Source: a virus. Taken from it: a DNA stretch of 36,332 nt. The notes below the pieces were generated by a model that was given only the letters and a program-made list of their open reading frames with translations, searched no databases and was not told the origin of the DNA. This document shows, piece by piece, positions 1 to 36,332 of this stretch; within the stretch, counting starts at the first letter, position 1; every line of letters begins with the position of its first letter. The stretch lies in the IMG/VR virus record IMGVR_UViG_3300037502_000652, positions 1 to 36,332 of that record; one strand, given 5' to 3'. The translations under genes were made by a program, and so were the position numbers.

Positions 1-53
1 ACATAAACAGGAACCGCTGACGGAGCAGCCGATAGTGCTTTATTTGCAAGCAT
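1..53 (-). CDS. 5' end of modular tail-fibre gene (duplicate of 36206-36258)
   Basis: The start codon (CAT on the plus strand at 51-53) and first 17 codons of the 638-residue tail-fibre gene appear here because of the terminal overlap. The complete gene is at 34342-36258. This copy is not a separate gene. Confidence 0.93.
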   Translation of the reverse strand, partial: MLANKALSAAPSAVPVY

Positions 54-127
54 GGTTATTCCTTAAGCGTTGCCAACACGAGCGCCATAGACCTGTGTAG
101 ATACCTTCCACAGCACGATTACAGTAT
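1..127. repeat. Terminal direct repeat, left copy
   Basis: These 127 bases are identical to the last 127 bases of the window, so the sequence closes into a circle of 36,205 bp. The repeat holds the 5' end of the tail-fibre gene and the 3' end of the next structural gene. It sits in the middle of the late operon, unlike the packaged terminal repeats of T7-type phages, which flank the gene map. A length of 127 is a common largest k-mer in short-read assemblers, so an assembly overlap is the simplest explanation. Identity of the two copies is seen directly; the assembler origin is inferred. Confidence 0.95.
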
Positions 128-812
128 AGCCAGAAGTGTTTAGCGTAGGTGCAGAACCGTTATCAGTTTTCCACACCACTCCAGAGCCACCAAAGGTAGC
201 GTCAGTCCAAGTCAGCGTGTAGGCTGTACCGTCATCAACCATCAGCGTGATCGCCTCGCCAGCAGCGAAGTTCGTAGCCTTGGGGGTACGACTTGCGCCA
301 AGAGTAATCAACTGGATAGAGCCGTTGCCAGGGTCAATCTCAAAGGCAGCGCCATCAGAGATGGTGTAGACATCTTCAAGGATTGCGCCGGTGATGGTAG
401 GATCAGTCAGCGCAGCAGCACTAGCAGACAGTTTAGTAACTACTGTAGATCCGGTACCTTTAGGCGTAATGTTAATATCAATGTTTGTATCGCCACCAGT
501 AGCAGACAGAGTAGGACCAGCGCCAGTAGCGGCGTTAGCAACAGTAAATTCGTTTACTGCTGATCCAGTTGCTGTAATCTTAAATACTTCGTTGTTATTA
601 GTATCGTTGATACCAGTAACAATCTTAGGACTGGTGACAGTAAACGTAGACGGATTAGTACCAATCTCAACTACGTTGCCGCCACTGTCTTTGGTATAGA
701 GCCGCTTGTCTGCGGTATTGACTGCTAGTTCAGCACCACCAGCAGCGTTAGTTAAGTCACCTGCACCAGGAGCGCCAGTGGTGTCTTTTTTCTTGGTCAG
801 AATCGTTGCCAT
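63..812 (-). CDS. Tail fibre / virion structural protein
   Basis: A 249-residue protein. Its N-terminus (residues 1-50) has the pattern ELAVNTADKRLYTKDSGG, a short segment seen at the start of many phage fibre and appendage proteins. The rest is rich in Thr, Gly, Ala and Ser and predicted to be beta-strand, as expected for a fibrous virion protein. It lies between a 62-residue structural protein upstream (start at 1013) and the large tail fibre, which begins 9 bases after this stop across the circle junction; the TAA is part of the next gene's AAGGA ribosome site. Role as appendage protein is inferred from motif and context; the exact part of the virion is unknown. Confidence 0.72.
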   Translation of the reverse strand: MATILTKKKDTTGAPGAGDLTNAAGGAELAVNTADKRLYTKDSGGNVVEIGTNPSTFTVTSPKIVTGINDTNNNEVFKITATGSAVNEFTVANAATGAGPTLSATGGDTNIDINITPKGTGSTVVTKLSASAAALTDPTITGAILEDVYTISDGAAFEIDPGNGSIQLITLGASRTPKATNFAAGEAITLMVDDGTAYTLTWTDATFGGSGVVWKTDNGSAPTLNTSGYTVIVLWKVSTQVYGARVGNA

Positions 813-824
813 TTATATCTCCGA

Positions 825-1013
825 TTAAGAGTAAGTTCCACCACTGATGGTAGAGGAAGAAGTTAAGAATACGTTTTGTAGTTCAGCGTAGGTAATCTTT
901 TTGCTTTTATCAGCCGCAACAGACTCGCTGATGTCTACAACGTAGAATAAGTCGCCAGAGGCTAGATTAGAGCCTGTCAGTGCAGTAAGATCGGTTAGTT
1001 TTTTGTCAGCCAT
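825..1013 (-). CDS. Small virion structural protein
   Basis: A 62-residue protein with the recurrent pattern LTDLTALTGSNLASGDLFYV followed by a SKKITYAEL segment. This type of short protein, or the same segment at the head of longer fibre proteins, is common in tailed-phage structural modules. It ends in SGGTYS, very like the C-terminus (SGGTY) of the 81-residue protein at 30207-30452, so the two may attach to a similar partner. It starts one base before the stop of the 128-residue gene upstream (stop at 1015), so translation is probably coupled. Specific function is not known. Confidence 0.7.
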   Translation of the reverse strand: MADKKLTDLTALTGSNLASGDLFYVVDISESVAADKSKKITYAELQNVFLTSSSTISGGTYS

Positions 1014-1014
1014 T

Positions 1015-1401
1015 TCAGCCCTCTAGTAAGAATAAGTCACCAGATTCAAGAATGAAGTTATCCCCACCTTCCATCTCTAAGTTACTATAAAGAATGTCAG
1101 GATAAAAAAAAAGTGGAAGATAGCCATCAGAGGAAATCGTCCACTTCTTTGTTGCGGCAGCATCTACATAGACACGAATATAGTCTTTGCCTGCTTGTTT
1201 GCCGCTGGTGCTAGCAATCTCGTAAGCAGCGATAGCACCATTATTGTTCATGCTGTTTTCTACAGCCGACTCTGATGCTATTTGGATAGGGATATAATCA
1301 ACCCATCGAGTTAAACCAGTAAGATCAGTAATAGTACTAACCACCATAGACGTAGAGCCATTGGCGGTGTTATATACTGATGGGTAAGTCTGAGGAACCA
1401 T
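1015..1401 (-). CDS. Hypothetical structural protein
   Basis: A 128-residue protein with no family I can name. It has mixed alpha/beta composition and an unusual C-terminus made of two similar acidic pieces (MEGGDNFILE, ESGDLFLLEG). It lies between the decoration-like gene and small fibre-type genes, in the late operon and after two hairpins at 1415-1466, so its transcript level is probably lower than that of the capsid genes. A CTCCTA on the plus strand next to the start is an SD-like TAGGAG on the coding strand. A virion role is inferred from position only. Confidence 0.65.
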   Translation of the reverse strand: MVPQTYPSVYNTANGSTSMVVSTITDLTGLTRWVDYIPIQIASESAVENSMNNNGAIAAYEIASTSGKQAGKDYIRVYVDAAATKKWTISSDGYLPLFFYPDILYSNLEMEGGDNFILESGDLFLLEG

Positions 1402-1414
1402 AGTAACTCCTATG

Positions 1415-1451
1415 TTTTCTTTAACATCCTCACTGAAGATGCTAAAGAAAA
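1415..1451 (-). terminator. Long inverted repeat after the decoration gene
   Basis: TTTTCTTTA (1415-1423) pairs with TAAAGAAAA (1443-1451). After one mismatch, CATC (1425-1428) pairs with GATG (1438-1441). The stem is about 13 bp with U-rich arms and lies just downstream of the hairpin at 1452-1466. It may be a second part of a terminator or an RNA-processing or stability hairpin. Confidence 0.5.
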
Positions 1452-1466
1452 GCCCCTTGTGAGGGC
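1452..1466 (-). terminator. Rho-independent terminator after the decoration gene
   Basis: On the minus strand GCCCT-CACAA-GGGGC forms a short GC stem followed by TTTTCTTT. It follows the stop of the 109-residue gene by 18 bases and would reduce read-through into the fibre genes. Confidence 0.6.
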
Positions 1467-1483
1467 AAAACCGTTAGGTTTTA

Positions 1484-1813
1484 TTACCAGCCTGGACGAC
1501 CAACAAGGACTTTAATCGTTGTTGAGGCAGGGTTAGTCTGTGTACCAGATTCGTTTTGGACACGAACGCTAACTACATCAGCAGCAGAAACATAGCCAGT
1601 AACGGTAAATCCAGCCAGCGTTACACCGAAAGAAATACCAAGAACCATGTCGCCAAGAGCAACACCAGGAACAGCAATGGTGTTAGTCTCGCCTGCGCCA
1701 TCGGCTAGATCACCGATGTCCATCGTGGCACGAACTTCATAGACTTTCTCAAATACGCCTTGAAACTGCTCACGACCTTCTTTTGCTACAACAACCGCAG
1801 TTGCATTTGCCAT
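1484..1813 (-). CDS. Putative capsid decoration / head structural protein
   Basis: A 109-residue protein immediately downstream of the major capsid gene. Residues about 30-90 carry DLADGAGETNTIAVPGVALG and then GISFGVTLAGFTVTGYVSAA with VRVQNESG. This beta-rich pattern is typical of small phage head proteins encoded after the capsid gene. It has its own ribosome site (AGGAG on the coding strand, 8-10 bases before ATG) and is bracketed by terminators at 1833-1857 and 1415-1466, suggesting high, separately set expression. A decoration role is inferred from size, composition and position; no direct family match can be confirmed. Confidence 0.65.
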   Translation of the reverse strand: MANATAVVVAKEGREQFQGVFEKVYEVRATMDIGDLADGAGETNTIAVPGVALGDMVLGISFGVTLAGFTVTGYVSAADVVSVRVQNESGTQTNPASTTIKVLVGRPGW

Positions 1814-1832
1814 AATTATCTCCTATTTAGTT

Positions 1833-1857
1833 AAGAAGACCCCGCCGAAGCGGGGCC
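1833..1857 (-). terminator. Terminator after major capsid gene
   Basis: On the minus strand an 8-bp stem GGCCCCGC-TTCG-GCGGGGTC (1838-1857) with a stable UUCG loop is followed by TTCTTAA. It lies in the 53-base gap after the capsid gene. Its U-tract is interrupted, so partial read-through into the decoration gene is likely. Confidence 0.75.
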
Positions 1858-1866
1858 GTATCACTA

Positions 1867-2835
1867 TCAACCAGGGATAATCAGAGCAACAGCAGAGGTG
1901 TCACGCAGTTCGCCAACGCCGTACAGCGTGTCGGCGGTGAGCAGCGTAGCGAGGTACTCTTGCTTGTACTGGGTCTGAACACGAACACCCAACTGCTCAA
2001 CGAGCACACCAAACTCAGGGTGAGCCATCAAGCAGACACGGGGGTTAGTATCGTTGGTGTCAGAGGTGGTGGCAGTGTCAGCGTTTGTCGAAACATAGAC
2101 CTTAACGCCGTAGATGTCACCGATCTGACCGTTGCGGATGGTAGAACCATCACCAACGAAAGCCTGCTCAGTAAACCGAGCGATGCCCATCAGCGTGTTA
2201 CGAGCAACCGGAGGAACGATCATAAAACGACCATCCATCGGCACATCCTGGTCATCCAGACGCTGGATTGTACGGCGAATGCCTTCATCCGTCAGTGCAG
2301 TCTCGTTACCAGTGTTGCTGTTAGCGGTTGCATCAAATGCCGTAGCGCCATCGCCACCGATGAAGCCGTTGCCATAAGCAAACGTAGCAGCGGTTCCGTT
2401 CCAGGTGCCGCCTTGCGACAGACGACCAAGACGAATAACATCGGTGTCGGTCTGGGTAGCCAGAGCGTAACCAGCGTCATCCGTGTAGAAACGGCGCAGT
2501 GAAGACATAGCCTGAACTTCAGCCAGATCTTCGATCAAGCGGCTGTACTCAAAGTGCTTGTCGATAGAAACCGACAGAGCCGTACCACCAGCAGCAATCA
2601 GAGTGACTGCATCGGTAGCGGTTTTAGCAGAAGCAGAACCACGGGTCGGGGCAGGGAAGTAGACTTTGTCGCCTTTCTTGCCTTTGAAGTTCATTTTCTT
2701 GATGAGATTTGCTGCTACAAGGTTCTTCTTGTAAGCAGCGATAATTTCGTCAGACCATACTTCAGGTACGAAACCTGCGGTATCAACTGCCGACTTGGTT
2801 ACCGAATTATTCGGTGCGAATGCTGTATTAGCCAT
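1867..2835 (-). CDS. Major capsid protein
   Basis: A 322-residue protein, near T7 gp10A (345 residues) in size, directly downstream of the scaffold gene, the usual order. Features include an N-terminal FVPEVWSDEIIAAYKKNLVA helix (about 22-41), a KGDKVYFPAP segment (about 54-63) and a C-terminal half with LMAHPEFGVLVEQLGVRVQ. These recur in HK97-fold capsid proteins of podoviruses. The coding-strand SD AAGGA lies about 9 bases before ATG. A terminator follows, consistent with a highly expressed gene. The identity is strong from context and pattern; the exact capsid family is not determined here. Confidence 0.88.
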   Translation of the reverse strand: MANTAFAPNNSVTKSAVDTAGFVPEVWSDEIIAAYKKNLVAANLIKKMNFKGKKGDKVYFPAPTRGSASAKTATDAVTLIAAGGTALSVSIDKHFEYSRLIEDLAEVQAMSSLRRFYTDDAGYALATQTDTDVIRLGRLSQGGTWNGTAATFAYGNGFIGGDGATAFDATANSNTGNETALTDEGIRRTIQRLDDQDVPMDGRFMIVPPVARNTLMGIARFTEQAFVGDGSTIRNGQIGDIYGVKVYVSTNADTATTSDTNDTNPRVCLMAHPEFGVLVEQLGVRVQTQYKQEYLATLLTADTLYGVGELRDTSAVALIIPG

Positions 2836-2863
2836 TTTAAATATCCTTTATTAATGTTGTTAG

Positions 2864-3652
2864 TTACCTAACCCTTTTCTCACGATACGCTGCCATAATT
2901 TCATCTTGCATCGCATCATATCGATCAGGATCTGTTGACATGAGTTTCATAATGTCTGAGCGCCGATAGATCTTCTTAGAAGGTGCCTCGTCACTGCCAG
3001 AAGCAACGGTGGTAGTCGCAGCCTTGATCGTCTTGCTACGCGCCTCTTTCTCTGCCGCTACTGTCTGCTGTACTGTGCCTCTGCGTTCTTTGTAGGAACT
3101 AAGAAGTTCAGATGCCGCATCATAGTCGTAGCGTTGGTCTGCTCTCAAAAACAACTCTTGCCTAACCTTGGATGACATCACCCACTGTTGGAACCCAGGA
3201 TCAGTAACAACTTGCTGATAGTCTGGGTGTGCTGCCTGTAGAGCATTCAGAGCCTTGGCTCGTTGCATCTCAAGAGTAAGTGCTTCCGCTTCTTTAATCT
3301 TGGGATGATTCTCAATTGCGATTCCTACCGCCTTCTCTGGATCAGCAAAGAAGTCTACTTGTTCAGTAGTTTCGGTTCTCAGTTGCTGTTTTGTTGTGGC
3401 TTGGGTGCGAATGTAATCGTCAACCAGTTTGCGTAGTTCTCCAACCTCGCTGCCCTGTCGGCCTATTAACCTCTCAGCCTCCATGTGCATCTTGGCAATG
3501 TCTTTGGCACTCTTACCCCGATACTTCTCAGGGAGTTCCTCTTCCGTTTGCTCTTGACTCTGGGCTTCTACCTCAGATGTCAATTCAGCAGGATCTACTA
3601 CAACTTCACTAGTTTGCGCTTCTTCTGCGCCTTCCTCAATAAAAGCAGCCAT
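2864..3652 (-). CDS. Scaffolding / capsid assembly protein
   Basis: A 262-residue, highly charged protein just upstream of the capsid gene. It begins with an acidic, Glu/Gln-rich segment (1-40), then LPEKYRGKSAKDIAKMHMEA (about 40-59) leading into a coiled-coil region. A long helical middle follows, with a basic C-terminus ending YREKRVR. This matches T7 gp9-like scaffold proteins: acidic disordered start, helical body, basic capsid-binding tail. It guides procapsid assembly and leaves before maturation. Assignment rests on pattern and gene order. Confidence 0.85.
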   Translation of the reverse strand: MAAFIEEGAEEAQTSEVVVDPAELTSEVEAQSQEQTEEELPEKYRGKSAKDIAKMHMEAERLIGRQGSEVGELRKLVDDYIRTQATTKQQLRTETTEQVDFFADPEKAVGIAIENHPKIKEAEALTLEMQRAKALNALQAAHPDYQQVVTDPGFQQWVMSSKVRQELFLRADQRYDYDAASELLSSYKERRGTVQQTVAAEKEARSKTIKAATTTVASGSDEAPSKKIYRRSDIMKLMSTDPDRYDAMQDEIMAAYREKRVR

Positions 3653-3719
3653 CTATGTCTCCCGTGCTTAACAGCATTAAGAAAGATCACTTATAAATTT
3701 GACGGGGATCCTTGTCCGT

Positions 3720-3965
3720 CTACTTCCACTGGTCAGAACGACCAGTCTTGCGCTCCCATTTAATCTTTTCTTGGCGCTTTCGTTCCCACGCCATTGATGC
3801 CCCAGGAAAATCCCCAGAACAACCATCAAGACTAATCATAGGAGTTGAGATAAGTCTGGTAGCGTCATTTCCACAGTGTGGGCACTGTATGACGGTTACA
3901 GAGTCATCTATGTATTTTTCAGTTATGTGGCCTTTGGCACACTGAAAGTCAAATATTCTTTTCAT
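3720..3965 (-). CDS. Small zinc-ribbon protein (FmdB-like)
   Basis: An 81-residue protein starting MKRIFDFQCAKGH, with C9 and H13 forming one half and CPHC (residues 28-31) the other half of a probable zinc site. This layout resembles the FmdB-type zinc ribbon often found in phage head gene clusters. The C-terminal third is basic and Trp-containing (WERKRQEKIKWERK). It overlaps the preceding gene by 17 bases. The zinc site is inferred from Cys/His spacing; function is unknown. Confidence 0.7.
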   Translation of the reverse strand: MKRIFDFQCAKGHITEKYIDDSVTVIQCPHCGNDATRLISTPMISLDGCSGDFPGASMAWERKRQEKIKWERKTGRSDQWK

Positions 3966-4185
3966 TTAGTTCCTCGTAGGCTTTTTCAGACAGATCCTTC
4001 AATCCAACTAAGTAGTCTAGGATGTCTACTTGTCCTCTACGGAACTCTACTGTGTCTTTGTCGCAGGTTCGGATGTTCTCGTACAGTGTACGCATATCCA
4101 AAAGATCTTCGATGAGTTGTTTCCACGCCTTGGTGGACATCATCGATAGTCTGTCTTCATAATATTGTTGTAATTCTGGCGACAT
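3949..4185 (-). CDS. Conserved small phage protein between portal and scaffold
   Basis: A 78-residue acidic helical protein (MSPELQQYYEDRLSMMSTKA start). Similar short proteins beginning with a YYE-type helix are common between portal and capsid genes of podovirus-like phages. I see no ribosome site. Instead a perfect sigma70 promoter (4193-4221) ends 7 bases before the ATG, so a transcript from it would be leaderless or nearly so. Function is unknown. Confidence 0.72.
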   Translation of the reverse strand: MSPELQQYYEDRLSMMSTKAWKQLIEDLLDMRTLYENIRTCDKDTVEFRRGQVDILDYLVGLKDLSEKAYEELNEKNI

Positions 4186-4192
4186 TAGTGCT

Positions 4193-4221
4193 ATTATACC
4201 ATCATTTAGTTATTTTGTCAA
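4193..4221 (-). promoter_or_regulatory. Perfect sigma70 promoter with extended -10
   Basis: On the minus strand TTGACA (4221-4216), a 17-base spacer (4215-4199) and TATAAT (4198-4193) match consensus at all 12 positions, with TG at the extended -10 position. The expected start of transcription is 4185-4187, at or next to the ATG at 4185. It overlaps no coding sequence and would drive the scaffold and capsid genes from host RNA polymerase. Confidence 0.88.
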
Positions 4222-4229
4222 GTATTTTC

Positions 4230-6200
4230 TTAACTTTGCCGTGATGCGACCACTTGCAGGTTAGCAATCTCTTTGCGAGTGTCTATATCTTTCTCTTTTA
4301 GAGCCAGATTGGCTACTTTGACACGCCTCTCAAAGTCATCGGTGGCGTTGGGGCCGGTTCCGAGGTACTTTGATGCTGAAGCGGCGATGCTGGCCTGTAA
4401 TTCGGCAGGCATCAGTTGTGTCTCAGTGGCTTCTTTCTGTGCTTTAGCCTGTTTTAGCGTCACATCTGCCTCAAGGTCAGCCATTTCCAGTTGCGCTTTC
4501 TGAAGTTGCATCTGCATTGCCATCTGTTGCATCTGCTGCTGCTCTGGGTTAGGCTGAGTCATCTGTGCCATCTGCTGCAACAAGGCTTCACGGTTAGACA
4601 AACCACTGTTTTCAATGATTGCAGACATCACCATCGGCACAATTGGACTATCTGGACCCAAGGTTTTCAGCAGATTCATAAACTGCATCTGTTCGTACTC
4701 TCGTGCCACGATGCCAAGGTTGCTGGTAGGCACAAAGATGAAGTCTTGGGCAGGGTAGCGGTCAGGATCAAACTGCATAAAGCGGTAGGCAGACTTGGTC
4801 ACAAACGGGATCAAGAACTGCTCTTGGAAGTTGACCAGTGTACGCTTGTTTTTCTTGATGATTGCCGACAAGGCAGGATTAAGGCCACCACCATCAGCCG
4901 TAGGAGTGGTGCTATCGATGGTAGATGTTGCCATCAACATCATCTTCATGAACTCACCAGCGGTCTGTAGATTGCCAGGATCGGTGACACCAAACTTAAA
5001 CGGTTGCAAAACCTCGTTAGGATTGCCGTTAGTGAGGATGGTCTTGCCTGGACGGATCTCAAACTTGGCACCACGGGGCAGGCGAGTGGCATCAATGCCC
5101 ATCATCGGCACTGTGGTCAGTGCAAGGCTGTCCAAATGAGCACGAATCTGTGCATCAATAGCCTTTTGCATATTGTAGCCCTTCTCAGCGATACCACGAC
5201 CCCAGAAACGACCAGGCATGGAATCATATTGGAAGGCCACAATAGGCCGATCTTTCATCATAAACGGTGACTCTTCTGCCTTGAGCAGGTGTTCATCGTT
5301 TGCGATCACCACAATTGCCTCTACCAGATCAGTGTAGGTAGCGGCTTCTGTGCCAAACTCATCAGTTTTTTCATTAAAAAGGCTAGTAATCTGCTCTTCA
5401 TTCTCAGCATCAAGCAGATAACGAGGTAAAAGACCGTAGTAACGCAGTAACTTTACTTTGTCTTGCTGATACTCAATCTCTTCCTGCACAGGCTCTAGAT
5501 CTGTGTCAACAGCGGTGGGGGCAATGTTGTCTACTTTGCGATAGACACCAGACTCCATACCAGCCACAACGCTGTGAATGCTGACATACTCTTCGATTGC
5601 ACAGCCCATCGCCTCTTCTACAGAGGTAGCAACAGGGTCAATCAAGAAGTTTTTAGGATTAACTGGCTTTAGCCCAACATAGAATCGGTTACGTTCTTCT
5701 ACGCCAACAGCGGTGACACCCATCTCTGCGATTGGTCGCATTGCTGGAGCACGTTCTGTCTTCTCGGACACCACAATCTCACCGATACCAGTGCCGTAGA
5801 CAGCGCCAAGCAGGATCACATCACTGGTGGCTTTGCGGATCTTGGTGCGCTTAAAGTCCTCAGTCATCTGATTCTTGACTTGTTCGACATCGATGCGCTG
5901 CTGATCTAACTGGTCATCAACGATGTCAAAGAACTTCTCACCACGACCAAAGACTGCCTCTTCAATCTCAGCAACAGAGGACTCAATTGCTTGCTGTAGT
6001 GCAGGTGTTACAATCCGTGATCTTTCGCTTTCACGGTGTACATCCTCACCAGCCCAGATGCCACGCCATAGGCGCTCATAGGAGTCCCAATAGTCTAGGT
6101 AGTTCTCATCACGATGGTTGCGCCAGTTCTCACAGCGGGATAGAACCCACTCAGAAATCTTTTTACCGGGGCCACCAAGTTCGTAATCTTTATCTTCCAT
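4230..6200 (-). CDS. Portal (head-tail connector) protein
   Basis: A 656-residue protein between the terminase and the scaffold/capsid genes. The N-terminus holds SERSRIVTPALQQAIESSVA (about 60-79), a segment common in podovirus portals. A central region of about 300-420 has PFMMKDRPIVAFQYDSMPGR and then WGRGIAEKGYNMQKAIDAQI. The C-terminus (about 535-600) is Gln/Met-rich and helical, as expected for the barrel. The ring forms the DNA channel for packaging and ejection and binds the large terminase and adaptor. Length is close to P22-like and other large portals and longer than T7 gp8 (536). Confidence 0.87.
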   Translation of the reverse strand: MEDKDYELGGPGKKISEWVLSRCENWRNHRDENYLDYWDSYERLWRGIWAGEDVHRESERSRIVTPALQQAIESSVAEIEEAVFGRGEKFFDIVDDQLDQQRIDVEQVKNQMTEDFKRTKIRKATSDVILLGAVYGTGIGEIVVSEKTERAPAMRPIAEMGVTAVGVEERNRFYVGLKPVNPKNFLIDPVATSVEEAMGCAIEEYVSIHSVVAGMESGVYRKVDNIAPTAVDTDLEPVQEEIEYQQDKVKLLRYYGLLPRYLLDAENEEQITSLFNEKTDEFGTEAATYTDLVEAIVVIANDEHLLKAEESPFMMKDRPIVAFQYDSMPGRFWGRGIAEKGYNMQKAIDAQIRAHLDSLALTTVPMMGIDATRLPRGAKFEIRPGKTILTNGNPNEVLQPFKFGVTDPGNLQTAGEFMKMMLMATSTIDSTTPTADGGGLNPALSAIIKKNKRTLVNFQEQFLIPFVTKSAYRFMQFDPDRYPAQDFIFVPTSNLGIVAREYEQMQFMNLLKTLGPDSPIVPMVMSAIIENSGLSNREALLQQMAQMTQPNPEQQQMQQMAMQMQLQKAQLEMADLEADVTLKQAKAQKEATETQLMPAELQASIAASASKYLGTGPNATDDFERRVKVANLALKEKDIDTRKEIANLQVVASRQS

Positions 6201-6202
6201 GT

Positions 6203-6502
6203 TTAGTCCTTAGTTGTGTCACCGATGCTGTCTTCTTCAAGACTGGCGTATTCAGGCATACCCTCATCTTCTTCTTCCATTTCAGACTCTTCTTCGGAAT
6301 CTTCAAGGTCAACAACAGGCAAGAAGATGTCTTTATCTTTAAGGCCAGCCTCTTTAGCGGCAGTGATAACTGTCATCATGCAGTCAGCACTAAACTTCTT
6401 CTCTATCTCTTCCTTGATGACTTCCCAGACATCAGGGTTAGTTGCTAACTTGTCCCAGTTAAGAGGGACATAGTCTTCGTTGTTGTACATTTCTAAATAC
6501 AT
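6203..6502 (-). CDS. Small acidic protein
   Basis: A 99-residue protein with a folded-looking first half (residues 1-60) and an extremely acidic tail (about 65-98) built largely of Glu and Asp with Met and Ser. It lies between the large terminase and portal genes with 2-10 base gaps, so it is co-translated with them. Acidic tails of this kind can mimic DNA or bind basic partners, but no function can be assigned. A tandem start MYLEMYN exists; the first ATG follows an AAGGAG-type site (coding strand) at about 7 bases. Confidence 0.65.
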   Translation of the reverse strand: MYLEMYNNEDYVPLNWDKLATNPDVWEVIKEEIEKKFSADCMMTVITAAKEAGLKDKDIFLPVVDLEDSEEESEMEEEDEGMPEYASLEEDSIGDTTKD

Positions 6503-6511
6503 AACTACTCC

Positions 6512-7768
6512 TTAGTAACCGGCTACAGCGTCCATTGGTGTAAAGTCTTCGTCATCAAACTCTTGCACATACTCTGCTACTGCGATCTGGTCGATGTAGG
6601 ACAAGGCATCAATTAAGTCATCATGAACTTGCGGATTAGGGAAGTTCAGTAACTCATCAATTATTTCTTTATTCCAAGTGCCTTCATTAAAGACGATTTT
6701 GCCGTGCTCAAAGCGGCCTTGAAGCGACCAAGTAATTCTGTCAGTTTTCTTTTTATTTCCATGAGTAAGATCCTCTATTCTGAAGTAGGTGTTATAGCGC
6801 CTCATTAAGTCACTGAGGTACGGCAATACAGCATTCTTTAGTGCACCTCTTTCGATACCAACACACACAGGCTCATAGTCTCTGACTACATTAAAGATCT
6901 TCTGTGCGGTTTCTTTGATGTCCCACCGACCAAACTCCACATCCTTCACATACCAGCCATTAGCAGTAATCTTGACTATCGCTATGGCAGACTGGTCTAG
7001 TCTCTTTTTCTTTGCTGTGGTGGCTGAGGCAACATTCTCAAAGCCAGCCAAGTCCACAGCGATGAAATATCTACCATCGGTGGGTTCTTCATCATCAATC
7101 TTTATCCACTCTTCTTTGAAGATGCCACCAGAGGCTGCTTCAAAGGAGGCCATAAATTCCTGTCTAAATGCAAAACTAGACATTGACTTCCGTGCTGCTT
7201 CAATTTCTTTCGGATCTAGCAGTTCGTTGTCAAAACTAGTAAAATGCCAAGACTTAAATTCTAAATCTTTTCCTGTGTTGCCGTAAGTAAATAACTCGTA
7301 AAAATGATTACGACCAAAAGGAGTGCCGATAAATAGTGCCGAGCCTTTTTGGTCTGCTAAAGCAGGTCTAATAATTTGTTCCCAGACCTCAGGCTTCATT
7401 GAGCCATACTCATCCAACACAACATACTTTAGGCTTACGCCTCGCATTGTTTCTGGTCTATCTGCTCCCTTTAGAGAGATGGTAGCGCCATTAACAAGTC
7501 GAATCTGCATATTGTTTACATGGCTTGATTCTATAACTGGATTACCTAGTTCCAAAAGAACTTGCCACAAAACATCTCGTGCCTGGCCTTGCGTATTAGC
7601 AATGTACCAAACATGGCCTTTGTCACACTGTAAGGCGTTGATAATCAGCAACCAAGCAGCGAGTCTTGACTTTCCTGTTCTTCGACCTGCCGCAACAACT
7701 TTAAAGCGAGTAGAATCAGAAAATACTTCTTGTTGCCACTTCAGTAGCCTAACGTTTAACTCAGCCAT
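6512..7768 (-). CDS. terL: Terminase large subunit
   Basis: A 418-residue packaging motor ATPase/nuclease. The Walker A motif is AAGRRTGKS (26-34), and Walker B is YVVLDEYG with D119 and E120. The nuclease domain begins near AVDLAGF (about 236) and ends with the acidic HDDLIDALSY (about 388-397), a typical RNase H-fold metal site. The protein docks on the portal and cuts and translocates concatemeric DNA. It overlaps the upstream HNH gene by 8 bases. All catalytic motifs are present, so it should be active. Confidence 0.95.
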   Translation of the reverse strand: MAELNVRLLKWQQEVFSDSTRFKVVAAGRRTGKSRLAAWLLIINALQCDKGHVWYIANTQGQARDVLWQVLLELGNPVIESSHVNNMQIRLVNGATISLKGADRPETMRGVSLKYVVLDEYGSMKPEVWEQIIRPALADQKGSALFIGTPFGRNHFYELFTYGNTGKDLEFKSWHFTSFDNELLDPKEIEAARKSMSSFAFRQEFMASFEAASGGIFKEEWIKIDDEEPTDGRYFIAVDLAGFENVASATTAKKKRLDQSAIAIVKITANGWYVKDVEFGRWDIKETAQKIFNVVRDYEPVCVGIERGALKNAVLPYLSDLMRRYNTYFRIEDLTHGNKKKTDRITWSLQGRFEHGKIVFNEGTWNKEIIDELLNFPNPQVHDDLIDALSYIDQIAVAEYVQEFDDEDFTPMDAVAGY

Positions 7769-8162
7769 GCAGCCTTATGTATCTTCCTGCTGCATCGCAA
7801 AAGTCAGCATTATCCTGTAGCAATCCTATTGCTTGATTACATTTTTTACACAGCAAGCCACGAATTACATTTGTTTTGTGGTTATGGTCTACACACAATC
7901 TAGAGTTCTCTGCGTGTTTCTCATGAATACCACAGATACCGCATTTGTGGTTTTGCTCTTCCAGCATATTCTCATAATCTTGTTGAGTTATGCCGTACTT
8001 ATATTCTAAATGTTTATCACGATAGTAAGAGGCCATCTCCTTTTTGACGGCAGATTGGCATTCTTTACACCGTGTCTGATACCCAGATTTAGATCTAGTA
8101 TCAGCAGAAAAGTCAAAAATACTCTTTTCTTCTTTGCACAGATTACAGACTTTAGTTGTCAT
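7761..8162 (-). CDS. Endonuclease VII-type HNH nuclease (packaging-linked copy)
   Basis: A 133-residue protein with two parts. An N-terminal zinc-binding segment has CNLC and CKEC pairs (about 6-36). A recombination endonuclease VII domain (about 56-125) has YGITQQDYENMLEEQ, CGIC, CVDHNHKT and the closing CKKC. The DHNH is the metal/active-site core. It overlaps the small-terminase candidate by 4 bases and TerL by 8. HNH proteins next to terminase genes assist genome cutting in some phages; the same family also includes mobile freestanding nucleases. A related copy is at 32728-33138. Confidence 0.88.
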   Translation of the reverse strand: MTTKVCNLCKEEKSIFDFSADTRSKSGYQTRCKECQSAVKKEMASYYRDKHLEYKYGITQQDYENMLEEQNHKCGICGIHEKHAENSRLCVDHNHKTNVIRGLLCKKCNQAIGLLQDNADFCDAAGRYIRLHG

Positions 8163-8608
8163 TTATAATCAACATCCTCTGCGTCTATGGTCTGATCTGC
8201 TTCAACCTTGGCATCGCCGATGCCACTAATATTAATCGTAATACCAGCCTTACCGTGCCCTGTTCCTGCTTTCTCAAAGTAAGACAACGGTAACAGTCTA
8301 TCCGCACACATCTTGAGCATTGCTGCCTGATCCTTATCGGTAGGATCTAAGGCTTTCTTAATGATGGTCTCAATGATTGTGTCACCCTTGGTAGTCAGCA
8401 GGCGAGCATGGAATTCTCGTATCCTTGCTGCCTCGCCAGGAGGCCTACCACGGAGATCTCGTTTCTTCTTTGCCTCGATGGCAGTCTTTTTAGGACGACC
8501 AGCACCTCTGGGATTCTTAGTCGGCACAGGTACAGCAACTTGTGCAGGCGAAGATAACACATCGGGGGAAGAAGACACAAGAACCATATCTTGGTCTTTT
8601 GTTTCCAA
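8159..8608 (-). CDS. AT-hook DNA-binding protein, candidate terminase small subunit
   Basis: A 149-residue protein, first gene of the late arm and immediately upstream of the HNH/TerL pair. It has two AT-hook-like motifs (GAGRPKK about 35-41; LRGRPPG about 52-58). A helical region follows with TDKDQAAMLKMCADRLLPLS, then a C-terminal segment (GKAGITINISG). This middle-to-end pattern is common in proteins annotated as small terminases. The start is TTG at 8608, chosen because AGGA on the coding strand lies 9 bases upstream; the in-frame ATG at 8587 has no good site. DNA binding is a strong inference; the terminase role follows from position. Confidence 0.72.
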   Translation of the reverse strand: METKDQDMVLVSSSPDVLSSPAQVAVPVPTKNPRGAGRPKKTAIEAKKKRDLRGRPPGEAARIREFHARLLTTKGDTIIETIIKKALDPTDKDQAAMLKMCADRLLPLSYFEKAGTGHGKAGITINISGIGDAKVEADQTIDAEDVDYK

Positions 8609-8679
8609 AGTTAATGTTCCTACTATATAATGTGCACTGCCGATAACGCTGATGAGGTAAAAATAAAAGGTATTTATTT

Positions 8680-8708
8680 ATTATAAATCATAACACGATT
8701 ATTGCTTA
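8680..8708 (-). promoter_or_regulatory. Possible secondary late promoter
   Basis: On the minus strand a perfect TATAAT (8685-8680) lies downstream of the main promoter. Its best -35 at 17 bases (TAAGCA, 8708-8703) matches only 3 of 6, so it is weak or needs an activator. Confidence 0.3.
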
Positions 8709-8727
8709 TGCTTGCAATATAGAGGTG

Positions 8728-8756
8728 ATTATAGCACATTTTTACTAATTTGTCAA
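8728..8756 (-). promoter_or_regulatory. Perfect sigma70 promoter for the late arm
   Basis: On the minus strand TTGACA (8756-8751), a 17-base spacer and TATAAT (8733-8728) with TGC extended -10 match consensus fully. The expected start near 8721 gives a leader of about 113 bases before the TTG start at 8608. The leader contains one GTGCAC (8632-8637) and another lies just upstream of the -35 (8772-8777), well placed for control by a dimeric regulator. Confidence 0.88.
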
Positions 8757-8944
8757 GTTCTTTTTATTCTAGTGCACAGAATCAGTGTTATCTCTGCCTG
8801 CTCTGGCCTATCGCAGTGCACATTTTCCATTGCTGATTTTCTTGACAAATAGTGTAGTCATTACACTTGACTGTAAAGCATTGATTTAATTGACTTTATT
8901 GCTTATTGCCAATGCATTTGCATTAGCGTCTATTTTGCTCTTTT

Positions 8945-8986
8945 TTGTGGCTATGGTGATCCAGCATTATCACAGCAATGCCACAA
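8945..8986. repeat. Nested inverted repeat in control region
   Basis: TTGTGGC (8945-8951) pairs with GCCACAA (8980-8986), and inside it GTGAT (8956-8960) pairs with ATCAC (8969-8973) around an 8-base centre. The inner dyad has the same 5-8-5 geometry as the nearby TGTTG/CAACA sites. It is flanked by T6 on one side and a C-rich tract on the other. It may be a protein-binding site or a structured origin element; no U-tract follows on either strand in the direction needed for a terminator. Confidence 0.6.
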
Positions 8987-9031
8987 CCCCATCCCCCCGG
9001 CTATGTTAGTTAGTGCTTACTTCGCTGACTG

Positions 9032-9290
9032 TGTTGTTTCTACACCACAGTGTTGTATTGGCACAACAGTGTTGTATACAAGAGACAGTGTTGTATCGGC
9101 GCAACATATGAGGCAGTGTTGCACCACTATAGTGCACCATTGATTTTATGCACCAAGATAGTGCACCTCAGATTTCATGCACCAAAGTAGTGCACTGTTG
9201 TTTTTATGCAACACTCTGACTGTGTTGTATTTATGCAACATAGCAATTCCTGTGCCATATTGCAACGCACAATGTTGTTTTCATACAACA
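9032..9290. repeat. Iteron-like array of TGTTG-N8-CAACA dyads
   Basis: Perfect 18-bp dyads start at 9051, 9089, 9196, 9223 and 9273. Imperfect ones start at 9032 (one mismatch) and 9070 (two); diverged ones start at 9138 and 9167, and a half site at 9117. The first four start exactly 19 bp apart (9032, 9051, 9070, 9089). The sites at 9138, 9167 and 9196 are embedded in a 29-bp tandem repeat, each unit beginning AGTGCAC (9131, 9160, 9189). Such arrays bind initiators at origins or repressors at operators; which applies here is not shown. Confidence 0.85.
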
Positions 9291-9401
9291 ATGGCTTGTG
9301 GCTGTCTCTAAGGGTTTTCCCTATCGACTATGTCGCAGTGCACCAAGTTAATAAAATCAAGCACTTAAATAACCCCAGGATTTTTCTGGTATGTTTCTCT
9401 C

Positions 9402-9413
9402 ACCTATATAGGT
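9402..9413. promoter_or_regulatory. 12-bp palindrome next to a -10-like box for the early arm
   Basis: ACCTATATAGGT is a perfect palindrome, 42 bases before the first early start codon, directly followed by TATAAA (9413-9418). No convincing -35 is seen at 16-18 bases, so the early promoter may be activator-dependent or lie elsewhere. An operator role is inferred. Confidence 0.45.
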
Positions 9414-9454
9414 ATAAAAGCAGTTTTTTATCAACCAAAGCAGGAGAAAACAGA

Positions 9455-9904
9455 ATGCGGATTAAAAGCGATTCTAGGGGCTGTGAGCGTTTTGCAGGCG
9501 AAGATAATGATTGCACTGTCCGTGCTCTCGCTAACGCCTTGGGGATGCCTTATAAACTGGCGCATGGCATTCTTGCTAAAGCAGGCAGGAAACCTAAACA
9601 TGGAATGGTTGTTAGCGATTGGCAACCTGTTTATGAGCGTTTAGGCTTAAAACTGCAATCCGTGCACGGCAGCACTAAAGGTGCTCGCTTCGTGTCTCAT
9701 AAATACAACATCGAACGGCAGCAGGGGATTACACTTGAAAAATTGCTGCCAAGACTGCAGCAGGGCCGCTATGTAATCAAAATCAGGGGCCATGTATTGG
9801 CAGTAGTAGACGGCAAAGTGTTGGATTATGGCAACAATCCAGCAGGCTGCAGGGTTGCAGCAGTTTACAAGTTAGAGCGGCAGGCAGTAATATTTGATCT
9901 ATAA
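9455..9904 (+). CDS. Putative papain-like cysteine protease, first early gene
   Basis: A 149-residue protein. The ATG at 9455 is chosen because AGGAG lies 8-9 bases upstream; the frame is open back to 9206, but that part has no ribosome site and overlaps the repeat array. Residues NDCTVRALANALG place C20 at the start of a helix, as in papain-like and NlpC/P60-type folds. Later YVIKIRGHVLAVVDGKVLDYG gives H113 on a strand and D119/D124 on the next, a plausible Cys-His-Asp triad. As the first gene of the early arm it could act on a host protein at infection. Fold and triad are inferred from motif order; the substrate is unknown. Confidence 0.62.
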   Translation: MRIKSDSRGCERFAGEDNDCTVRALANALGMPYKLAHGILAKAGRKPKHGMVVSDWQPVYERLGLKLQSVHGSTKGARFVSHKYNIERQQGITLEKLLPRLQQGRYVIKIRGHVLAVVDGKVLDYGNNPAGCRVAAVYKLERQAVIFDL

Positions 9905-9923
9905 ACAACCAAAGGACTACACC

Positions 9924-10580
9924 ATGACTACGATTACACTCGCAAGCCCAACAATCCGCAGCAAGGCAGCAGCGATTAAGATCACTGGAAGTTTAGGCAA
10001 GCCGTCTAAAATGCCTGGATTGTCCTATGGCATTTCTGCTACATTGTGCAAGGTAGGCGCTGCACTGGCAAAGATCAAGGGCAGCACTTGCTTTAACTGC
10101 TACGCTCTAAAGGCCAATTATGCCTACCCAAGTGTCAAAGCAGCGCACGAAAAACGCCTTGCAGGCCTCAATGATCCGCAATGGGCTGATGCCATGATCT
10201 ATTTAATCCAGCAAAGCAAAGAAACCTATTTTCGCTGGCACGATAGCGGAGACCTGCAACACTTTCAACACTTGCTGAACATTGTTCGCATCGCTGAAAC
10301 CTTGCCAAGTGTCTCTTTTTGGCTACCAACAAGGGAAAAGGCTTTAGTTAATCAATACATTCGTGCCTTTGGTGCTTTCCCTGCTAACCTTGTCGTCCGT
10401 GTCTCTGCTGCAATGGTGGATTCTGCAGCGCCTGCAGGGTATGCTAACACTAGCACAGTGCACAACACGGCAGCGCCTGAAGGCTTTGCTTGCCCATCAT
10501 CTAAGCAAGGCAACAAGTGTCTAGACTGCCGTGCTTGCTGGAATCGTGATATTAAAAATGTCTCTTATTTGCAACATTAA
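9924..10580 (+). CDS. Gp88-family protein (Cys-rich, unknown activity)
   Basis: A 218-residue protein resembling the phage Gene product 88 family (known from mycobacteriophages). Recognisable parts are KMPGLSYGISA, then TCFNCYA, YFRWHDSGDLQ (about 105-115), FWLPTREKALV, and a terminal Cys cluster. Cysteines C42, C56, C59 and C190, C199, C202, C205 suggest one or two metal sites, perhaps an Fe-S cluster. The ATG at 9924 is preferred to 9894 because AAAGGA lies upstream at proper distance. It is the second early gene. The family has no settled function; metal binding is inferred from the Cys spacing. Confidence 0.72.
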   Translation: MTTITLASPTIRSKAAAIKITGSLGKPSKMPGLSYGISATLCKVGAALAKIKGSTCFNCYALKANYAYPSVKAAHEKRLAGLNDPQWADAMIYLIQQSKETYFRWHDSGDLQHFQHLLNIVRIAETLPSVSFWLPTREKALVNQYIRAFGAFPANLVVRVSAAMVDSAAPAGYANTSTVHNTAAPEGFACPSSKQGNKCLDCRACWNRDIKNVSYLQH

Positions 10581-10600
10581 CTCTGAAAGGTAGGTTTAAA

Positions 10601-10807
10601 ATGCTAGTCTTCGAATATCCAAGTAAAAAAGTATTAAAAGAATCAATCGGTAAACCATTGCGCTACATGGAAACAAGTTTATTCGGGCCAGAGTATCGGG
10701 AGAATGGTGTAATCACTGGAGCAAATAGGCCGCATATCACTGGCATAGGGAGAGAGTTTTTTGCTAATGTGACTATGGAAAACGGGCTTATTAAGGCTGT
10801 CAAATAG
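10601..10807 (+). CDS. Small early protein, unknown
   Basis: A 68-residue protein with a good ribosome site (GAAAGGTAGG). It contains short strands and a GPEYRENGVITGANRPHITG segment that looks like a compact beta fold. No family is recognised with certainty. It belongs to the early block between the Gp88-like gene and a structured gap. Confidence 0.62.
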   Translation: MLVFEYPSKKVLKESIGKPLRYMETSLFGPEYRENGVITGANRPHITGIGREFFANVTMENGLIKAVK

Positions 10808-10822
10808 TCCTGCTAGTGTTAT

Positions 10823-10855
10823 CCTATAGTGCCTCTATAGCAGGGGCACTATGGG
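10823..10855 (+). repeat. Stem-loop in early leader
   Basis: CCTATAGTGCC (10823-10833) pairs with GGCACTATGG (10845-10854/5), including one G-U pair, around an 11-base loop. It sits between the 68-residue gene and the 30-residue membrane peptide. No T-tract follows, so an RNA stability or regulatory hairpin is more likely than a terminator. A related CTATAG-rich stretch occurs at 11850-11880. Confidence 0.55.
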
Positions 10856-10887
10856 GCTAATATTGGCCTTAAAACGAGGATTCTAAA

Positions 10888-10980
10888 ATGATTGATCTTT
10901 ACACTGCAGCACAGATCGCAGGCTTGTTGCTGGCACTGGGCGCTCTTGTCCAAATAATGAAACCCTGGCGGCTGCTATGA
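10888..10980 (+). CDS. 30-residue membrane microprotein
   Basis: The peptide is MIDLYTAAQIAGLLLALGAL followed by VQIMKPWRLL: one hydrophobic segment (about 8-24) with a basic end. An ACGAGGA site lies 6-7 bases before the ATG, and the stop overlaps the next start (ATGA). Short single-span proteins are common in early phage operons. Existence is supported by ribosome site and coupling; function is unknown. Confidence 0.5.
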   Translation: MIDLYTAAQIAGLLLALGALVQIMKPWRLL

Positions 10981-11126
10981 AAATTATGACCTATGGCGGC
11001 ATCAGGATCGAGCAGTGCGAGTATACTGGGCGCTGTTACATCAGCGACTATCGGCGCTGGTTTAACTCGCTAAGATCGGCAAAGCATTCAATCACGAAGA
11101 GAAAGGGAAAGCATGAACGATACTAG
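10977..11126 (+). CDS. 49-residue basic protein
   Basis: It starts within the stop of the preceding microprotein (ATGA). The pattern YGGIRIEQCEYTGRCYISDY followed by RRWFNSLRSAKHSI resembles a common type of small phage protein with a short beta sheet and a helix ending in basic residues. Its end overlaps the next gene by 14 bases. Function is unknown. Confidence 0.55.
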   Translation: MKIMTYGGIRIEQCEYTGRCYISDYRRWFNSLRSAKHSITKRKGKHERY

Positions 11127-11295
11127 ATGGCGTTTGAACGGCATTCTTGGCTGCTATCTCGGACTATCGGATATAGTCACCAATGCCAAGAAAGAGAATC
11201 TTCCGATCTATTGGGAACTCATAGAAAAGCGTTTGATGGAATTACGCCAGGAGCACGACAAAATCAGCGAGGAGATTTTTAAATGTCACAATTAA
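11113..11295 (+). CDS. 60-residue helical protein
   Basis: A small, charged, mostly helical protein (WELIEKRLMELRQEHDKISE near the C-terminus suggests a short coiled coil). GAAAGGGAAAG provides the ribosome site. It overlaps its neighbours on both sides (14 and 13 bases). No family is recognised. Confidence 0.6.
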   Translation: MNDTRWRLNGILGCYLGLSDIVTNAKKENLPIYWELIEKRLMELRQEHDKISEEIFKCHN

Positions 11296-11444
11296 CAGTG
11301 AAAGAAATCCTAGAAATAGCAGACAGCAAGTTAGGCTATAGTGATATGGGCAATTGGTACGGCAATGACGATGAGATTGTCGAATTCGTTTGTGAAATCA
11401 TCAAACAAGAAAAGGAAAAAGAAAATGGCATGGTTACTGGATAA
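11283..11444 (+). CDS. 53-residue acidic protein
   Basis: It begins MSQLTVKEILEIADSKLGYS and has a GNWYGNDDEIVEFV segment and a Lys/Glu-rich end. It overlaps the preceding stop by 13 bases and the next gene by 20; the ribosome site GGAG lies upstream within the preceding gene. Codon-by-codon continuity and tight packing support it; function is unknown. Confidence 0.52.
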   Translation: MSQLTVKEILEIADSKLGYSDMGNWYGNDDEIVEFVCEIIKQEKEKENGMVTG

Positions 11445-11592
11445 CCCTGATCGGGAATACATTGAATCTGTGAAAACAGATGTAATGAAAACATGGCGCA
11501 GATTTGGGTTTGTGCCGCCATCAGAATTGAAAGAAAAACAAGACAAAGAAGGGACACCACAATGCGATGCCGTGCCTGCAACGAAATCCTGA
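11425..11592 (+). CDS. 55-residue protein, unknown
   Basis: The ATG at 11425 follows AAGGAAAAAG; the frame is open further upstream but in the preceding gene. The peptide has a MAWLLDNPDREYIESVKTDV start and ends CDAVPATKS. It overlaps the following zinc-finger gene by about 30 bases. No family is recognised. Confidence 0.52.
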   Translation: MAWLLDNPDREYIESVKTDVMKTWRRFGFVPPSELKEKQDKEGTPQCDAVPATKS

Positions 11593-11813
11593 CAGATTAT
11601 GAATCATCGGTTCGCAGTGTATTCAGCCGAGAATATGTGTCATTGTGTAAATGGTGCTTGGGAACGATTAAAACCGACTGTGTTGCCATCGGTAACATCA
11701 ACCTGATGTCCGACCTAGACGACATCGCCGAAGCCGACAGAGAGGCTGAAAAAGGCCTTGATGACGATTTCCCTGATGATGACTATTATATGGACATCAG
11801 AAACGATCGCTGA
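11562..11813 (+). CDS. Small zinc-finger protein
   Basis: An 83-residue protein starting MRCRACNEIL, with CxxC at 3-6 and a second CKWC at about 28-31, a classical four-Cys zinc site. Its tail is very acidic (GLDDDFPDDDYYMD). Proteins with this start and tail are widespread in phages of several types. The ATG at 11562 is chosen because AAGAAGGGA lies upstream and translation before it would be out of pattern. Zinc binding is inferred; the role may be regulatory. Confidence 0.7.
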   Translation: MRCRACNEILTDYESSVRSVFSREYVSLCKWCLGTIKTDCVAIGNINLMSDLDDIAEADREAEKGLDDDFPDDDYYMDIRNDR

Positions 11814-11830
11814 TGATGTTGGCACGATTC

Positions 11831-11860
11831 TTGCTAATATTATCTATATTACTCTATAAA
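11831..11860 (+). promoter_or_regulatory. Candidate sigma70 promoter before the replication genes
   Basis: TTGCTA (11831-11836), an 18-base spacer and TATAAA (11855-11860) lie in the AT-rich 125-base gap before the 78-residue gene. Matches are 4 of 6 and 5 of 6. It would drive the primase-helicase gene and those after it. Confidence 0.5.
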
Positions 11861-11938
11861 GCACTATAGCACTAATGATGCTAATGGTTTATATTTATAA
11901 TTATTTATTATTTAACATCAAAGAAAGGTGGTACTAAG

Positions 11939-12175
11939 ATGCAGCCGTGGGAAACTGAGCAAATGTATTTCTCAACAGTCCATGATATTGCTGAATTGTT
12001 AGTCAGTTATAATGTGGACACCGAAACGATGATTTCAGATGTGTTGGATTGTGTCCTCCGTGTCCGGCCTGAAAGCCGACAGGCATTCCAACTACTGGGT
12101 ATTCTTGACTATTTTACTCAACTAAAGGACTATGACGATGCAAACGACATCGCAAAACAAATTCTTGAGGCATGA
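11939..12175 (+). CDS. 78-residue protein upstream of primase-helicase
   Basis: An acidic, mostly helical protein with a strong AAAGAAAGGTGG ribosome site. It overlaps the primase-helicase start by 38 bases, so the downstream ribosome site is inside its coding sequence. No family is recognised; context suggests a replication-linked role. Confidence 0.65.
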   Translation: MQPWETEQMYFSTVHDIAELLVSYNVDTETMISDVLDCVLRVRPESRQAFQLLGILDYFTQLKDYDDANDIAKQILEA

Positions 12176-13757
12176 GGCCTGCGACAAATGCGGCAGTAGC
12201 GATGCCAAAGCCGTGTATTCCGATGGCTCTGGCTACTGTTTCAATTGTAAGACCTATTTTAAGGCCTCTGATGGCCTTGTTGCCTCAACTGAGGGGAAGG
12301 TATTACCCATGACCAACAAAGCCGTTGTAGGCCAAATTAGGCCCATTAGCGGGGATTTCCTGAGCATACCTGATCGTGGTATCACCAAAGCCACCTGTGA
12401 GGCCTATGGTGTCAGGCAATCAGGGACAGAACATTATTATCCTTACACTGATGCCAGTGGCAAAGACATCGCACACAAGATCAGAGTAGTGACTGACAAG
12501 TCATTTAGGTCACAAGGCAACATCAAGGATGCAGTCTTGTTCGGACAAGCGATGTGGAACAAAGGCGGCAAATATGTCACCATCGTTGAAGGCGAACTTG
12601 ATGCGCTAGCGGCTTATCAAATGATGGGGTCAAAGTATCCTGTGGTGTCGATCAAGAATGGTGCTCAGTCTGCCGTGAAAGATTGTCAGGCACAGTACGA
12701 ATGGCTTGACAGTTTTGAAAATATCGTGTTAGCATTCGATGCTGATGATCCTGGCAGAGAGGCTGCGGCTGGTGTGGCTGAGTTGTTTGGCAGCAAGGTC
12801 AAGATCGTCAAGATGGGTCAAGGCTATAAGGATGCCTGCGACTATCTTAGTGATAACAAATCTGCTGACTTTGTGAAAACCTGGTGGGCAGCGGAGCAGT
12901 TTGTGCCGGATGGAATTGTCGCTGGCGCTGACCTGCTGGAACTGGTGATGCAGCCGCTACCAAAGGCACAGGCACACTATCCTTATGTGGGCCTAAATAG
13001 CGTCACTGGTGGCATCAGGTCGCAGGAGATGGTCGTAGTCACTGCTGGCTCTGGCTTAGGCAAGTCGCAATTCATGCGAGAGATCATCTGGCAGTTGTTG
13101 TGCGAGACTCAGGACAACATCGGCATTATGTTCTTGGAAGAGTCAGTGAAAAAGACTGCACTGAGCATCATGTCACTGGCAATCAATAAACCATTACATT
13201 TATCGGAGATAGAGGCAGATGATAGAGAGAAGAGAGAGGCATTTGACAAAACACTCGGATCTGATAGACTCTATTTTTATGATTGCTTTGGTAGCACTGC
13301 TATCGATAACATTATCAATCGGGTTCGCTACTTTGCTCGTGGGCTTAATTGCCGTTATATTCTCTTAGACCATGTGAGCATTGTGGTTTCTGCTCAGGAT
13401 CATTCCGATGAACGCAAAGCCTTGGATGAGATCATGACTAAACTACGGATGATCGTGCAAGAGACTGGTGTGTCCCTGTTTGTTGTGTCGCACCTGAAAA
13501 GGCCGGATGGCAAAGGCCACGAGGAAGGTGCAGTGACATCCTTGAATCAATTGCGAGGATCTGGTAGCATTGGACAATTGGCAGATATGGTGTTAGGATT
13601 AGAAAGAGCAGCACAGCATGAGGATCCAATTGAGAGGAACACAACCAGAGTGCGAGTGATAAAGAATCGATACAGTGGCGAGACTGGTAAAGCCTGTGCC
13701 GTGCTCTATGATAAGTACACTGGCAGAATGACAGAGATCAATGAGGCCTCATTATGA
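12138..13757 (+). CDS. Bifunctional DNA primase-helicase (T7 gp4-like)
   Basis: A 539-residue protein. The ATG at 12138 is preferred over 12132 because AGGA ends 8 bases before it rather than 2. The N-terminal zinc domain has C15, C18, C34 and C37. The TOPRIM primase core has TIVEGELDALAAYQ and AFDADDPGREAA (about 150-210). The helicase domain has Walker A AGSGLGKS (about 302-309) and Walker B YILLDHVSIVV, then GSIGQLADMVLGLER. It unwinds DNA as a ring and makes primers for the polymerase encoded downstream. Size is close to T7 gp4 (566). It overlaps the next gene by 4 bases. Confidence 0.93.
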   Translation: MQTTSQNKFLRHEACDKCGSSDAKAVYSDGSGYCFNCKTYFKASDGLVASTEGKVLPMTNKAVVGQIRPISGDFLSIPDRGITKATCEAYGVRQSGTEHYYPYTDASGKDIAHKIRVVTDKSFRSQGNIKDAVLFGQAMWNKGGKYVTIVEGELDALAAYQMMGSKYPVVSIKNGAQSAVKDCQAQYEWLDSFENIVLAFDADDPGREAAAGVAELFGSKVKIVKMGQGYKDACDYLSDNKSADFVKTWWAAEQFVPDGIVAGADLLELVMQPLPKAQAHYPYVGLNSVTGGIRSQEMVVVTAGSGLGKSQFMREIIWQLLCETQDNIGIMFLEESVKKTALSIMSLAINKPLHLSEIEADDREKREAFDKTLGSDRLYFYDCFGSTAIDNIINRVRYFARGLNCRYILLDHVSIVVSAQDHSDERKALDEIMTKLRMIVQETGVSLFVVSHLKRPDGKGHEEGAVTSLNQLRGSGSIGQLADMVLGLERAAQHEDPIERNTTRVRVIKNRYSGETGKACAVLYDKYTGRMTEINEASL

Positions 13758-14017
13758 GCGACCTACGCAAAGCAGCAGAGATGGCGTTGGAGGCTTTGGA
13801 ATGGAAAGAATCTTATTTGCGTAAATTGACTTGGAAACATGAGTCTGTGACAGACGCTGCAAAAGCACTACGCCAAACACTAGCGCAACCGAAATGGGTT
13901 GGGTTAACGGATGAGGATTTGAAACCGTTATGTGACGAATGGAGGATCATGTATGGGGGGTACGTAAATGATTTTGCCAAAGCCATCGAAGCCAAACTAA
14001 AGGAGAAGAACACATGA
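13754..14017 (+). CDS. Small helical protein, tandem copy A
   Basis: An 87-residue protein starting MSDLRKAAEMALEALEWKES, a start seen in many short phage proteins. Its C-terminal half (PKWVGLTDEDL ... EAKLKEKNT) is repeated in the next gene. The last 30 bases (13988-14017) recur at 14215-14244 with three changes and contain the ribosome site for the following gene. It is coupled to the helicase gene by ATGA. Function is unknown. Confidence 0.68.
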   Translation: MSDLRKAAEMALEALEWKESYLRKLTWKHESVTDAAKALRQTLAQPKWVGLTDEDLKPLCDEWRIMYGGYVNDFAKAIEAKLKEKNT

Positions 14018-14244
14018 GTACAAAATCATTAGACGCATTAGGCGTTGCAATAACAAACGCAGGATACACATGGACACCTGAGATGCGGAGCGCCTACGAA
14101 AAAGGTATTCGTGAGAGTGAATGGGTTTGTCTGACGGATGAGGAAATTGAGGAATGCAAAATCAACGGCGGCTTACCACACGCTATCAATTGGAGGCTCT
14201 CGGTAAAGGTTATGGAAGCCAAACTCAAGGAGAAAAACACGTGA
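14014..14244 (+). CDS. Small helical protein, tandem copy B
   Basis: A 76-residue protein coupled by ATGA to copy A. It shares the SEWVCLTDEEI-type segment and an identical EAKLKEKNT ending with copy A, but has a different N-terminus. The shared end appears to be a duplicated cassette that supplies both the protein tail and the next ribosome site (CAAGGAGAAAAACAC). Function is unknown. Confidence 0.62.
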   Translation: MSTKSLDALGVAITNAGYTWTPEMRSAYEKGIRESEWVCLTDEEIEECKINGGLPHAINWRLSVKVMEAKLKEKNT

Positions 14245-14269
14245 CATCTCCCGTAATCATCGGTATAAT
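14241..14269 (+). promoter_or_regulatory. Internal sigma70 promoter
   Basis: GTGACA (5 of 6), a 17-base spacer and a perfect TATAAT (14264-14269). The expected start near 14276 gives a leader of about 27 bases to the ATG at 14303. It would boost transcription of the small genes and the DNA polymerase. Confidence 0.55.
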
Positions 14270-14306
14270 CGCATTTGTAGCATCCATCATCAGGGGATTG
14301 AAATGA
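14241..14306 (+). CDS. 21-residue hydrophobic microprotein (GTG start)
   Basis: The peptide MTSPVIIGIIAFVASIIRGL plus Lys is almost entirely one membrane span. A GTG start overlaps the preceding stop (GTGA) with AAGGAG upstream, and its own stop overlaps the next ATG (ATGA). However, a promoter (14241-14269) occupies the same bases, so the open frame may be incidental. Confidence 0.42.
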   Translation: MTSPVIIGIIAFVASIIRGLK

Positions 14307-14578
14307 TTGAGAATTGGTCATCAGCGAAGGTCAATGTTTATCTTGAAGAGAAAGATAAAGAGATTGACCAGTTGCATGAAGATGTTCGGATTTTGACAGA
14401 GCAGCGTGACGATGAAGAGGCACGAGTCAAGGTCTGTGTAAAGTTTCTGAGAGAACTGTTGCATCCTGAATACTTTGGATGGGCAGTGACTCAGGAAATC
14501 CGTGAGCAGGCAAGAAAAACCTTAATAAACATTGGAGAGTTTTATGAAACAGTCGGAAGTGAAACTAAAATTGGATAA
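14303..14578 (+). CDS. Coiled-coil protein
   Basis: A 91-residue protein. Residues about 8-45 (YLEEKDKEIDQLHEDVRILT) form a clear coiled coil, followed by a short helical segment ending near HPEYFGWAV. GGGGATTG is the ribosome site; coupling to the preceding frame is by ATGA. Similar proteins of unknown role are common in phage replication blocks. Confidence 0.65.
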   Translation: MIENWSSAKVNVYLEEKDKEIDQLHEDVRILTEQRDDEEARVKVCVKFLRELLHPEYFGWAVTQEIREQARKTLINIGEFYETVGSETKIG

Positions 14579-14801
14579 CTACATTGGCTTTGATGACGAG
14601 GGTTACCTGGAATGTTCAATCTTTCTAGGTAACGGTGATGACCCCATCGTCAATCAGAAGTTTTCGATGAAGGAAATCGTCAAAGAGTTTATTGATATTA
14701 GGTCTTCCTCAAAAGGTTTTGACAAGTTGTATGAGCAACAGCGTGACCTAGTCGTCAAGACGCTTGAGAAGTCAATAGAGGCGCTCAAAAAGGCAGCATG
14801 A
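14544..14801 (+). CDS. 85-residue protein, unknown
   Basis: The ATG at 14544 is chosen over an upstream in-frame TTG because TTGGAGAG lies directly before it. The protein is acidic, with a beta-like first half (GFDDEGYLECSIFLGNGDD) and a helical second half. It overlaps the preceding gene by 35 bases and the next by 4. No family is recognised. Confidence 0.62.
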   Translation: MKQSEVKLKLDNYIGFDDEGYLECSIFLGNGDDPIVNQKFSMKEIVKEFIDIRSSSKGFDKLYEQQRDLVVKTLEKSIEALKKAA

Positions 14802-14950
14802 GTGCTACCCTAATAGCGATCATAGGAGTCGTGTATGCGATTGTGGCTGCTGATTTACTTTGGCGTGGTAATGTTGGTCTTGGGATTGCTTTTGTTGGCT
14901 ATGCAATTGGGAATGTTGGACTCTATCTTGCTGCTAAGGTGAGCACATGA
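14798..14950 (+). CDS. Two-span small membrane protein
   Basis: A 50-residue protein with two hydrophobic segments (about 4-20 and 27-47) separated by LLWRGNVG. This type (short, two spans, WxxGN in the turn) is seen in many phage early operons. Overlap with both neighbours is ATGA. Membrane location is inferred; function unknown. Confidence 0.58.
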   Translation: MSATLIAIIGVVYAIVAADLLWRGNVGLGIAFVGYAIGNVGLYLAAKVST

Positions 14951-15066
14951 AAACCTATTGGATTCAGCAATTGGCACACCTGAACGCACAAAGTGCAGCC
15001 ATTTTCGTTCTATTTCTTTTAACTGTAGTTATCTTCGCACTATGGAGGTCTTATGCCGAAGGTTAG
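14947..15066 (+). CDS. 39-residue single-span membrane protein
   Basis: MKTYWIQQLAHLNAQSAAIF is followed by a hydrophobic span and WRSYAEG. Start is by ATGA coupling, and the TATGGAGG near its end is the ribosome site of the next gene. Function is unknown. Confidence 0.5.
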   Translation: MKTYWIQQLAHLNAQSAAIFVLFLLTVVIFALWRSYAEG

Positions 15067-15319
15067 TGGTGTCCCCTATGATGTTAAACTAGAGGGTTTT
15101 AAGGAATTTAATCCTTTGGATCACATCAAAACCAAAGAGCAATTGGATGAATATGTTGCTGGACTGAAAAGCAATTCTATTGAATTGACTGATGAACGGA
15201 TTCTGCAATTAGCAAAAGAGACAGGCGCATCAAAGGTCTTCGTTGCTGGCTATGCCATCTCTGGCGACAAGAAGATCATTGAGTTTGCTAGACTGATTGA
15301 ACAGGAACTGGCAAAATGA
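15053..15319 (+). CDS. 88-residue protein, unknown
   Basis: A mixed alpha/beta protein with strong GGAGG ribosome site. It has a helical centre (TKEQLDEYVAGLKSN) and ends RLIEQELAK. ATGA coupling to the next gene. No family is recognised. Confidence 0.64.
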   Translation: MPKVSGVPYDVKLEGFKEFNPLDHIKTKEQLDEYVAGLKSNSIELTDERILQLAKETGASKVFVAGYAISGDKKIIEFARLIEQELAK

Positions 15320-15522
15320 ACCCAGTCAGCGTATCGACAGTGCTCAATAAGAGTGGTGTAATGACGATGTATGTATTGATGGATGACGGTACTATTCTGA
15401 AAAAGGCAGAAGATGAAAACCGATGGTCAGAGGCGGGTAGTATTCCTGGACATAGAAACGACAACGGATCACAGCCAGATCCATCTGTGCGTAACAAAGG
15501 ATCAAAGAAGCGGAGTAGTTGA
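15316..15522 (+). CDS. Small protein overlapping the polymerase start
   Basis: A 68-residue frame coupled by ATGA to the previous gene. The first half (MYVLMDDGTILKKAEDENRW) looks like a real protein. The second half lies over the first 110 bases of the DNA polymerase gene in another frame and is rich in Arg, Ser, Asn and Gly. Either a true long overlap or a frame whose translation mainly feeds the polymerase start. Confidence 0.45.
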   Translation: MNPVSVSTVLNKSGVMTMYVLMDDGTILKKAEDENRWSEAGSIPGHRNDNGSQPDPSVRNKGSKKRSS

Positions 15523-17080
15523 ATGTCATCGCAAGGCAGAAACTTTATTAAAAACATTAGAGGACAAACCTTTACTGGTGGCGCACAACGGAATCTTCTT
15601 CGACTTCCCGATATTGAACAGGCTATGGAATACGAAGATAGTTCCATCGATGTGCATCGATACCCTAGTCATGTCAAGGCTGATGAATCCAAACCGAGAA
15701 AACGGTCACAGCCTCGCAGCGTGGGCAACAAGTCTAGGAACAGAAAAGATTGACTTCAAAGACTTTGATAGTGGGTGGTCACAAGAGATGCAAGACTATT
15801 GCGTCCGTGATGTTGAGGTGCTGGAAAAAGTCTACAACGCTTTATTAAAGGAGAAAGATCAATATGGATTCTCGCAAGACTCCATCGAACTTGAGCACCA
15901 AGTCGCAGTCATCATTTCTAAACAGGAGCGCAATGGTTTTAGATTCGATCTGCCTAACGCTATGGTGCTTCTGGCAGGACTTAAAGATAAAATGGTATCA
16001 ATTGAGACATCCTTACAGTTCATCTTTCCTCCTATCATCACCGAGCGAATTAGTGAAAAAACAGGAAAGAGACTCAAAGATGATGTCGAAGTCTTTAACC
16101 CAGGCTCGCGGCAGCAAATCGCCAAGCGGCTCCAAGAAAAAGGTTGGAAGCCCACAAAGAAAACCGAAAAAGGCCAAGTGATTGTCGATGAATCTACACT
16201 GGCGGGAGTTGATATACCAGAAGCAAGAGCCATTGCCGAATACCTACTCATTCAGAAAAGGGTGGCTATGGTTGAGTCATGGATTGAGAGTGTATCTGAC
16301 GACAACAGGATTCACGGTAAGGTCATCACCAACGGAGCAGTCACAGGCAGAATGACACATAGCACGCCTAATATGGCTCAGGTGCCATCGGTAGGCTCAG
16401 AGTATGGCCCTGAGTGTCGAAGCCTCTTCACGGTTGAGAAAGGCTATAAACTGGTTGGCTGTGACGCTGCATCGCTAGAGTTAAGAATGCTGGCACACTA
16501 CATGAAGGATGAGCAATATGCTAAAGAAATCGTTGAGGGTGACATCCATACAAAAAACCAGACTGCGGCAGGTCTTGAAACTAGGGCGCAAGCCAAGACA
16601 TTCATTTACGCTCTGCTCTATGGCGCAGGGCCTGCCAAGATCGGGAAAATTGTTGGTGGTTCGGCAGCGCATGGTCAGAAACTCATCGATACTTTTCTTC
16701 GGAACACGCCAAGTCTCAAAAGACTTCGAGACAAGGTTGAGAAGTTATCGGTACAAGGATCGCTACCAGGTCTTGACGGTAGGAGACTATTCATTCGTTC
16801 CTCACACGCAGCACTTAACACGCTGCTGCAGGGTGCTGGTGCGATAGTGATGAAGAAGGCTCTTGTGTTGTTGGATGAGCAACTTAGACGGAACAAGTTA
16901 GATGCTAAGTTCGTAGTCAATGTGCATGATGAGTTCCAGTTAGAAGTTAAGGAAGAACACGCACAAAGAGTAGGGGAATTAGCGGTTGACAGCATCCGCA
17001 AATCTGGTGTAGTATTAGGACTGCGGTGTCCCCTTGACGGGGAATACAAAATAGGGGACAATTGGTGTCAAACGCATTAA
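15413..17080 (+). CDS. polA: DNA polymerase, family A (with 3'-5' exonuclease domain)
   Basis: A 555-residue replicative polymerase. The exonuclease domain has VVFLDIETT (D13, E15), AHNGIFFDFPIL and YCVRDVEVL. Polymerase motif A is GCDAASLELRML (D351), motif B R391-K395-Y399-Y403G404, and motif C VHDEFQLEV (H505, D506, E507). All catalytic residues are present. It is shorter than T7 gp5 (704), so the thioredoxin-binding insertion is probably absent. Y399 aligns with E. coli Pol I F762, i.e. the Tyr762 class. GAAAAAGGC precedes the ATG. It works with the primase-helicase and SSB nearby. Confidence 0.94.
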   Translation: MKTDGQRRVVFLDIETTTDHSQIHLCVTKDQRSGVVECHRKAETLLKTLEDKPLLVAHNGIFFDFPILNRLWNTKIVPSMCIDTLVMSRLMNPNRENGHSLAAWATSLGTEKIDFKDFDSGWSQEMQDYCVRDVEVLEKVYNALLKEKDQYGFSQDSIELEHQVAVIISKQERNGFRFDLPNAMVLLAGLKDKMVSIETSLQFIFPPIITERISEKTGKRLKDDVEVFNPGSRQQIAKRLQEKGWKPTKKTEKGQVIVDESTLAGVDIPEARAIAEYLLIQKRVAMVESWIESVSDDNRIHGKVITNGAVTGRMTHSTPNMAQVPSVGSEYGPECRSLFTVEKGYKLVGCDAASLELRMLAHYMKDEQYAKEIVEGDIHTKNQTAAGLETRAQAKTFIYALLYGAGPAKIGKIVGGSAAHGQKLIDTFLRNTPSLKRLRDKVEKLSVQGSLPGLDGRRLFIRSSHAALNTLLQGAGAIVMKKALVLLDEQLRRNKLDAKFVVNVHDEFQLEVKEEHAQRVGELAVDSIRKSGVVLGLRCPLDGEYKIGDNWCQTH

Positions 17081-17265
17081 CAGAGTTTGAAGACTTGGGA
17101 GATCCTGAGTCTGCTATATTTATTGCCGTGATCGATGGCGCAGTCCATATTGCTTACTCAAAGGACTTAGCCGCCGACTTCGACAATATGCTTGACATTT
17201 TGGAAACAGCCGCTAAAATGGTGTTATCTGCCACTGCGGATGAGTCTAAACAACTAATTCATTGA
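17065..17265 (+). CDS. 66-residue protein after DNA polymerase
   Basis: The GTG at 17065 is preferred (GGGGA 7 bases upstream); a TTG one codon earlier is the alternative. The protein is acidic (ALTEFEDLGDPESAIFIAVI start) with a helical C-terminal half. It overlaps the polymerase end by 16 bases. No family is recognised. Confidence 0.58.
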   Translation: MSNALTEFEDLGDPESAIFIAVIDGAVHIAYSKDLAADFDNMLDILETAAKMVLSATADESKQLIH

Positions 17266-17282
17266 CCTTAAAGGAGAATCAA

Positions 17283-17696
17283 ATGAATGACGTAGCAAAG
17301 CCAGTAAAAGTAAAAGCCACGATTATGTGGTGCTTTCATAATAAGCCTAACGAGATGTCTAACAAGTTCCAAGTGGACCTGTGTAACCTGTCAGACAACG
17401 CAGTTAAGGCTTTAGAGTCGTTGGGTCTGGAAGTGCGTAAGCGTGAAGACAAGCCAGAGAAAGGCTTTTATATCACCTGCAAGAGCACTGTCCCGATGAA
17501 GGTATTCGATGCCAGTGGTGGTGATTTAAGCACAGTCGCTATTGGTAACGGATCTACGGCGACAGCCGTGGTTGGTGCTTACGAGTGGTCTTGGAAAAAC
17601 AAGAAAGGCGTTTCTCCATCCATGACTAAGTTAGTAGTAGATAGTTTGGTGGCCTATGAAGCAGACGCTGAAGAAGCCGAAGAAGAAGTGCTGTAA
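17283..17696 (+). CDS. Single-stranded DNA-binding protein (gp2.5-like)
   Basis: A 137-residue protein; ATG chosen for AAGGAG at proper spacing. The body is beta-rich, with VAIGNGSTATAVVGAYEWSW near residues 85-105, a pattern of phage ssDNA-binding proteins. It ends in a strongly acidic tail (EADAEEAEEEVL), the hallmark of gp2.5 and other SSBs, used to contact polymerase and helicase. It lies between polymerase and exonuclease genes. Family is inferred from pattern and tail. Confidence 0.75.
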   Translation: MNDVAKPVKVKATIMWCFHNKPNEMSNKFQVDLCNLSDNAVKALESLGLEVRKREDKPEKGFYITCKSTVPMKVFDASGGDLSTVAIGNGSTATAVVGAYEWSWKNKKGVSPSMTKLVVDSLVAYEADAEEAEEEVL

Positions 17697-17716
17697 ACAT
17701 AACCGAAAGGACAATT

Positions 17717-17875
17717 ATGTACGTTATTAAATTTAATGGTAAGAAGTTATCGCTGAAGTCTCTAAGTGGTTTCAAAAACTACGAAGCAGCACGAAACGCT
17801 CTTCGTAAGTATCTTCGTGCTAAAGGACTGAGCCGTATTCACGGACAACTCGGTTACGCTATCGCACGAGTTTAA
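17717..17875 (+). CDS. 52-residue basic protein
   Basis: MYVIKFNGKKLSLKSLSGFK start, then a helix with many Arg and Lys (YEAARNALRKYLRAKG). GAAAGGA is the ribosome site. It lies between the SSB and exonuclease genes, whose GTG starts 3 bases after this stop. Basic character suggests nucleic-acid binding; function is unknown. Confidence 0.6.
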   Translation: MYVIKFNGKKLSLKSLSGFKNYEAARNALRKYLRAKGLSRIHGQLGYAIARV

Positions 17876-17878
17876 TCA

Positions 17879-18556
17879 GTGATCGCACTTGTTGATGGCG
17901 ATATTATCGCCCATATCATCGCTCATGGTTGCGAGGACTATGACGATAAGACCGCTATCAGCAAGTGCTCTGAATATCTTGAAGACCTTGTCTATATTCA
18001 TGCTGGTTGTGACGATGCTGATGGTTGGCTTACAGGCTATCAGAACTTTCGTATCCCAATAGCAAAGACCAAGCCCTACAAAGGCAACAGAACGCAAGAG
18101 AAACCTAAGCACCTAGACTTAATTAGGACCTACCTAAATAGTGCTTGGAAGTTTTCGATAGAGCAGTATCAGGAGGCTGACGATGCCATCGGTATCGCTG
18201 CCTATGAGTTAGACCCAGAAGACTATGTTATCTGCACCACTGACAAGGATCTGAATATGATCCGTGGCTGGCACTACAACATGAAGCGCAATGAGAAGTT
18301 TTGGGTGGATGAAGACGACACGCTGTACAGTTTCTACACACAAGTGCTCACTGGAGATCGTGTAGACAATGTGCCTGGATTGAAAGGCATTGGCCCAAAG
18401 AAGGCAGAGAAGATTCTAAAAGGCTGTAAAACAGAATACGAGATGTACGATGCAGTGCTGAAGGCGTACGACAACGATGAAACCTACTTAACGGAGCAGG
18501 CACAATTATTATGGATACGAAGAAAACCAAATCAGGTTTGGAAAAAGCCCCGATAG
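17879..18556 (+). CDS. 5'-3' exonuclease (FEN-like, T7 gp6 type)
   Basis: A 225-residue nuclease. Metal-binding residues are seen in MIALVDGDIIAH (D6, D8), YQEADDAIGIAA (about 96-107) and CTTDKDLNMI (about 118-127). A helix-hairpin-helix occurs in TGDRVDNVPGLKGIGPKKAE. It would remove primers and degrade host DNA. The GTG start at 17879 lies 3 bases after the preceding stop with little ribosome site, so it probably depends on re-initiation. T7 gp6 is somewhat longer (300). Confidence 0.88.
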   Translation: MIALVDGDIIAHIIAHGCEDYDDKTAISKCSEYLEDLVYIHAGCDDADGWLTGYQNFRIPIAKTKPYKGNRTQEKPKHLDLIRTYLNSAWKFSIEQYQEADDAIGIAAYELDPEDYVICTTDKDLNMIRGWHYNMKRNEKFWVDEDDTLYSFYTQVLTGDRVDNVPGLKGIGPKKAEKILKGCKTEYEMYDAVLKAYDNDETYLTEQAQLLWIRRKPNQVWKKPR

Positions 18557-18849
18557 TTTACATTGAATGGGTTGACGCAGTCGCAGATGCAGGGTGGCAG
18601 GAAGGGACAAAAACAGAGATCCACAAGTGTTACACGCTTGGCTGGATTGTGTCAGAAGCAGACGATGCGATCTGCGTTGCGAACACAGTCAGCATGGACT
18701 CCAGTAACGCAAGGATGCACATACCGAAGTCGTGGATCAAAACAAGAAAGGAAGTCAACATTGAAACCATCCTCAGCGAAGGCAAAAGGCCGAGTGCTAC
18801 AGCAGGCCGTAAGGGACCTAATAATCGCAAAGTTCGGACTGGAGCCTGA
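18511..18849 (+). CDS. Conserved phage protein of unknown function
   Basis: A 112-residue protein overlapping the exonuclease end by 46 bases. The section IVYIEWVDAVADAGWQE, then CYTLGWIVSEADDAICVANT and MHIPKSWI, resembles a common small phage family with an N-terminal beta sheet. Its last 89 bases overlap the nuclease gene that begins at 18761. GCAGGCAC-type spacing before ATG is weak. Function is not known. Confidence 0.65.
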   Translation: MDTKKTKSGLEKAPIVYIEWVDAVADAGWQEGTKTEIHKCYTLGWIVSEADDAICVANTVSMDSSNARMHIPKSWIKTRKEVNIETILSEGKRPSATAGRKGPNNRKVRTGA

Positions 18850-19111
18850 TGATGTTCGTTCAGTTAGCATGGGCGTGTCGGGAGAAGACTTGCTTTTTAG
18901 TCCAGCAGCCAGACGGAAAGTACCAATCAGTGTGGAATGCAAGTCCAGAGCAAGTATCTCGGTATATGGACATTATCAGCAAGCAAAAGACAACTGTAGA
19001 GGATACGAACCAGTGCTCGTCATCAAGCAAAACAGAGATAAGCCCCTGGTTGTGGTAGACTGTGAATACTTCTTTGAACTACTTAGAAAGGTAAGCAATG
19101 ACAACTTATAG
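18761..19111 (+). CDS. PDDEXK-type nuclease, Holliday-junction resolvase-like (TTG start)
   Basis: A 116-residue protein. A TTG at 18761 is the likely start: AAAGGAAG lies 7 bases upstream, and the resulting MKPSSAKAKGR matches how this family begins. The core is SMGVSGEDLLFSP with D43, then PISVECKSR with E59-x-K61, the PDDEXK metal site, followed by a GHYQQAKDN helix. Its role is probably resolving branched DNA, as T7 gp3 does. It overlaps the gene upstream by 89 bases and the next by 14. The open frame extends to 18563, but that part is out-of-frame with the real gene there. Confidence 0.72.
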   Translation: MKPSSAKAKGRVLQQAVRDLIIAKFGLEPDDVRSVSMGVSGEDLLFSPAARRKVPISVECKSRASISVYGHYQQAKDNCRGYEPVLVIKQNRDKPLVVVDCEYFFELLRKVSNDNL

Positions 19112-19397
19112 ATTTATTTATGAAGGCCAAGAGCACGGTGACAGTTTCGACAGTCCGTTTCCATCAGAGACAGTCATTGAAGCACGGCACGACTTTGGTA
19201 GCGACCAGCCTTGGCATCCGATCCTGTGGCAGTTTTGCCGCTTCTTAGAGCACGTTGGCTTTGAAGGTGTGCGTCAGAAAGTTAAGATCGATGGCGACAT
19301 CAACGAGTGCCTGTTTCAGCGTTTCTACGATGAGCCACGCTATACAGAGGAAGATGTGCAGGAGTACTTCGATGCTCTAAATGAGGACAGCGAATGA
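19098..19397 (+). CDS. 99-residue acidic protein
   Basis: Begins MTTYRFIYEGQEHGDSFDSP, has HPILWQFCRFLEHVGFEG in the centre and an acidic end. AGAAAGGTAAG is the ribosome site, and the gene is ATGA-coupled to the next. No family is recognised. Confidence 0.66.
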   Translation: MTTYRFIYEGQEHGDSFDSPFPSETVIEARHDFGSDQPWHPILWQFCRFLEHVGFEGVRQKVKIDGDINECLFQRFYDEPRYTEEDVQEYFDALNEDSE

Positions 19398-20128
19398 AAC
19401 TACTGATGCTAGACATCGAAACAAGCCCCAACACTGCACACATCTGGGGCCTTCGTGACCAGTACATCAGTCCTGAGCATTTGCTGGAGTCATCCTATGT
19501 ACTGTGTTGGGCTGCTAAATGGTACGACAAGAAAGAGGTCATGTTTGACTCTGTGTTCAACACCAAGCAGCCAAAGGTGATGCTTCAGCGGATACATGAT
19601 CTGATCTCTGAGGCCGATGCTGTGTGTCACTACAACGGTACACGCTTCGACATCCCTGTGCTGAACAAAGAGTTTCTGTTGCATCACTTAGCGCCGCCAT
19701 CGCCGTATAAACAGATTGACTTGCTAAAGGTAGTTCGTAAAGAGTTCCGTTTTGCAAGCAATAAACTGGATCATATTGCACAGCGGCTTGGCCTTGGTCA
19801 GAAGACTGCACACGAAGGTTATCAGTTATGGGTTAAGTGCATGAATAAAGACCCTGTTGCGTGGAAAGTAATGGAAAAGTACAACAAGCAGGATGTTCTG
19901 CTGCTGGAGAAAGTCTATGATCGTCTGCTCCCTTGGATTAAGTCTCACCCTAATCATAACCTCTTCTCAGGTCGTGGTTGCCCCAACTGTGGAAGCCATC
20001 GACTGCAGAAACGTGGATTCACCTACACCACCACCGGAACCTTCCAAAGATTCCAGTGTACAGATTGTGGTTCCTGGTCCAAATCAACCAAAGCAATAAA
20101 GGAACACGCCAATGTCTCAGCAGCATAA
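19394..20128 (+). CDS. DEDD 3'-5' exonuclease-like protein with C-terminal zinc ribbon
   Basis: A 244-residue protein. The RNase H-like exonuclease core is MLDIETSPN (D7, E9), CHYNGTRFDIPVL (about 79-91) and YNKQDVLLLEKVY (about 163-175), the DEDDy pattern. A zinc ribbon follows, with C196/C199 and C222/C225 and aromatic residues between. It is distinct from the exonuclease domain in the DNA polymerase. The substrate is unknown; a role in DNA repair or end processing is inferred. Confidence 0.8.
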   Translation: MKLLMLDIETSPNTAHIWGLRDQYISPEHLLESSYVLCWAAKWYDKKEVMFDSVFNTKQPKVMLQRIHDLISEADAVCHYNGTRFDIPVLNKEFLLHHLAPPSPYKQIDLLKVVRKEFRFASNKLDHIAQRLGLGQKTAHEGYQLWVKCMNKDPVAWKVMEKYNKQDVLLLEKVYDRLLPWIKSHPNHNLFSGRGCPNCGSHRLQKRGFTYTTTGTFQRFQCTDCGSWSKSTKAIKEHANVSAA

Positions 20129-20363
20129 AACATTAGCAGACTATATTGCATCCAAGCAGATAGGAGGAACCCACTATAAAAGCGATATTCAGCCTTGGGA
20201 TGTGTTTCTCGATTGGGGATTAGATCCTTGGTTGTGTAATGTAGTAAAATATGTGCAACGGCATCACAAGAAAAATGGTTTAGAGGACTTGCAGAAGGCT
20301 TTACACTATCTTGAGTTTGCAGTAGCGAATTATGATCGTATTAAAGAAGTGTATTATAAGTAG
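20112..20363 (+). CDS. DUF3310 protein
   Basis: An 83-residue protein with QIGGTHYKSDIQPWDVFLDW and VVKYVQRHHKKNGLEDLQKA, the signature of DUF3310 (nucleotide-kinase-like in older annotations). It overlaps the exonuclease gene by 17 bases. Such proteins often occur near nucleotide metabolism genes; the reductase lies 165 bases downstream. Activity is not established. Confidence 0.86.
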   Translation: MSQQHKTLADYIASKQIGGTHYKSDIQPWDVFLDWGLDPWLCNVVKYVQRHHKKNGLEDLQKALHYLEFAVANYDRIKEVYYK

Positions 20364-20377
20364 GGGAGGTATTAAAG

Positions 20378-20536
20378 ATGTCGTTGACGCTGCGGGATAT
20401 AATGGAAAGGATGGCTAAACTTGACGAGATAACACTACTGGAGGTACTAGATATATCATCAGAAGAGATTATTGAGAGGTTTGCTGATAAGATTGAAGAT
20501 AAGTTTGAAGAACTGGAGATTGATTTAGATGACTAA
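20378..20536 (+). CDS. 52-residue conserved acidic protein
   Basis: MSLTLRDIMERMAKLDEITL start, followed by LEVLDISSEEIIERFADKIE and an acidic end. This is a well-known type of tiny phage protein (helical, starts with LRDI-E-M--LDE). GGGGAGG is a strong ribosome site, and it overlaps the reductase start by 8 bases. Function unknown; co-translation with the reductase is likely. Confidence 0.75.
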   Translation: MSLTLRDIMERMAKLDEITLLEVLDISSEEIIERFADKIEDKFEELEIDLDD

Positions 20537-22427
20537 GATGACACCCTATTCTGAGTTTATTGCTAAGAGCCGGTACAGCCGGTTTCTGCCTGAGATGGAC
20601 CGCCGTGAGCACTGGGAAGAGACAGTGAATCGCTACACTACGTTCCTCTATAAGCACCTGCAAGAAAAGCACGACTACAAGATACCTGATGAGTTGTATC
20701 GGGACATCCGTGACGCAATAGTGAGCCTGGAAGTGATGCCTTCTATGAGGGCTATCATGACCGCTGGTAAGGCGCTGGAGCGTGATAACACAGCAGGCTA
20801 CAACTGTTCATACCTGCCTGTGGACGATCCTAAAGCCTTTGATGAGGCAATGTACATCCTGCTCTGCGGCACTGGGGTAGGCTTTTCTGTGGAGCACAAA
20901 TATGTCGATCAATTACCTGAAGTCCCAGACCAGTTGTTTGATTCTGAGACTGTTATTTCTGTTGCGGATTCCAAAGAGGGATGGGCAAAGGCATTACGCC
21001 AACTCATCGCTTTACTATACTCTGGGGAAGTGGCAAGGTACGACCTATCCAGAATTAGACCTGCAGGAGCCAGACTCAAAACCTTTGGAGGACGTGCCTC
21101 TGGACCAGGACCTTTGGATGAACTTTTTAAGTTTACTACTGCCAAATTCAGAGCAGCGGCTGGCCGCAAACTTACATCAATCGAATGTCATGATATTCTC
21201 TGCAAGATCGGGGAAGTTGTTGTTGTGGGCGGAGTACGAAGATCTGCAATGATTTCCTTGTCTGACCTTGAAGATGATCGCATGAGAGGGGCCAAGAGTG
21301 GAGACTGGTGGACACATAACGGACAACGAGCACTTGCTAACAACTCAGCAACTTATGTTACTAAACCAGATATTGGACAGTTTCTCGCAGAATGGACAAG
21401 CCTTTATAACAGTCACTCTGGAGAGCGCGGGATCTTTTCACGAGCCGCAAGTAAAAGTCAGGCTAAGAAAAACGGAAGACGCGATGGAGATTATGATTTC
21501 GGAACAAATCCCTGCTCAGAAATCATACTACGACCCTATCAATTCTGTAACCTTACAGAAGTCGTTGTACGCTCCGATGACACCCTTGAGTCGCTCTCTA
21601 AGAAAGTTCGTATAGCAACGATCTTGGGAACATTTCAGTCTACGCTGACACACTTCCCATACCTACGGAAGATCTGGCAGAAGAACACTGAGGAAGAGCG
21701 TTTGCTTGGTGTGTCGCTGACAGGCATTTTAGATAATCATTGGATGGGAGAGATCAGTGAAAGCACTGCGGAGAATCTTAAACAGTTACGCGAAGTCGCC
21801 GTTAGCACCAATATGGACTTTGCAGCAAATCTGGGAATCCCTCAGTCTACTGCTATTACTTGTGTCAAACCTTCTGGCACTGTTAGCCAACTTGTTGATT
21901 CTGCCTCTGGTATTCATGCTCGACATAGCCGTTATTATATTCGGCGTGTTCGGGGAGATAAAAAAGACCCTCTCTCGTCTTTTCTAGCCAACGAAGGCGT
22001 ACCAGCAGAAGACTGTGTAATGCGTCCAGACAGCACTGTCGTGTTCTCGTTTCCGATGAAGGCACCTGAAGGAGCACGGTTGCGTGACGATCTAACAGCA
22101 ATTGAACACCTCGATCTGTGGTTGATGTATCAGCGGTACTGGTGTGAGCACAAACCGTCTGTGACGATCTCTGTCAAAGAGGACGAATGGATGGATGTTG
22201 GGGCATGGGTATGGCGACACTTTGATGAAGTCTCTGGCGTGTCTTTCCTGCCTTGGGATGGTGGCACATACAGGCAAGCACCATATGAGGAATGTTCAAA
22301 AGAGGTCTATGAAGAACTATTGGCTAAGATGCCAAAAGAGATTCACTGGGATACTCTGTCTGAGAAGGACGATAATGTCGAAGGTGCTCAGACATTGGCC
22401 TGCGTTGCTGGACACTGTGAGATATGA
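20529..22427 (+). CDS. nrdJ: Adenosylcobalamin-dependent ribonucleoside-triphosphate reductase (class II)
   Basis: A 632-residue enzyme reducing ribonucleoside triphosphates to deoxy forms, using coenzyme B12. C93 (GYNCSYLP) and C340 (QFCN) form the active disulfide pair. C329 in TNPCSEIIL is the thiyl radical Cys, with N327 and E331 nearby. The C-terminal CVAGHCEI gives C625 and C630, the external redox pair at the same spacing as in Lactobacillus leichmannii enzyme (C731/C736). It is shorter than that enzyme (739). GGAG is 9 bases upstream. It depends on host or environmental cobalamin. Confidence 0.93.
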   Translation: MTKMTPYSEFIAKSRYSRFLPEMDRREHWEETVNRYTTFLYKHLQEKHDYKIPDELYRDIRDAIVSLEVMPSMRAIMTAGKALERDNTAGYNCSYLPVDDPKAFDEAMYILLCGTGVGFSVEHKYVDQLPEVPDQLFDSETVISVADSKEGWAKALRQLIALLYSGEVARYDLSRIRPAGARLKTFGGRASGPGPLDELFKFTTAKFRAAAGRKLTSIECHDILCKIGEVVVVGGVRRSAMISLSDLEDDRMRGAKSGDWWTHNGQRALANNSATYVTKPDIGQFLAEWTSLYNSHSGERGIFSRAASKSQAKKNGRRDGDYDFGTNPCSEIILRPYQFCNLTEVVVRSDDTLESLSKKVRIATILGTFQSTLTHFPYLRKIWQKNTEEERLLGVSLTGILDNHWMGEISESTAENLKQLREVAVSTNMDFAANLGIPQSTAITCVKPSGTVSQLVDSASGIHARHSRYYIRRVRGDKKDPLSSFLANEGVPAEDCVMRPDSTVVFSFPMKAPEGARLRDDLTAIEHLDLWLMYQRYWCEHKPSVTISVKEDEWMDVGAWVWRHFDEVSGVSFLPWDGGTYRQAPYEECSKEVYEELLAKMPKEIHWDTLSEKDDNVEGAQTLACVAGHCEI

Positions 22428-22546
22428 CAATCGCTCTGCACTTAATCTCAGGCATGATGCTCGGTATTGAGTTCATTCCTGAGTACGAAGATGAAAAGGC
22501 CGTAGTCATAGACCTTTTTGTTCTACGGATAATGATTTTTTGGTAG
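22424..22546 (+). CDS. 40-residue small protein after the reductase
   Basis: MTIALHLISGMMLGIEFIPE start, an acidic centre and a hydrophobic end (FVLRIMIFW). It is ATGA-coupled to the reductase and is the last gene before the terminator. Similar tiny proteins with MLGIEF are seen in other phages. Function unknown. Confidence 0.62.
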   Translation: MTIALHLISGMMLGIEFIPEYEDEKAVVIDLFVLRIMIFW

Positions 22547-22563
22547 TCTAGGGTGTAGTCTTT

Positions 22564-22589
22564 AGGGCCTCTTCGGAGGCTCTTTTTTT
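22564..22589 (+). terminator. Strong terminator ending the early arm
   Basis: AGGGCCTC-TTCG-GAGGCTCT (8-bp stem including one G-U pair, UUCG loop) followed by T7. The T-tract overlaps the lysozyme stop codon of the converging arm. On the minus strand there is no T-tract after the stem, so it works mainly for the plus strand. Confidence 0.9.
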
Positions 22590-23067
22590 ATGGCTTTAGG
22601 TATAGTGCTCTTTCGTCTTTACGGCGCTTGACCAGCCCAGGCAATTCCTTACCGCCTGCCTTGGTCCACGACATAAACGCCTCAGCAGCGCCTTCAAAGT
22701 CACCCCTATTGTGGCACATCCTTATTGTAGAGCGTTGGAGATTGCCGAGACCCACGTTGAAAGAGAAGGAAACAAGTGCATCAAACCTAGACTGAGTAAG
22801 ACCAGAAGGACATAGTCGTAAAACTCCTCGCTCAAACGAAGCCAAGTCTGTGGCAAGTATGTCATCGACTTCTGCCATTGAAAGAGTTCTGTCCCATCCT
22901 GGTGGGATTGGTAAGTCTTTTCGTTCATTTAAAGGCACCTTTATATGGTTTGGATCAATAACGTGGCCTACCCCGATTGTCCACAGCAGAGCAGGACACC
23001 TATACCCACGAGTACGGACACCTTCATGATGCTTGATCATGTCGATGCACTCTTTGGAGACTTTCAT
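22588..23067 (-). CDS. Endolysin, GH24 lysozyme
   Basis: A 159-residue muramidase that cleaves peptidoglycan at lysis. E15 (KHHEG) is the general acid; T30 in WTIGVGH is the conserved Thr. At the position of the T4 lysozyme Asp20 (nine residues after Glu) stands C24 (YRCPA), giving a Glu-Cys-Thr triad that occurs in a known subset of phage lysozymes. No signal peptide or N-terminal anchor is seen, so export depends on the holin encoded just upstream (4-base overlap). Length is typical (T4: 164). Confidence 0.92.
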   Translation of the reverse strand: MKVSKECIDMIKHHEGVRTRGYRCPALLWTIGVGHVIDPNHIKVPLNERKDLPIPPGWDRTLSMAEVDDILATDLASFERGVLRLCPSGLTQSRFDALVSFSFNVGLGNLQRSTIRMCHNRGDFEGAAEAFMSWTKAGGKELPGLVKRRKDERALYLKP

Positions 23068-23546
23068 TTCTTAAACGATTGTGTGCCGAACCAGAAGGCG
23101 ATCACCGATGAGAAGATGATGGTACTGTCCTCATCCCAGAGGATCTGCATAGCCACATCAAAAGGCACACCAGTCTTCCATGCGTAAAAGAAGCCAAAGA
23201 TGTTCACAAACAGAAGCATACAGAACATACCGTAGGTAATGACTGGCCTCACAGAAGCACGAAGATTAGTGACCCACAGCGATGCGCCTTTACCGATAGC
23301 AATATCGTGTGCATACAGTGCTTCTCGTTCCTGCACCGCTGTTTGCATCGCCACCTGATCTGTCCTGATCTCTTCTATGCGAGCCTGTGCTACAAACCCA
23401 CGCTCCAACATCTGCAGTTCACGCTCAGTCTGCATCCGTGCCAGTTTAAGTTCATGTGCCTTATCTGACCGATCCTGAAAGAACTCAAGGATCTTGGGCA
23501 AGCCGCCCATAAGGAAGGATATTAGTGTCGATAACAGTGTAATCAT
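23064..23546 (-). CDS. Three-span holin (GTA holin type)
   Basis: A 160-residue membrane protein. The N-terminus is hydrophobic (about 1-17), followed by a long coiled coil (about 25-75). Two C-terminal spans follow (about 104-125 and 137-155), with ASVRPVITYGM and SSVIAFWFGTQSFKK, the signature of the three-TM holin family of gene transfer agents. It overlaps the lysozyme start by 4 bases and the preceding gene by 1. It would permeabilise the inner membrane at lysis. Confidence 0.82.
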   Translation of the reverse strand: MITLLSTLISFLMGGLPKILEFFQDRSDKAHELKLARMQTERELQMLERGFVAQARIEEIRTDQVAMQTAVQEREALYAHDIAIGKGASLWVTNLRASVRPVITYGMFCMLLFVNIFGFFYAWKTGVPFDVAMQILWDEDSTIIFSSVIAFWFGTQSFKK

Positions 23547-23986
23547 TACATCAGCCCCATCATTTTAAAGATTCCGTACACCACAGAAGATGCCAGCAGC
23601 AACCACAGCATCTCTCTTCTGGTTTCCATGCGTTTGCGATACATCTCGTCATTGAGTTCTAGGTGTTGTTTACGCATCTGAGTGATTAGCGACTTGACTT
23701 CAGAGACAGCAGATCTGCCATACTCCTGCTCGATCTGTCGATACATCTCTGCCTCTGCTTCACGAATCTGCCTTATGATCTTGTATTCTTCATAGGCACT
23801 CATGAACATCATGTCACCACGGCGTTCAATCTGTTGTTGCTTACGCTTCCAGGCAACACGAGCCTTTGCTTCCTCGTCTAAGAAAGCATTTACTTCTTTT
23901 GCTGTTTCCTTTATCTCACGGCCTACAGCAACGGCTTCTTTGATGCCTCCTAGCGCAGCCCTAGCGGTTGCGGCTGGATCGGACAT
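23546..23986 (-). CDS. Tail-anchored coiled-coil protein
   Basis: A 146-residue protein: helical, highly charged body with coiled-coil potential (about 20-120) and one C-terminal hydrophobic span (about 126-145). It overlaps the holin gene by 1 base and the 673-residue gene by 1. Position fits either a lysis accessory protein or a small internal virion protein. No lipoprotein box or N-terminal signal anchor is present, so it is not a typical spanin. Confidence 0.62.
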   Translation of the reverse strand: MSDPAATARAALGGIKEAVAVGREIKETAKEVNAFLDEEAKARVAWKRKQQQIERRGDMMFMSAYEEYKIIRQIREAEAEMYRQIEQEYGRSAVSEVKSLITQMRKQHLELNDEMYRKRMETRREMLWLLLASSVVYGIFKMMGLM

Positions 23987-26007
23987 TATTGTGCGGTTTT
24001 AATATACTCTTCCCAGTTTATAGCGCCTGAAGAAGGTTGAGGTGTAGTTGTTTGTGGTTCTGTTGTAGGATTAAAGAATGAATTAACTTCGTTAATGTAC
24101 TCAGAATCAATAATTCCAGACTTATTTAGTTGGTCTACTAACTTTGCTGCTAGTGCTCCACCATATTTAGGTTGGCTTGTTGTTTTAGATAGACCAGCAA
24201 GCGCATTCATTGCTTCTTTATTTGTAGATGCTTTTGCAAGTAACCTCGGTGTTATAATAATTACACCAGCGGATGCTATAGCACTTGGTAATTTATCTTC
24301 AATTCTTGACTGTACATCTTCTGGAAGAGCAAGATAGCCAAGAACACTAGCCCCGCCTACACCAGCACCAACAATTTTATTTCTAAGATAAGTTGCTCTA
24401 GATCCGCCACTTTCTAATCCAATATCAGCAGCATTTAGGACCTGTTTTAGTTGGTTTGCTTCGGATCTAAATAACTTGTAAAAAGAACTTTTTAAATCTT
24501 TATCTTCTTCAAGTTTACGAGCAAACGCCGCTGTTTTTTCTGGAGTAGATAAATTCTTTTCTAAGAAAGAATATTTAACATCGTTTAACAATGTTGCAGA
24601 ATCTGCACCTTGTTTCTTAACGTATTCATCAACAGCAGACATTGCTTTAGCCAAATCTGTAAATTTTTCAGATTCAGACAAATCTGCTAAAAATGCCCCA
24701 ACTTTTGATGGTTGCAAATCCATTGCAGTTGCAATAGTCTCATTAAACAAAGAGTTTTGACCTTGTTTATAAAGACGTTTAACTTTATTGTATTCGTCTA
24801 TTGTGTCTTTAGATAATTTTGATTGAAATGTACCAATCTGACCTGCTTTTGTTTGAGTCAAAAGAACAGCATTATCCATTGCAGTCTCAATTGCACTAGA
24901 ATATTTATTGTATGCTGCTTCTTTTGTTGTTGGTCCTTTTCCTGGCTGTTTTAAATCTGCCGCTGCTCCAGAAAAATTGCTTCTAATATCGTGAGCAACT
25001 CCAAAATCAACATAATCTTCTTGTTTTAAAATATCTTCTAAAACTGTTTTTCTATCGGCACTTGCACCAGCAAATTTAGCCTTAGCAAGCCTATCGTATT
25101 CTTGTTGTGCTTGTTGTTTTACACCACGAAGATCTACAAAAACACCATTAGACTCTGTTAATCCTTGATAGAATGGACGATAACGATCTTTAAATTCAGT
25201 TCTTGCTGTTGAAATAAGATTCTGAAAATTTTCTCCAGCGGCTCTGGTAAATGGTTCTTCTGTTAAAATAGCCTGTCTAAAAGCATCCGATGTTTGTAGT
25301 GTATCTTTAACCTCTTGAACACCTTGTGATACTGCTTTTTCAACTCCGGCCTGTTGTGCTTTAAAAGCAGCACCAGATGCAAAACCACCTTTAGCAACCT
25401 CTTCTACAGAACGAGCAATTTCGTCACCAGTTAGTTGTGATCTAGTTAGTGTAGCACCACGACCAGATAAGAATTCCTGTGCAGCAATCCGTGGATCTGC
25501 TGTATTAACCGCAGAAGGAGAAAATACATTCTTTGCAATTTTAAATGTTTTACCGCCAACGGTAGCAATTAAGTTACCGCCGACATCCCAAGCGGCGTTT
25601 TCAAGAACATTTGCTACTAAATTTTGACCAAATTGTTGTGTTCCAAAGCCACCAAGTAACGCTTCTGCTCCTGTTCCAGCAACAGTTCCAACAGTAGAGC
25701 CAACTAAAGAAGGTATGAAAGGCCGTGTAACAGCAGGTGCCCCAGCAGCAACTCTTTCTAATGCTGCTATGGGTCTTACTGCAGGAATAACTCCACCAAT
25801 AATTCCTAATGCAGATGGAAGAGCGCCCTCACCCCTAACATCTGGTAGTGGTGATATTGATCCTGCAACCCCTGTAACAAACTGCTGTTCTCTTCGTGCT
25901 TGTTGTTGTGCAGCAGCCTCAGCACCAGGACCTGGGCCAATTGTCTGTCCACCCGCCCTTTCAAGATTCCTGATGTACTCTTGCCAGTCAATAGTGCCGT
26001 TAGACAT
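23986..26007 (-). CDS. Putative internal virion (DNA ejection) protein
   Basis: A 673-residue, mostly helical protein. An N-terminal Gly/Ala-rich, weakly hydrophobic part (about 45-165) precedes a long helical body (about 175-535) and a second hydrophobic segment (about 545-590). The first and last residues carry the same short motif: IDWQEYIRNL (6-15) and INWEEYIKTA (about 663-672). Large helical proteins in this place resemble internal core proteins of podoviruses. Base composition is much more AT-rich than neighbouring genes. No enzyme motif is seen. Function is inferred. Confidence 0.6.
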   Translation of the reverse strand: MSNGTIDWQEYIRNLERAGGQTIGPGPGAEAAAQQQARREQQFVTGVAGSISPLPDVRGEGALPSALGIIGGVIPAVRPIAALERVAAGAPAVTRPFIPSLVGSTVGTVAGTGAEALLGGFGTQQFGQNLVANVLENAAWDVGGNLIATVGGKTFKIAKNVFSPSAVNTADPRIAAQEFLSGRGATLTRSQLTGDEIARSVEEVAKGGFASGAAFKAQQAGVEKAVSQGVQEVKDTLQTSDAFRQAILTEEPFTRAAGENFQNLISTARTEFKDRYRPFYQGLTESNGVFVDLRGVKQQAQQEYDRLAKAKFAGASADRKTVLEDILKQEDYVDFGVAHDIRSNFSGAAADLKQPGKGPTTKEAAYNKYSSAIETAMDNAVLLTQTKAGQIGTFQSKLSKDTIDEYNKVKRLYKQGQNSLFNETIATAMDLQPSKVGAFLADLSESEKFTDLAKAMSAVDEYVKKQGADSATLLNDVKYSFLEKNLSTPEKTAAFARKLEEDKDLKSSFYKLFRSEANQLKQVLNAADIGLESGGSRATYLRNKIVGAGVGGASVLGYLALPEDVQSRIEDKLPSAIASAGVIIITPRLLAKASTNKEAMNALAGLSKTTSQPKYGGALAAKLVDQLNKSGIIDSEYINEVNSFFNPTTEPQTTTPQPSSGAINWEEYIKTAQ

Positions 26008-27149
26008 TATTTAAGCCCCAGTTCTTGTTGAATGCGTTGTGCCTCTAATGCTTCATCCCTTGTGGCGGTTCCAGCCAATGCTCGTGTTTTAATATCACGA
26101 TACCTACGAATCTTATTATAATTCTGACCCTGCAAAACATTTGGATCTTGATCGTATCGTTTTGTTTTATCTATTTTTGAAAGTTGCTCATAAGTCGTAG
26201 TTTGTGATTGAATTTCATCACGAATATCTCCAAGCAATCTAAGAATTGTTCCAGATTCTTGTGCAATATTTGGTTTACTTTTAACCAACTGATCCAATTC
26301 TTTAACGGCAAGCGATCCAGGAAATGCTCTAGCAATTTGCTGAACAAGTTTTGCAGAAATTGCATTGATATATTCAGTATCGGGTGCTTTATCACTAATC
26401 GGTATTCCAAGGGCTCCAAGTGCTTTTGAAAGCCCAAGTTTACCTTCTGCAAATTTTCCTGTAAATGCGTTTGGAACAGCCGCTTCAACACGATCAATTT
26501 GACCAAGTAGTGGAATTGCTGTTGTGTAGGACGCTCCAGCCTTATTCCAAGCATCTGCTTTTTCTTTGGCATCTGCTGCTTCATATGCCTTATCAAATGC
26601 TCCTCTTAAATCAATAGTTTGTCCTTTTGGTGACTTAATAGTCATTAATTCTTTAATTGATTCATACTCTGCTTTTTCAGGTGCTGAAAGACCAGTTGTT
26701 CTCTCACGAGTAGCAAGATCAACAAATCTAGTATTCATACGATCAGATGCCTTACCAGCCTCTGCTTGTTCTGCTTGAGCAATGTCTTTTCTTGCAGCAG
26801 CGCCTTTAGCAGCAATGTCATAAGAAAACTTAGTTTGTTCTTGTGCTAACTTAGTTGCTTCCTGCCGCATAGCCAAAGCCATCCCACTAAACTGCGGTAA
26901 CTGGTTTAGATTATTGGCTAACTGAATCAGTCCTTCTGGTGTGCCAAGATCAGCCTGTTGCTGTGTTTGTTGGATAATACTGCTCAGAGCCTGCTGAGGT
27001 GTCATCTGACCAAAGGCGCTAGTGATGTTCTGTTGCAAAGAAGCACCAGTGCCACTAATTAGGCCAGAATAAGCCTGCAACGGATCAGCCGCTACAGGCT
27101 GTCGTTGTCCCATTGTCAGACCAAATAGAGATTCCATCACATTCGCCAT
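26007..27149 (-). CDS. Putative internal virion protein
   Basis: A 380-residue protein with a Gln-rich N-terminus (about 40-100, SSIIQQTQQQADLGTPEGL) and a helical remainder. The C-terminal two thirds (about 26007-26750) are AT-rich like the neighbouring 673-residue gene, while the first third is GC-richer like the gene upstream, as if a recombination joint lies inside. It overlaps the next gene by 1 base. An ejection-protein role is inferred from position. Confidence 0.58.
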   Translation of the reverse strand: MANVMESLFGLTMGQRQPVAADPLQAYSGLISGTGASLQQNITSAFGQMTPQQALSSIIQQTQQQADLGTPEGLIQLANNLNQLPQFSGMALAMRQEATKLAQEQTKFSYDIAAKGAAARKDIAQAEQAEAGKASDRMNTRFVDLATRERTTGLSAPEKAEYESIKELMTIKSPKGQTIDLRGAFDKAYEAADAKEKADAWNKAGASYTTAIPLLGQIDRVEAAVPNAFTGKFAEGKLGLSKALGALGIPISDKAPDTEYINAISAKLVQQIARAFPGSLAVKELDQLVKSKPNIAQESGTILRLLGDIRDEIQSQTTTYEQLSKIDKTKRYDQDPNVLQGQNYNKIRRYRDIKTRALAGTATRDEALEAQRIQQELGLK

Positions 27150-27158
27150 ATCTATTCC

Positions 27159-30100
27159 TTAGAAGAAGATACCATAATCTTGATAACCGTATTGCGGTCC
27201 TGTTCCTTGTCCTAATGGCGATGTTGCCCCGCCACCACCGAATAACTGACTTAGTGACAAGTTACCAAGAACATTACCAGTCTGTGTCGGTAATCCAAAC
27301 AATCCTCTAGCAGCACCGCCAACACCAGCCAAGGCAGTACCCCTTGCCTGCAAACCTAGTTGCTCATAAGGCGCACGCATACGCAGGCCCTGCAGAGCAG
27401 ACTCAGCCGCTAACAACTGATTACGGCTAGCAATGGCTCTTTCTTGCTGTCCCAAGGCAGAAGCAGCGTTGAGAGCCGCTAGCGTCTGTTGATCGATAGC
27501 CTGAGCGCCTCCAATTAGACCCTGACCAAGAGCAGCCTGCCTTGTAGCCTCTTGTGTACCCAACTGCTGTGCCTGCAGTGCTTGTTGAGCACGAGCAGTC
27601 TCTTGTGCAGACAAGAGTGACTCCATCAGCGGATTAACTGTTCTTACTTCTCCACCGACAGTGGGTAAGTTTTGACCAAAGCCAAGCAAGCCACGCTGAC
27701 GAAGTCCTGCCAGCAGTGCCTCTTGCTCACGAGCACGGCCTGGAGCAGCTAATGCTTCTGCCTGACCGTACAAGGTCTGAGCAGCCTGTGCAGGATTGAT
27801 TGCACCTAAAGTCTGACCTGCCAGTCCAAGTTGCTGCTGACGCAAAGCCTGCATCTCTGGAGAAGTGACCGCTGTGGCCCCTCCTGGGCCTACAGTGCCT
27901 ACGCCAGCGCCTGTGGTAACAGTATATGGCGTAAACGGAATAGCGCCTTGGCGACCAATCTGAGCAGCCTCAGTGGATAGTTCACGACCAAGGCCAGTAG
28001 CCTCACGTTGCAGAGCAGCCAACTGTGCAAAATCTATACCAGCACCAAGAACACCACCAAGATTAACATTACCAATACCAGACAATAGACCACCTATTGC
28101 ACCAATCCCCGGAATAGAAGGTAGTCCTCCAATTCCAGGCGCTGTTGGAGTACCGGGGGCTGTTGGCGTAGACGGAGCGCCACCGCCTGTTGGAACACCG
28201 GCTCCGATAGCGGTGCCAGCGCCGGCAACCCCTGCGGCTGTGCCTGCACCACCTGTACCTAACAAGCCTGTAACGGCTGTGCCTACACCACCAACACCTG
28301 CCAGTGTAGCACCAGCCAAGTTAGCAGCAGTTCCCGGCGGGAAGCCAGCATTGATTAGGTTTTGTGTTAGTGTTGCAACACTGGGCAATGCAGTGCCAAA
28401 ACCACCAGTACCAAGCGGAGGTGTGACACCAGCAGTTAGACCACCAGTGGCCTGGTTTGCCAACTGTGTGCTAAGATCGATGCCAGCAAACCCTGGCGGT
28501 CCTGATGGAACACCGAACATACCGCCACCTGGGCTTGTCGGCGCGATAGGCGTTACAGTGGTAGGACCACCCGGAGACACGGGTATTCCCGGCGTTACTC
28601 CAGATCCGGTGATACCGGGAATGTTAGCAGATACTTGTGCGGTAGTTGGAATATTAAACTGAGTACGAACATTGCCTAAGCCAATACGATCAAGTGCATC
28701 TCCAATAGCGCCTGTATTAACAGCGTATGATCCACCACCAGCAACTAAGGCACCAATAAGTGCTTGTTCAGCGTCCCCTGTAATAGCACCAGTAGTGACA
28801 CCACTAATAAGACCTCTAGATATTGCATCTAGTGCTACTGTATTACCTGCTAAAGAAGGCACTAATGTTGCTAACTGTGCTGAAATATAAGGAGCACCAA
28901 AGGCAGACAGAGCCATTGCAATAGGCGGTATAGATATAACCTCTGCAACGCCACCAATTAAGTCACCAAAGAAACCTCTAGTTGTATTAGGATCTTGGAA
29001 GTTAAATGTCTGAACAGGAGAAGCAGCAACTAATTTGTCTCCAACTTGCTGATACACAACAGCAGCGTGTTGTGCTCCCTGCTGACCACCAACACCGCCA
29101 GTCTGTGCAGGGTCCCAACCTTGTGTACGACCAACAACAGCAACACGCCTATCAGCAGCATTAACTTCATTAAGTAACTGAATGCTAGTCTTTCCAGCCG
29201 TAGGAATATTTAATTTAGTTGCAGCATCTTGTAACTTAGCGGTTACGTCTTGGAACTTAGCGGCATTAGCGGCACCGTTAAAGTTCTCAGGATCTTCAGA
29301 TGTATTAAATAAGTTGGCGTAGTTTACATAAGTAGGAGACCCAGTTTCAGGATCAATTCCTGTCTGAACACTGTAGTTTACAGTATTGGTTTCTGGGTCA
29401 GTAGTAGTAATAACCTTACCCTGTGCCTGCAACTGTCTGAATGTCTCGCCAGCAGACAGAATCTTTTGAATCTCTTCTGAAGTGCCGCGAATACCGTACA
29501 GACCAGCACCAGTAAGAATCTCTCCCTGATACTTTGAGTTAGTATTCCACCCTAGTTCATTACTTGGTCCAATGTCAGCCTTGACTGCAAACTCGTTACC
29601 AAGAATATTTCTTGCTACTGAAGCATTAAGAACAGGAGCATTATTTTGGTAGCCATACTGCCCTGCTTCTGCGGTGATGGTTGGCAGTGCTGCTGTGTTT
29701 CTTTGTACAATGTTTTGAAACAGCGCTGATTCATCAGCACTAATTGTGTCGCCAAAACGGCTTCTCCAGTAAGCCAAACCTTCAGCATCAGGCTCACGAC
29801 CTGCATAGGTACGATACAGGTTTGCAATAGGATCAGAAGTCGATGTAGTCGCAGGCATTAGCATTGATGGCGCTGCTGTGACTGAAGGCGCTGCTGTGAC
29901 TGAAGGCGCTGCTGCCACAGAGGGTGCTGCTGTTGCTGGACTAGGAGGCGGCTCGTTTGAAGTAGGAACAAACGGTACAAGCGATGGATTTGGATTTAAG
30001 AAATACTGTGCTCTCTGAATTGATTCATTTACTTCCTGCGACTGTCCAGCAGGGTTAATAGCAGCGGCTGCTTGAGCAATCTGCTGTGCAGCCTGTGCAG

Positions 30101-30206
30101 GATCTACACCTGCCAGTGCCTGTGACCAGTATTGAAGACCTTCAGCGTCAGGCGATCTGCCAAGAACACTCTGATAGATTTCTGTAATTTGTGCCTGGGT
30201 TGCCAT
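27159..30206 (-). CDS. Large virion protein with two DUF4214 domains
   Basis: A 1015-residue protein. Two DUF4214 motifs are seen: EIYQSVLGRSPDAEGLQYW (about 9-27) and NLYRTYAGREPDAEGLAYW (about 128-146). They are separated by a repeated APSVTA linker (about 88-115, encoded by an 18-bp tandem repeat). A mixed region (about 160-420) and a Gly/Pro/Ala-rich low-complexity region (about 530-740) with GTGGAG- and PGTPTAPG-type runs follow. The end is Gln/Ala-rich and helical (about 760-960). DUF4214 occurs in surface and matrix-like proteins. It lies between tail and internal protein genes; a role in the virion is inferred, not its place. Confidence 0.65.
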   Translation of the reverse strand: MATQAQITEIYQSVLGRSPDAEGLQYWSQALAGVDPAQAAQQIAQAAAAINPAGQSQEVNESIQRAQYFLNPNPSLVPFVPTSNEPPPSPATAAPSVAAAPSVTAAPSVTAAPSMLMPATTSTSDPIANLYRTYAGREPDAEGLAYWRSRFGDTISADESALFQNIVQRNTAALPTITAEAGQYGYQNNAPVLNASVARNILGNEFAVKADIGPSNELGWNTNSKYQGEILTGAGLYGIRGTSEEIQKILSAGETFRQLQAQGKVITTTDPETNTVNYSVQTGIDPETGSPTYVNYANLFNTSEDPENFNGAANAAKFQDVTAKLQDAATKLNIPTAGKTSIQLLNEVNAADRRVAVVGRTQGWDPAQTGGVGGQQGAQHAAVVYQQVGDKLVAASPVQTFNFQDPNTTRGFFGDLIGGVAEVISIPPIAMALSAFGAPYISAQLATLVPSLAGNTVALDAISRGLISGVTTGAITGDAEQALIGALVAGGGSYAVNTGAIGDALDRIGLGNVRTQFNIPTTAQVSANIPGITGSGVTPGIPVSPGGPTTVTPIAPTSPGGGMFGVPSGPPGFAGIDLSTQLANQATGGLTAGVTPPLGTGGFGTALPSVATLTQNLINAGFPPGTAANLAGATLAGVGGVGTAVTGLLGTGGAGTAAGVAGAGTAIGAGVPTGGGAPSTPTAPGTPTAPGIGGLPSIPGIGAIGGLLSGIGNVNLGGVLGAGIDFAQLAALQREATGLGRELSTEAAQIGRQGAIPFTPYTVTTGAGVGTVGPGGATAVTSPEMQALRQQQLGLAGQTLGAINPAQAAQTLYGQAEALAAPGRAREQEALLAGLRQRGLLGFGQNLPTVGGEVRTVNPLMESLLSAQETARAQQALQAQQLGTQEATRQAALGQGLIGGAQAIDQQTLAALNAASALGQQERAIASRNQLLAAESALQGLRMRAPYEQLGLQARGTALAGVGGAARGLFGLPTQTGNVLGNLSLSQLFGGGGATSPLGQGTGPQYGYQDYGIFF
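29869..29940. repeat. 18-bp tandem repeat (four units)
   Basis: Units start at 29869, 29887, 29905 and 29923. The first two are identical (GGCGCTGCTGTGACTGAA); the third and fourth diverge in the second half. On the coding strand they encode the APSVTA-type linker of the 1015-residue protein. Copy number could vary between phages. Confidence 0.85.
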
Positions 30207-30452
30207 TTAGTATGTACCTCCGCTGATGGTACCAGTATAATCACCGCTATTTGTAATGCTAGTTACAGATATGGCGGCAGCAGTAACAGTGCCAGTAAAG
30301 GTTGGACTTGCTGAATTTGCTTTACTTGACACTGCTGTAGCAATGTTAGTAAACTCAGTATCGATTTCAGAACCACGAACAACTTTAGCAGGATCGCCAG
30401 TAGTTAGCGTATCCTTTACTGTAAAGTTTGTAGTCTTAACATAGTTACTCAT
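30207..30452 (-). CDS. Small virion structural protein
   Basis: An 81-residue protein with TTNFTVKDTLTTGDPAKVVR and GSEIDTEFTNIATAVSSKAN, then SPTFTGTVTAAA, a widespread N-terminal pattern of podovirus tail appendage proteins. It ends SGGTY like the 62-residue protein at 825-1013. It overlaps the nozzle-like gene by 1 base. A linker or appendage role is inferred. Confidence 0.74.
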   Translation of the reverse strand: MSNYVKTTNFTVKDTLTTGDPAKVVRGSEIDTEFTNIATAVSSKANSASPTFTGTVTAAAISVTSITNSGDYTGTISGGTY

Positions 30453-32071
30453 TATATTGTCCTTCCAGTAACAGCATAAATGTCAAGTTTTTGAATAGAC
30501 ACTGGGTAGCCATCTACCTCAGCATCGACCCCAATCTGTACCACGTTGCCGTTGCCAGATAGTTGTCTTTTTAAATTATCAAGAAAAATAGAGGATGAGT
30601 ATTCAGCAATACCATACTCAGCAATACCATATTCAGACACATCACCAGAAGGTGTTGTTAATTGCACTGATTGATAGTTAGTGGCATAGTCAAAGGCCCA
30701 CTTAATATCAAAGGTAGTTGATGCAGCACCAACAGTCACAATACCAATCTTCTTTAGCATCTTGATTACAGACGGTGAGCCAAAGTCAAGATAAGGAGTA
30801 TAATAAGAAAAGATGTATGTTGATGTGTTATCGTTATAGCCAGTGTATTCAGCAATTCCATTGGTCTTCCCCAATAGCAATCTGCGATCATGGGTAGCAC
30901 ACATTCCCTTTGGAGAGATGCTGTCCCACACAGTTGCTCTTGCAGAACCATCTTGCAAGAACTGCCGAAGATCAAAATAATAAGTAAAGCCAGATGCAGG
31001 CAATGTCAGCAGATAAAACGCATCTGCAGGATAATACACACTACGAATCTTAGTTGTGTCTTCGCCAGAAATATAATCTAGCAACGAATCTCTTACATTA
31101 CGGCTGATGTCCCTAACTGGGGCAGACTTTTCTTGAATTGTTCGTGCCAGCGATCTAACACCAGTAGCACTCAAAAAGAGCACATCAGTTCCAATGCTTT
31201 GCACAGAATCTCTAGCAATACAGCCAACACCAACAATTACATCCTGCAAAGCAATGTTAGATATGTTAGCAGCATTATTATAGATAACGATATTCTTTTC
31301 ACAGAAGATGATCAGAAAGTCGTTATGTGCGCCTAATGCAACTATTCTGTCATCGCCAGGAACAACCTTTTCCAGATTCAGGACACCAGAGCCAGAGCCG
31401 GTAAAGTCAGACGGATCTAACAACACACTGTAGTATACAGTAAGTTTATTGTTGTTGCCGGTGTTGGCAACCCACATCCGACCAAAGGCGCCTAATGCAC
31501 AACTTGGAGTAAAAGTAGTAACAGTGAAGCCAGATGGTACGTTACCAACATCACCAAGGCGCTGAAAGCCAAAGCCATCCGTATGAGCATGAGCACCTCC
31601 GCCGCCACCACCAACAGGCATCTTGTGGTACATCAGAGCAGGATGTCCTACCTGCACCGCTACCATGTGTGAAGAGGCATTAGATCCGCTGCTGTACTGT
31701 GCAGGAGCAAACTGCCAGTCGTTACCAGTAATCGTATAAGTTTGGTTGGCAGTGTTTGCAGTGTTACGAACAAACACCTCTGTCATCGTTGTGTCGCCAG
31801 TAAAGAGTTTATTATTACCGGCACTGATGATGGTGTAGGTGCCATCGTGATTATCAAACTCTATGATTGCTTCTGGTAACGATGAAGTCCCACCAGAAGT
31901 GGTTTCGTATGTCCAACCTTTCCGAGCACCAATACGACCATAGCGGTCAATAACAGAGTTCCTTGCTATCAAAGCAAAGGAACTGCTCATATCAACACCG
32001 GAGTCTTGGGTATTAAGTCCGAAGTATCCTGGTGATGTAATCGATGTTGCTTGTAGCGGTTTGTTCGGCAT
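30452..32071 (-). CDS. Tail nozzle / stabilisation-like protein
   Basis: A 539-residue beta-rich protein beginning with ITSPGYFGLNTQDSGVDMSS and IDRYGRIGARKGW, a start common in podovirus tail proteins playing the role of T7 gp12 or P22 gp10. A short tandem repeat EYGIAEYGIAEY (about 477-488) is encoded by 15-bp DNA units at 30600-30644. It follows the adaptor gene (1-base overlap), the usual order. It likely forms the tube end and closes the DNA channel. Assignment is from pattern and context. Confidence 0.76.
   Translation of the reverse strand: MPNKPLQATSITSPGYFGLNTQDSGVDMSSSFALIARNSVIDRYGRIGARKGWTYETTSGGTSSLPEAIIEFDNHDGTYTIISAGNNKLFTGDTTMTEVFVRNTANTANQTYTITGNDWQFAPAQYSSGSNASSHMVAVQVGHPALMYHKMPVGGGGGGAHAHTDGFGFQRLGDVGNVPSGFTVTTFTPSCALGAFGRMWVANTGNNNKLTVYYSVLLDPSDFTGSGSGVLNLEKVVPGDDRIVALGAHNDFLIIFCEKNIVIYNNAANISNIALQDVIVGVGCIARDSVQSIGTDVLFLSATGVRSLARTIQEKSAPVRDISRNVRDSLLDYISGEDTTKIRSVYYPADAFYLLTLPASGFTYYFDLRQFLQDGSARATVWDSISPKGMCATHDRRLLLGKTNGIAEYTGYNDNTSTYIFSYYTPYLDFGSPSVIKMLKKIGIVTVGAASTTFDIKWAFDYATNYQSVQLTTPSGDVSEYGIAEYGIAEYSSSIFLDNLKRQLSGNGNVVQIGVDAEVDGYPVSIQKLDIYAVTGRTI
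30600..30644. repeat. 15-bp tandem repeat in nozzle-like gene
   Basis: Units at 30600, 30615 and 30630: the first two differ by one base, the third is diverged. They encode EYGIA pentapeptides on the minus strand. Confidence 0.75.
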
Positions 32072-32727
32072 TATATTGAATAGAAAGAGAACTCATCTGG
32101 CCTACGGTTGGCCTCTACAGCAATCCTGTCTGCCAGTGCCTGCTTGGCAACAGCATACTGACTGCTGACGTTCACACCGCCATCTTCTCCTCGCTCTTCA
32201 ATAGCCTTGGCCCAAGCCAGTGCCACGATAGGTATCTTGGGCAGGCTGGTTGAGTCAGAGTTAGCACTTAGTTCTGCCTCTGGAGTATAGGCATCAACTT
32301 TAATGGTATAGGCTGTGTTTGGCACAGGGAAGATCTGAATCTTTAGATCATCACTGCCATCAAGGCCATCCGTGGCATAGTAAGAAGGTATGCCATACAG
32401 TGTTTGTGGTGCTAGATCAATGTTGGAGATAAAATACTCGTGTGGCCTTTCTTCTAAGTAAAGGCGGTTAGTAGTATTATACACACGATGAATGCGAGAA
32501 GCATCTCCAGCACCAGTGATAGCGTAAGAAGTAACACCATTGGATGTAGTGATAGTGTAAGTGGTTGCTAGTGCTTCCCAATCCCAAGCATCCTCAACTT
32601 CACGCTTGGCATCGTTGACTAACTTACCAATCAGAGCACTATAATCATTATCTGATACGTTTGCAACAGTGCTCTCACGAAGTCGTGTCAACACATCGTT
32701 GACTAATTGTAAGTATGTAGTTGCCAT
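32071..32727 (-). CDS. Head-tail adaptor (T7 gp11 / tail tubular A-like)
   Basis: A 218-residue protein starting MATTYLQLVNDVLTRLRE, with LVNDAKREVEDAWDWEAL (about 35-52) and a helical end. This start and the DAKREVEDAWDW helix are characteristic of podovirus adaptor proteins that sit under the portal. It overlaps the nozzle-like gene by 1 base. T7 gp11 is 196 residues. Family is inferred from pattern and order. Confidence 0.8.
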   Translation of the reverse strand: MATTYLQLVNDVLTRLRESTVANVSDNDYSALIGKLVNDAKREVEDAWDWEALATTYTITTSNGVTSYAITGAGDASRIHRVYNTTNRLYLEERPHEYFISNIDLAPQTLYGIPSYYATDGLDGSDDLKIQIFPVPNTAYTIKVDAYTPEAELSANSDSTSLPKIPIVALAWAKAIEERGEDGGVNVSSQYAVAKQALADRIAVEANRRPDEFSFYSI

Positions 32728-33138
32728 TTACTTATGCCTTTGCATATATTCTTGTAACTCTTGGTAACTTTCTTCTGTTTCTTCGTAATTTAACAAATAT
32801 ATTCTTGCAAACTCTAATAACATTGGATCGTCTTTAAAATGTCCCAACCCAAGATTACAATTATTACAAAGTTTTCCTCTTACTTTTAAAGTAGTATGAC
32901 AGTGATCTGTTACTAAATTTGTTTCTGTCCCGCAGATTAAACATTCTTTTAATTCATCAAACTTCTGCCACTCTTCTTTTTTAATGCCATCTGGCGGCTT
33001 TCTATATTGTTTTCTATATTCTCTTCTGCAGACTCTACACCAACTATCTAATTTACTATTTGTTTTTTTATTTGGTGGAAAGTTAGTTAGAGTTGCTTCA
33101 TATTCAGTATTACACTTAGTACAACTCAACACTCCCAC
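32728..33138 (-). CDS. Endonuclease VII-type HNH nuclease (second copy, AT-rich)
   Basis: A 136-residue protein with the same layout as the one at 7761: N-terminal Cys pairs (CTKC, CRVC), then CLIC, VTDHCHTTLKVRGKLC and CNNC. The HNH core is DHCH. A GTG start overlaps the end of the preceding gene by 13 bases. The stretch 32761-32880 counts about 25-33% GC, against over 55% in parts of the adaptor gene next to it, a sign of recent arrival, probably as a freestanding mobile nuclease. Confidence 0.85.
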   Translation of the reverse strand: MGVLSCTKCNTEYEATLTNFPPNKKTNSKLDSWCRVCRREYRKQYRKPPDGIKKEEWQKFDELKECLICGTETNLVTDHCHTTLKVRGKLCNNCNLGLGHFKDDPMLLEFARIYLLNYEETEESYQELQEYMQRHK

Positions 33139-33374
33139 TTGCGTCTAGCCTTTCTAAGTCTACTGTTTGGGTCTTTTGCTGCTTCTGGGTACATTTCCAT
33201 TTGTCCTTTTGATCTGGCACAGAATGACTTTCTCCTTTTTGCTTTTGCAGGAGAACTGGCAGCGGCTTTTGCGGATACCGGCGGTTTGAGATTAGCGCCT
33301 TCAGTACGCTTGAAATAGGCTCTACCTTTTGCATTCAGACCACCTTGAGGATTTTGATAGACTTTTTTGACCAT
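33126..33374 (-). CDS. Small basic protein (DUF6321-like)
   Basis: An 82-residue, Lys/Arg-rich protein with NPQGGLNAKGRAYFKRTEGA near its start, a pattern of a small phage family (DUF6321-like), followed by a Lys/Ala-rich segment and RLRKARRKWEC. Its ATG overlaps the upstream stop (TAATG). It is the third of three consecutive basic proteins. It may bind DNA or RNA; function unknown. Confidence 0.7.
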   Translation of the reverse strand: MVKKVYQNPQGGLNAKGRAYFKRTEGANLKPPVSAKAAASSPAKAKRRKSFCARSKGQMEMYPEAAKDPNSRLRKARRKWEC

Positions 33375-33520
33375 TATTTTTTCTTGGCTGTTTTTGCTGC
33401 TTCCCTAAATGCTTTTGCTGTAGGCGCACCTTTGGTTCCAGGCTTACGCATCTTCTCTCCGGAACCTTCTTTGATACGCTTACGCTTGGCTTGGATGTTG
33501 GCGTAGAGTCCTGGCTTCAT
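33374..33520 (-). CDS. 48-residue basic protein
   Basis: MKPGLYANIQAKRKRIKEGS start, then EKMRKPGTKGAPTAKAFREA and AKTAKKK. It fills the gap between two recognised basic genes and overlaps both stops and starts (ATGA upstream, TAATG downstream). About a third of residues are Lys or Arg. Existence is well supported by coupling; function unknown. Confidence 0.68.
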   Translation of the reverse strand: MKPGLYANIQAKRKRIKEGSGEKMRKPGTKGAPTAKAFREAAKTAKKK

Positions 33521-33714
33521 CGTCCACGCCCTGCCTTCTTCATCATCATCGGTTTTTTGGACATACCAGCCTGTGACATAGCAATCGCTACTGCTTGCTT
33601 GCGAGACTTGACTACTGGGCCACCTTTGCCGCTATGAAGAGTGCCAGACTTATACTCACTCATTACCTTACCAACTTTTTCTGCTTTGCCTTTTTTAGTT
33701 GTCGGCTTTTTCAT
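33517..33714 (-). CDS. Small basic protein (DUF6496-like)
   Basis: A 65-residue protein with VGKVMSEYKSGTLHSGKGGP and SRKQAVAIAMSQAGMSKKP, the pattern of a widespread small basic phage protein (DUF6496-like), with a Met/Lys-rich end. It overlaps the holin-like gene by 20 bases and the 48-residue gene by 4. Function unknown; nucleic-acid binding likely from charge. Confidence 0.75.
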   Translation of the reverse strand: MKKPTTKKGKAEKVGKVMSEYKSGTLHSGKGGPVVKSRKQAVAIAMSQAGMSKKPMMMKKAGRGR

Positions 33715-33886
33715 CTTTGTCTCCCTTACCTAACCAGTTTTGAATAGTGCGTAATTCGTAGATCCGAAACCCCGTCCAAACAATCGTAAACAGGGCTGCA
33801 ATGGCCGGAAGTATCTCGGCTAGTGTTCCGATGACAGTTGCAACAGAGATGGCGTCTACGGCGTGTTTAGTGGCTTCTGTGGTCAT
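33695..33886 (-). CDS. Holin-like small membrane protein
   Basis: A 63-residue protein; ATG at 33886 chosen because it overlaps the upstream stop (ATGA), whereas a TTG at 33901 has no support. One or two spans (about 12-50, VDAISVATVIGTLAEILPAI and IAALFTIVWTGFRIYE) are followed by a charged tail (GKGDKDEKADN). The shape is that of a class II/III holin or pinholin-like protein. It lies far from the lysozyme gene, so a virion or other membrane role is equally possible. Confidence 0.62.
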   Translation of the reverse strand: MTTEATKHAVDAISVATVIGTLAEILPAIAALFTIVWTGFRIYELRTIQNWLGKGDKDEKADN

Positions 33887-34332
33887 GGTTTGGCTGGCCA
33901 AGTAATGTCATGGGGAAAACCTGCTTGGGCAGGCACATCTCTGAGTCCTTGGCGATAGACTTCCCAAACACCGGGGATGTTCTGGTTTAACTCTAAATTC
34001 TTAATGACTACCCAGTCACATTCTGCCAGTTTGCCATCACGAGTGGCTCTGACTGCTTTGGCGGCTTCAGCGTCTTTAGCGGCCTTAGTCTCATCGTCCA
34101 TCTCGGAGATAGACCATTTCCACAGCCAACGACCTTGTGCATCCTGCTCAACACCGTCTTTGAAGGCTACTTGATAGCGGGTGGTAGTAGGTGTCGGTGA
34201 CTCAAATACTGGGTCTAGTCCTAGTTCCTCTACCAATGCAGGTGTCCATTGGCTAGGGAAAGAGGTGTTGGGATACATCGACCTTACTTCGCCTTGGGAT
34301 TTGATTTCTCCCGTTGACTTGACTCTATACAT
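33883..34332 (-). CDS. Tail fibre assembly chaperone
   Basis: A 149-residue protein. The C-terminal domain (about 92-149) has RATRDGKLAECDWVV, then WEVYRQGLRDVPAQAGFPHD, ITWP, matching the phage tail assembly chaperone family (Phage_tail_APC). It is encoded directly after the tail fibre gene (9-base gap), the usual place for a fibre-specific folding factor. AAGGAG is the ribosome site. Confidence 0.83.
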   Translation of the reverse strand: MYRVKSTGEIKSQGEVRSMYPNTSFPSQWTPALVEELGLDPVFESPTPTTTRYQVAFKDGVEQDAQGRWLWKWSISEMDDETKAAKDAEAAKAVRATRDGKLAECDWVVIKNLELNQNIPGVWEVYRQGLRDVPAQAGFPHDITWPAKP

Positions 34333-34341
34333 GATTACTCC

Positions 34342-36258
34342 TTACGAAATTGCTAAATATAAATAAGTGCCGGTATTGACGTTGGCGTTGTTTGTTGTTT
34401 GGTTTACTGTGAAACTGGTGGAAGAAATATCTACCCAATCCTCGTTTGTAACTTCTGCATCTGCGGTATTAAGTTCAAGGTAAGGATCGTTACCAGCAAC
34501 AAGACCACGAGCAGAGTCACTCACAATCCAATCGCCAGTAGAGTCAGTCCTCTTTACAAGGATGAAGCGAGGTTGGAAGTTTGTGGTTACCGTCACAGAA
34601 GAACCATTGCCTGTGTAAGTCCCGATCTTGCTGACACCGGGGCAGGAGGCGAAGAGGTATGCGACATAAGTGATGCCTGAAGCATTTCTTTGAGACCCAG
34701 AAGAAAGACTAAAAACAGAACTTGTTGGGTTTGTTGTTGTAAATGGATCAGACCAACCAGTATCAACTGCTCCGTTTGTATTTAGAGATAAGATGTTATT
34801 CATTCCAATACTAGGAACACAGGTCAACCAATTATTAAATCCGGTACTTGCTCTATTTTTTGTAATAATCAACTCAGGCGCAACACCTAAGTTATGGCTC
34901 ACCGTTGTTGCTGATCCAGTTCCCGTATAGCAGACCACATCAAAGAAGCCCGGTGCGCGTCTAAACTGTTCATAAACCCAGTCAGCATTGTAGACACCGC
35001 CGCCATTTGTCTTTATGCCATCGTTTTGAGTAAAACTGATAGTTGTATTGTCTGTGGCGGTTGCTTCTGAGTTTGTTGTGTTTGTAGCAATAGATCTAAA
35101 ATTACCCTGCAATCTTGAATATATGTTTCTACCATAACCAGAACCATCGTCTGGCCTAGACAACGCAAGCGCCGCATCAGTAACAAATCCACTTGTATAT
35201 GTTGCAGTAGCGCTTGAACTTCCTAGTCCCGTGCTAAACACACTCGTCCCAGTCGTAGGAGTCTTCATCGGCCCACGGCGAATGGCGATGTAGATGTAAT
35301 CCTTAACCGTAGTATCAAGGCTTTTTAATGTGAATCCAGTTGCTGTTGGGTTGCCAAAATCAAAACTTGAATCTTCTGCGGCACTACTATTAGCGGCTAA
35401 ATATGGATCACCAGATGTGCTGTTTGCCCAACCACGCATACTGTCTAATAGAATCCAACCTCCAGTAGCGTTGGATTTCTTAAACAAAATAAACTGCGGT
35501 TCATACCCAAGCGTTACTGTTGCATCGCCATTGCTATCACTTGTAAACGAACCACAAGTAATCACATTATCAGAGCCAGACGCACCAAAGCCGCCAGCGT
35601 CGTGGGCGAAGAGGTAGGCAACGTAGGTTGCGCCGTTGGCGTTAAAATTACTTCCACTTAACTCAACAGTAAATGTAGTAGACGAAACATTCCATACATT
35701 ACCGCCAAGATCATTTGCAGCATCAGTTTTATTTAAATATGCAACCGTTTGAACTGGGTCTGCAAAACTTCTGTGATATACCTGCCAATCATTACTAGAG
35801 TCTGTTCTTTTTAAGAAAATGCAACCAGGTGTGCTACCAAGATTGTGAGATATTTGTCTTCCTGTAGTTCCATCCCCCGTATACGTCACAACATCAAAGA
35901 ACTTTGCCTGTTTTGCAAATGTCCAAGAGACGTAATTTACTGCGTTATCATTAAAAAGCGCGTCACCAATAGAAAAACCATTGGTATTAAATGCCGTTAA
36001 ACTGTCTGTTTGTGTTGTTTGTGCATCAGTAGCATTAGACATTAAATACTTATTTATGCCCCTAGCAGTATCATATAAAAAATGACTTGCCGCAGCCCTA
36101 GATTTAACCCAAACTAATCCGCCTTTAGTAGACAAATCAATGTTGTTGGTGATGGTTTGTGTAGAGCCGTTGCCTGTGTAAAGGTAGCTCGAAAAAATAT
36201 CTTCGACATAAACAGGAACCGCTGACGGAGCAGCCGATAGTGCTTTATTTGCAAGCAT
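34342..36258 (-). CDS. Modular tail fibre / receptor-binding protein
   Basis: A 638-residue protein built of five related modules, starting near residues 26, 105, 236, 442 and 547. A module begins with a YTGNG- or YTGDG-type strand, then a NLG-x-P-x-FILFKR-like strand with a DW/W-containing segment, and ends in YVAYLFA, YIYIAIR or YLYLAIS (near 89-95, 212-218, 321-327, 531-537, 632-638). The pattern is like DUF7483-type appendage proteins. The next gene is a fibre chaperone. It probably binds the host surface. The first 53 bases also appear at the left window edge. Confidence 0.82.
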   Translation of the reverse strand: MLANKALSAAPSAVPVYVEDIFSSYLYTGNGSTQTITNNIDLSTKGGLVWVKSRAAASHFLYDTARGINKYLMSNATDAQTTQTDSLTAFNTNGFSIGDALFNDNAVNYVSWTFAKQAKFFDVVTYTGDGTTGRQISHNLGSTPGCIFLKRTDSSNDWQVYHRSFADPVQTVAYLNKTDAANDLGGNVWNVSSTTFTVELSGSNFNANGATYVAYLFAHDAGGFGASGSDNVITCGSFTSDSNGDATVTLGYEPQFILFKKSNATGGWILLDSMRGWANSTSGDPYLAANSSAAEDSSFDFGNPTATGFTLKSLDTTVKDYIYIAIRRGPMKTPTTGTSVFSTGLGSSSATATYTSGFVTDAALALSRPDDGSGYGRNIYSRLQGNFRSIATNTTNSEATATDNTTISFTQNDGIKTNGGGVYNADWVYEQFRRAPGFFDVVCYTGTGSATTVSHNLGVAPELIITKNRASTGFNNWLTCVPSIGMNNILSLNTNGAVDTGWSDPFTTTNPTSSVFSLSSGSQRNASGITYVAYLFASCPGVSKIGTYTGNGSSVTVTTNFQPRFILVKRTDSTGDWIVSDSARGLVAGNDPYLELNTADAEVTNEDWVDISSTSFTVNQTTNNANVNTGTYLYLAIS

Positions 36259-36332
36259 GGTTATTCCTTAAGCGTTGCCAACACGAGCGCCATAGACCTG
36301 TGTAGATACCTTCCACAGCACGATTACAGTAT
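36206..36332. repeat. Terminal direct repeat, right copy
   Basis: Identical to 1-127. The true circle ends at 36205; bases after that are a second reading of the start. Confidence 0.95.
36268..36332 (-). CDS. 3' end of 249-residue tail protein (duplicate of 63-127)
   Basis: The last 65 bases of the gene at 63-812, with its TAA stop at 36268-36270, reappear because of the overlap. Not a separate or truncated gene. Confidence 0.92.
   Translation of the reverse strand, partial: TVIVLWKVSTQVYGARVGNA

Follow-up and report, generated by a model that had tools for sequence, protein, structure and literature searches.

NtrC-like boxes, sigma-54-type promoters and IHF-consensus sites at the transcription hinge of an uncultured aquatic phage group: a candidate enhancer region under host control

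Introduction

The dependence of phages on the nutrition of their hosts has mostly been argued from the metabolic genes which phages carry; at the level of promoters, the main case known to us is that of the cyanophage NtcA sites. The apparent use of a host nutrient regulator by cyanophage promoters is already described (NtcA, PMC3037559). In a T7-like phage, a phage-encoded sigma-54-like protein, not promoters, was reported from a weak HHpred match (PMC7693777). No report of NtrC and sigma-54 controlling phage transcription arms or a lytic phage was found in the part of the open-access literature that was searched.

In phage lambda, the O iterons form a tandem of units with dyad symmetry, each about 19 bp long, and cos combines terminase sites with IHF. 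The consensus of the E. coli NtrC box is TGCACCAnnnTGGTGCA (PMC8743547), and that of the IHF site is WATCARNNNNTTR (PMC3897727). Activating sites of QseF at sigma-54 promoters have the geometry TGT-N12-ACA (PMC6075780). The same geometry is found at P2-type late promoters, where the CX2C-X22-CX4C protein Ogr binds to it (PMC3931495), and in PpsR/CrtJ sites, which were also considered in the present work as a possible counterpart of type A, one of the two dyad families described below.

Here, we analysed the IMG/VR virus record IMGVR_UViG_3300037502_000652. The window, i.e. the whole stretch of DNA under analysis, covers its positions 1 to 36,332 (36,332 nucleotides). An earlier reading of the sequence letters, hereafter the original prediction, had pointed at an iteron-like array of about ten related dyads at 9032-9290, at the hinge of the two transcription arms. 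The array and its flanks were scanned for regulatory sites and compared with homologous hinges of related phages.

Results

An exact terminal repeat of 127 bp (36206-36332 identical to 1-127) shows that the record is a circular assembly, complete at 36205 bp. Terminase and structural genes are read leftward, and the genes for primase, PolA, SSB, exonuclease and RNR rightward; the array is situated, as originally placed, between leftward terS/terL and the rightward early genes. The terminase large subunit, TerL (6512-7768, minus strand, phrog_2), served as the query for finding relatives. Among the matches listed, no deposited phage exceeds about 30% identity to it, but IMG/VR contains more than 590 related stretches. 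In the GTDB genomes, scanned in search of a host, the matches were limited to two MAG contigs (about 61%) and a single weak one, and were uninformative. The putative small subunit, TerS (8159-8608, minus strand), was assigned from its place before TerL and has no family match. A perfect sigma-70 promoter, TTGACA-N17-TATAAT, detected by sequence scan at 8728-8756 (minus strand), leads into terS/terL and is kept in most relatives.

On the plus strand, a T7-type DNA primase/helicase (12132-13757, phrog_239, E 9e-180) is preceded by a small CX2C-X22-CX2C protein with an acidic tail (11562-11813), which is present in every lineage examined and gave no match in family searches. Rfam and tRNA searches returned nothing, and the hinge and TerS have no DNA similarity to cultured phages. 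The phage genome encodes no sigma-54 activator (PF00158), so that a partner of this kind would have to come from the host. Scans of early and middle phage proteins matched no family of initiators, repressors or activators, in agreement with the earlier remark that no known initiator or repressor gene is seen.

Motif scanning of 9032-9290 resolved two families of dyads. Type A, TGTTG-N8-CAACA, is represented by five perfect copies (9051-9068, 9089-9106, 9196-9213, 9223-9240 and 9273-9290) and two degenerate ones (9032-9049, TGTTGTTTCTACACCACA, one mismatch; 9070-9087, two mismatches). Type B, TGCAC-N7-GTGCA, occurs in three copies 29 bp apart, all with perfect arms, at 9120-9136 (TGCACCACTATAGTGCA), 9149-9165 (TGCACCAAGATAGTGCA) and 9178-9194 (TGCACCAAAGTAGTGCA); the left part of the first overlaps TGTTGCAC, the best-conserved site of the hinge. 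The five perfect TGTTG dyads and the 19-bp phasing of the first four sites (starts 9032/9051/9070/9089) had thus been read correctly from the letters. The 29-bp period of a further trio holds as well, with the correction that this trio is made of type B dyads, and the count of about ten sites stands, divided between two families instead of one. Binding of all sites by a single dimeric protein, as had been suggested, is unsupported, since the two families occur separately in relatives.

Over the full record, type A matches with up to two mismatches numbered 45, versus a mean of 27 and a maximum of 42 in shuffles. The real signal resides in the perfect matches: of six genome-wide, five fall inside 240 bp, against an expectation of about 0.04; the sixth, at 9819, is intragenic and was left out of the array count. 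Perfect TGTTG dyads at other spacer lengths (3-13) were absent from the region. Furthermore, 25 distinct homologous hinges were searched without guidance for 5+5-bp dyads that recur, and almost all those returned belonged to types A and B. A terminator scanner marks two type B sites as terminator-like; RNA hairpins or terminators were considered for the dyads and rejected, because 5-bp stems and spacers fixed at N7 and N8 across relatives point to dyads bound by protein.

Relatives were aligned on a conserved block, ATGTTAGTTAGTGCTTAC, at the start of the hinge (9003-9020). All near hinges have in common a C-rich run followed by this block (8987-9020), and a C-rich run is also located ahead of type A arrays in some more distant phages. 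Another conserved block, ATGGCTTG at 9291, was tried as a rightward sigma-54 promoter and discarded, as it lacks GG-N10-GC.

Each type B site agrees with 13 of the 14 fixed positions of the E. coli consensus TGCACCAnnnTGGTGCA; all three boxes have A in place of G at the same position. Simulated genomes of equal dinucleotide content gave 0.03 such matches per genome, and the identical scan found the boxes upstream of glnA in E. coli MG1655, which served as the positive control. In 79 loci picked by TerL alone, boxes with at most one mismatch numbered 14 in 68 kb of hinge versus three in 590 kb elsewhere, and the reversed motif was found in neither compartment. Six podovirus records sharing a homologous primase or TerL (MW202722, MW202640, HTVC115P, P12053L, SIO1 and CRP-171) were used as negative controls and contained no box at up to two mismatches.

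A -24/-12 matrix set by hand was used to score sigma-54 elements. The two top scores of the genome, both intergenic and both with GG-N10-GC, belong to an element at 9242-9257 (minus strand; TGGCACAGGAATTGCT, TGGCAC-AGGAA-TTGCT), directed towards terS/terL, and to a perfect-consensus element of maximum score at 11820-11835 (plus strand; TGGCACGATTCTTGCT, TGGCACG-ATTC-TTGCT), upstream of the primase module. The former occupies homologous columns in relatives, and its -12 element adjoins the type A dyad at 9223; the latter begins 6 bp after the end of the small Cys-protein gene. Within the same 79 loci, strict matches were 22 in the 68 kb of hinge versus 16 in the 590 kb elsewhere, with none and one, respectively, for the reversed motif. 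The maximum-score element precedes the primase in all 12 relatives with at least 81% TerL identity and the junction in view, mostly 1-6 bp past the stop codon of the Cys-protein and farther in L007; it is kept among close relatives while flanks and spacer bases vary. In relatives at about 69% TerL identity it is absent.

Exact matches to the IHF consensus are located on both sides of the array, at 8874-8886 (minus strand) and 9355-9367 (plus strand), i.e. flanking it and not between box and promoter as classically. The left site is exact in 21 of the 22 homologous hinges with sequence, its four free bases (N4) varying, a pattern that suggests selection on the site, whereas the right one is exact in ten of 26 distinct hinges. 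IHF matches were also present near type A arrays of several phages with other terminases.

The arrangement of boxes and promoters differs between this genome and its relatives. In several relatives at about 69% TerL identity, a hinge sigma-54 element is located exactly 127 bp after the nearer NtrC box and reads into the early arm, the boxes often being 61 bp apart. In several close relatives, the distance from box to promoter is 104-122 bp and the promoter points towards terS. Boxes upstream of a promoter are accordingly seen in relatives at 104-127 bp, and none was found about 100-150 bp upstream of a promoter in this genome. Here the aligned leftward element is present, but the boxes are on its downstream side: they follow the predicted leftward start by 45-103 bp, and about 2.7 kb separates them from the rightward promoter.

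The search for the dyads in related phages, proposed earlier as a check, revealed that a phased dyad array at the hinge is conserved in kind, its site content varying among close relatives from type A only or type B only to both or almost none. Almost no array sites are present in L073, the closest relative by TerL (94% identity over the part covered). Where type and number of dyads change, L073 included, the IHF site and the sigma-54 elements are retained.

Several further features of related hinges were recorded. In L022 and L073 there is a third kind of dyad-like sequence (TGGTTAATTATTGACCA or close to it), noted by eye twice in L022; it may be the site of another regulator. The hinge of L031 contains three consensus DnaA boxes, TTATCCACA, at +104, +116 and +425 from the anchor, two of them in tandem 12 bp apart. 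In L029, five sigma-54-like elements directed towards TerL are located at about 2914-3106, several of them 25-29 bp apart, together with two in the opposite direction; that region has no NtrC box at up to two mismatches. It should also be added that many related contigs (L006, L008, L011, L018, L021, L024, L025, L033, L046 and L054) stop inside terS, 200-470 bp ahead of the start of TerL (equivalent to 8000-8240); these ends may mark either the point where packaging starts or a break in the assembly.

A scan of the whole IMG/VR for the pattern "NtrC box, 85-115 bp, sigma-54 element" gave 33 matches, and none when the pattern was written backwards. In 24 of the 33, the contig carries genes of this clade, either for the terminase (terL, terS) or for replication, and 15 of these 24 have the spacing of exactly 127 bp. 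Some of the other nine are phages whose terminases are unrelated, and in several of these NtrC boxes or sigma-54 elements are multiple beside terL (L156, L169, L172 and L174; L157 and L165; L168). All of these contigs carry exact NtrC boxes together with multiple sigma-54 elements; in the hinge of L168 about eleven sigma-54 elements are seen, several 17-19 bp apart.

Discussion

We regard the hinge, with a probability of roughly 0.74, as an enhancer region, bracketed by IHF sites, by which NtrC and sigma-54 RNA polymerase of the host would control phage transcription. The sequences and positions of the sites, their conservation and their specificity to the clade are matters of direct observation. 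From these we infer binding by NtrC, sigma-54 and IHF, and activation rather than repression. The original prediction named no partner protein, which still holds for type A, whereas for type B host NtrC acting with sigma-54 is a specific candidate.

Under this reading, phosphorylated NtrC would load on the type B sites upon nitrogen limitation, possibly induced by the infection itself, and IHF would bend the flanks so that activators bound at the array could contact the polymerase. The activator would then act on sigma-54 RNA polymerase, remodelling it at the leftward element of the hinge, at 9242, and, by looping across about 2.7 kb, also at 11820, thus feeding the replication genes; such looping is proposed because no enhancer dyad was seen nearer to 11820 than the hinge array. 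The sigma-70 promoter at 8756-8728 would provide transcription of the terminase arm independent of NtrC, with activation by NtrC added on top.

The geometry of the boxes is the main weakness of the NtrC model for this phage genome itself. Enhancers can work from other distances, so that the geometry lowers the claim for this genome without excluding it.

The original prediction had offered replication iterons or a repressor array. As iterons, the dyads would be bound cooperatively by an unrecognised phage or host initiator, which would open the hinge DNA. The 19-bp tandem of type A does resemble iterons of the lambda O type, IHF sites occur at origins too, and the genome has a T7-type replisome without a T7 RNA polymerase. 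The cumulative GC skew reaches its minimum at the hinge, but gene orientation alone accounts for the skew; likewise, the DnaA boxes of L031 would suit an origin, yet they are confined to one lineage. Moreover, no initiator family was found among the proteins scanned, site type and number change between close relatives, even with respect to L073, and type B dyads match NtrC boxes tied to sigma-54 promoters at a fixed distance. Iterons are therefore unsupported, and we consider an origin at the array unlikely.

The type A family calls for separate consideration. Pooled sites correspond roughly to TGTTGTATWWATACAACA, that is to TGT-N12-ACA, with spacing peaks at 19, 28 and 30 bp. Relatives with type A only (L014, L017, L107, L135 and L139) keep the perfect sigma-54 promoter, which favours an activator for this family. 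The geometry fits that of QseF-type sites, although some type A arrays have no visible sigma-54 element: none was found near those of L126, L092, L142, L129 and L130 in the stretches covered. L126 has a second type A array (5360-5434) at the junction of Cys-protein and primase, where this genome has its sigma-54 promoter. Type A dyads are thus probably sites of a second transcription regulator. That it might be another sigma-54 activator is only a guess by analogy, made from the QseF/GlrR-like geometry and the sigma-54 promoter of type-A-only relatives.

The regulator could instead be encoded by the phage, the array being an operator for a repressor or an Ogr-like activator of both arms, such as the Cys-protein at 11562-11813, with the likeness to NtrC and sigma-54 sites coincidental or secondary. 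Type A has the geometry of the dyad bound by Ogr at P2 late promoters (PMC3931495), the small Cys-protein accompanies type A arrays in phages of several lineages, and in L126 such sites also stand at the junction before the primase. Against this, the Cys-protein is equally found in phages with only type B or with neither site, has no family match, and differs from the Ogr-type CX2C-X22-CX4C arrangement in its last cysteine spacing, X2 and not X4. An operator array would also leave the NtrC boxes, the sigma-54 elements and the 127-bp spacing unexplained, and we hold it to be as improbable as the origin.

Least probable is a role in packaging, the hinge being a pac site, or a cos site with IHF, that the terminase small subunit recognises. 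Although the hinge is upstream of terS in relatives, lambda cos joins terminase sites with IHF and many related contigs end inside terS, these ends cluster in terS and not in the array, the TerS candidate matches no DNA-binding family, and type A arrays recur with unrelated terminase in L129 and L130.

Control by host NtrC and sigma-54, if true, suggests that an abundant uncultured aquatic phage group ties its gene expression to the nitrogen state of the host, through a promoter grammar of NtrC boxes, sigma-54 elements and IHF sites conserved at defined spacing. Infection should then need rpoN and ntrC and respond to nitrogen supply. Hosts would have to carry sigma-54, NtrC and IHF, which offers a filter for host identification. 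The phages with unrelated terminases and similar sites possibly represent convergent use of host sigma-54. It seems to us an even chance that several unrelated lineages have independently placed terminase-side control under host NtrC and sigma-54, with host nitrogen gating or timing the infection; such convergence, if true, would be a widespread and undescribed mode of phage regulation in waters.

Among known systems, the lambda O iterons differ from the hinge in having an O-like initiator; none was recognised among the proteins scanned here, and the hinge contains two site families and varies in composition between relatives. P2-type late promoters (Ogr/Delta) share with this phage the TGT-N12-ACA dyad and a small Cys4 protein (PMC3931495); unlike the hinge, they are not arrays, their protein is of other cysteine spacing and family, and NtrC boxes and sigma-54 elements are absent. 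The E. coli glmY promoter activated by QseF (GlrR) combines several activating TGTN12ACA sites, IHF and a sigma-54 promoter (PMC6075780); type A has this geometry but differs in its inner bases (TTG/CAA) and its tight 19-bp tandem spacing. The glnA-type enhancer and promoter of E. coli resemble the hinge in multiple NtrC boxes of the same consensus and a -24/-12 promoter; in contrast to glnA, the phage has no activator of its own, its boxes are 29 bp apart and not upstream, and a second dyad family is present. Cyanophage promoters with NtcA sites and Pho boxes are similar in the apparent use of a host nutrient-stress regulator (PMC3037559), but NtcA belongs to another, cyanobacterial, regulator family, while the hinge described here would represent a multi-site NtrC/sigma-54 enhancer on the terminase side.
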